In this document: positions 1 to 38,818 of the stretch, piece by piece
Layout: every line of letters starts with the position of its first letter
Numbering within the stretch: position 1 is the first letter of the stretch
Assembly: GCA_902628375.1 (NCBI GenBank)
Contig: CACOMS010000011.1
Location: 1 to 38,818, forward strand
DNA from: an uncultured SAR86 cluster bacterium
Lineage (GTDB): Bacteria > Pseudomonadota > Gammaproteobacteria > Magnimaribacterales > Magnimaribacteraceae
Reading direction: 5' to 3'
Length of the DNA: 38,818 nucleotides
Program-made: the position numbers and the translations under genes
Notes under the pieces: model-generated
The model's database searches: none
What the model saw: the letters and a program-made list of their open reading frames with translations, nothing else
Told to the model about the DNA's origin: nothing

Positions 1-1
1 G

Positions 2-220
2 GCAACGGCTATGGATTGGGCAAAACAAATAGAACTATGCTCTCCTATGTCTATAAGAGCTACAAAACAAGTTGCTTACGAGAGCCTTAGTGAAGCTAGT
101 CTAGAAAAATCTTTACAAGGAAATTATTCCGCTGTGGTTGATTTAGTTAAAAGTGAAGACTTTATTGAAGGGCCTAAAGCATTTGCTGAAAAAAGAGCAC
201 CAAATTGGAAAGGCAAATAA
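2..220 (+). CDS. Enoyl-CoA hydratase/isomerase, C-terminal part (5' end outside window)
   Basis: The frame is open from the first bases of the window, so this is the tail of a gene that begins upstream; the ATG at 11 is internal. The visible 72 residues have the helical C-terminal pattern of crotonase-family enzymes (SPMSIRATKQ, then an EGPKAFAEKRAP-like ending before the stop). The terminal EKRAPNWKGK closely matches the ending EKREPNFTGK of the complete hydratase at 3672-4490, so the two are paralogues. The family hydrates or isomerises enoyl-CoA thioesters in beta-oxidation-type pathways. The active-site region lies outside the window, so the substrate cannot be inferred. The end overlaps the proposed TTG start of the asparaginase gene by 16 bases. 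Confidence 0.85.
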   Translation, partial: ATAMDWAKQIELCSPMSIRATKQVAYESLSEASLEKSLQGNYSAVVDLVKSEDFIEGPKAFAEKRAPNWKGK

Positions 221-1161
221 AATACTTACTAGGTATATTTTTTATACTTTGCTCTATGGTTATAAATTCTAATGAAAAGAATTTTGGAATTGTAGTTCAT
301 GGAGGAGCTGGATCTTTTTCTAATATATCAGAAGAAAAAAAATCTAAATATTTATCAGGTATTGATGAAGCTGTTGAAGCTGGTTATGAAGTCCTACTCA
401 ATGGGGGATCTAGTTTAGATGCAGTAGAGGTTTCTGTTCGAATATTAGAAGATCTACCTTTATTTAATGCTGGCAAAGGCTCTGTATACACATTAGAAGA
501 AAAGCAGGAAATGGATGCATCTATTATGAATGGTGCTGATGGTTTAGCAGGAGCGGTTTCTGGAGTCAGTATTATTAAAAATCCAATTAACTTAGCTCGA
601 GCTGTAATGGAAAAAACAGATCATGTCATGCTCTCAGGTTCTGGTGCTGAAGATTTTGCTAAGGCTAATGGTATTGAGATAGTTGACCCCTCTTATTTTT
701 ACTCAGAACAAAATTTAAAAAGAGTAAGAAAGATGAAGGAAGATGAAAAAATGGGAACAGTTGGAGCTGTAGCATTAGATAAAAATGGAAATCTAGCCGC
801 AGCAACATCAACAGGAGGTAGAACTGGGAAGATGCCTGGAAGAGTTGGAGATTCTCCAATACTAGGTGCAGGAACTTGGGCGCAAAATTATATTTGTGCT
901 GTCTCTAGTACAGGACATGGTGAATTTTTTATGCGTCAACTTACAGCAGCTGATGTGTGTAAATTGATGGAATATAAAGGACTTTCTTTGAAGGAGGCCT
1001 CTTATGAGTCGATTGATAAGCTGACAAAATTAGGAGGTGCCGGAGGAATAATCACCATAGACTCAAAAGCAAACGTCTCTATGCCATTTAATACAAAAGC
1101 GATGCTTAGAGCTTATAAAACTAATAAACAGAATAAAGAAATAAAGATATATAAAGATTAA
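205..1161 (+). CDS. Isoaspartyl peptidase/L-asparaginase (Ntn-hydrolase, type 2), exported
   Basis: This is a plant-type asparaginase/isoaspartyl dipeptidase precursor of 318 residues, the usual family length. The N-terminal VVHGGAGS signature is at about residues 30-37. The autoproteolysis site and nucleophile are seen in EKMGTVGAVALD, where Thr185 would become the new N-terminus of the beta subunit. The TSTGGRTGKMPGRVGDSP block (about 201-218) and the GTWA motif fit the substrate-binding region. The enzyme hydrolyses isoaspartyl dipeptides or asparagine. Residues 6-22 form a hydrophobic stretch after basic residues, which suggests a signal peptide and periplasmic action. The start is uncertain: the first codon giving the full leader is TTG at 205, overlapping the previous gene; ATG at 256 would remove most of the leader. 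It ends 7 bases from a convergent SDR gene. Confidence 0.88.
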   Translation: MERQIKYLLGIFFILCSMVINSNEKNFGIVVHGGAGSFSNISEEKKSKYLSGIDEAVEAGYEVLLNGGSSLDAVEVSVRILEDLPLFNAGKGSVYTLEEKQEMDASIMNGADGLAGAVSGVSIIKNPINLARAVMEKTDHVMLSGSGAEDFAKANGIEIVDPSYFYSEQNLKRVRKMKEDEKMGTVGAVALDKNGNLAAATSTGGRTGKMPGRVGDSPILGAGTWAQNYICAVSSTGHGEFFMRQLTAADVCKLMEYKGLSLKEASYESIDKLTKLGGAGGIITIDSKANVSMPFNTKAMLRAYKTNKQNKEIKIYKD

Positions 1162-1168
1162 ATAATAT

Positions 1169-1954
1169 TTAATCTATCTTTTCTGGCATCCAGTCTTCGT
1201 ATCTTTCTTGTAAACGTTGCATTCCAGAAATCCATCTATCTCTATCAGCACCCTTTCTGTTTATGTATTCTAAAACTTCAGGGTGTGGTGTAACTAAGAA
1301 TCTATCTTTGGTTATAGCATCTAAAACATCTTCAGCTGCAACCTCAGGCTCAATCATTCCATCTACGCCTGCAACTCCTGGACCACCTGCTGTCATCGCA
1401 GTTCTTACAGCTTGAGGGCAAAGACAAGACACACCTATACCTTTTGAGCCATACGTTATTTTTATCCATTCAGCAAAGCTAACCGCAGCAGCTTTAGTGA
1501 CGGTATATCCAGCAGAACCTATTTGGGTTAATAACCCTGCTGCCGAAGCAGTACTCATAATATATCCTTCACCTCTATCCAGCATTTGAGGAAGAACATT
1601 TCTTGCTGCATAAATATGTGACATCACATTTACTTCCCAAATATTTTGCCAATCCTCAGTTTGAACCTCTAAAAAACCATGTACTCCGCCAATACCGGCA
1701 TTTGAACAAAATATATCAATGCCTCCTGATAAATCATTGGCCTTTTCTATAACCTTAATGATGTCTTCTTCTTTGCCTACATTAGCTTGTACTGCTATAC
1801 CACCAGTCTCTTTCGCTGTTTCTTCAGCGCCTTCTAAGTTCATGTCTACGGATACAACAGATTTTACTCCTGCATCACAGAACGCATTAGCTAAAGCCTT
1901 ACCTATACCGCTGGCTGCTCCAGTAACTACTACTCTTTTATCTTTAATATCCAT
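1169..1954 (-). CDS. Short-chain dehydrogenase/reductase (SDR)
   Basis: A classical SDR of 261 residues, taking the ATG whose A overlaps the TAA stop of the upstream synthetase gene (TAATG at 1954). A longer reading up to 2050 lies inside the synthetase gene in another frame and adds a Lys/Asn/Arg-rich non-SDR tail, so it is rejected. The cofactor motif TGAASGIG is at 11-18, SNAG at about 84-87, the catalytic Ser near 137, and Tyr150-x3-Lys154 in GYTVTKAA. SDRs use NAD(P)H to interconvert alcohols and ketones. As the last gene of a cluster with synthetase, hydratase and another SDR, it probably acts on a hydroxyacyl- or ketoacyl-CoA or on a related alcohol; the substrate is not readable from sequence. 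Confidence 0.88.
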   Translation of the reverse strand: MDIKDKRVVVTGAASGIGKALANAFCDAGVKSVVSVDMNLEGAEETAKETGGIAVQANVGKEEDIIKVIEKANDLSGGIDIFCSNAGIGGVHGFLEVQTEDWQNIWEVNVMSHIYAARNVLPQMLDRGEGYIMSTASAAGLLTQIGSAGYTVTKAAAVSFAEWIKITYGSKGIGVSCLCPQAVRTAMTAGGPGVAGVDGMIEPEVAAEDVLDAITKDRFLVTPHPEVLEYINRKGADRDRWISGMQRLQERYEDWMPEKID

Positions 1955-3669
1955 TAACCTAAACCTAACTCCTCTATAGCTTCTTCTCTCATTATTTTTT
2001 TGGCAGTTTTTCCAGTTGCAATTCTTGGTAAAGCTTCTGCCTGGAACCACATATATACGGGTATTTTAAATTTAGCTAATTTTCCAGCTAAAAATTCTGA
2101 TATTTCAGCTTCATTTGTTTCCATACCTGGCTTTAAAGCAATTCTTGTAGCTAGTTGTTCTCCTAATCTTTCATCGGGTACACCAAAAACAGAGGCCTCA
2201 GCTACTGCGGGATGTTCTGCTAAAACTCCTTCTATTTCGAGACAAGCTATATTTTCTCCGCCCCTAATAACAATATCTTTTATTCTGTCCTTGATAAATA
2301 AGAATCCATGTTCATCTATACAACCTACATCACCTGTTCTAAACCAACCCTCTGAATCAAGTGCTTCATTAGTTGCTTCTTCATTCTTCAAGTAACACCT
2401 AAAGTTAGATGCAGACTTAATACAAACTTCACCTAACCCTCCTTGTTCAACTTCTTTTCCTTCCTCGTCTATGATTTTTATTTCATGCACCAATGGTGTT
2501 GGGAATCCTGCTGTATCTGGTTTTGAATAGAGAAGTTTTCCACTAGCATTTGTACCTGCTGCGTTGGTTTCCGTTAACCCATAACCTACTCCGGCTGCTT
2601 TAGTTGGATGATTCTTTTCTTGTGCTTTAACTTGTTCAGGTGGTCTTGCAGCCCCTCCTCCGCTCAACATAGCTATACTTGAAACATCTATGTCTGGATT
2701 ATTCTCACTAGTTATCAGAATCTCTTGATTCATTGTTGGAACTCCAGAAAAACTTGTTACTTTGTACTCTTCAATGAGCTGTATGGCTTTAAGAGGATCC
2801 CATTTATACATAAGAACAATTCTAGTAGCTGATAAAAGTGATAGTAAGAAATTAGAGTGTGAACCTGTAACATGGAATAAAGGGACAGCTGCTAAAGTAC
2901 ATGGCGATTCAGGTTGAGGGAAAGTTGGTGAATCATCATCGGTTTCAATTTGACCGGCTAGTTGAGCTAAGAAAGCCCAAGCAACAGGAGTATTTATTAT
3001 TGACCTATGTGTTGCTACAACACCTTTAGGATAACCTGTGCTTCCTGAAGTGTACATGATGCTTGCATCATCTTCTGGTTCTACTTCTACTGAAGGAAAT
3101 GCTTCATTATCTTGAACTACGTCTACAAAGTTAACGGCATTGGTGTAGCTTCCTGCATCGCATCTAACTGCTATTCTTGGTATATCTTCAACATAACCTT
3201 CCATTCTTGATAACCTTTCATCATCAGCAATAACTAGTTTGGCTTCACTATGCTGTATACCATATTCCAATTCCTCTCCTTGCCACCAAGAATTTAGGGG
3301 TACAGCTATAGCGCCTATTGAAGTGACGGCCATATAACTAAAGATCCACTCTGGATAATTTCTCATTGAAAATGCAACTGCATCTCCTTTCTTTATTCCA
3401 AACTGGTCAATAAGAGCATGAGAAAGGCCTGCAGCTTTATTTAATGTCTCCTGATAAGTATAGGTTTCATCTTCATAAGCTAAGAAATCCCACTCACCGT
3501 GTATTAAGGCAAATTGAAAATATTCACCTAAAGTTTTTGGGGCACTCTTGAAAGTATTGTATTCGTTTCCTCTAACATTAACTTTTTCTAACTCAAATAA
3601 GCCTTCCTTAGTTAATTCTTTTGCAAGAGACTCTCTACCCTCTATAGTTAAAAATTCTGCTAATTTCAT
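1954..3669 (-). CDS. AMP-forming acyl-CoA synthetase (fatty-acid-CoA ligase-like)
   Basis: An ANL-superfamily ligase of 571 residues. The P-loop-like motif YTSGSTGYPKG is at about 206-216, the adenylate motif GYGLTETN at 362-369, RTGDVG at 444-449, the hinge KDRIKDIVIRGGEN at 460-473, and the catalytic lysine is Lys554 in ATGKTAKK. The enzyme activates a carboxylic acid to acyl-AMP and then acyl-CoA in the cytoplasm, the entry step to beta-oxidation. No signal peptide is seen. It lies 2 bases downstream of an enoyl-CoA hydratase gene and overlaps the following SDR gene by one base, so the three are probably cotranscribed and translationally coupled. Chain length or ring type of the substrate is unknown; bile-acid, terpenoid and medium-chain acids are all possible. 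Confidence 0.92.
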   Translation of the reverse strand: MKLAEFLTIEGRESLAKELTKEGLFELEKVNVRGNEYNTFKSAPKTLGEYFQFALIHGEWDFLAYEDETYTYQETLNKAAGLSHALIDQFGIKKGDAVAFSMRNYPEWIFSYMAVTSIGAIAVPLNSWWQGEELEYGIQHSEAKLVIADDERLSRMEGYVEDIPRIAVRCDAGSYTNAVNFVDVVQDNEAFPSVEVEPEDDASIMYTSGSTGYPKGVVATHRSIINTPVAWAFLAQLAGQIETDDDSPTFPQPESPCTLAAVPLFHVTGSHSNFLLSLLSATRIVLMYKWDPLKAIQLIEEYKVTSFSGVPTMNQEILITSENNPDIDVSSIAMLSGGGAARPPEQVKAQEKNHPTKAAGVGYGLTETNAAGTNASGKLLYSKPDTAGFPTPLVHEIKIIDEEGKEVEQGGLGEVCIKSASNFRCYLKNEEATNEALDSEGWFRTGDVGCIDEHGFLFIKDRIKDIVIRGGENIACLEIEGVLAEHPAVAEASVFGVPDERLGEQLATRIALKPGMETNEAEISEFLAGKLAKFKIPVYMWFQAEALPRIATGKTAKKIMREEAIEELGLG

Positions 3670-3671
3670 AT

Positions 3672-4490
3672 TTATTTCCCTGTAAAATTTGGTTCTCTTT
3701 TTTCCATATAGTGTGCAACTCCCTCTTTGAAATCATCAGAACCAAAGCTTTCCAACATTGATTTCATAGAGCTCTCTAAATTCTCTGAGATAGTTTCTCC
3801 TTGGGCATTATAAATTTGCTGTTTCATAATTCTTACAGATCTAGGAGAAACAGATTTTGCTAGATCTTTAGCATATGCAAGCACTTCATCCATAAACTCT
3901 TCATCTGAAAAAGCTTTATTCACTATCCCCATATTTTCTGCTTCTTTAGCAGATATTCTTCTTGCCGAAAAAAGAATATCATTTGCTCTTGCTATACCCA
4001 CTAATCTTGGGAGTATCCAGCCTACTCCCCATTCTGCGATTAAACCTCTTTTAGAAAAAGCACTCGTAAAAATCGCACTTTCTTTTGCAAATCTAATATC
4101 ACAGTAAAGAGCCATAATAAAACCTACTCCAGCTGCTGGGCCATTGATTGCAGCGATAACAGGTTTAGGAAGCGTTGGAAAATAACTAAAACCACCATCA
4201 AAACCTTCAACTTCATTTTTTGCATAATCTCTTTCTTCAGGTCCTGATGAGGCACTGCTCTCACCTTTGCTTGTAGCTGCCAGACCATCCATATCTGCTC
4301 CAGCACAAAATCCTCTACCAGCTCCCGTTAATACAATAACTTTAACTTCATCGTCCTTGCAGGCATCATCAAGCCTCTCTCTTAAGCCTGTTCTGATCTC
4401 ATCGGTTACAGAATTTAATCTGTCCGGCCTGTTCATTGTTACGATAGCTACACCGTCTTGTTTTTCTAGTAATACTGCTTCATTACTCAT
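3672..4490 (-). CDS. Enoyl-CoA hydratase/isomerase family protein
   Basis: A crotonase-fold protein of 272 residues. Visible signatures are the oxyanion-hole segments GAGRGFCAGADMDG (about 57-70) and INGPAAGVGFIMALYCDIRFA (about 114-134), and AEWGVGWILPRLVG, which keeps one active-site Glu at the position used by hydratases and enoyl-CoA isomerases. The segment that often carries the second Glu reads FSKRGLI, so isomerase or another crotonase chemistry is possible. An AAGGAG ribosome-binding site lies before the ATG. It follows an SDR gene by 12 bases and precedes the acyl-CoA synthetase by 2, consistent with one beta-oxidation-like operon. It is a paralogue of the partial hydratase at the left window edge, as the shared C-terminal EKR-PN--GK shows. 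Confidence 0.9.
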   Translation of the reverse strand: MSNEAVLLEKQDGVAIVTMNRPDRLNSVTDEIRTGLRERLDDACKDDEVKVIVLTGAGRGFCAGADMDGLAATSKGESSASSGPEERDYAKNEVEGFDGGFSYFPTLPKPVIAAINGPAAGVGFIMALYCDIRFAKESAIFTSAFSKRGLIAEWGVGWILPRLVGIARANDILFSARRISAKEAENMGIVNKAFSDEEFMDEVLAYAKDLAKSVSPRSVRIMKQQIYNAQGETISENLESSMKSMLESFGSDDFKEGVAHYMEKREPNFTGK

Positions 4491-4502
4491 AATTTCTCCT
4501 TC

Positions 4503-5267
4503 TTAAGCTGTTGATCCACCATCAATTACTAATGTGTGTCCATTAACGAAACTTCCTGCACTTGATGCTAAAAATACTGCTGCGCCTCCTATCTCATCGG
4601 GTTCTCCTATTCTTCTTAAAGGACAACTGGCTGTCGATTGTTTTAATATTTCAGGATTTTCCCATAGTGCTCTAGCAAAATCTGTTCTAAATAAACCTGG
4701 TGCTATTGCATTAGTTCTTACATTATCTGGACCAAATTCTGCAGCTAAATTCTTGACTAACATAATATCGGCTGCTTTTGAGATATTGTAAGTGCCAATT
4801 ACTGTACTAGCTTGTAAGCCGCCTATAGACGATACCACGATAATACTTCCATCTTTTCTTTCTCTCATTTCAGGAATTACCATCTGACAAAGAGAATGAT
4901 TACTTTTGATGTTGTTGTTCATCACTTTATCAAAAGCATCATCAGGAATATCCATCATAGATCCAAAGAAAGGATTAGTCGCAGCATTACATACCAATAT
5001 ATCTATCTGCCCAAATTGATTTCTGGTCTCATCAACCAACATTTGTAGAGCAGTTTTATCTGAAATATTACAAGGTATTACAATAGCTTCTCCATCTGTA
5101 TCTTTACAAGCCTCGTTTATTTCGTCGGCTGTTTCTTGGCACACGTCAGCTTTTCTACTAGAAACTACTACTTTTGCTCCATGAAGAGCCATTTGCATCG
5201 CAATTGATTTACCTATCCCTTTTGATGAACCGGTAATAATTGCTGATTTACCTGTTAAATCGAACAT
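4503..5267 (-). CDS. Short-chain dehydrogenase/reductase, DHRS4/FabG-like
   Basis: A classical SDR of 254 residues: cofactor motif TGSSKGIG at 12-19, CNAATNP at about 93-99, catalytic Ser146/147, Tyr160 and Lys164 (TYNISKAAD), and a C-terminal VIDGGSTA typical of FabG-like and DHRS4-like reductases. The Arg in SSRK after the second strand favours NADP(H). A strong AGGAGGAG ribosome-binding site (5270-5277, complement) precedes the ATG. It is the first gene of the SDR-hydratase-synthetase-SDR set after a 65-base gap, so transcription may start here or read through from the lipoprotein gene. The likely role is reduction or oxidation of a carbonyl or hydroxyl on an acyl-CoA intermediate; the exact substrate is unknown. 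Confidence 0.9.
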   Translation of the reverse strand: MFDLTGKSAIITGSSKGIGKSIAMQMALHGAKVVVSSRKADVCQETADEINEACKDTDGEAIVIPCNISDKTALQMLVDETRNQFGQIDILVCNAATNPFFGSMMDIPDDAFDKVMNNNIKSNHSLCQMVIPEMRERKDGSIIVVSSIGGLQASTVIGTYNISKAADIMLVKNLAAEFGPDNVRTNAIAPGLFRTDFARALWENPEILKQSTASCPLRRIGEPDEIGGAAVFLASSAGSFVNGHTLVIDGGSTA

Positions 5268-5332
5268 TTCTCCTCCTAAAAAATTTTAGTTTATCCTACC
5301 TTTTAAATCTAAAAAATACTAAGGTTTTTAAA

Positions 5333-5674
5333 TTAATTTGGAATGCAATCCCTGGCTAGTAAATAGCTTAGATGTTTACTGTTATCTACTTTCCCCCAAA
5401 TTCTGCATAATTTAGATCCGTCCGTATGATCAATGAATTCTATGTCAACTACAGTTAATGAATTGATAACTTCATTAGAGTTATCTTTTAAAATGCTATA
5501 GGTTCTATTTAGATAAACTTCTTTAGATAAAATAGAAGAAGCGTAATGCATTTGCATACTTTTATCCGTAATAAACATAAAATCTGATGTTCCTTTCCAG
5601 GTTGCTCCTTCTATTGGCTGATTTTCACTGCAACTAAGAATAAAGAGTAAAAAAGGAATACTAAGTTTCTTCAT
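5333..5674 (-). CDS. Small putative lipoprotein of unknown function
   Basis: I do not recognise this 113-residue protein. It begins MKKLSIPFLLFILSC, a short basic-hydrophobic signal ending in a lipobox-like ILSC, so it is probably a lipoprotein with Cys15 as the first mature residue. The mature part is mostly short strands (GATWKGTSDFMFI, INSLTVVDIEFIDH) with two further cysteines (CRIW, ARDCIP) near the C-terminus that could pair. The start overlaps the Rieske ferredoxin gene by 14 bases, which supports coupling to that gene and to the transporter before it. No catalytic motif is visible. Confidence 0.7.
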   Translation of the reverse strand: MKKLSIPFLLFILSCSENQPIEGATWKGTSDFMFITDKSMQMHYASSILSKEVYLNRTYSILKDNSNEVINSLTVVDIEFIDHTDGSKLCRIWGKVDNSKHLSYLLARDCIPN

Positions 5675-5996
5675 TAGATGAATTAGCCTTAAGACTTATA
5701 GTTGTACCTTCTATCTTTACTTCATAAGATTTCAGATCTTCTGATGCAGGAGGTGCTAATACAGCACCCGTTTTTAAATCAAAAACAGCACCATGCAAAG
5801 GGCAGCTAATCATTGTTCCTTTTATAAATCCTCCACAAAGAGGAATATTGGCATGAGAACAGCGGTCCTCAATAGCAAAGAAGCCTTCTTCTGTATGACA
5901 AATAATTACCCTTTCTCCATTCAGATTTACTGATACAGATTGATTTTTTTCTATATCCGTTAAGTCATATACTTCTTGGAAGGGTAAATTATTCAT
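5661..5996 (-). CDS. Rieske [2Fe-2S] ferredoxin
   Basis: A small stand-alone Rieske protein of 111 residues. The cluster ligands are all present: Cys46-x-His48 (RCSHAN) and Cys65-x2-His68 (SCPLHG), in the order and spacing of the biphenyl-dioxygenase/NirD-type ferredoxins. It has no signal peptide, so it is cytoplasmic. Such proteins pass electrons from a reductase to a Rieske oxygenase or serve as small regulatory or redox subunits. No oxygenase or ferredoxin reductase gene is nearby; the neighbours are a nucleotide-carrier-like membrane protein (abutting) and a small lipoprotein (14-base overlap). The partner is therefore unknown. Confidence 0.9.
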   Translation of the reverse strand: MNNLPFQEVYDLTDIEKNQSVSVNLNGERVIICHTEEGFFAIEDRCSHANIPLCGGFIKGTMISCPLHGAVFDLKTGAVLAPPASEDLKSYEVKIEGTTISLKANSSNEET

Positions 5997-7253
5997 CTAT
6001 ATTTTTGATTCTTTAGCAGCCTTATATCCAACAAACGATAAAACTCCCGCAATAGGGACTGCTGCCCATGCTATTGCAGGCCCTACTATTCCAATACTCA
6101 TTAATGATCTAACCGCCATACCCCCTACCCAATCTCCACCTCTTGAGACTGCTGTATCAATCATCACAGTAGACTTAAATCTACCTTGAGAATTTAGTCC
6201 CGTGTAAATTGTTTCTCTAGTGGGTTTACAAATGCCATACTCAAATACCCTTATACCTATGGTCAAAATCATAACGGTACTTATTACTGGATAGGTTGCA
6301 TAACTTATAAAGATTATTGCCAACAAAACACCATAGGTAATTAAAACCACTGCAGGTCCTATATTTCGTAAAACAAATGATGTTACAAATAATTGCATTA
6401 AAAGAGTCAAAGGAGTGACGAATTGTTCAATTCGTGCAAAAAATGCAGTTCTTTCACAAGAATCTGATGACCAATCATTAATTATTCCAAGAGAGATAAG
6501 CCATCCAACTGTCATTAATCCTGTCCAAATAGCAGTATAGATGGTCATTTTAGTAACTAATGAATCTTTAAATAAGCTTTTAAAGGCATCAAGACTAGAC
6601 CCACCTACTTGTGTGTTTCGACTTTGAGAATTTGTTTTAGATAAACTTCTAGAAATAACAATTGCTATCATTAAGCAGAGAATTGAGAAGAAAATTAAAC
6701 TTAAAGGACCCAATTCTGATAATGAACCTTTTCCACAAATCTCTGTTGAGAAATAAGATGCAAAACTTGAACCAAAGAAAGCACCAGAAGAACCACCAGC
6801 GCTTATTATTCCGAAATATTTCTTTGCTTCTTCACTTTTAAAAATACTAAGCATTTCAACCCAAAATATAGATACAACAAAGAATGAATATACATTGCAC
6901 CAAACATAAAATACCTTAGCTATTAAGCTCTTAGATTCAATGAAATACCAAGCTGAAATAAACAGTAATAAATTTAATATTAAGAAAGAGTAGATTACTG
7001 TTAGAACGTTTTTAGCACTCAATCTAGAAATAATCCAAGAATAAACAGGTATAAGGATAATCATAACTATCAGAACAACACCTAGAAGGCTGGATAAGTC
7101 ATAAGCGCCAACTTGCACAGCAAATTCATTTCTTACTGGTCTTATTGCATACCAAGAAGCTAAGACAAAAAAGAAAAGAGAAAAACTTTTTAATAAAGGT
7201 AAAAAGTTATCGCTATCTATTGAACTAAATAATCTATTAGCAAATTCATTCAT
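5997..7253 (-). CDS. ATP:ADP antiporter-like (Tlc/NTT or MFS-type) membrane protein
   Basis: An integral membrane protein of 418 residues with about 12 hydrophobic segments. The first segment region SLFFFVLASWYAIRPVRNE (about 25-43) resembles the opening of bacterial nucleotide-carrier-like proteins (Npt1/Npt2 relatives found in free-living bacteria, as opposed to the true energy-parasite Tlc carriers). A conserved-looking CKPTRETIYTGL stretch with charged residues is at about 340-351. The transported substrate in free-living relatives is not established to my knowledge, so ATP/ADP exchange should not be assumed. The stop abuts the Rieske gene without a gap. The gene is divergent from the YwaF-type gene with only 31 bases between the two starts. 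Confidence 0.6.
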   Translation of the reverse strand: MNEFANRLFSSIDSDNFLPLLKSFSLFFFVLASWYAIRPVRNEFAVQVGAYDLSSLLGVVLIVMIILIPVYSWIISRLSAKNVLTVIYSFLILNLLLFISAWYFIESKSLIAKVFYVWCNVYSFFVVSIFWVEMLSIFKSEEAKKYFGIISAGGSSGAFFGSSFASYFSTEICGKGSLSELGPLSLIFFSILCLMIAIVISRSLSKTNSQSRNTQVGGSSLDAFKSLFKDSLVTKMTIYTAIWTGLMTVGWLISLGIINDWSSDSCERTAFFARIEQFVTPLTLLMQLFVTSFVLRNIGPAVVLITYGVLLAIIFISYATYPVISTVMILTIGIRVFEYGICKPTRETIYTGLNSQGRFKSTVMIDTAVSRGGDWVGGMAVRSLMSIGIVGPAIAWAAVPIAGVLSFVGYKAAKESKI

Positions 7254-7284
7254 TTTTTTTAAAAAGGATAATTATTTAGGCATA

Positions 7285-8028
7285 ATGTTATCAAGAAATA
7301 GGTCAATTAAGTTGCAAGCTCAACCATTTATTCTTTTTGGACAGGTTCATATTGTAACCTTATTAATCATTTTATTTCTTTGCTTAGGTATTCCTAAATA
7401 TTTAAATCGTTCTTCTGGTGAAACGACTAAAAGGTTTGGATATATTCTTGCAGCTCTGCTACTTATCGATTTAATGTGTAAGCCCTACTATTTATCAATA
7501 TTTGGATATCCCTATCCTAGAAATCTTCCTATACATATGTGCTCACTATCTACAATGTGTATAAGTTTATTTTTATTAACTGAAAAAAAATTCCTATATG
7601 AAATTGCATACTTCTGGGGTATTGGAGGTGGAATTATGGCCTTGCTTCAGCCCGATACTCCGCGGGGTTTCCCAGACCTTCAATTTATAGCTTTCTTTTT
7701 TGGTCATGGCGGATTATTTTTGGGTATCGCCATAGCCACTTTCGTTATGAATCAAAGACCAACGCACCACTCTCTACTGAAAGTGCTGGGCTTATCATTG
7801 ATAGTTTTACCTATCATGTATTTGATTAATACAATTCTGGGTCCACCAGCAAACTACTGGTATCTTGGTGCGAGACCTGAAGGGGCTTCAATTCTAGATT
7901 TCTTTCCTGATCCACCATTACATATACCTCTTGTGATGGCTTTAGGTATAGTTATGTTTTTTCTACTCTATATACCTTACTGGATTAAAGACGGTGGTTT
8001 TACTAAAGGTGCTGAATCAGCAGAGTAG
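7285..8028 (+). CDS. YwaF/TIGR02206-type integral membrane protein
   Basis: A polytopic membrane protein of 247 residues with about six or seven hydrophobic spans. The family features are the LPIHMCSLSTMC segment (about 82-93), the aromatic-Gly-Gly run FWGIGGGIMALLQPD, and FFFGHGGLFLG, all in the order seen in the TIGR02206 (YwaF) family of unknown function. A C-terminal PPLHIPLVMALG span precedes a short basic-acidic tail. The ATG at 7285 is preceded by an AAGGATAA-like weak ribosome-binding site. Its 3' end overlaps the convergent VOC gene by 26 bases, so the two transcripts would be antisense to each other at their ends. Confidence 0.75.
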   Translation: MLSRNRSIKLQAQPFILFGQVHIVTLLIILFLCLGIPKYLNRSSGETTKRFGYILAALLLIDLMCKPYYLSIFGYPYPRNLPIHMCSLSTMCISLFLLTEKKFLYEIAYFWGIGGGIMALLQPDTPRGFPDLQFIAFFFGHGGLFLGIAIATFVMNQRPTHHSLLKVLGLSLIVLPIMYLINTILGPPANYWYLGARPEGASILDFFPDPPLHIPLVMALGIVMFFLLYIPYWIKDGGFTKGAESAE

Positions 8029-8845
8029 GAACATTTCTTGTATGTGATTTTACTGTGCATACTAAAGTTCCAGGTTTTCTACCTTTTTTGATAGGCGTTA
8101 CTTCAACACCCTCTGAAATTAAACGTTTATGAGCTTTATCTAAATCTTTCACTGTCCATGCTAATCCCCATAATGAATCTTCAGGATCTTCATCATCTTG
8201 GTTGTCTTTTCCAATTACCTCGATAGTGGTTTTATTGAGTCTAAAAAAGAGCATTCTTCCTCCCCATTTTTCTACAAACTGATCTAGACTTAATCTGATT
8301 CCAAAAATATCTTTATACAAATCAATAAAACCATGTGTGTCATTTGTGTTTACTACAACATGATCTAGTCTATCAATTTGAGAGTTGTCTTTTTTAATAC
8401 CAGGCAAAGCCCCTGTTAGATGTTGAATAATGAAAACAAAAAGACCTCTTGTTAAAGTAAAAGGTAAAAATAGATTTTTCCACGTTCTTCTTTGATTAGT
8501 TTCAAAATCATCTCCTGCTCCTAGGATAAGTTCATTGGCATCAATTCCATTACTTATTAATTTTTCTCTAAATTCTTCAATATCGTCTGTTCCTAAAACA
8601 AGACCAGATAGTCCTTCCCCTTTATCTTTTAGGTTTTTGTTAATCATCTCTGCTCCAATGCCATTTCCTTTTGCAGCCAATAATTCTAGATAAGTATTTT
8701 CTAGTGGAAATAGTGCATTGATAGTTCCTAGATCGGCATGTTCACCTATCCAAGTAGGTTTGAAGCCAAAGAACTTTGTGTAATCTTCTATTGCTGACTG
8801 AAGATCAGATACTGTAATTACTAAATGGTCTAATCTATCTAGCAA
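8003..8845 (-). CDS. VOC-superfamily (glyoxalase-like) protein with two modules
   Basis: This protein of 280 residues has two vicinal-oxygen-chelate halves. The first begins RLDHLVITVSDLQSAIEDY with a following TYLELLAA, and the second begins RLDHVVVNTNDTHGFIDLY with a following TTIEVIG; each half supplies one His and one Glu at the expected metal positions. The first half looks like the Glyoxalase_3-type domain. Members include lyases, isomerases and extradiol-type dioxygenases that use a divalent metal. No signal peptide is seen. It follows the possible ferritin-like gene by 3 bases, so the two are probably one operon and may share a substrate. The specific reaction is unknown. Confidence 0.8.
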   Translation of the reverse strand: MLDRLDHLVITVSDLQSAIEDYTKFFGFKPTWIGEHADLGTINALFPLENTYLELLAAKGNGIGAEMINKNLKDKGEGLSGLVLGTDDIEEFREKLISNGIDANELILGAGDDFETNQRRTWKNLFLPFTLTRGLFVFIIQHLTGALPGIKKDNSQIDRLDHVVVNTNDTHGFIDLYKDIFGIRLSLDQFVEKWGGRMLFFRLNKTTIEVIGKDNQDDEDPEDSLWGLAWTVKDLDKAHKRLISEGVEVTPIKKGRKPGTLVCTVKSHTRNVPTLLIQHL

Positions 8846-8848
8846 AAC

Positions 8849-9880
8849 TTAACTTATTGCATAAAGAGCAGGATCAGAAGATAGTCGATTAAAATCTTTG
8901 ATTAAGCTTTCTCCATCTTCAATCCTATTAAATATTGCCTTAAAGTCTTTAGTTCGAAGGTCAACGCTCTCTTTATGCACTTCTTCTCCATGCCAGCGAA
9001 CTATCTTCTCCCAAAAAGGATCAATAATTTCTTTTCCTTTAATAGTTTTTCCATCTACTGTCTTTATTGTTAAGGTCCTGAACTCAGATACCATTAAATT
9101 TAAATAAGCTACATGGATAGCCTCATCCTGTCTTATTCTGGCAATCATCTCTGCTGCTTTAATGGCTTCGTCTTTATTATCTAGAAAAGTTTGTTTTGCT
9201 TTTGCCAATTCCATAGAAAAAGAAAAAAAGGACTCTGCTCTTATTTCAATCATTAATACATTGGTTATTAGTTGAAGTATTCCTTCATACTCTAGAGGAA
9301 TCTGCGGCATATCTCTTTCATCAGCTGGCCTACCTATAGATTCTGGGACTTCCGGAATAGGAAATGCATTTTTCCCAAATAAAAGGTCTCTTGCTGCAAA
9401 CCACATTTGATCGTGCGCACCTAGCTTACTTTCAGGGTCTCCTCCCTCATCATAACCATGTGCTACAAACAAACCCTCATTCATATGACCTAAACAAGTG
9501 CCAGATATATCCTCTTCAATAATATCTTGAAAATCTGGAGCTATAACTTCTGCTAAGGCCCTTCCTCTAGCTTCAATAATTCCCGTTATAGTTAATGAAT
9601 CCCAAAAAAACTTCCCCTCACCAAGATTAAGAAGCATCTCTGCTTGTTTTAAGTTTGGAAAATTATCGTGTTTAAGAATTTCGACTGAACAATCTAATAG
9701 TTCATGACCTTGATTTTCTAAATTCTTTGTCCAAGTATTAACGGCTTCCCATCTTTTAAAGGTTCTAGGCGATATGTAATTTCCCTCTGCACCTAATCCA
9801 CCATGTAATTCATATCCAGCCATACTATTAGGTTTAGCATAATTGTGTTCTGATAATATTTCTTCTTTTGTATATCTCAT
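8849..9880 (-). CDS. Uncharacterised protein, possible ferritin-like di-iron enzyme
   Basis: I do not recognise the family with certainty. The 343-residue soluble protein is largely helical. It carries carboxylate/His pairs typical of ferritin-like di-iron sites: Glu212-x3-Glu216 in IEIRAESFF, Glu253-x2-His256 in RQDEAIHVAYL, and Glu103 in GIIEARG as a candidate from an earlier helix. A further ExxH is at 299-302 (GEEVHKE), and a His-rich GHMNEGLFVAHGYDEGG segment at about 131-147 could also be at an active site. There is no signal peptide. The gene overlaps the small membrane-protein gene by 4 bases (ATGA) and is followed after 3 bases by a VOC protein gene. The layout suggests an oxygen-using enzyme acting with the VOC protein; that is inference. 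Confidence 0.5.
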   Translation of the reverse strand: MRYTKEEILSEHNYAKPNSMAGYELHGGLGAEGNYISPRTFKRWEAVNTWTKNLENQGHELLDCSVEILKHDNFPNLKQAEMLLNLGEGKFFWDSLTITGIIEARGRALAEVIAPDFQDIIEEDISGTCLGHMNEGLFVAHGYDEGGDPESKLGAHDQMWFAARDLLFGKNAFPIPEVPESIGRPADERDMPQIPLEYEGILQLITNVLMIEIRAESFFSFSMELAKAKQTFLDNKDEAIKAAEMIARIRQDEAIHVAYLNLMVSEFRTLTIKTVDGKTIKGKEIIDPFWEKIVRWHGEEVHKESVDLRTKDFKAIFNRIEDGESLIKDFNRLSSDPALYAIS

Positions 9881-10122
9881 TTAAAAAAGTCTTTTATTCT
9901 CTGTTTAAGATTATTCCATATGTCTTTAGATTTTTGAATTATTTCAGGTCCTAGTAAAGCTAAACCTGGATACCAAGTAACTTGACTGGCAACATATATA
10001 CCACCTCCCTTTAGAAATTCTCCCATTGCAGCAACTACTATACCTACTATAGATAAAATGATAGATACTATGATCAATATCCATCCTGTAAATTTCCTTA
10101 TTTTAGTAAAGTTAAAGTTCAT
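9877..10122 (-). CDS. Small two-span membrane protein
   Basis: An 81-residue protein with two hydrophobic segments (about 12-33 and 42-58) and a basic, amphipathic tail (KSKDIWNNLKQRIKDFFK). The two-span layout with a Gly/Pro-rich linker and a charged C-terminal helix resembles the short proteins labelled transporter-suffix domain in databases, but I cannot confirm this. Its ATGA overlap with the next gene indicates translational coupling to the possible di-iron protein. It may anchor or recruit the soluble partners to the membrane. It is divergent from the M3 peptidase gene, 52 bases away. Confidence 0.6.
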   Translation of the reverse strand: MNFNFTKIRKFTGWILIIVSIILSIVGIVVAAMGEFLKGGGIYVASQVTWYPGLALLGPEIIQKSKDIWNNLKQRIKDFFK

Positions 10123-10174
10123 AAAAGTTCTAAATGATATGGACTTATTTATAGATTATTCTTAGAGTAGCTAA

Positions 10175-12283
10175 ATGTACATGAAAAAACTATTTTATTT
10201 ATTTTTAATTATATTCCTTTCTATAGGATGTCAAAACAACGGAGAAGAAATGAATCCCTTTTTAATAGATTATGACACGCCATACCAAATACCCCCTTTT
10301 GAAAAAATAGAGGTTTCACATTATGAACCTGCCTTCGATGAAGGTATGAAACAACACCTAAGTGAAATTGAAGCTATAACTAAAAATAAGGAAGAACCCA
10401 CATTTGAGAATACTATTGTGCAATTAGAAAGGACAGGAAAGCTATTAGATAAGGTTTCAAGCGTGTTTTTTAACCTTTTAGGAGCAAACACAAATGACCA
10501 AATGGATGAACTGGCATCTAAAATAAGTCCAATTTTGTCTTCTCATTATGACCAAATATCCCTAAATCAAGAACTGTTTAAAAGAATTAAAGTAGTTCAC
10601 GATCAAAGAGAAAACCTAGATTTATCCGTAGAGCAAATGAGACTGCTAACTGAAACTTATAAAGGATTTGTGAGATCAGGAGCCCTTCTAAGTAAAAATT
10701 CTATGGAACAGCTAAAAGATATCAACAAAAAGCTCTCTTCTCTTTCAATTAAGTTTGACCAAAATGTACTTAAAGAAACCAATGATGGCTATTCTTTGGT
10801 TATAGAGAATGAAGAAGATTTAGATGGGTTACCTCAAGACATAATAGATCAAGCTTCAAATCTAGCTTCATCTATAGGTAAAGAAGGAAAGTGGGTATTT
10901 AAACCCACAAGAGTCTCTATGTACCCCTTTTTAACTTATTCAAATAAAAGAGAGCTAAGAGAAAAACTTTATAAATCTTATATTAATAGAGCTGATAATG
11001 ATAACGAACGTGATAATAAAGAAATTATAGAAGAAACAGTCTCATTAAGAATCCAAAAGGCAAATTTATTTGGATTTGATACTTATGCTGAATATGTTCT
11101 CGAAAATACAATGGCAAAATCAACTTCTAGAGTTAATGAATTACTAGATGTAGTTTGGGATCCAGGGTTAAAGAGAGCTAAAAAGGAAGTTGAGGAAATG
11201 CAAAATTTAATACAAAAAGAAGGAGGCAATTTTGAACTTGCAGCATGGGATTGGTGGCACTATTCAGAAAAAATAAGACAGCTTAAGTATGATTTTTCTG
11301 AAGAAGAAATTAAGCCCTATTTTAGTGAAGATAATGTTCTTAAAGGAGCTTTTGATGTAGCCAATAAACTCTTTGGAATATCTTTTAATGAAAGAAAGGA
11401 CCTCCCTGTATATAGAGATAATGTAAGAACTTTCGAGGTTTTAGATCAAAACGATGAAGTAATGGGCATCTTCTTTACTGACTACACAGTAAGACCAAAT
11501 AAAGGAGGAGGAGCCTGGATGAATAGCTTCATTTCTCAAAGTAATTTTGATGGAAAACAAATTCCAATTATAGCCAATACTTGTAACTTTCCTCCGCCAG
11601 ATAAAAATGGAATTTCTCTTTTATCTTTTGAACAAGTAGAAACTTTATTTCATGAGTTTGGTCATGCTTTACATGGATTGTTATCAGACGTTGAATACCC
11701 TAGCCTAGCTGGAACTAGAGTAAGTAGAGACTTTGTAGAACTGCCTTCTCAATTGATGGAGAATTGGGGCAGACATCCAGAAGTTATTAAAACCTATGCT
11801 AAACATTACAAGACTGGTGAAACTATTCCTGATGAGTTATTAGAAAAGATTTCTAAGGCTTCAACCTTCAATCAAGGTTTTGCAACAACAGAGTATGTTG
11901 CAGCTTCTTATTTAGACATGGCTTGGCACACTATAAAAGACCCTGTAAATGATGCTAATAAATTCGAAGATAGTGTATTAGACGGAATTGGGTTAATACC
12001 TCAAATTGAAACAAGATACAGAAGTACATATTTCGGGCATATATTTGCTGGCGGATATGCAACAGGTTATTACAGTTATTTATGGACTGAAGTACTTGAG
12101 GCAGATGCTTTTGAACCTTTTAAAGACAATGGTCTCTTTGATAAAGATACAGCTGATAAGCTTAGGAAATATATCTACTCCTCTGGAAATTCTGATGATC
12201 TAATGACTCAATACGTAAGATACAGAGGTTCTGAGCCTGAAATTGGACCACTTCTTGAAAAAAGAGGATTAGATAACTTTTAA
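10175..12283 (+). CDS. M3-family zinc oligopeptidase, lipoprotein
   Basis: A metallopeptidase of 702 residues, the size of Dcp/OpdA-type enzymes plus an export signal. The zinc motif HEFGHALHG starts at His493 (Glu494 catalytic, His497), and the third ligand lies in the following DFVELPSQLMENW. C-terminal substrate-binding Tyr/His/Gly-rich segments (FGHIFAGGYATGYYSYLW) match the family. The N-terminus MKKLFYLFLIIFLSIGC has a clear lipobox, so the mature enzyme is probably a periplasm-facing lipoprotein, cleaving short peptides there. Two ATGs six bases apart (10175, 10181) could start it; the second gives the more typical MKK leader. It overlaps the GST gene by one base (TAATG). Confidence 0.92.
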   Translation: MYMKKLFYLFLIIFLSIGCQNNGEEMNPFLIDYDTPYQIPPFEKIEVSHYEPAFDEGMKQHLSEIEAITKNKEEPTFENTIVQLERTGKLLDKVSSVFFNLLGANTNDQMDELASKISPILSSHYDQISLNQELFKRIKVVHDQRENLDLSVEQMRLLTETYKGFVRSGALLSKNSMEQLKDINKKLSSLSIKFDQNVLKETNDGYSLVIENEEDLDGLPQDIIDQASNLASSIGKEGKWVFKPTRVSMYPFLTYSNKRELREKLYKSYINRADNDNERDNKEIIEETVSLRIQKANLFGFDTYAEYVLENTMAKSTSRVNELLDVVWDPGLKRAKKEVEEMQNLIQKEGGNFELAAWDWWHYSEKIRQLKYDFSEEEIKPYFSEDNVLKGAFDVANKLFGISFNERKDLPVYRDNVRTFEVLDQNDEVMGIFFTDYTVRPNKGGGAWMNSFISQSNFDGKQIPIIANTCNFPPPDKNGISLLSFEQVETLFHEFGHALHGLLSDVEYPSLAGTRVSRDFVELPSQLMENWGRHPEVIKTYAKHYKTGETIPDELLEKISKASTFNQGFATTEYVAASYLDMAWHTIKDPVNDANKFEDSVLDGIGLIPQIETRYRSTYFGHIFAGGYATGYYSYLWTEVLEADAFEPFKDNGLFDKDTADKLRKYIYSSGNSDDLMTQYVRYRGSEPEIGPLLEKRGLDNF

Positions 12284-13311
12284 TGACACAAGACTATAAA
12301 ATTTATGGAGCTGAATTATCACCTTATTCAGTAAAGGTTAGATCATTTTTTAGGTTTAAAAAGATTCCTCATAAATGGATAATTAGAAACCAATCTAATG
12401 CTAAGGATTTCCAGAAGTTTGCAAGATTACCAATAGTACCTCTAGTAGTAACGCCTGATCTTCAGGGCCTTCAAGACTCGACTCCTATCATGGATTATTT
12501 TGAAGAAAATTACCCTGAAATTAAGACTAATCCGGAGAGGCAACCACTTAATTTTTTATCATACCTATTGGAAGAGTATTCTGATGAATGGGGAAATAAG
12601 CAAATGTTTCACTATAGATGGAAGGATAAAGTTGATCAGAAGTCAGCAGCACTTCGTATAGCTGAAAATAATTTACCCACTTATATTAAATATCTTCCTA
12701 TTGTGAATTCAATAATGAAAAATCAAGCATCTAAAATAATTCAAAATAGGATGAGTCAGAGGCTTTGGGTTATTGGATCTAACGAAGTTACAGAAAATCA
12801 AATCTGTGATTCTTATGAAGAATTATTATCTTTGCTAGAAGCTCACCTAAGCGAAAGAACTTATATTTTTGGAGAGAGACCTTCTTTTGCTGATTTTGGA
12901 TTATGGGGTCAAATCTATAATTCATGGACAGATCCAACTCCTAGAAAATTTATAGAAAAAAAATATAAAGGAATGCTTCCTTGGATAAATGAAATGATGG
13001 ACCCAAAAATGAAGGGCGACTTTGAAGTATGGGAGACTCTTTCATCTACACTCATGCCAATACTTAAAGAGCAGGTAGGAAAAGTATTTCTTCCTTGGTC
13101 TGATGCTGTTACAAAGTCAATGGAAAAAGAATCTGATGAAGTATCTATATTGATAAAAGGTAAAGAATTTACACATAGTCTTGGGGGACCTCAGAAGTAC
13201 CATGTTAAATCTCTAAAAGTTTTAAGAAATAGGTTTCAAGAAATCAAAGACCAGGAAGACTTAAAAGATATTCTTAGTGAAGCTAACTGTTTAGAGTATT
13301 TAATAACCTAA
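12283..13311 (+). CDS. Glutathione S-transferase-like protein, long form
   Basis: The protein of 342 residues begins with a thioredoxin-like GST domain (YGAELSPYSVKVRSFFRFKK at about 8-27, then a PLVVTPDLQGLQDSTPIMDYFE segment where the cis-Pro and Ser of the glutathione site are expected). The all-helical GST C-domain contains FGERPSFADFGLWGQIY (about 196-212). About 100 extra residues follow, longer than a normal GST of 200-230; this tail carries no motif I know. It is cytoplasmic by lack of a signal. It starts in a one-base overlap with the M3 peptidase gene and is followed after one base by a double DsbA-like gene, another thioredoxin-fold protein, which suggests a shared glutathione-dependent job. 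Confidence 0.8.
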   Translation: MTQDYKIYGAELSPYSVKVRSFFRFKKIPHKWIIRNQSNAKDFQKFARLPIVPLVVTPDLQGLQDSTPIMDYFEENYPEIKTNPERQPLNFLSYLLEEYSDEWGNKQMFHYRWKDKVDQKSAALRIAENNLPTYIKYLPIVNSIMKNQASKIIQNRMSQRLWVIGSNEVTENQICDSYEELLSLLEAHLSERTYIFGERPSFADFGLWGQIYNSWTDPTPRKFIEKKYKGMLPWINEMMDPKMKGDFEVWETLSSTLMPILKEQVGKVFLPWSDAVTKSMEKESDEVSILIKGKEFTHSLGGPQKYHVKSLKVLRNRFQEIKDQEDLKDILSEANCLEYLIT

Positions 13312-13312
13312 A

Positions 13313-14623
13313 ATGATCTCAAAAATTAGAAATTTCATAACAAGAAAAGTAGGCTCAAAAATACTCACAAACTGGGTTAGTGAAGAATATTTATTAAATA
13401 ATAGAGAAGAAAGAGAAAAAAATAGAATATCTGAAAATAGAGGCCATGAAGTTTACTATTTTCACCAACTTAAAGATCCTTATTCTTATCTGGCATGTCA
13501 AACTTTATCTGAATTATTAGATATATATAACATTAATCTAAAAATTCTTGTTGTTGGTGAGCCTAATATTATTCACGAACCTGACATGTTTTATGAATAC
13601 TGCTTTGATGACGCTAGTAGTATCGCGAGTAATTACGGATTAAATGCCTTACCAAGTAAACCTCCTTCAAGTAGTGCAATTAAACTTGGAGAAAGAATAC
13701 TCCTTAATGAAGAAAATCTAGGTCACGATCTTTTAATTAGGATTACAGAAAAGGTATGGAGTAATGAAATTAAAGAACTGGAAGAACTTTCAAAACATAC
13801 TCAAGAAGTAGAAAGTCATTTAGAAGAAAATAACCTTAAAAGAAAAACCTTGGGTCACTATCAAGGGGGTGTTTTCCATTATGAAGGTGAAAATTATTGG
13901 GGTGTGGACAGATTGTCTTATTTAGAAGATAGATTGGAAGCGCTTGGTCTTAAAAAAAATGACAATACAATTAACAAGGGACCTAAAATAATAAAACGCC
14001 CTTCTCCGTTTGAACATGAGGAAGAATTAATACTAGAATTTTTTCCATCCCTAAATAGCCCCTATACTTATATTTCCTTTGAAAGAGTAAAACAGATTGA
14101 ATTAGATTATCCGGTTAGAGTAATAACTAAGCCTGTACTTCCTATGCTAATGAGAAATATGGAAATACCAAGCTATAAAGGAAAATACATACTGACTGAT
14201 ACAGCTAGAGAAGCTAGAAGGTTGGGAATTAAGATTGGGCCTATTCTTTCACCCTTAGGAAAACCTGCTGAAAGAGCTTATTCACTATTTCCTTGGGTTA
14301 ACTCACATGGTAAAGGCTTAGATTATATGTATGAATTAATGAAATCCTCTTTCGCAGATGGCGTGGATATAGGAGAAAAAAAATATCTAAAGAATCTTAT
14401 TAAATCATTAGATTTAAACTGGAAGGAAGCTAGTAAAGAATTAGATTCTAATAATTGGAAGCAAATTCTAGAACAAAATAGATTAGATATGTATGAAGGT
14501 AATTCATGGGGAGTGCCTTCTTTTAAGCTGATGGACGAACAAAAAAGCGAAGTTCAAACGATATGGGGCCAAGATAGAATCTGGCAAATTGAAAAATATA
14601 TAAAAGAAAGATTAAGGAGATAA
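13313..14623 (+). CDS. Protein with two tandem DsbA/HCCA-isomerase-like thioredoxin-fold modules
   Basis: A protein of 436 residues in which two related modules can be seen. The first opens with VYYFHQLKDPYSYLACQTL (about 46-64), the second with LILEFFPSLNSPYTYISFER (about 239-258). The S-P-Y-x-Y pattern and the WGVPSFKL ending near residue 413 match the kappa-GST/2-hydroxychromene-2-carboxylate isomerase branch of the DsbA family, in which a Ser replaces the CxxC. The first module has Asp where the second has Ser, so only the second may be fully active. There is no signal peptide or CxxC. Likely glutathione-dependent isomerase or transferase chemistry; the neighbouring long GST supports that. 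Confidence 0.75.
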   Translation: MISKIRNFITRKVGSKILTNWVSEEYLLNNREEREKNRISENRGHEVYYFHQLKDPYSYLACQTLSELLDIYNINLKILVVGEPNIIHEPDMFYEYCFDDASSIASNYGLNALPSKPPSSSAIKLGERILLNEENLGHDLLIRITEKVWSNEIKELEELSKHTQEVESHLEENNLKRKTLGHYQGGVFHYEGENYWGVDRLSYLEDRLEALGLKKNDNTINKGPKIIKRPSPFEHEEELILEFFPSLNSPYTYISFERVKQIELDYPVRVITKPVLPMLMRNMEIPSYKGKYILTDTAREARRLGIKIGPILSPLGKPAERAYSLFPWVNSHGKGLDYMYELMKSSFADGVDIGEKKYLKNLIKSLDLNWKEASKELDSNNWKQILEQNRLDMYEGNSWGVPSFKLMDEQKSEVQTIWGQDRIWQIEKYIKERLRR

Positions 14624-14626
14624 AAA

Positions 14627-15757
14627 ATGATAACTAAAGGTAGTTATGAGGATAAATTTCAACCAGTAAAAGATGCTTTTGAAGAACTACATAGTTCAGG
14701 AAGAGAAACTGGTTCTTCTTTTGCTGTATATCAAGACGGTAATGCGATTATAGATCTTTGGGGTGGATATAGTGATAAAGAAAAAAATACTATCTGGGAG
14801 CAAGATACTTTAGCCAATGTTTGGTCCACCACTAAAGGTGTAGCAGCTACTTGCGTAGCTCTAATGGTAGAAAAAAAACTATTGGACTATGATGAAAAAG
14901 TAACTCATTACTGGCCTGAATTTGGCTTAAATGGAAAAGAAGACATAACAGTTGGAATGCTTTTATCACATCAAGCAGGTATATGTGGTACTGAAGACGC
15001 TGAAATAGAGGACTATTATAATCAAAAAAATATGGCTGACAGGTTATCTAAAATGACACCTATTTGGGAACCTGGAAGTGCTTCGGGTTATCATTCTATG
15101 ACCTATGGATGGCTTGCTGGTGAATTAGTATTAAGAGTTTCAGGTAAGTCCCTTGGCACTATACTGAAAGAAGAGATCTCCTCTAAAAGAGATATTGATT
15201 TCCATATAGGTCTAGATAAATCAGAACATCATAGATGTGCAGAAATGATACCTATGCCAAGAAAAAAAAGAGACCCTAACGAAATAATTGAAATAACTGA
15301 TGCTCAAAAAGCTACTGCTCTAGGTCCTAATACTCTTAAACATCAGAATACTGCAGCATGGAAAGAAGCAGAATTGCCAGCAGCAAATGGTCAAGGAAGT
15401 GCTCAAGGTTTAGCTAAGTTTTATAGCTTAGTTGTACCGCAAGATAAAAATCTTCAAATATTAAATGATGAAACTATTAGTAAGATGACCAAAACTCAAA
15501 TTGAAAATAGAGATTTAGTATTATCAGTAGTAACAAGATGGGCAGCTGGGTTCATCATGAATAAACATAAAGTTATATATGGACCAGTATCTGAATCATT
15601 TGGGCATTCTGGATGGGGAGGGTCTTGTGCATTTGCTGACCCCGTTAATAATGTAGGTGTTTCATATGTAATGAATCAAATGGAAGATAACGTTGCTGGA
15701 GACATGAGATCTGTGCAATTGATAAATAAATTTTATGAATGTCTAAAGGAAGACTAA
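14627..15757 (+). CDS. Serine hydrolase, beta-lactamase/family VIII esterase type
   Basis: A cytoplasmic-looking serine hydrolase of 376 residues. The SxxK nucleophile motif is Ser67-T-T-Lys70 in NVWSTTKGVAATCVALMVE, the second-motif tyrosine lies in GYHSMTYGWLAGELV (about 160-174), and a GHSGWGGS near 325-332 stands in for the KTG/HxG motif of this group. Such proteins hydrolyse esters, amides or lactones more often than beta-lactams. There is no signal peptide, unlike the other serine hydrolase of this window at 16563. The gene starts 3 bases after the double DsbA-like gene and overlaps the next SDR gene by one base, so it belongs to the 10175-16557 operon. Confidence 0.9.
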   Translation: MITKGSYEDKFQPVKDAFEELHSSGRETGSSFAVYQDGNAIIDLWGGYSDKEKNTIWEQDTLANVWSTTKGVAATCVALMVEKKLLDYDEKVTHYWPEFGLNGKEDITVGMLLSHQAGICGTEDAEIEDYYNQKNMADRLSKMTPIWEPGSASGYHSMTYGWLAGELVLRVSGKSLGTILKEEISSKRDIDFHIGLDKSEHHRCAEMIPMPRKKRDPNEIIEITDAQKATALGPNTLKHQNTAAWKEAELPAANGQGSAQGLAKFYSLVVPQDKNLQILNDETISKMTKTQIENRDLVLSVVTRWAAGFIMNKHKVIYGPVSESFGHSGWGGSCAFADPVNNVGVSYVMNQMEDNVAGDMRSVQLINKFYECLKED

Positions 15758-16557
15758 TGGAAAAACAATTAAATAATAAAGTGGCATTGATTACTGGAGG
15801 TACCAGCGGTATAGGAGAAGTCACAGCAAAACTTTTTATTGAGAATGGAGCTAAAGTAGTTATTGCCGGTAGATCAGAAGAAAAAGGTAAACTCATAGCT
15901 GATTCATTAGGTGAAAATGCTTTATACATAAAGACGGATGTATCTATAGAAGAAGATATTAAAAATAGTATAGATTTCACTACATCTTCTTTTGGAAAAT
16001 TGGATATCCTATTTAATAATGCAGGAGGTCCTGTCGGGGCACCCTTAGATCAACTTACTCAAAAACATATAGACTACGGTGTTCACTTACTGCTTTCTAG
16101 CGTCATTCTGGGTACAAAATTTGCCATAGAACCTCTTAAGGATAATGGAGGTGGAAGTATTATCAACAATTCAAGTATAGCAGCTCATAGATACAGACAA
16201 GGAGATCCTCTTTATTCAGCACTTAAAGCTGCTGTGTCTCATTTTACTCGTATATCAGGTATTGATTTAGCTCCTCACAATATACGTGTAAATGCTATCT
16301 CTCCTGGAGCCATAGCTACTCCAATATTTTGGGGAGGTTCACAAAGAGCAAATACACTGTCTGATGATGAAAATGAGAATAAATTAACAAAATTAAAGGG
16401 AAACCTAGCTAAAGCTGTACCTCTGAAGAGAACTGGCCTACCTGAAGATATTGCTAATGCAGCAATTTATCTAGCAAGTGATGCAGGAAATTTCATAACT
16501 TGCCAAGATATAATTGTTGATGGTGGAAGAACCGGAATGTTTGAAGAGCCTAATTAG
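15757..16557 (+). CDS. Short-chain dehydrogenase/reductase
   Basis: A classical SDR of 266 residues from the ATG at 15757, which shares its A with the stop of the preceding gene (TAATG). An ATG 18 bases upstream lies inside that gene and is less likely. Motifs: TGGTSGIG at 13-20, NNAGG at 87-91, catalytic Ser140, Tyr153 and Lys157 (LYSALKAAV), and a C-terminal IIVDGGRTG. The acid Asp61-Val after the fourth strand fits adenine binding. It closes the plus-strand operon that begins with the M3 peptidase and ends 5 bases before a convergent esterase gene. The substrate is unknown. Confidence 0.9.
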   Translation: MEKQLNNKVALITGGTSGIGEVTAKLFIENGAKVVIAGRSEEKGKLIADSLGENALYIKTDVSIEEDIKNSIDFTTSSFGKLDILFNNAGGPVGAPLDQLTQKHIDYGVHLLLSSVILGTKFAIEPLKDNGGGSIINNSSIAAHRYRQGDPLYSALKAAVSHFTRISGIDLAPHNIRVNAISPGAIATPIFWGGSQRANTLSDDENENKLTKLKGNLAKAVPLKRTGLPEDIANAAIYLASDAGNFITCQDIIVDGGRTGMFEEPN

Positions 16558-16562
16558 TAAAC

Positions 16563-17918
16563 TCAATCATCAATTGCTCCATAAACTAAGGCTTCAAAGT
16601 CTGCTCTTAGTGGCCATGGACTTCCGAGAAGCTGGGTCATAGCTACAGCTACTAGTTCTTCTTGAGGATCTATCCAGAATACAGTTGCAGCCGCTCCACC
16701 CCAAAAATATTTTCCATTCGAACCATATTGACCAGCTAATCCAGCATCTTTAACTACTCCAACAGTAAGTCCAAAACCCATACCTTGAGGATATTTTGGA
16801 TTGTTAGTTATAGATTTATTTAAATGATTACTAGACATTAGTTCTACGGATTTTCTGCTGATTATTCTAGTTTTTCCTTTTGAACCTCCATTTAATAGCA
16901 TTTCTGCAAAAGTTAAGTAGTCTCTAGTAGAAGAAACTAAACCCGAACCCCCGTCAAAAAGACTGGCCTCTTGTAAATAGGGACTATTGGAAGCTGGATC
17001 AACCAAAACCATATTTCTATTTTTACTTAATGACTTGCTTAACTCTGGAGAAAGTCTCCTTACGCCTCTAGGTGACGCATATAGGTTCGTAAATCTGTCT
17101 GCCTTACTTCCAGGAACATAGAAAGAAGTATCATCCATTCCTAAAGGATCAAAGATTCTTTCTTTAAGAAAATTATCAAAAGTTTTACCAGAAGCTCTTT
17201 CTATAACACAACCTAATATATCCATACCCATGCTATAAGTATATTTTTCCCCCGGCTGATGCATTAAGGGAGCTTTACTTGCTAAAGCAGCTGAAAATGA
17301 ACATATATCGGGAAAAGCTTTGGTTGAAGTTGCAAACGAATCTAATCCATTCTTTGCTAGAGAAATATTGTCTATGAAGAAATAAGGGGATAGTTTATTT
17401 TCTTCATATATTTTTTTTAGTTGTTTATTGGCAGTAAATGAATAAGCAACACCTGATGTGTGAGTAGCTAAATCTCTAATTGTTATTTGTTTTTTTAACT
17501 TAACCGTATCATAAGTGCCATCCTTATTTGCCTTCATTACTTTTGTTGTAGCGAATTCAGGTATATATAAGGAAACTGGATCATTTAAACGTACTTTTCC
17601 TTCCTCTAAAAGAATCATTAATGCAACTCCAGTTACTGGCTTTGACATTGAATAAATTCTAAATAGAGAATCTTCTTTAAGAGGGATTTGGTTTTCAACA
17701 TCTGAAAAACCTTGAACTTCAAAATGGACCAAATGTCCTTTTCTAGAAACAGCCGTTATAAGTCCTGGCAGCCTCTGTTTATCAATATATTTAGATAGAT
17801 TGGGTGCTATTTTATCTAACCTCTCAGATGACATTCCGGCTTTCTTAGCTTCATAGGAAGCAGAAACAAAGGTGGATAAAGATAAAACAGAGATTAGGAC
17901 TAATTTACTGATGTTCAT
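16563..17918 (-). CDS. Exported serine hydrolase (beta-lactamase/family VIII carboxylesterase type)
   Basis: A serine hydrolase of 451 residues with a Sec signal peptide (MNISKLVLISVLSLSTFVSA). The nucleophile motif is Ser90-M-S-Lys93 (RIYSMSKPVTGVALM), the second-motif tyrosine is in KYTYSMGMDILGCVIER (about 225-241), and the WGGAAATVFWIDP segment near 409-421 is the usual C-terminal signature of EstB-like esterases. Expected location is the periplasm; the likely substrates are esters or lactones. It is the last gene of the minus-strand run and follows the HupE-like gene by 17 bases. Confidence 0.9.
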   Translation of the reverse strand: MNISKLVLISVLSLSTFVSASYEAKKAGMSSERLDKIAPNLSKYIDKQRLPGLITAVSRKGHLVHFEVQGFSDVENQIPLKEDSLFRIYSMSKPVTGVALMILLEEGKVRLNDPVSLYIPEFATTKVMKANKDGTYDTVKLKKQITIRDLATHTSGVAYSFTANKQLKKIYEENKLSPYFFIDNISLAKNGLDSFATSTKAFPDICSFSAALASKAPLMHQPGEKYTYSMGMDILGCVIERASGKTFDNFLKERIFDPLGMDDTSFYVPGSKADRFTNLYASPRGVRRLSPELSKSLSKNRNMVLVDPASNSPYLQEASLFDGGSGLVSSTRDYLTFAEMLLNGGSKGKTRIISRKSVELMSSNHLNKSITNNPKYPQGMGFGLTVGVVKDAGLAGQYGSNGKYFWGGAAATVFWIDPQEELVAVAMTQLLGSPWPLRADFEALVYGAIDD

Positions 17919-17935
17919 TTATGTTTTTACTCCAT

Positions 17936-18886
17936 TTAAAAAATAATAATTAACAATCTTTGTATTAACCAAAAAGAACCTATACCACCTAATATATAGG
18001 AGAATAATTGAAATATCATCTTATCTAATGAGGCTTTTTTAACTAACCATAAAAATAAAACAACAAAAGGAATTAAAAGTAATTGTCCTGCCTCAATTCC
18101 TAGATTAAAGAAAAGTAAAGATAAAAGAATATTGTCTTCAGAAAAGCCTATCTCTGATAATGCACCAGCAAAACCCAAGCCATGAATTAATCCAAATCCA
18201 AAAGCAATTAACCATGGCGTTTTCTCATAACCCTTTTGTTCTAAAATTTCTAAGGCCATGTAGACAATGGTAAGGGCAATAATAGCTTCAGATGCAGATT
18301 GAGGTAAATTGACTAATCCATATACAGATAAGCCTAAAGTAATACTATGAGCTAAAGTAAATGCTGTGATTGTTTTTACAAGAGTTAGCCAACCCGAAAC
18401 TAAAAATATCAACCCAACAACAAATAGAATATGATCAATTCCACTTAAAAGATGTTCTACACCAAGAACAAAATAACTTGTTGGATATCTGCTCTCCTCT
18501 TGAGGAACTAAAACCTGAGAACTATTAACTGTTGATAGTCCTTCATAAGATGACCCATCTAAATAATCGATACTAATGAGAGCATCTATCATTCTAGATA
18601 GACCCTTAATTTGAATACTTTTTCCCTTTAAACCTGTATCACAATCAATAAAAGATTTATCTACTAGATACTTTCCTTCAAGTTTACGAAGACCTTTATC
18701 GTATTCCATGCAAGATTCAGGAAATACAAGTCCTCCTTCTTGAATACTATTTGTAGGATACTTCCATAAAACCTTAAACACATCCGTTTCTGTTTCTTCC
18801 AAATAAAGTCTGGCAGGATTTAATTCATGTGTAAGCAGGTAGTTACAAGAAAATAAGAAACTTATAAGTAAAAACTTAATTCTCAT
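17936..18886 (-). CDS. HupE/UreJ-type membrane protein
   Basis: A protein of 316 residues with a signal peptide, an external domain (about 20-150) and then a membrane half. The membrane half has the HupE/UreJ_2 signature GVEHLLSGIDHILFVVGLIF (about 147-166), a histidine in TLAHSITLGLSVYG, and HGLGFAGALSEIGF (about 236-249), with about six spans. HupE/UreJ proteins are linked to nickel or cobalt uptake for hydrogenase or urease in other bacteria, but this longer, exported-domain subtype is not next to such enzymes here. It is 3 bases downstream of a parvulin-type isomerase gene and belongs to the DUF3604 neighbourhood, so a role in supplying metal to those exported proteins is a possibility only. 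Confidence 0.8.
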   Translation of the reverse strand: MRIKFLLISFLFSCNYLLTHELNPARLYLEETETDVFKVLWKYPTNSIQEGGLVFPESCMEYDKGLRKLEGKYLVDKSFIDCDTGLKGKSIQIKGLSRMIDALISIDYLDGSSYEGLSTVNSSQVLVPQEESRYPTSYFVLGVEHLLSGIDHILFVVGLIFLVSGWLTLVKTITAFTLAHSITLGLSVYGLVNLPQSASEAIIALTIVYMALEILEQKGYEKTPWLIAFGFGLIHGLGFAGALSEIGFSEDNILLSLLFFNLGIEAGQLLLIPFVVLFLWLVKKASLDKMIFQLFSYILGGIGSFWLIQRLLIIIF

Positions 18887-18889
18887 GTT

Positions 18890-19684
18890 TTATCTATCAG
18901 ACTCTATGACTACGTTATATTTTTCTTTTAAGGACGCTAGATAGTTATCTTGATTCTTCTTATTTTTTTCTGCTAAGAAATCTGTAATGACAAATGACTT
19001 TGCTTCTTCAAAGTCTAACTGTTTTGAATCAGAAGAATTAATTAGAATCACTAAATGATCTCCATAGGATGATTTTATAGGACCATGCCATTTACCAAGT
19101 TGGAGTTTAACCAATGCTTCAGAAAATTTATTTCCAAAATCTCTTGTTATTTCTTTTTTTGTTCTATTTACAAAGTTTTTTCCTAACATGAAAGGCTCCC
19201 CTCCTGTAGGCTCAGATCCATCTTGTAACTCAGATAAAGAAGTTTTTGCTCTTTCTTCGCTGCTTGGACTAAAGGAAAAATAAATCTGAGAAAAGGTATA
19301 AAGTTCTTCTATTAAATATTTTTCTTGGTTCTCTTCATAATATTCTACTAACGATTCTGTAGTAGGAGTAATAGGTTCAAGACTGTCCCTCAAAAACATT
19401 AATTTCTGAGCTAGTCTTCTTTTTACAATAATGTCGTTTTTATCAAGGCCTAATTTAACTGCTTCCCTGTATAAAATTTCTTCTTCTACAAGCTGATCAA
19501 TAATTCCTCTAATATCTTCTTCTCTAGGAGGTCTTCCGACTTGTTCATTCCAGTTTTTAATAAGAACCTGTATTTCATCATCGTAGATGGTGATTACATT
19601 CTCATCTTCATTTTCATTGAAAGAGTAATCAAATAAGTAGATTAAAAATCCAATTAAGAAAAAGGACAAAACCTTTTTATTCAT
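18890..19684 (-). CDS. Parvulin-type peptidyl-prolyl isomerase, membrane-anchored
   Basis: A 264-residue protein with an N-terminal hydrophobic anchor (about 4-20) and no lipobox. Residues 30-100 resemble the SurA-N-like helical arm (REEDIRGIIDQLVEEEILYREAVKLGLDKND), and residues 110-245 form a rotamase domain of the PpiC type (YTFSQIYFSF, LGKWHGPIKSSYGDHLVIL). Such enzymes help fold exported proteins. It starts 11 bases after the first DUF3604 gene and ends 3 bases before the HupE-like gene, so it may assist folding of the exported DUF3604 proteins. Confidence 0.85.
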   Translation of the reverse strand: MNKKVLSFFLIGFLIYLFDYSFNENEDENVITIYDDEIQVLIKNWNEQVGRPPREEDIRGIIDQLVEEEILYREAVKLGLDKNDIIVKRRLAQKLMFLRDSLEPITPTTESLVEYYEENQEKYLIEELYTFSQIYFSFSPSSEERAKTSLSELQDGSEPTGGEPFMLGKNFVNRTKKEITRDFGNKFSEALVKLQLGKWHGPIKSSYGDHLVILINSSDSKQLDFEEAKSFVITDFLAEKNKKNQDNYLASLKEKYNVVIESDR

Positions 19685-19695
19685 TACGTTAGATT

Positions 19696-21792
19696 TTAGT
19701 TTTCTTTAGGTGTATACCAAATTGGAGAAGACCATGCCCTCTCCTGAATAGTTGCCTGAAGATCTGGCCTTGGTTTATGACCGTTTTTAATAGCGTCCCA
19801 AGTTGACCATCTACAAGAAGGGTTTTCTAAGACTCTTACATAATAAAATGCTTTTTCATTTTCATTAAAGTCTGGATCTTTCCATACAACTTTAAGTTCA
19901 GAAGATCCCCTATCTGCGCTTACTGAACAATCAGATAAGTTAACTTTTGCTCCATTATCAGGGCACCTATGTGTAATTGGATCTGGACTTAGCCCATCAG
20001 AGCAAGAAACGTCGTATACCTGCTCATTTGGTTTACCTATTGGCATTTTACTGACTGAACCTTTTACAATTTGTATACGCTGCAGAGCTCCACCATTTGC
20101 ATCTCGAATAGCCCATACTAAGAAATTTGGAGAATTTTCAGAAGTACCAACTATATCTCCTCCCATAGGAACTCCTTTTGAATAGGCATCCTTAATCATA
20201 GTTTTAGAATTTAATATGGATTCATCTATATCTTCAGAAGCAAAAAATCTTAATTTTATTCTTGTTCCAGAGGTTGCATATGTTTCTTTTCTTCTAAAGG
20301 CACTAAAGATTGAGTCTCTAGTATTTTCTTCTGCCCAAACCACAGCTAAACCTGAAGCCCCCCATTGCTTAAAAACAGTATCGTTATAATATCTATCGCC
20401 TATTTTTTTAACGCTTATTTGTCTCAGATCAACATTAGCTAACAATTCTGCATTTTCCGGTGTTAAAGGCACTGAACCTCTTCCTTCTGGTGTTCCATCT
20501 AAAATACCTACTTTAGAAGTAAAATCAGCTTCATTATCTGAAATAGCTGCTGTATGAGTGTCGCTAGCTCCAACCATACCAAATTTATAAGGATTCCCCC
20601 TTCCTTCTTCTTCCATGCCTAATCCATCTAAGTAAGCTTGTCTTACATAACTACCAAAAGGTCTACTGTAAGTACTCACGCCAACTCTTTGATCCATAAT
20701 CTCAAAATCAGCCCATTCATCATTAGGAGATAAAAGAGGATGAGTTTCAGATGTTCCTTTAACTTGAGTCATTTCAACTAAAGGTTCATTCCTCATCCTA
20801 AATTCAGCATATTGATTTCCCATAGGAAATCCTGCCCAATCTTCTACTTCAAACATCTGTCCATTAGAACCATTAGAGTTATGAGGAATTGCAATGGTGT
20901 CCACACCCTTCTCTCTTAACATTTCCATCCAAGTCCATAAATCTTCTGGGTTTAAAGACTTTAAGCGTGAAAAAGGCTCTTTAGTAAATTTATTCCCATT
21001 GAAAATTACGTTTCTATGTAAATTAGCACCCTCATGAGGAGGATATCCTCCTAATGCACATGCGGCAGGAGCTCCAGATATCAAACACCTTGTCATAGAG
21101 GCGCTATCGGGTATATCTGCAGATCTTGTAGTTGATGAAGTATATTCATATGCAACAAAGGTAGTAAATTTTCCAGGATTATTATGTTCTTGTGCGCTCC
21201 TTATAATATCTTGCCAAGCAGACCTGTGAGCATCAAGATCATATAAAGTGGTTCCTAAAGCCTGGTCACCTCTTATACCTGCTTTCAATCTAGTCCAAAA
21301 ATTAGAATATACATTTACATTTCGGACGTAACTTTGAAATAGGTTACCTCTCTGAGGTATAGAGTCAGTCGTAAGGTTTTCAGGTAAATTGATATTATGA
21401 AAGGGTTCAGTACCTTTTATACCATTTTCAGGATCTGCCCACCTTTCAACCTGTCCTAAAAGAAAACCATGGTCGGTCACAGCATAAAAATCTAAAGGGA
21501 CTCTTAATTTCATATCGTAACCTAAAGCATGCTGAATAGTATCCCCTTTTGCGTATCTATAAGCGTCATCAGGACTAGCTGTTGTTCCAAAGATATGTGC
21601 ATCAAACGAGTGCTTTGTATGAACATGTAAATCTCCGAAATAAGCGTTTCTCTCAGTACTAAAATCAGAACTTGAGCCACTTACATATTCAGATTTGTCT
21701 AAATTAGAATAATCATCTACATCATTTGCATCATTGCAACTGACTATAAAAAGTAGCACAAAAAAACTTGTAAGAACCTTTATAGAATTCAT
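19696..21792 (-). CDS. DUF3604 (PHP-like) exported lipoprotein, copy A
   Basis: A protein of 698 residues with lipobox FIVSC (Cys19), so it is probably an outer- or inner-membrane lipoprotein. The DUF3604 pattern is clear: NAYFGDLHVHTKHSFDA (His56-x-His58), FYAVTDHG (Asp107-His108), IPHNSNGSNGQMF, and GMVGASDTHTAA, which together look like the metal-binding residues of PHP-type phosphoesterases. C-terminal Cys-rich segments (VSCSDG, HRCPDN, PSCRW) may form disulfides. The biochemical activity of DUF3604 proteins is not established to my knowledge. It is a close paralogue of 21878-23956 and has an extra segment with two cysteines (about 225-255) that the other copy lacks. Confidence 0.9.
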   Translation of the reverse strand: MNSIKVLTSFFVLLFIVSCNDANDVDDYSNLDKSEYVSGSSSDFSTERNAYFGDLHVHTKHSFDAHIFGTTASPDDAYRYAKGDTIQHALGYDMKLRVPLDFYAVTDHGFLLGQVERWADPENGIKGTEPFHNINLPENLTTDSIPQRGNLFQSYVRNVNVYSNFWTRLKAGIRGDQALGTTLYDLDAHRSAWQDIIRSAQEHNNPGKFTTFVAYEYTSSTTRSADIPDSASMTRCLISGAPAACALGGYPPHEGANLHRNVIFNGNKFTKEPFSRLKSLNPEDLWTWMEMLREKGVDTIAIPHNSNGSNGQMFEVEDWAGFPMGNQYAEFRMRNEPLVEMTQVKGTSETHPLLSPNDEWADFEIMDQRVGVSTYSRPFGSYVRQAYLDGLGMEEEGRGNPYKFGMVGASDTHTAAISDNEADFTSKVGILDGTPEGRGSVPLTPENAELLANVDLRQISVKKIGDRYYNDTVFKQWGASGLAVVWAEENTRDSIFSAFRRKETYATSGTRIKLRFFASEDIDESILNSKTMIKDAYSKGVPMGGDIVGTSENSPNFLVWAIRDANGGALQRIQIVKGSVSKMPIGKPNEQVYDVSCSDGLSPDPITHRCPDNGAKVNLSDCSVSADRGSSELKVVWKDPDFNENEKAFYYVRVLENPSCRWSTWDAIKNGHKPRPDLQATIQERAWSSPIWYTPKEN

Positions 21793-21817
21793 CCTAACTC
21801 CCCCAATTAAATTATTT

Positions 21818-21839
21818 ATCTGACGTATTTATATCAGAT
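21818..21839. repeat. Short inverted repeat upstream of DUF3604 copy A
   Basis: ATCTGA (21818-21823) and TCAGAT (21834-21839) form a perfect 6-base inverted repeat around a 10-base AT-rich spacer, 26 bases upstream of the copy A start. It could be an operator; it is too AT-rich and has no T-run suitable for an intrinsic terminator. The match is short enough to be chance. Confidence 0.3.
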
Positions 21840-21877
21840 TCAACAAGGAATGCATAAATTTTTTAAATCGGTTATTT

Positions 21878-23956
21878 TTAAACGTCTTCGGGAAGGATAT
21901 TCCTAAGAGCTTCTCCTTCTGGTGGTATATACCAAATCGGTGATGACCAAGCCCTTTCTTGTATTGTGCTCTTCAAGTTAGGTCTTATAGGTGTGCCATT
22001 TTTTATGGCATCCCATGTTGACCACCTACAAGTAGGATTTTCTAATACCCTTACATAATAAAATGCTTTTAGTGATGGATCGAACTCTGGATCTGACCAT
22101 ATAGCCTTAATTTCATCAGAACCTATGTTTTTACTTATCTTGCAAGTTTTTAAATCTACTTTAGCTTTTGTTTCTGGACATCGATGACTAATAGGATCTG
22201 GTTTATTATTTCCAGAGCAGCCTATGTCAAAAATTTGTTCATAAGGTTTACCGCTAGGCAATACCCATCCTTTTATAATTTGAACACGATCTAACGGAGC
22301 TCGTTTGGCATCTCTTATTGCCCAAATGAGAAAATTTGGTGTTTTGCCATCTTGATGAAGAAGGTCGGAACCCATAGTAACCCCTTTTTCATAGGCAATA
22401 CTGATTAAATCCTGACTATCTAATATTGAATCATCAAAACTATATCCAGAAAAAAATCTAACTTTAATTCTACTTCCAGTTGTTGCAAAAGTTTCCTTCC
22501 TTCTAAATGCATTATAAATAGCTTCTCTTGTATTTTCTTCGGCCCAAACTGCCGCTAAACCAGAAGCTCCCCATTCCAAAAATCCTGAATCCATAAATTC
22601 ATTTCCATCATATTCTGAGGTGTCTGGAAAAATGATATTCAATCCACCTAAAAGTGCATCTGCTACTTCATCTTCTAAAGGAACAGATCCTCTTAATTGA
22701 GGTGTTCCGTCAATAATTCCAACCTTTGAGTGATAATCAGCTTCGTCGTCTGATATAGCTCCTGTGTGTGTATCGCTCGCGCCAATTAAACCGAACTTAT
22801 AAGGATTGATATTAACCTCGGCCTCTAAAGAAAGTCCTCTTAAGTAAGCATCTCTTACATAACTACCGGGAACAGAAGAATAGAAAGGGGATGCAACTCT
22901 ATTATTCATGATCTCAAAATCAGCCCATTCGTCATTTGGTGACAATAATGGATGTGTATCTGATGTGCCTTTAACTTGAGTAATTTCCACTAATGGTTCA
23001 TTTCTCGATCTTTGTTCAGAATATTCCAAAGTTAGAGGATTACCTGCCCAATCTTCTAGTTTAAACATTTGACCATTGGAGCCATTTGAATTGTGAGGTA
23101 TAGCCAAGCTTTCTACTCCCTTTTCTCTTAATCTATCCATCCAATTCCATAAATCTTCGGGATTCATAGAATCTATTATTGAAAAAGGTTGTATGGGAGC
23201 ATTTGAGTCTTTAAAAATTACATTTCTATGAAGATTACTCTGTCCTGGACCAGAGGATGTAAATTCATAAGCTATAAATGTAGTAAATTTACCAGGTTCA
23301 TTATGCTTTTCTGCTGCAAAAGCTATGTCCTTCCAGGCAGATTGATGAGTTGCTCTATGAAAGGCCCTAGTTCCATAAACAGTATCTTTCTGGAGATAAG
23401 CCATGAGAAGCTTAAAAGGATTTTTTGAAGGTGTAACTAATTCGTTAGCTATTAAATTTCCAAAAATATTAGATCTTCTAGGAGTTGTATTAACGTTTAA
23501 ATTTTCTGGATTATTTAAACCATGTAGATCTTTAGCAAAATCTAATTTACCAGGGATAGAGTTAGGATCACTATAAGCCTCCAACATACCTAGCCAAGCT
23601 GCATGGTCAGTTACAGCATAAAAATCTAGAGGATCTTGTAGTTTCATCTCAAAACCTAAAGGATGGTTTATAGGCTTACCTTTGGCATAAAGGTAAGCTT
23701 GATCTGGTGAATTTGTAGTTCCAAAAATGAAGGCATCAAATGAATGTTTTGTATGAACATGAAGGTCGCCAAAATATGCGTTCTTATTTAAATTGGCTAC
23801 TTCGCTGGAGTATTTTGATTCTTTATTATCTACTAAAGAAAAATCTTTAGTTTCATATTTTATAGATAAAATTTCACTGTAACCTAAGATCCATATTGTA
23901 AAAATCAATATGCTTATTGATATCAAGAAGGATCTTATTTTAATTAATTTACTCAT
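21878..23956 (-). CDS. DUF3604 (PHP-like) membrane-anchored protein, copy B
   Basis: A protein of 692 residues with an N-terminal hydrophobic signal or anchor (about 9-31) and no lipobox, unlike copy A. The DUF3604 motifs match those of copy A: NAYFGDLHVHTKHSFDA (His66-x-His68), FYAVTDHAAW, IPHNSNGSNGQMF, LIGASDTHTGAI, and the C-terminal HRCPE and PTCRWSTWDAIKNG segments. Copies A and B are separated by 85 bases with an imperfect promoter-like AT-rich stretch, so they arose by tandem duplication and may be separately expressed. The ATG lies downstream of a divergent promoter region with a LexA box and has no recognisable ribosome-binding site, so a leaderless start is possible. Confidence 0.9.
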   Translation of the reverse strand: MSKLIKIRSFLISISILIFTIWILGYSEILSIKYETKDFSLVDNKESKYSSEVANLNKNAYFGDLHVHTKHSFDAFIFGTTNSPDQAYLYAKGKPINHPLGFEMKLQDPLDFYAVTDHAAWLGMLEAYSDPNSIPGKLDFAKDLHGLNNPENLNVNTTPRRSNIFGNLIANELVTPSKNPFKLLMAYLQKDTVYGTRAFHRATHQSAWKDIAFAAEKHNEPGKFTTFIAYEFTSSGPGQSNLHRNVIFKDSNAPIQPFSIIDSMNPEDLWNWMDRLREKGVESLAIPHNSNGSNGQMFKLEDWAGNPLTLEYSEQRSRNEPLVEITQVKGTSDTHPLLSPNDEWADFEIMNNRVASPFYSSVPGSYVRDAYLRGLSLEAEVNINPYKFGLIGASDTHTGAISDDEADYHSKVGIIDGTPQLRGSVPLEDEVADALLGGLNIIFPDTSEYDGNEFMDSGFLEWGASGLAAVWAEENTREAIYNAFRRKETFATTGSRIKVRFFSGYSFDDSILDSQDLISIAYEKGVTMGSDLLHQDGKTPNFLIWAIRDAKRAPLDRVQIIKGWVLPSGKPYEQIFDIGCSGNNKPDPISHRCPETKAKVDLKTCKISKNIGSDEIKAIWSDPEFDPSLKAFYYVRVLENPTCRWSTWDAIKNGTPIRPNLKSTIQERAWSSPIWYIPPEGEALRNILPEDV

Positions 23957-23962
23957 AAAAGA

Positions 23963-23990
23963 ATTGTATAGATTGATAAAGAATTGACAA
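23963..23990 (-). promoter_or_regulatory. Sigma-70-type promoter for DUF3604 copy B
   Basis: On the minus strand TTGTCA (23985-23990, 5/6 to the -35 consensus) and TACAAT (23963-23968, 5/6 to the -10) are 16 bases apart. Transcription would begin near the ATG at 23956, which lacks an upstream ribosome-binding site, so the message may be leaderless. The -35 overlaps the -35 of the divergent promoter. Confidence 0.45.
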
Positions 23991-24011
23991 AAAGATTAAA
24001 TACTGTATATT
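23984..24011 (+). promoter_or_regulatory. Sigma-70-type promoter of the LexA-box operon
   Basis: TTGACA (23984-23989, perfect -35) is followed after 16 bases by TATATT (24006-24011, 5/6 -10). The -10 lies inside the LexA box, the arrangement found at SOS genes such as sulA, where LexA blocks RNA polymerase. Transcription would start about 24018-24019, right at the ATG at 24020. Confidence 0.6.
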
Positions 24012-24020
24012 TATACAGTA
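24001..24020. promoter_or_regulatory. LexA-binding site (SOS box)
   Basis: TACTGTATATTTATACAGTA is a perfect 8-base inverted repeat around 4 bases and contains CTGT-N8-ACAG. It differs from the well-known E. coli-type LexA consensus TACTGTATATATATACAGTA by one base. It overlaps the -10 of the plus-strand promoter, as a repressor site should. The chance of such a long match is very low, so I consider it a real SOS operator; binding itself is inferred. Confidence 0.85.
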
Positions 24021-24208
24021 TGAATGATTTATATAGTAAAAACAGGCCTTCTGGCAATCCTATGGCTATAAAAAAGGCTGTTTATACCGGACAAAACACC
24101 TTATACCAAAGTATGTGGATAGATAGGTTAATAGTTTCTTTGTATGTGATGTTATCATCTACTCTATTAGTAATCTCTCTAGGGATCGTACTTGGAATAA
24201 GTGGTTAA
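24020..24208 (+). CDS. Small one-span membrane protein, predicted SOS-induced
   Basis: A 62-residue protein of no family I recognise. The N-terminal half is polar and basic (KNRPSG, MAIKKAVYTGQNTLYQ), followed by one hydrophobic span (about 37-60, RLIVSLYVMLSSTLLVISLG). The gene lies directly behind a LexA box and promoter. The ATG at 24020 would be read from a leaderless message; an in-frame ATG at 24062 would give a 48-residue protein after a 42-base leader, and a TTG at 23984 is excluded because it is the -35 element. SOS-controlled one-span proteins in other bacteria (SulA-independent division inhibitors such as SidA, or toxins such as TisB) suggest a role in division arrest or membrane depolarisation; that is inference only. 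Confidence 0.65.
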   Translation: MNDLYSKNRPSGNPMAIKKAVYTGQNTLYQSMWIDRLIVSLYVMLSSTLLVISLGIVLGISG

Positions 24209-24323
24209 GAAAAAAAGTATAAATAGAAGAAATCCAGTAGCAAAAAATTCTGGAAAATTTAATAAAGCCAAAGTCTTTAGAGATAAAACTAAATATTCTA
24301 GAAAAGATAAAGATCCAGATTAA
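24201..24323 (+). CDS. 40-aa highly basic small protein
   Basis: A GTG at 24201, immediately after an in-frame TAA, opens 40 codons that end at TAA 24321-24323. It overlaps the end of the membrane-protein gene by 8 bases and directly abuts the ATG of the next gene, which argues for a real cistron in the operon. The product is very basic (VKKKSINRRNPVAK, FNKAKVFRDKTKYSRKDK) with a short acidic end. The NP-A-K and Y-RK pattern weakly recalls the basic C-terminal part of the ArfA ribosome-rescue factor and some short phage-like proteins, but the similarity is not enough to name it. RNA or ribosome binding is the likely property. Confidence 0.5.
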   Translation: MVKKKSINRRNPVAKNSGKFNKAKVFRDKTKYSRKDKDPD

Positions 24324-25061
24324 ATGTATTTCGAAAACATTTTAATCAATTATTGGATTTTAATAGGTTTATTAGCCTTCTTTGTACTTTTATTTATTCC
24401 AGCACCTTACGGAAAATTTGCTAATAAACACTCAAAATTTCTTATACCGTCAAGAACAGGCTGGATACTTATGGAAATTCCAGCTTCTCTTATAACAATA
24501 ATTTTTGTATATATTAATTTCCAAAATTTAAATTTAATCCAATTATTTCTCTTTTTTTTATGGAACCTTCATTATTTACATAGAAGTTTAATTTGGCCTA
24601 TAAGAGCTAAGATATCTCACAAAAAGATGCATGTATCTATAGCTTTACTTGCTTTCCTTTTTAATTTAATCAATGCAACTTTACAGTCTTATTGGATTAT
24701 TTTTATTGGTACCTATGAACAAACTAGCATCATTTTCTATTTTGGATTTTTAATATTTTTTGTAGGTATGTATATCAATATTAAGTCTGACAACATACTC
24801 ATGAATTTGAGAACAAAAAATGAAGATTATGCTATACCTACTGGTTTCTTGTTTAACAAAGTAAGTTCTCCGAATTATTTAGGAGAAACAATAGAGTGGC
24901 TAGGTTGGGCACTACTTACCTTTAATTTTGCAGGTTTTGTTTTCTTTATTTGGACCTTATTCAACTTACTACCCAGAGCAATTTCAACTCATAAATGGTA
25001 TCTATCAGAGTTTAAAGATTATCCTAAAAATAGAAAAATATTTATACCTTACATATTCTAA
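24324..25061 (+). CDS. Steroid 5-alpha-reductase / enoyl reductase-type membrane protein
   Basis: An integral membrane protein of 245 residues with about six or seven spans. The 3-oxo-5-alpha-steroid 4-dehydrogenase family is visible throughout: EIPAS near 51-55 (the ETPA-type active-site helix), WNLHYLHRSLIWP at 80-92, GMYINIKSDNILMNLR at 148-163, SPNYLGETIEWLGW (about 182-195, NADPH-site N-Y-x-G-E), and PRAISTHKWYLSEFKDYPKNRK at 217-238. Relatives reduce the C4-C5 double bond of 3-ketosteroids or the trans-2-enoyl double bond of very-long-chain acyl-CoA. It starts directly after the stop of the basic small protein, so it may be transcribed from the LexA-controlled promoter. The real substrate is not known. 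Confidence 0.88.
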   Translation: MYFENILINYWILIGLLAFFVLLFIPAPYGKFANKHSKFLIPSRTGWILMEIPASLITIIFVYINFQNLNLIQLFLFFLWNLHYLHRSLIWPIRAKISHKKMHVSIALLAFLFNLINATLQSYWIIFIGTYEQTSIIFYFGFLIFFVGMYINIKSDNILMNLRTKNEDYAIPTGFLFNKVSSPNYLGETIEWLGWALLTFNFAGFVFFIWTLFNLLPRAISTHKWYLSEFKDYPKNRKIFIPYIF

Positions 25062-25130
25062 TTTTTTCTTGTTAATCGCCTTAAGTGACACTATCCTTAT
25101 TAATCTTAAATTTCTAATTAGGAGAGAAAT

Positions 25131-26318
25131 ATGGATCTGAATTATGGACCTGAATACGATGATTTCAGAACTGAGGTTAAGGCTTTTGTTAAGGCAAACG
25201 AAGACATAAAAGTTACAGGACCAATGAGAAGTGAAAGCAGAATTAACTGGCAGCAAACTTTAATAGACCATGGATACTTTGCAAGATCTATTCCCAAAGA
25301 GTACGGGGGATATGGAGGGGATATGGATATTATTAAGCTTAGAATAATAGCTGAAGAATTTGCTAAATCTCCTATTCCTAAGCCTATGGGAGGACAAGGA
25401 ATTCAAATGTTAGTACCAACGTTACTTGAACTAGGAACTGAAGAACAAAAAAAAGAATACATAAAGCCAACCCTAAGAGGAGAAATTATATGGTGTCAGG
25501 GTTATTCTGAACCCAATTCAGGAAGCGATCTGGCCAGTCTTCAAACAAAGGGAGAGTTAATTAATGATGAGTGGGTAATTAATGGACAAAAAATATGGAC
25601 CAGCACTGCTCAATTAGCACAAATGTGTTTTTGTTTAGTTAGAACAGAACCAGATGCTCCGAAACATCAAGGAATAAGTTATTTGTTAATTCCTATGGAT
25701 ACTCCTGGTATAGATAGAAGACCTATAAAACAAATGACAGGTGATTCAGATTTCAATGAACTCTTTCTTACGGATGTAAAAATCCCTGCAACAAATATTG
25801 TGGGAAAAAGAGGAGAAGGCTGGAAAGTTGCTAATGCAACTTTAGGTCATGAAAGAGGCTCTTTAGCTGACCCTAATGTCACATTAAATAGACTTAATTC
25901 TCTTATAGAATTAATGAAATCAGAAACAATAGATGGCCAAAGAGTAATAGACAAACCTGCCTTTAGAGATCGATTATTAAGTATTCAAGGAAGAGTTCTA
26001 GCACAGCAATCTAATGCTTTAAGAATTCTTTCTTCTCAGATAAATCCAGAACAAGAAGCTACTCTTTCTAAGTTTATTGTTAAGTTACAAGGAACTGAAT
26101 TACGACATGAACTAGAAGGTCTTGCTATAGATGTAATGGGCGAAATGGGAACCCTTTATGAACAAAGCCCCCATTTAAGAGATGGCGGTATATGGCAAAT
26201 GCATTACATGTATTATTTAGGTTTAATTATTGGTGGCGGAACCAATCAAATACAGAAAAATATAATCAGTGAAAGGGCTTTAGGTATGCCGAAAGAACCG
26301 AAGGTTCAAGGAGCTTAA
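25131..26318 (+). CDS. Acyl-CoA dehydrogenase, subunit-like
   Basis: A flavoprotein of 395 residues of the acyl-CoA dehydrogenase family. An AGGAGAG ribosome-binding site precedes the ATG. Features are the FAD/substrate segment WCQGYSEPNSGSDLASLQT (about 123-141), QKIWTSTAQLAQ, and the C-terminal GGGTNQIQKNIISERALG (about 366-383). In MCAD-type enzymes the catalytic Glu lies in a YEGT segment at this place; here Gly replaces it. The enzyme oxidises acyl-CoA to trans-2-enoyl-CoA, passing electrons to ETF. It is followed after one base by a second acyl-CoA dehydrogenase gene, as in the heteromeric (alpha2beta2) acyl-CoA dehydrogenases of actinobacterial steroid catabolism. Confidence 0.9.
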   Translation: MDLNYGPEYDDFRTEVKAFVKANEDIKVTGPMRSESRINWQQTLIDHGYFARSIPKEYGGYGGDMDIIKLRIIAEEFAKSPIPKPMGGQGIQMLVPTLLELGTEEQKKEYIKPTLRGEIIWCQGYSEPNSGSDLASLQTKGELINDEWVINGQKIWTSTAQLAQMCFCLVRTEPDAPKHQGISYLLIPMDTPGIDRRPIKQMTGDSDFNELFLTDVKIPATNIVGKRGEGWKVANATLGHERGSLADPNVTLNRLNSLIELMKSETIDGQRVIDKPAFRDRLLSIQGRVLAQQSNALRILSSQINPEQEATLSKFIVKLQGTELRHELEGLAIDVMGEMGTLYEQSPHLRDGGIWQMHYMYYLGLIIGGGTNQIQKNIISERALGMPKEPKVQGA

Positions 26319-26319
26319 A

Positions 26320-27411
26320 ATGTATTTTGGATTATCAGAAGAACAAAAAAGTTTAGAAGACAATATAAAGAAGTATTTAGATGATAACGCTTCAATTGAA
26401 ATTATAAGATCGGTTGTCGAAGGAGATTTAGACAAAGCTAACGAGATACATAGAGGATTAGTGGATTTAGGTATTAGCAGTCTAATGGTTCCTGAGGAAT
26501 ATGGAGGTCTAGGTTTAGATATGCTTTTTGCTACTGTTGTTGCTGGAGCATTGGGATATGGAACAGCGCCTTGTCCTTATGCAGGTGCATATGTAATGGC
26601 TCCTTTAGCTCTATCTATAGCTGGAAGTGACAAACAAAAAGAGGAATGGTTGCCTAAAATAGCAGGCGGTGAAGCATTAATAGGTGTAGGAATATCTGAA
26701 TATATAGGTGCTAGAGAAAATGCTGGTATTGAATTTTCTAATGATTCAGTTTCAGGAAGGTGTTTATTTGTTATAGACGGCATTAATGCAGACGCTTTCA
26801 TAGTTTCAAATAAATCTGGAGAATTGTTTTTAATACCTTCAGATTCTTCTGGAATAGAAATTGTAGAATTAACTACAGTAGATAAAACTAGAACTTCTAT
26901 AGAAATTATATTTAAGAACGCTAAGGCAGAAGTTCTTCCTGGCTCCTCAGATAATAAATCGGCAGCAGATAAAGTTGTTGATGCAGGAAGGCTTATGCTT
27001 TCAGCTGATACTGTTGGAGCTGCACAAGTAATGTTAGATAAGTCTGTAGCCTATGCTTTAGAAAGAAAACAATTTGGAAGATTAATTGGTTCCTTTCAAG
27101 CTGTTAAGCATATGTGTGCAGAAATGGCAGCTGAACTTGAACCTTGTCATTCTATGGTATGGCATGCTGCTCATTGTCTAGATAATGTCCCTGAAGAATC
27201 TAGATTAATGGCTTGTCATACTAAAGCTCATGTATCAGAAGTTGGAAAACAGATATCAAAAACAGCAACTGAGGTTCATGGAGGAATGGGTTTTACAGAT
27301 GAATTAGGACTCCATTATTGGTTTAAAAGAATTGGTCTTAATAGACAATTGCTTGGCTCTCCTGAATTAATCAGAGAAGAGGCTGCAAAATTACAAGGGT
27401 TTGATCAGTAG
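26320..27411 (+). CDS. Acyl-CoA dehydrogenase, second subunit-like
   Basis: A shorter acyl-CoA dehydrogenase of 363 residues. The N-terminal helices (LSEEQKSLEDNIKKYLDDNA), the MVPEEYGGLGLDMLFATVVAGALG segment (about 47-70), ERKQFGRLIGSFQAVKHMCAEMAAEL (about 248-273) and TEVHGGMGFTDELGLHYWFKR are family-typical. The middle beta-domain is weakly conserved, which is usual for the partner subunit of heteromeric pairs. The gene starts one base after the first dehydrogenase gene and stops exactly beside a convergent amidohydrolase gene. Probably the two products form one enzyme; which subunit carries the catalytic base I cannot settle by eye. Confidence 0.88.
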   Translation: MYFGLSEEQKSLEDNIKKYLDDNASIEIIRSVVEGDLDKANEIHRGLVDLGISSLMVPEEYGGLGLDMLFATVVAGALGYGTAPCPYAGAYVMAPLALSIAGSDKQKEEWLPKIAGGEALIGVGISEYIGARENAGIEFSNDSVSGRCLFVIDGINADAFIVSNKSGELFLIPSDSSGIEIVELTTVDKTRTSIEIIFKNAKAEVLPGSSDNKSAADKVVDAGRLMLSADTVGAAQVMLDKSVAYALERKQFGRLIGSFQAVKHMCAEMAAELEPCHSMVWHAAHCLDNVPEESRLMACHTKAHVSEVGKQISKTATEVHGGMGFTDELGLHYWFKRIGLNRQLLGSPELIREEAAKLQGFDQ

Positions 27412-28434
27412 TTAAAGTTTATAGAAAGACTCAGCAGTCTTGTAGAACAGTAAATCTTTTTCCTCTTGGGTAAATTCATAAGCGATCAACTTAAAGGCGT
27501 TCCATAATGATCTGTAGGAAATAGATCGTTTATCTACTGGAAAATTACTTTCAAACATACAACGTTCTGCTCCAAATTCTTTTATTGAGTGTAAATAGTA
27601 GTCTTTATGTTTCTCGTATAACTCTACAGAGGAAGCGGGAATCTTGCGTTTATGCCAACCCCACCCATTAATGGGCATGGCCAATCCTCCTAGTTTTAAA
27701 AAAACATTTTTATTCTCTGCTAGCTCACTTATATTATCTTTCCATAATTCATAGACTTCTTCTCTTTTGTTAGTATAAGGACCTATACCTAACGGACCCC
27801 CAAAATGATTTTGGACGATTTTTAGATTGGGAAATAATTGAGCCAAGCTACTTAATTCTCTAATTTGAGTATGATAATTCCAAGCATCAAGTGTTAAGCT
27901 CAGAGAATCTAATTCAGATACACCTTTCTGGAAATTCTCGTTTAGATATATATGTCTGATTGGATTTGAATGAGAATTTCTAATTTCTTCACTTGGATCC
28001 CAGGAGGCTCCATGTCTTATCCCTTTAAATAAACCCTCTCCTACATCTATATGAGCTTGTAAGATTTCTTTAACAGATGATCCTAGCATCATATCTGCAT
28101 GCCCTACTATCCCTTCAATTTGAGTAAAAGTTTTTTTTCTTTTGGCTTCTTTACTAACTTTAAGTACAAATTCAGTTTCGCCTACTGGTGCATATTCTTT
28201 AGATGTATCTTCTAGATAACCTTGTCCACATTCTACAAATATAGATTTAATGATGTGATGACCACTATTAGTATCTGACCAAAAATCTTCTAGTAAATAC
28301 CTAAAGGAGCTAGAAGTTCCTTCAGTTCTTGATGGACCTGGCCATAGGTGATGATGAGGGTCAATTATTCTTTGATTAGGGTCTATAACCTCTTCTTCTA
28401 TCTGATTTAACCAATCATTTAAATCTTCTTTCAT
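27412..28434 (-). CDS. Amidohydrolase-family (amidohydrolase 2 type) TIM-barrel protein
   Basis: A metal-dependent hydrolase of 340 residues. It opens with IIDPHHHLWPGP (His27-x-His29), followed by IVQNHFGG (about 204-211) for the strand-5 histidine region and RCMFESNFPVDKRS (about 291-304) with the strand-8 Asp. The lactonase/dicarboxylate-hydrolase/ACMS-decarboxylase branch (COG3618-like) fits best. No signal peptide is present. It follows the phytanoyl-CoA dioxygenase-like gene by 9 bases. The reaction is probably lactone hydrolysis or decarboxylation of a small acid; the substrate is not readable. Confidence 0.87.
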   Translation of the reverse strand: MKEDLNDWLNQIEEEVIDPNQRIIDPHHHLWPGPSRTEGTSSSFRYLLEDFWSDTNSGHHIIKSIFVECGQGYLEDTSKEYAPVGETEFVLKVSKEAKRKKTFTQIEGIVGHADMMLGSSVKEILQAHIDVGEGLFKGIRHGASWDPSEEIRNSHSNPIRHIYLNENFQKGVSELDSLSLTLDAWNYHTQIRELSSLAQLFPNLKIVQNHFGGPLGIGPYTNKREEVYELWKDNISELAENKNVFLKLGGLAMPINGWGWHKRKIPASSVELYEKHKDYYLHSIKEFGAERCMFESNFPVDKRSISYRSLWNAFKLIAYEFTQEEKDLLFYKTAESFYKL

Positions 28435-28443
28435 TTTAAAGTT

Positions 28444-29301
28444 TTAAGATCTGGCCCAAGTGAAAGTTTTAACTAACTTTTCTACCTCTCCACCAGCGCC
28501 ACCTTTCTTAAAATCTTTATGACCTAGAAAATCATCTCTTCCTAATAATGTGGAAAGTTCTTTTGGTTTGTCTTTTAACCACTCTTCATCTAAGTGGTCA
28601 TAGCTTTCAACTGGTCTTAAAGCTAACCTGCAAAAAGTAATATGGATAACGACCCTATCACCTTCTAGTTTCCTAGGATAATTACTATGCCAGACTGATC
28701 CATCCCACATAGCTAAGGAACCGGATGAACACTCAATTGGTATAGCTCCTTTCTGTTCAACTATTTCATCTGGTAAAGGATGCCTTCTCTTTTTATGTGA
28801 ACCAGGGATTACTTTAGTGCAACCTCCTTTTTTGGTGAAATCATCCAAAGCCCAACAAACAGTAAATAATTGATTGTGGATAGGAAAAGGTGCAGGAAAC
28901 CAATTTTGATCTGCATGAAGACCAATTTCATTAGCTCCCATTGGTCTTATCGATGCAATAATTTGAGATAATAATGCTCCCTTACCGCACATTACCTCTG
29001 CCATAGCTAAAAGTCTGGGATTTAATACAACTCTTTCAAATATTGGATGCCTTCCCAATAATATTGAAGCCGCATAACCTTTAGATACTCCTTCTGTCTC
29101 TTTAGCCAATTCAATGCACACATTTCTAAGTTCTTGATTAAATTCTTCATTCTCTCCTGAATGAGTTATTGCATAACCATTATTCTTGATATCACTTACG
29201 GCCTTTTCTAACTCCAAAGTGTTTAGTTTCTCCTGGAATTCTTTAGTAAATACAAAAGGCTGAATACTGCTTAATGTTTCTTCTTGAATATCTTTTCCCA
29301 T
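28444..29301 (-). CDS. Phytanoyl-CoA dioxygenase (PhyH)-family protein
   Basis: A 2-oxoglutarate/Fe(II)-dependent oxygenase-like protein of 285 residues. The iron triad is visible as His129-x-Asp131 (GLHADQNW) and distal His205 (VWHSNYPRKL); Arg216 in EGDRVVIH is the likely 2-oxoglutarate carboxylate binder. CWALDDFTKKGGCTKVIPGSHK (about 149-170) is typical of the family. The enzyme would hydroxylate a small organic substrate or acyl-CoA. It is divergent from the PhoD-like gene 78 bases away and cotranscribed with the amidohydrolase, so hydroxylation may be followed by hydrolysis of a lactone or ester. Confidence 0.9.
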   Translation of the reverse strand: MGKDIQEETLSSIQPFVFTKEFQEKLNTLELEKAVSDIKNNGYAITHSGENEEFNQELRNVCIELAKETEGVSKGYAASILLGRHPIFERVVLNPRLLAMAEVMCGKGALLSQIIASIRPMGANEIGLHADQNWFPAPFPIHNQLFTVCWALDDFTKKGGCTKVIPGSHKKRRHPLPDEIVEQKGAIPIECSSGSLAMWDGSVWHSNYPRKLEGDRVVIHITFCRLALRPVESYDHLDEEWLKDKPKELSTLLGRDDFLGHKDFKKGGAGGEVEKLVKTFTWARS

Positions 29302-29379
29302 AAAAATTATCCTAACCTAAAAATTTACTCTTTCAAATAGATATCAATAAATAAGAAAAATAAGTAACATAAGTAGATA

Positions 29380-30339
29380 ATGAGTAAAACTACAATTCTT
29401 ATCTTTTTAGTTTTTTTTACTTCTCTATATGTAAATTCAGGTGAAAAATTAACTATAGGATTTGGGTCTTGTCTGCATCAAGATCACCCACAAGAAATCT
29501 GGAATCCTATAAAAGAGGAACAGTTAGATAGATTTTTCTTCTTAGGAGACAATGTTTATGGGGATTCACCTTTAGGCCACCTGATTAAGATGAAAAAGGC
29601 ATATAAGACACAAAAGGATTCCTTACCTTTTTGGCTTAATGATATTTCTGTAGATTCTATTTGGGACGACCATGATTTTGGTAAAAATGACGGAGGAAGA
29701 ACTTATAGATTAAAAAAGGAGGCTCAGGAATTGTATCTAGATTTCTGGGAAATTCCTGAATCTGACCCTAGGTCTATTCGAGAAGGTGTATATTTTGAGA
29801 AGAAAATATCTCATAAAAATATGACTATACAATTAATTGGCCTTGATACCAGATATTTCAGGTCCGATTTAAAGGGGCCAAAAGGAAATTATGAGAAGAA
29901 TCTAGACCCTAAAGCTACTGTATTGGGAAAAGATCAATGGAATTGGCTTAAGAACAAAATAAAAGAAAAATCTGATCTAACTCTTATAGCGTCGTCTATT
30001 CAAATTCTTGCAAAAGATCACCCTTATGAAAAATGGGAAAATTTTCCTAAAGAAAGGGAAAAGTTAATTAATCTTATAAATGAAAGTAAAAAAAACATAA
30101 TCTTAGTTACAGGAGATAGGCATAGAGGAGGAATATATAAATTAGATAATTTATACGAATTAACCGCTTCTTCATTAAATAGACCTGGTGGTAATTTTAA
30201 AGAATCAGATAATCTGTTAATAGGAAATACTTATAATCAAATGAATTATGGGATACTAGAAATTTCGGAAGATAAAGTAGAAATCTTTCTAAAAGATATT
30301 AATGGTAATATTCTTGAAAGCGAAATTTTAGATATATAA
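29380..30339 (+). CDS. PhoD-like exported phosphatase/phosphodiesterase
   Basis: A protein of 319 residues with a signal peptide (MSKTTILIFLVFFTSLYVNSG). The PhoD-type active-site segments follow in order: GFGSCLHQDHPQEIWNPI (about 28-45), FFLGDNVYGDS (about 54-64), IWDDHDFGKND (about 95-105), LDTRYF, and VTGDRHRGG (about 244-252). PhoD enzymes are phosphodiesterases or alkaline phosphatases of the periplasm that use Fe/Ca ions; this one has the short form without the N-terminal extra domain. It may scavenge phosphate from organic phosphorus. It ends 5 bases from a convergent small gene. Confidence 0.9.
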   Translation: MSKTTILIFLVFFTSLYVNSGEKLTIGFGSCLHQDHPQEIWNPIKEEQLDRFFFLGDNVYGDSPLGHLIKMKKAYKTQKDSLPFWLNDISVDSIWDDHDFGKNDGGRTYRLKKEAQELYLDFWEIPESDPRSIREGVYFEKKISHKNMTIQLIGLDTRYFRSDLKGPKGNYEKNLDPKATVLGKDQWNWLKNKIKEKSDLTLIASSIQILAKDHPYEKWENFPKEREKLINLINESKKNIILVTGDRHRGGIYKLDNLYELTASSLNRPGGNFKESDNLLIGNTYNQMNYGILEISEDKVEIFLKDINGNILESEILDI

Positions 30340-30344
30340 AGAAT

Positions 30345-30566
30345 TTAAACAGAATATTTAGGTTTAGATATTTTCCATAAGGGCGGTTTCTCACCCTCTC
30401 CTATCCATAGAAAATGATGACAAACCATATTTGGATCGACATATTCGGGTGTCGCAATAATAGTTAAATCATTCTGCTCGCAGTATGTTTCAATTTCCTC
30501 TATTGAATCAGCGAACAAGTAGACTGGTTCTTTATCTCTATCTCTGGTTGTTGCAAACTTTGTCAT
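30345..30566 (-). CDS. 73-aa protein of unknown function downstream of MadM
   Basis: I do not recognise this protein. It has no signal or membrane span and looks like a small mixed alpha/beta domain (KEPVYLFADSIEEIETYCEQ, NDLTIIATPEYVD, MVCHHFLWIGEG). The two histidines and a cysteine in VCHHFLW could bind metal. The start overlaps the madM stop by 4 bases (ATGA), so it is translationally coupled and probably acts with the transporter or its operon. Confidence 0.65.
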   Translation of the reverse strand: MTKFATTRDRDKEPVYLFADSIEEIETYCEQNDLTIIATPEYVDPNMVCHHFLWIGEGEKPPLWKISKPKYSV

Positions 30567-31327
30567 AGTAAATTAACAATTAAAAATAATATGGTTGGAA
30601 CGATTAGACAACCTAATCCAGTATAAAAAGTAGCTGTCATAGCACCATAAGGTACTAATTTAGGATCAGTTGCTGCTAATCCAGCAGCTACTCCGCTATT
30701 TGTTCCCATTAAACCCCCATATATTAAAGCAGACCTTGGATTATTTAAACCAACAAATGGGGCAAAGAATGGAGTTGTTACCATAACTAAAATTGACTTA
30801 ATTATGCCCGCTGCAATACTAAGAGTCATAACTTCTGAAGAAGCACCTAATGCCGTACCCGTTACTGGCCCAACCAAGAAAGTAACTGTTCCTGCTCCAA
30901 TTGTAGTAATGCTAACAGGGTCAGTATAGCCAAAAATAACTGCTACACATGCACCTATGGTAAAAGATAAAATTACTCCTATAAATAAAGAAAATATTCC
31001 TGCAAAGCCAGCTTTCTTTAATTCTTTCGTATCTAATCCGTAGGCTGTAGCTACAATAGCAAAATCTCTGAACATAGAGCCTCCAAGAATAGCCAATCCA
31101 GAGAATATAGTTATATCTGCTAATCCTTTAGTTCCTCCTGTTGCTTTTCCACCCAAATAAGCCAGTGAGAGACCTATAATTATTGCTATAGCTGAACCAT
31201 GAAATTTACCGTTAGTAAATTTATTAGATATGAAGTAAGAAATCCAAATAATACATCCCACAAACAAAAAAGCTGTTATGACTCCATTTCCAATAAATAC
31301 AGATTCTATTGATTGAAAAAAATCCAT
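30563..31327 (-). CDS. madM: Malonate transporter subunit MadM
   Basis: An integral membrane protein of 254 residues with about seven or eight spans. The Gly/Ala/Thr-rich segments FSGLAILGGSMFRDFAIVATAYG (about 75-97), VTFLVGPVTGTALGAS (about 147-162) and YGGLMGTNSGVAAGLAATDPKLVPYGAMTATFYTGLG (about 202-238) match the MadM family, the larger half of the MadLM sodium-malonate symporter. It overlaps madL by one base. No malonate decarboxylase or malonyl-CoA synthetase gene is in this window, so use of the imported acid is not explained here. The neighbours (PQQ dehydrogenase, exported hydrolase) hint that the cargo may be an acid released from a polymer or ester. Confidence 0.9.
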   Translation of the reverse strand: MDFFQSIESVFIGNGVITAFLFVGCIIWISYFISNKFTNGKFHGSAIAIIIGLSLAYLGGKATGGTKGLADITIFSGLAILGGSMFRDFAIVATAYGLDTKELKKAGFAGIFSLFIGVILSFTIGACVAVIFGYTDPVSITTIGAGTVTFLVGPVTGTALGASSEVMTLSIAAGIIKSILVMVTTPFFAPFVGLNNPRSALIYGGLMGTNSGVAAGLAATDPKLVPYGAMTATFYTGLGCLIVPTILFLIVNLL

Positions 31328-31680
31328 TACTTACCTATTTTTGAGATGAGAGGAATCATTAAAAAGGATATAAATACTGCCAGGCTTCCACCTATAATAG
31401 CTATCATCCCACCATCTATAGCTGCAATTACATTTTGTTTAGCAGCCATTGCAACAACTATAGGAATATAAATAGCACTCCAAAAAGTAATTCCTTTTTC
31501 ACTAACTTCTCCAAAATTAAGATTAACTTTTAAATAATTAGAAAGAAAAATTAGAATAAGCATTGCAAATCCTACACCACCTAGATTTGCGTCTATACCT
31601 AGAAGATATCCAAAAAATTCTCCTAATATGAGACCCAGCAAAAAAGAAAATGCCAGTAAAGTTACGCCATATATAACCAT
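31327..31680 (-). CDS. madL: Malonate transporter subunit MadL
   Basis: A protein of 117 residues with four hydrophobic spans, which matches the small MadL subunit in length. LLGIDANLGGVGFAMLILIFLSNYLK (about 26-51) and FWSAIYIPIVVAMAAKQNVIAAIDGG (about 66-91) are characteristic. It forms the MadLM malonate:sodium carrier together with MadM, whose gene follows with a one-base overlap. Its own ATG overlaps the stop of the LpqC-type hydrolase gene by one base, so transporter synthesis is tied to that of the hydrolase. Confidence 0.9.
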   Translation of the reverse strand: MVIYGVTLLAFSFLLGLILGEFFGYLLGIDANLGGVGFAMLILIFLSNYLKVNLNFGEVSEKGITFWSAIYIPIVVAMAAKQNVIAAIDGGMIAIIGGSLAVFISFLMIPLISKIGK

Positions 31681-32621
31681 TATTCTTTTAATTGTTTCCT
31701 TAAAAAGAAATCTATTATCATTTCGCTCGCATTAACTGTATAACTAGCTCCAGTAAAACACGGCCTTCCAGGCCAACAGTGGCCTCCATTCTTGATTGTA
31801 CACAATGTAACTTCTTCGTTTGAAACTCCACAAAAGTTATAAGTTTCACAACTTACATCCTTCTTTTTAAAAGAAATTTCTGAAGGATTAGGGCACTTAT
31901 TCTTATTTGCCCAAACCTTAAGCATATTAGGAGCAGACATAGTAGAAAAGCCTCCTGGTTTATCATATCTTGAAACGAAGTCACTTGTTCCGTGAAAAGA
32001 TAAAGTGGATATCGGTCTAGATAGATCACAATTTTCAGGCTCTAGAGAAAGAACACCAGCTACAGGTGCTATAGCAGCAATTAAATCAGCTGCATCACAA
32101 GCTAGCCTATAGCTCATTCTTCCCCCATTAGACATGCCAGTTGCATATATTTTAGAGGAGTCTATACATATTTTTGTTTTAAGATCTTTAATTAATTCCC
32201 TAGTAAATGAGACATCGTCTCTAGGTTCTTTACTAAAATCTCTTTTATTAGTTGGAGATTTCATTGTTAAGCCAGCATTAAAAACCTGCCTACCATTAAG
32301 ATTCTTTCCTTGAGGATTAACATGTATAAATTTTCTTTCTTCTGCGATTCTATCTAAGTCTGAATATGCAGCTTGCTGGTCTGCATTACTACCTGTTCCG
32401 TGATAATTGAGAACAACTGGCAGAGGTAAAAAATTAGAATGATCCTTTGGTATGAAAACCCTATACTCTCTTAAAGAATCTTCATGCTCTATTTTAATTT
32501 TTGTTATACCTTCTGGTAAGGATGACTTAGAACATTGGTCATTAGCTATTATTTGATTACTTAATAATAGTAATAAAATTAATGGTGCTAAGAAGATATC
32601 TCTATAGTTCATGTTATTCAA
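31680..32621 (-). CDS. PHB-depolymerase/LpqC-type secreted alpha/beta hydrolase
   Basis: A 313-residue exported hydrolase of the esterase/PHB-depolymerase (LpqC, feruloyl esterase) group. It has a signal peptide (APLILLLLLSNQIIA). VVLNYHGTGSNADQQAAYSDLDRIAEER (about 69-96) is the oxyanion region, GMSNG (about 162-166) holds the nucleophile Ser164, FHGTSDFVSRYD supplies the acid and NGGHCWPG the histidine. Multiple cysteines (CETYNFCGVS and others) suggest disulfides. Substrates may be polyesters, feruloyl or other esters, or beta-diketones: oxidised-polyvinyl-alcohol hydrolase is a relative as far as I recall. It overlaps the PQQ enzyme gene by 8 bases and madL by one. Confidence 0.88.
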   Translation of the reverse strand: MNNMNYRDIFLAPLILLLLLSNQIIANDQCSKSSLPEGITKIKIEHEDSLREYRVFIPKDHSNFLPLPVVLNYHGTGSNADQQAAYSDLDRIAEERKFIHVNPQGKNLNGRQVFNAGLTMKSPTNKRDFSKEPRDDVSFTRELIKDLKTKICIDSSKIYATGMSNGGRMSYRLACDAADLIAAIAPVAGVLSLEPENCDLSRPISTLSFHGTSDFVSRYDKPGGFSTMSAPNMLKVWANKNKCPNPSEISFKKKDVSCETYNFCGVSNEEVTLCTIKNGGHCWPGRPCFTGASYTVNASEMIIDFFLRKQLKE

Positions 32622-34461
32622 TTGAAAAAGCTAAAAATATATTTCCTGTCATATGTCCATTTATACTATATCCACTAGAAGTGTATACCCATGAATCACT
32701 TACCACAGGACCCTGAGCTTCTATTGAACCACCTACAGCTGGTTTTTTATTTACAGTATCCGGGTACCTTTTAAAAGTATCATATTTCCATAATTTAGTT
32801 CCTGTTTCAGAATTCACTGCATAGAATTGACCATTTAATGAGCCAACGAATATGACATCATTTGCAACTGTAGGAGGTGCAGAAAAACCATCGCTACAAG
32901 ACCCTTTACCGAATAGAGGCTGTCTATTGTCTCTTTTGCAAATAAAATCAGGCTTAAAAGCCCATTTAATTTCTCCAGTATCTATATCAAGAGCATATAA
33001 ACCTGGTTGAGGTTTCCATTCATAAAGAGATTCATCGGAGGCGACATATCTATCTGAATTTGATGCAAATAATAAATTCTTACTTGTTGCCATACCAAAA
33101 TGTATTCCTCCTAACTTCCCCCCTCTTCCTACTCTTGTACTCCAAATAATTTCGCCAGAATCTTGGTTCATTGAATATATCCATCCTGACTTCTGACCTG
33201 ACAACAAAACATCTTCTCCCTTAGAATTTTTTTCTTTAATTACTCCCGCTCCAAAATCTAAATCTGGTCCATCTTCGTCTGGGCAATTAGGATTCATGGG
33301 CACTTCACAAGCTACATTATGAGCATCCCCACTGGTAGTTTGAGTTGCCCATTTCCTTTGTCCAGTGTCTAAATCTAAAACAATAATTGCATCACTGAAT
33401 TCAGAAGCTGGTGATTGTGTACTTTGTCCAGTGCCAAAAAAGATAGATCTACTTTGTTTATCAATACCTGGAGTATTCCAGACAGAAGCTCCTGCTGGTG
33501 CATATTTTTTTACAAAAGTTGGCATGACTCTTCCTACTCGTTTAGCCTCGGGTAAAACTCTATGCCTCCATAGCAAGTCACCATTTTTTGCGTTTACAGC
33601 AGCAACTCCACCACTAGAGGTGCAACATGGATGAGCAGGATTAACAGCTACAGCAGTTTCTACAGTTGATAGAGGGATAATAAGGATGGAGTCGTCTAAA
33701 GATAATGAACCTGTAGCAAAATCATATTCAGATTCTTTTCCTAAACTTTTTTTCCATATTCGTTTACCTGTAATCAGGTCTATTTTATAGACCAAAAAAT
33801 CATGATCAAAAGCAAAAGCATAAAAGCCTTCTTTTTCGTCATATACAAGTGAGTTACTAATATAAGAATCAAATGAGAATTTCCAATACTGACACCCTGT
33901 CCTTTTATCTAAAGCATATAAAGTTCTAGAGCTTGGTATGAGGAGTAAATCTCCGATTATTATGGGTTGCGATCTTGAATTTCCTCCTTCAAGAGCAAAT
34001 GACCACTTTAATTTAAGTTTTGTTACGTTGTTACTGTTTATTGAGGTGTTATCTTGTTTTCTCTTATTAAAAGCTCCATTACCCCAACCTGTCCAATCTG
34101 ATCCTGTTAATAAATCAACCTCATTAAGCTTGTTATTGCATATTTCTGGCGTGTCTTTTAAATCTGATGTATTTACATTACTTATAGTTCTAGCTATTAA
34201 TTTCTTTTCTTCTTTTGATAAATTAGTTGACATAGGTTTCATTTTTCCTGAATCCATAGAAAAATATAAAGCTTCCTCACTCCAAAGAGATAGGTCTTCC
34301 AAAGAGGGTATTTCTGAAGACTGATTTGTATGACAACTAGAACAGTTCTTTTCTATTAACTTCTTAGCCTTAATTACATTTTTCGGATTTTCAGGTGGTT
34401 CTAAAGAATAGATAAATATAGGTAGAAATAAAAAGAAACAAAGGAGAAATTTATTCTTCAT
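32614..34461 (-). CDS. PQQ-dependent alcohol dehydrogenase with N-terminal cytochrome c domain
   Basis: A 615-residue exported quinohaemoprotein. A signal peptide (KFLLCFFLFLPIFIYSL) is followed by a cytochrome c domain with Cys40-S-S-Cys43-His44 (haem c) and a likely Met ligand at MKPMS. A beta-propeller of repeated W-rich blades follows (LKWSFALEGG, KRIWKKSLG, GDLLWRH, GQRKWATQTTSGDA, GEIIWSTRVGRG, GEIKWAF, GTKLWKYD), which binds PQQ. The vicinal pair Cys279-Cys280 (HPCCTSSGG) matches the disulfide ring seen in methanol-dehydrogenase-type enzymes. The closest enzymes by layout are polyvinyl-alcohol dehydrogenases, which also carry haem c first. It oxidises an alcohol in the periplasm and passes electrons to the haem. 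It is coupled to an esterase and a transporter gene. Confidence 0.9.
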   Translation of the reverse strand: MKNKFLLCFFLFLPIFIYSLEPPENPKNVIKAKKLIEKNCSSCHTNQSSEIPSLEDLSLWSEEALYFSMDSGKMKPMSTNLSKEEKKLIARTISNVNTSDLKDTPEICNNKLNEVDLLTGSDWTGWGNGAFNKRKQDNTSINSNNVTKLKLKWSFALEGGNSRSQPIIIGDLLLIPSSRTLYALDKRTGCQYWKFSFDSYISNSLVYDEKEGFYAFAFDHDFLVYKIDLITGKRIWKKSLGKESEYDFATGSLSLDDSILIIPLSTVETAVAVNPAHPCCTSSGGVAAVNAKNGDLLWRHRVLPEAKRVGRVMPTFVKKYAPAGASVWNTPGIDKQSRSIFFGTGQSTQSPASEFSDAIIVLDLDTGQRKWATQTTSGDAHNVACEVPMNPNCPDEDGPDLDFGAGVIKEKNSKGEDVLLSGQKSGWIYSMNQDSGEIIWSTRVGRGGKLGGIHFGMATSKNLLFASNSDRYVASDESLYEWKPQPGLYALDIDTGEIKWAFKPDFICKRDNRQPLFGKGSCSDGFSAPPTVANDVIFVGSLNGQFYAVNSETGTKLWKYDTFKRYPDTVNKKPAVGGSIEAQGPVVSDSWVYTSSGYSINGHMTGNIFLAFSIE

Positions 34462-35068
34462 ATTTTAGTTTTCGAATCTTTTTAAAAGCTTCTCTGGCAA
34501 AAAGCATGTCTGTCCATCTTTTTATATTAGGTTTATAAGCCTCTTCTATTCCAAGGTTTCCTGCCAAAAATATTGCATAACTTACACAGATATCTGCAAT
34601 TGTGAATCTGTTCGAGCAAAGATATTCTCTATCAGCAAGGGTTTTTTCTAAAAGTTTAAGCCTAGCAACAAACCATCTCCTATAGCCTTCAGCAGCTTTG
34701 TCTGCAACGCCGGGTTCTTGTAGTGTGTATCTTATAAAAACTGTTTGTGGAAAAGTTAATGTTGCATCTGAATGAGTTAGCCAGTTTAGGTAACTTGCAT
34801 AATCTTCTTCATCAACATTTACCTTTAGATCTGTTGGTCCATATTTATCAACAAAATACTGACTTATGCCTACTGATTCAGTCATTCTTGCATCTCCATC
34901 TATCATGTAAGGGATAGTTCCCAATACATTGATATCTAGATAATCAGGTTTTAGAAATCTAGGAGGAAACGGAAGCATTTCTACTTCATAATTTAAACCC
35001 ATCTCTTCTGCGGTCCAAATGGGTCTCATGCCTCTTGAATCTTCACATGTGTATATTTTTATGGTCAT
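34451..35068 (-). CDS. Glutathione S-transferase-like protein
   Basis: A 205-residue GST: N-terminal thioredoxin-like part (KIYTCEDSRGMRPIWTAEEMGL), the VLGTIPYMIDGDARMTESVGISQYF segment (about 48-72) with cis-Pro and the E-S glutathione motif, and an all-helical C-domain with NRFTIADICVSYAIFLAGNLG. It resembles bacterial beta/theta-type GSTs. The usual Cys or Ser nucleophile is not obvious in its N-terminal region (CEDSRG offers both). An AGGAGGA ribosome-binding site precedes the ATG, 17 bases after the tRNA-Gly 3' end, so it may be read from the tRNA promoter. Its 3' end overlaps the PQQ enzyme gene by 11 bases. Confidence 0.88.
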   Translation of the reverse strand: MTIKIYTCEDSRGMRPIWTAEEMGLNYEVEMLPFPPRFLKPDYLDINVLGTIPYMIDGDARMTESVGISQYFVDKYGPTDLKVNVDEEDYASYLNWLTHSDATLTFPQTVFIRYTLQEPGVADKAAEGYRRWFVARLKLLEKTLADREYLCSNRFTIADICVSYAIFLAGNLGIEEAYKPNIKRWTDMLFAREAFKKIRKLKYEE

Positions 35069-35085
35069 TATTCCTCCTGAAGAGC

Positions 35086-35161
35086 TGGAGCGGGTAACCG
35101 GAATCGAACCGGTATCATCAGCTTGGAAGGCTGAGGTAATAAGCCGTTATACGATACCCGC
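35086..35161 (-). tRNA. tRNA-Gly (anticodon TCC)
   Basis: The complement reads as a complete 76-base cloverleaf: acceptor GCGGGTA paired with TACCCGC, anticodon stem TCAGC/GCTGA with the loop CTTCCAA giving anticodon TCC, T-arm ACCGG-TTCGATT-CCGGT, then discriminator T and encoded CCA. The only tRNA in the window. It is followed by a GST gene in the same direction, with 17 bases between. Confidence 0.95.
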
Positions 35162-35174
35162 AAATTTCGCTGAC

Positions 35175-35180
35175 ATTATA
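35175..35180 (-). promoter_or_regulatory. -10 box of the tRNA-Gly promoter
   Basis: A perfect TATAAT on the minus strand lies 13 bases upstream of the tRNA 5' end, followed by a G/C-containing discriminator (GTCAGCG), as is common for stable-RNA promoters. No good -35 is seen 16-18 bases upstream. The GST and following genes may share this promoter. Confidence 0.55.
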
Positions 35181-35194
35181 CAAATTTTTTGTAT
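35178..35194. repeat. Inverted repeat overlapping the tRNA promoter
   Basis: ATACAAA (35178-35184) and TTTGTAT (35188-35194) form a perfect 7-base inverted repeat around TTT. It overlaps the -10 box and lies just after the DUF4399 gene end. It is almost wholly A/T, so it is a weak terminator at most; an operator is also possible. Confidence 0.35.
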
Positions 35195-35204
35195 GATCAC
35201 CCTA

Positions 35205-35615
35205 TTAATCAATTACCTTTAATCTGATCTTTTTTGAGTAAAGCGGCATTTTATGAGGCGTATGAGTCATATCACCGAAAAGTAATTGGAAAGTGTATTC
35301 TCCGGGTTCTAGATCCAATAAAGCTTCTGTCTGGCCTTTTCCAAAATGGATATGATTTGGGCTTGTGGGTATGGGCTTAGATAAATCAGGAAGTTCCTCT
35401 AAATTAACTAATAAATGATGATGTCCAGAATTAGGATAATTAATTCCTGCAGGAGCTACTCCTTTTCCTGTTAGACCAAAAATTATCTTTACTGGACTTT
35501 TTACCTTTTGACCATCTTCTAAATTTACAAAATAAACCTTTTGTTCAGAATATAAGCAAAAAGAAAAGGTTGTTAGAAATATAAACTTATATATATATTT
35601 GTTTAGGTTTTTCAT
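35205..35615 (-). CDS. DUF4399 domain exported protein
   Basis: A 136-residue protein with a signal peptide (KYIYKFIFLTTFSFCLYS) and a DUF4399 domain of beta strands: VYFVNLEDGQKVKSPVKIIFGLTGKGVAPAG (about 27-57), the His-rich SGHHHLLVN (about 63-71), NHIHFGKGQTEALLDLEPGEYTFQLLFGD (about 87-115) and MPLYSKKIRLKVID. The conserved HHH and HIHFG histidines suggest a metal- or copper-binding periplasmic role, which is not established for the family to my knowledge. It stands alone, between the tRNA promoter and a divergent metallophosphoesterase gene 43 bases away. Confidence 0.85.
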   Translation of the reverse strand: MKNLNKYIYKFIFLTTFSFCLYSEQKVYFVNLEDGQKVKSPVKIIFGLTGKGVAPAGINYPNSGHHHLLVNLEELPDLSKPIPTSPNHIHFGKGQTEALLDLEPGEYTFQLLFGDMTHTPHKMPLYSKKIRLKVID

Positions 35616-35658
35616 AATAGTGATTTAACTATATTAAAGTACTAAGTAAAATGGTTAT

Positions 35659-36588
35659 ATGAAAAAAATCACCCTCTTTTTTATATTTTTAGCTGCTTTC
35701 AGTATCTTTTCTGAAGAAAACACTTCATTCCAACATAATTTAGAGGGAACTTTGCCTTGGACAAATGAGGACTTTGATGCATCTAAAAATAAATTCACTT
35801 TTGCTATTTTTTCAGATCTAGCTGGAGGAGAAAGAGAAGGTATATTTGAGGTGGCTGTAGAGCAATTAAATCTTCTGAGACCCGAATTTGTATTAAATGT
35901 TGGTGATTTAATTGATGACACACGATACAGATCAAATACTAATAAAAAATGGGATTCATTTAATTCCATAGCTTCTAAAATCAAAGCCCCTATTTTTTAT
36001 GTGGGAGGTAATAATGATCTTTCAAATAAGATAATGAAAGAAGAGTGGAAACGAAAATATGGAACAACTTATTATTATTTCATCTATAAGGATGTCTTAT
36101 TCTTAATTATGGATACCGAAGATTATTTAAAAGAACCAACAAATCTCTTCTCACTAACTCCAGACGCTTTGATTTCAGGTGATATAGGAAAAGAACAAAA
36201 AGATTATTTTTTAGATGTAATTAAAGATAATCAAGATGTTGTTTGGACCTTCATTTTCTTACATAAGCCTATTTGGTTAAAGTCTGAAGAACCAGAGTTT
36301 CAACAAATAGAGCAAGCGCTTGAAGATAGACCCTATACTTTATTTAACGGTCATTTACATACCTACTCTCATAAAAAAAGAAATAATAGAGATTACATAA
36401 TGTTAGGAACAACAGGAGGTAGACAGTCGCCTAAACAAGTAGCTGCTTTTGATCACCTAACATTAGTTACTGTAGATGCAAAAGGACCATCTATAGCAAA
36501 CTTAAAGCTTGAAGGAATTTTAGATAAAGAAGGCAATATTCCTAAAGAAGGAAAAAATTTATGCTTTCATGCTTTTGAGTGCGAATAA
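35659..36588 (+). CDS. Exported metallophosphoesterase with altered motif residues
   Basis: A 309-residue calcineurin-like phosphoesterase with a signal peptide (MKKITLFFIFLAAFSIFS). The motifs are in order: FAIFSDLAGG (about 49-58) where classical members have DxH, LNVGDLIDD (about 79-87), GGNNDLS (about 115-121), FLHKPIW (about 198-204) and NGHLHTYSH (about 233-241). GNND in place of GNHD/GNHE loses the usual histidine of that motif, and the first motif lacks its histidine. The fold and most metal ligands remain, so phosphoesterase activity is likely but may be changed. It stops exactly at the end of the convergent FrnE-like gene. Confidence 0.85.
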   Translation: MKKITLFFIFLAAFSIFSEENTSFQHNLEGTLPWTNEDFDASKNKFTFAIFSDLAGGEREGIFEVAVEQLNLLRPEFVLNVGDLIDDTRYRSNTNKKWDSFNSIASKIKAPIFYVGGNNDLSNKIMKEEWKRKYGTTYYYFIYKDVLFLIMDTEDYLKEPTNLFSLTPDALISGDIGKEQKDYFLDVIKDNQDVVWTFIFLHKPIWLKSEEPEFQQIEQALEDRPYTLFNGHLHTYSHKKRNNRDYIMLGTTGGRQSPKQVAAFDHLTLVTVDAKGPSIANLKLEGILDKEGNIPKEGKNLCFHAFECE

Positions 36589-37242
36589 TTATTCAGCTTC
36601 TTTTTCTAATATAGTCTCAACCCTTCTGAAGAAAGATTCAAAAGTTGCAGGTTCTTGTCCACCATGCAAAATAAACCTGTCATTAATAATATAGGTAGGT
36701 ACCGATGTGATAGCATTTTCCATAGCATTAATTTCTAGATCTGCAACCTCTTTACCTCCCTCTTTTGACTCAAGAAACTCGATTGTTTTTTTCTTGTTTA
36801 AACCAATTTCTTCTCCGATCTGAGCTAAAACTTCTGTTGAGCCCACATCTTTACCTTCAGTAAAGTGAGCATAAAATAAAGCTTCTGAAAGTTGTGTTTG
36901 CTGAGCTAAGTCTTTGATTGACCAGATAAGACGATGAGCTTTAAAAGTGTTAGGTATTCTTCTAGACTTTGAAAAATTGAATTCAAAACCTAGTTCCTCG
37001 CCTATTTTTTTCATGGTGGCTGCAAAATCAGAACCAGAAGAATTACCAAATTTTTGTTTCATGTAGAGCTCTTTGTCATAGCCATCCTCTGGTATCTCAG
37101 GATGTAATTCATATGGCCTCCATGAGACTGTAAAGTCCATTTCATGTTCTAGATTTTTTAAAGCTTTTTGAAGGTTCTTATATCCCACCACGCACCAAGG
37201 ACAAACAACGTCAGAAACTATATCTATTTTTAAATTGGTCAC
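36589..37242 (-). CDS. DsbA-family oxidoreductase, FrnE-like
   Basis: A thioredoxin-fold protein of 217 residues with the FrnE layout: a CPWC redox motif (Cys14-P-W-Cys17 in DVVCPWCVVGYKNL), a helical insertion (residues about 65-150) and the cis-Pro loop SVPTYIINDRFILHGGQEP (about 180-198). No signal peptide is seen, so it is cytoplasmic, unlike DsbA. FrnE-type proteins act as disulfide isomerases or oxidoreductases in stress responses. The gene is single, flanked by a convergent metallophosphoesterase and a divergent lipoprotein gene 62 bases away. Confidence 0.92.
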   Translation of the reverse strand: MTNLKIDIVSDVVCPWCVVGYKNLQKALKNLEHEMDFTVSWRPYELHPEIPEDGYDKELYMKQKFGNSSGSDFAATMKKIGEELGFEFNFSKSRRIPNTFKAHRLIWSIKDLAQQTQLSEALFYAHFTEGKDVGSTEVLAQIGEEIGLNKKKTIEFLESKEGGKEVADLEINAMENAITSVPTYIINDRFILHGGQEPATFESFFRRVETILEKEAE

Positions 37243-37304
37243 TATTCTTTATTATCTATTTATAAAGTATATTAATCTAGCAACTTAAGACTAAACAATT
37301 AATT

Positions 37305-37769
37305 ATGAAAAAAACTTATCTTTTTCTAATTTTCCTTTTGAGTATAGGGCTTTTTTCCTGCTCTGCTTCATATGAAGAAAAAGTAGCATCTAGTAAAGGA
37401 TTGGCTTTAGATGAATATTGTAGAAATGAGAACTCTATGTACCACAGAAGACAAAATCAAGAGACAAGAGTTTATACCACTATCAAAGGTGAAGATTTAG
37501 ATTGTACAAATTTCTCTAGTCAAGCTCTAGAAGCAAATAGCCAAGTGCAACAAGAAAAAAATACAGCAAAGAAAATTGATTTAATTAAGAATGACTTAAA
37601 AAGAGTGGAAGAAAATAAAAAGAAGAGAATAGGATACCTTTCTAAAAATATTATTATTTTAGGAGATGGAAAATCTAAAGGTAAGTCTTGTTTCTACGAT
37701 GTGTTAGGCTCACAAGAAGTTCTTTCCGTGTGCGTTAAGTGCTCATGTCCTAGTCAGGTTGAGTTTTAA
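37305..37769 (+). CDS. Small putative lipoprotein with coiled-coil segment
   Basis: I do not recognise this 154-residue protein. MKKTYLFLIFLLSIGLFSC is a clear lipoprotein signal (Cys19). The mature part has a central helical, coiled-coil-like region (NSQVQQEKNTAKKIDLIKND, then LKRVEENKKKRIGYL; about 83-117) and a Cys-rich C-terminus (KSCFYDVLG, SVCVKCSCP) with a CxxCxC arrangement that could bind metal or form disulfides. It ends with a 4-base overlap with the convergent MBL-fold gene. Confidence 0.7.
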   Translation: MKKTYLFLIFLLSIGLFSCSASYEEKVASSKGLALDEYCRNENSMYHRRQNQETRVYTTIKGEDLDCTNFSSQALEANSQVQQEKNTAKKIDLIKNDLKRVEENKKKRIGYLSKNIIILGDGKSKGKSCFYDVLGSQEVLSVCVKCSCPSQVEF

Positions 37770-38668
37770 TCAATAACCATAAGGTCTTCAGCTAAAATTA
37801 CTTCTTTACTAAATCCCTGTTTAGCTTCTTGAATAACTGACTCAGGACTAGATCCCCAGAATAGAATATGAGAAAGAACTAACTTCTTTACCCCTGCTTT
37901 CTCAGCTAAGTATCCCAGATCAACTGCTGAAGTATGATGGGCTTTGTGATAAATTTTCCAATCATCCGTCTTATTTTCCCAACCGGCTTGCGAATAAACT
38001 TCATGCACTAAAATATCAGCATCTTTTGCTTTTCTAAATAAGTTATTACTTTCCGCCGTATCTCCTGAAAAAACTATTGTTTTGTCTTTTGTAATAAATT
38101 TAAATCCAAACGAATTTTCTAAATCTCCATGATTAATGTTTATAGCTTCCACTGATAAATCTTTATTCTTAAAAATTAATCCTTCTGTTATTTCTACAAC
38201 GGTTGATTTATAACCTTTAGTGTTAGATGGTTGAGATCCATTAATTCTATAATCTATGTCTAACTCATAAGCCTTAGTAACATGGTAAACCATATCTTTA
38301 ATACCTCTAGGTCCAAATATTTTTAATGTCTCATCTCTGCCTAATACCCATGGAGTTAAAATAAGATCACTTAAACCAGCACTATGATCTGAATGTATAT
38401 GAGTAAGAAAAGCATAATTTAGATTTTGAACACTCAATTCTGGATAATCCCCTCCCCATTCAGGTGATAAGCTTGCAGCTCTTCTTACAACTCCTGGACC
38501 AAAATCAACTAAATAAGCATTACCATTTACAAGAACTGCATAAGAAGATCCGGCTCTTTCTGGATCTGGGTTTGGAGTACCAGATCCCAAGATAACTAAT
38601 TTAGTATCTGCGAATAAAACTGAAAAGCAAAAAAATAGGGAAAAGAAAACAAAAAGTGTTTTATGCAT
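37766..38668 (-). CDS. Exported MBL-fold metallo-hydrolase
   Basis: A 300-residue metallo-beta-lactamase-fold hydrolase with a signal peptide (HKTLFVFFSLFFCFSVLFA). The metal motif THIHSDHSAGL (His90-x-His92-x-Asp94-His95) is followed by a NHGDLENSFGF segment (the metal-3 histidine region), VFSGDTAESNN with Asp (about 195-205) and a LSHILFWG histidine near 266. The GSGTPNPDPERAGSSY start resembles the RNase Z/arylsulfatase-like branch, but the exported location argues against tRNA processing. Substrates may be sulfate or phosphate esters or lactones. The start overlaps the upstream CoA-transferase gene by 8 bases, so they are coupled. Confidence 0.88.
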   Translation of the reverse strand: MHKTLFVFFSLFFCFSVLFADTKLVILGSGTPNPDPERAGSSYAVLVNGNAYLVDFGPGVVRRAASLSPEWGGDYPELSVQNLNYAFLTHIHSDHSAGLSDLILTPWVLGRDETLKIFGPRGIKDMVYHVTKAYELDIDYRINGSQPSNTKGYKSTVVEITEGLIFKNKDLSVEAININHGDLENSFGFKFITKDKTIVFSGDTAESNNLFRKAKDADILVHEVYSQAGWENKTDDWKIYHKAHHTSAVDLGYLAEKAGVKKLVLSHILFWGSSPESVIQEAKQGFSKEVILAEDLMVID

Positions 38669-38818
38669 CCTGTTGAGCTGCTAATTCAGCCATTTGCTTT
38701 AACATATCTGCATTCATTTTTTCTCTTTCTTCCATTCTTTTGATAGTCTCTTCTTCGACACCAAGATTACTAAGAATTTCTCTATTATGTTGACCTAAAC
38801 TAGGAGAATGAGTTTTTG
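38661..38818 (-). CDS. CaiB/BaiF-type CoA-transferase, C-terminal part (5' end outside window)
   Basis: The frame is open from the right window edge to the TAA at 38661 (complement). The visible 51 residues read as the end of a family III CoA-transferase: THSPSLGQHNREILSNLGVEEE is the typical PxLGeHt-e-L-elG ending, followed by a helical Met/Glu-rich tail that is longer than usual (KRMEEREKMNADMLKQMAEL). Such enzymes transfer CoA between acids, as in carnitine, bile-acid or alpha-methylacyl-CoA metabolism. The active site lies outside the window, so nothing more specific can be said. It overlaps the MBL-fold gene by 8 bases. Confidence 0.75.
   Translation of the reverse strand, partial: KTHSPSLGQHNREILSNLGVEEETIKRMEEREKMNADMLKQMAELAAQQDA

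Follow-up and report, generated by a model that had tools for sequence, protein, structure and literature searches.

Results

Six overlapping genes in a SAR86 genome

SAR86 bacteria are abundant in surface oceans. The window analysed in this study is a stretch of 38,818 nucleotides from one of them, whose genome assembly amounts to 1.13 Mb in 47 contigs and is 67% complete. This genome, G000 of genus g1, belongs to a family sample of 35 genomes, in which the genus codes g1 to g7 are working labels. Six genes follow one another on the minus strand of the window. The first encodes a GST-like protein of 205 amino acids (34451..35068), which is recognised by Pfam GST_N/GST_C. It is followed by the gene for an N-haem quinohaemoprotein alcohol dehydrogenase of 615 amino acids (32614..34461), assigned by Pfam/NCBIfam models, homology, AlphaFold, Foldseek and residue conservation, and by that for a predicted secreted esterase of 313 amino acids (31680..32621), which the NF050058 profile and its PDB match place among LpqC, feruloyl-esterase and type-1 PHA-depolymerase-like enzymes. 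Then come the malonate transporter subunits MadL (117 amino acids, 31327..31680; TIGR00807) and MadM (254 amino acids, 30563..31327; TIGR00808), and a 73-amino-acid protein without known domain (30345..30566). An ORF call confirmed these coordinates and the overlaps of 11, 8, 1, 1 and 4 bases. The Pfam/NCBIfam matches agree with the families originally proposed for the GST, the cytochrome c plus PQQ propeller, the PHB-depolymerase-like hydrolase, MadL and MadM.

The overlap of 8 bases presumes a TTG start of the hydrolase gene; an in-frame ATG three codons on (32612) would leave a 1-base gap. Among the same-strand neighbour pairs in the window, 20 of 24 lie within 20 bases of each other and nine overlap. 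Because tight packing is normal in this window, overlap alone is a weak sign of shared function. Promoter-like matches in the window did not rise above the shuffled background, and terminator-like matches (seven against a shuffled mean of 3.4) were located inside genes and hence disregarded. Immediately upstream of the GST gene there is a tRNA-Gly(TCC) gene (35086-35161). At 19696-23956 the window also encodes a tandem pair of similar large proteins (698 and 692 amino acids), which have the YFGDLHVHTKHS motif in common and are possibly of DUF3604 type.

The dehydrogenase and its relation to PVA dehydrogenase

The dehydrogenase is composed of a hydrophobic N-terminal signal, a CSSCH haem site (C40-C43-H44) and a PQQ beta-propeller, as recognised by Pfam/NCBIfam. 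In the alignment C40-C43-H44 are conserved, as is M74, the likely axial haem ligand, and the vicinal cysteines 279-280 are invariant. D400 is near-invariant and is our preferred candidate for the catalytic aspartate, which is a reading and not a result, the profile alignment being ambiguous across residues 379-402. The AlphaFold model has a pLDDT of 89.4, and its best Foldseek matches are PQQ alcohol dehydrogenases. By sequence, the nearest proteins of known structure are quinohaemoprotein and other PQQ alcohol dehydrogenases, whose matches span part of the propeller.

The original prediction compared this enzyme with polyvinyl alcohol (PVA) dehydrogenase. One of the proteins that match it over the full length among plasmid records is a dehydrogenase from Sphingopyxis sp. 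113P3 (30% identity, E=8e-82), and the gene of that protein adjoins a close match of crystallised oxidised-PVA hydrolase (OPH), with a cytochrome c gene nearby. Because the characterised pva operon of strain 113P3 is chromosomal according to the genome paper (PMC4611681), we took the plasmid locus to be a second operon of pva type. In the plasmid record (L057, NZ_CP009453.1), the OPH of this operon is annotated as a hypothetical protein. The window enzyme shares with the dehydrogenases of pva-type operons the N-terminal signal, the N-terminal haem c followed by the PQQ propeller, the vicinal cysteines and the GPD motif. The neighbours of the pva locus are OPH and cytochrome c, whereas those in the SAR86 window are MadLM and a different kind of esterase. 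No OPH or cytochrome c gene adjoins the dehydrogenase in the window or its orthologues in SAR86. Beside the N-haem dehydrogenases examined outside SAR86, neither OPH nor a homologue of the window hydrolase was found, except for the OPH of the second 113P3 operon.

In a tree of 72 rows, the N-haem proteins are split from the C-haem-type quinoproteins of the SAR86 order by a very long branch. The pva reference in this tree is the 113P3 plasmid copy, the characterised chromosomal PVA dehydrogenase not being among the rows. A single clade (SH-aLRT 100) unites the SAR86 orthologues and is distinct from the one that holds the 113P3 protein (support 97), and a constraint joining the SAR86 clade to the 113P3 pva-operon enzyme was rejected (AU p=0.0025). 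The deep branching order is unsure, since the search behind the tree was quick and several of its rows are odd in composition. The proposed kinship with PVA dehydrogenase thus holds for membership of the N-haem superfamily, as opposed to the usual C-haem type, but not for the pva-operon clade. Members of the N-haem PVA-dehydrogenase-like family were found in Pseudomonadota, Bacteroidota and Myxococcota. L051, L052 and L053 carry a second paralogue of the N-haem PQQ dehydrogenase, with about 35% identity to the window enzyme. Its branches between genera g2 and g5 are very short, and it is far less diverged than the orthologues, a pattern that may reflect either recent transfer or a binning error.

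The hydrolase

The hydrolase matches NF050058, the model of type-1 scl-PHA depolymerases, over nearly its full length (residues 47-306) with 134.1 bits, which is below the curated cut-off of 150, and its best PDB match is a feruloyl esterase (E=5e-22). The motifs GMSNG, GTSD and GGH suggest, by alignment, a catalytic triad of S164-D214-H281, and they are kept in the L142 relative, which is 53% identical. These features, together with a predicted secretion signal, are those of type-1 PHA depolymerases, feruloyl esterases and LpqC-like esterases; the hydrolase differs from the type-1 PHA depolymerases in its score below the cut-off and in having no substrate-binding domain. A structure model built from two sequences was poor (pLDDT 54) and was left out of the evidence.

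OPH (PDB 3WLA, 3WL5-3WL8) resembles the hydrolase as an alpha/beta-hydrolase of the wider PHB-depolymerase group. However, only 61 residues around the nucleophile align with it (28% identity, E=4e-4), no OPH structure is among the PDB matches of the hydrolase, and the NF050058 score of OPH is just 44 bits, against 134 for the window protein. Identification of the hydrolase as an oxidised-PVA hydrolase was rejected because of this low score and the absence of full-length similarity to crystallised OPH. The part in PVA degradation first given to it is thus replaced by that of an enzyme of the LpqC/feruloyl-esterase/PHA-depolymerase type.

Some match to LpqC/PHA-depolymerase-like proteins is found in 33 of the 35 SAR86 genomes, and the window genome encodes three more. 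An orthologue of the hydrolase inside the dehydrogenase unit is present only in G000, G007 and G015 (3/35 genomes), the two genes being adjacent in g1 and g2. In G001 and G004, a different alpha/beta-hydrolase is encoded directly upstream of the dehydrogenase.

Malonate transport and PQQ supply

MadL and MadM are adjacent and score above the equivalog cut-offs of their models (135.7 bits against 113.45 for TIGR00807 and 368.9 against 236.3 for TIGR00808), so the assignment as a malonate-type transporter stands. In both respects they resemble the MadLM malonate:sodium symporter; the difference is that the malonate decarboxylase subunit MdcA was found in none of the 35 family genomes. MadM occurs in 24 of these genomes but in just 3 of 274 genomes of the class, the window genome included; in the remaining two it lies beside an MdcB or a malonyl-CoA synthase gene. 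A malonyl-CoA-synthetase (MatB)-like gene, with a 45-50% identical match, is present in 19 of the 35 family genomes, and MatB was above the model cut-off in the four SAR86 genomes tested. Of the 24 MadM-positive genomes, 15 have this gene, and in several g6 genomes its distance from MadM is 13-14 kb. Malonyl-CoA decarboxylase is present in 3 of the 35 family genomes. The window's own 67%-complete assembly gave no MatB-level match and no malonyl-CoA decarboxylase.

Because so many MadM-positive genomes encode a malonyl-CoA synthetase, imported malonate would have a use without the dehydrogenase. This would offer a separate explanation for the transporter, which had been taken to import the product of the dehydrogenase and hydrolase. 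Malonate is probably activated by a malonyl-CoA synthetase encoded elsewhere. In another SAR86 genome (G008; L239:6722-14905), a 2727-aa protein adjoins the malonyl-CoA synthetase. The MadL of L181 was considered as a parallel to the dehydrogenase-MadL pair of SAR86 and rejected; it is separated from the dehydrogenase by more than 6 kb and by unrelated genes, and it is encoded on the opposite strand.

PQQ-type dehydrogenases are common among the 35 SAR86 family genomes. Neither PqqE nor PqqC was found in any of them (0/35 each), whereas the PqqC model, as a control, gave a match in 5 of 8 other genomes carrying such dehydrogenases. Since these synthesis genes were found in no family genome, the dehydrogenase probably depends on PQQ scavenged from outside.

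Conservation of the gene order

The original prediction regarded the six genes as one unit. Their exact string occurs in no other family genome examined, and a core of dehydrogenase-(hydrolase)-MadL-MadM-(UPF0047 and small proteins)-73-aa gene is found in 10 of 35 genomes, from genera g1, g2, g4 and g5. In these ten, the dehydrogenases are about 50% identical, and dehydrogenase, MadL and MadM lie on one strand. In g6, the main other genus, MadLM is placed without the dehydrogenase, between a TauE transporter and a block of small-protein, quinone-oxidoreductase and GST genes. The g6 dehydrogenase is located elsewhere, beside DUF6152/DUF6644-type genes or between hisA and hisF. The latter place was seen in two SAR86 genomes (L037 and L048), where the names of the hisA- and hisF-like genes were given by eye from the sequence. 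In G001, which is 93% complete, MadM is missing genome-wide and MadLM is gone; the dehydrogenase and the 73-aa gene keep their places.

Both dehydrogenase and MadM are present in 17 of the 35 genomes, the dehydrogenase only in 4, MadM only in 7 and neither in 7. This association is weak (Fisher p=0.07, uncorrected for phylogeny and drawn from incomplete genomes). Synteny over this region extends to unrelated neighbours, namely PhoD, an amidohydrolase and acyl-CoA dehydrogenases, which makes adjacency alone weak evidence.

The GST gene heads the string in the window genome only. Its orthologues in other SAR86 genera (72-87% identical) adjoin a zinc-type quinone oxidoreductase gene on the far side of the 73-aa gene and are encoded on the opposite strand. 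The 73-aa protein has no Pfam or NCBIfam match; in 11 more SAR86 genomes, the equivalent position is taken by homologues with 42-52% identity and the family motif RPxYVxPxxVxxxFxWVG.

Discussion

The six genes probably make up an ordinary lineage-specific neighbourhood of SAR86, with recognisable gene types and one uncharacterised oxidase, rather than an established pathway for one polymer. The dehydrogenase would be exported to the periplasm, bind haem c together with PQQ supplied from outside the cell and oxidise an alcohol, and its electrons would pass through the N-terminal haem to the respiratory chain. The hydrolase would act in the periplasm as a carboxyl-esterase, releasing small alcohols or acids. 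MadL and MadM would import malonate, which the malonyl-CoA synthetase found in most MadM-positive relatives would turn into malonyl-CoA. The members of the string would then be compact-genome neighbours that travel together in part of the SAR86 lineage. Separation of the dehydrogenase from MadLM in g6, and the occurrence of each without the other, are consistent with such loose neighbours. On the other hand, the one-strand order of dehydrogenase, MadL and MadM in ten genomes points to a possible functional link, the co-occurrence of dehydrogenase and MadM leans positive, and the incomplete genome of the window itself yielded no MatB.

A tighter connection of the genes can be pictured in two ways. 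In a pathway of PVA type for a natural polyol, the dehydrogenase would make a beta-diketone and the hydrolase would cleave a C-C bond as in the pva operon. The common N-haem architecture and the full-length homology to the pva-operon dehydrogenase are what this has in its favour, but the AU test places the dehydrogenase outside that clade, the hydrolase shares only a short segment with OPH and far outscores it on the depolymerase model, and no cytochrome c gene adjoins, unlike in the pva operon. We consider such a pathway very improbable. The PVA logic behind the undescribed marine route suggested by the original prediction, for a polyol, polyketide-like or polyester substrate, is accordingly unsupported, and with it a new pathway for a plastic-like polymer, because the hydrolase is not OPH-like, the dehydrogenase falls outside the pva clade and the unit is kept in part of SAR86 only.

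Alternatively, the esterase may act first and release a hydroxy acid or diol, such as 3-hydroxypropionate or a short oligoester unit, which the dehydrogenase would oxidise to malonate for import by MadLM and use by malonyl-CoA synthetase. All these steps are encoded or plausible, with esterase, alcohol dehydrogenase and MadLM in the string and MatB in relatives, and the conserved adjacency in ten genomes would fit, as would the hydrolases next to the dehydrogenase in g1, g2, G001 and G004. Yet hydrolase and dehydrogenase share a unit in three genomes only, the dehydrogenase of g6 lies apart from MadLM, either can be found alone elsewhere, and no assay ties 3-hydroxypropionate to this dehydrogenase family; this route is therefore unlikely, though less so than the PVA-type one. 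A further possibility concerns the window genome itself. Its dehydrogenase carries Ser at residue 202, a position occupied by Arg in 65 of 69 relatives, among them all 12 other aligned SAR86 orthologues, and this is its sole departure across 83 near-invariant columns. The change might impair the enzyme if residue 202 has a part in its function, but the reading frame, the haem site and all remaining near-invariant residues are intact, and a base error is possible in a contig of an incomplete genome, so that impairment is highly improbable.

In the literature searched, nothing useful turned up on PQQ or malonate in SAR86, and no biochemistry of any SAR86 member. To our knowledge, a periplasmic route to malonyl-CoA through an N-haem quinohaemoprotein, an esterase and MadLM has not been described. 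As a long shot, it is conceivable that SAR86 makes malonate from some hydroxy ester or diol that is abundant in dissolved form in the sea. Its distinct N-haem quinohaemoprotein clade, working with scavenged PQQ and a partner esterase, would carry out the conversion, MadLM would take up the malonate and MatB would activate it.

In conclusion, the first annotation of the genes was good, and the link of the cluster to malonate is unproven. Homology alone does not warrant a PVA-degrading annotation for the large N-haem PVA-dehydrogenase-like family. The SAR86-specific haem-PQQ dehydrogenase clade, in genomes in which no PQQ-synthesis genes were found, points to PQQ obtained from other organisms, and the SAR86 dehydrogenase provides a defined enzyme for testing alcohol oxidation in the sea.
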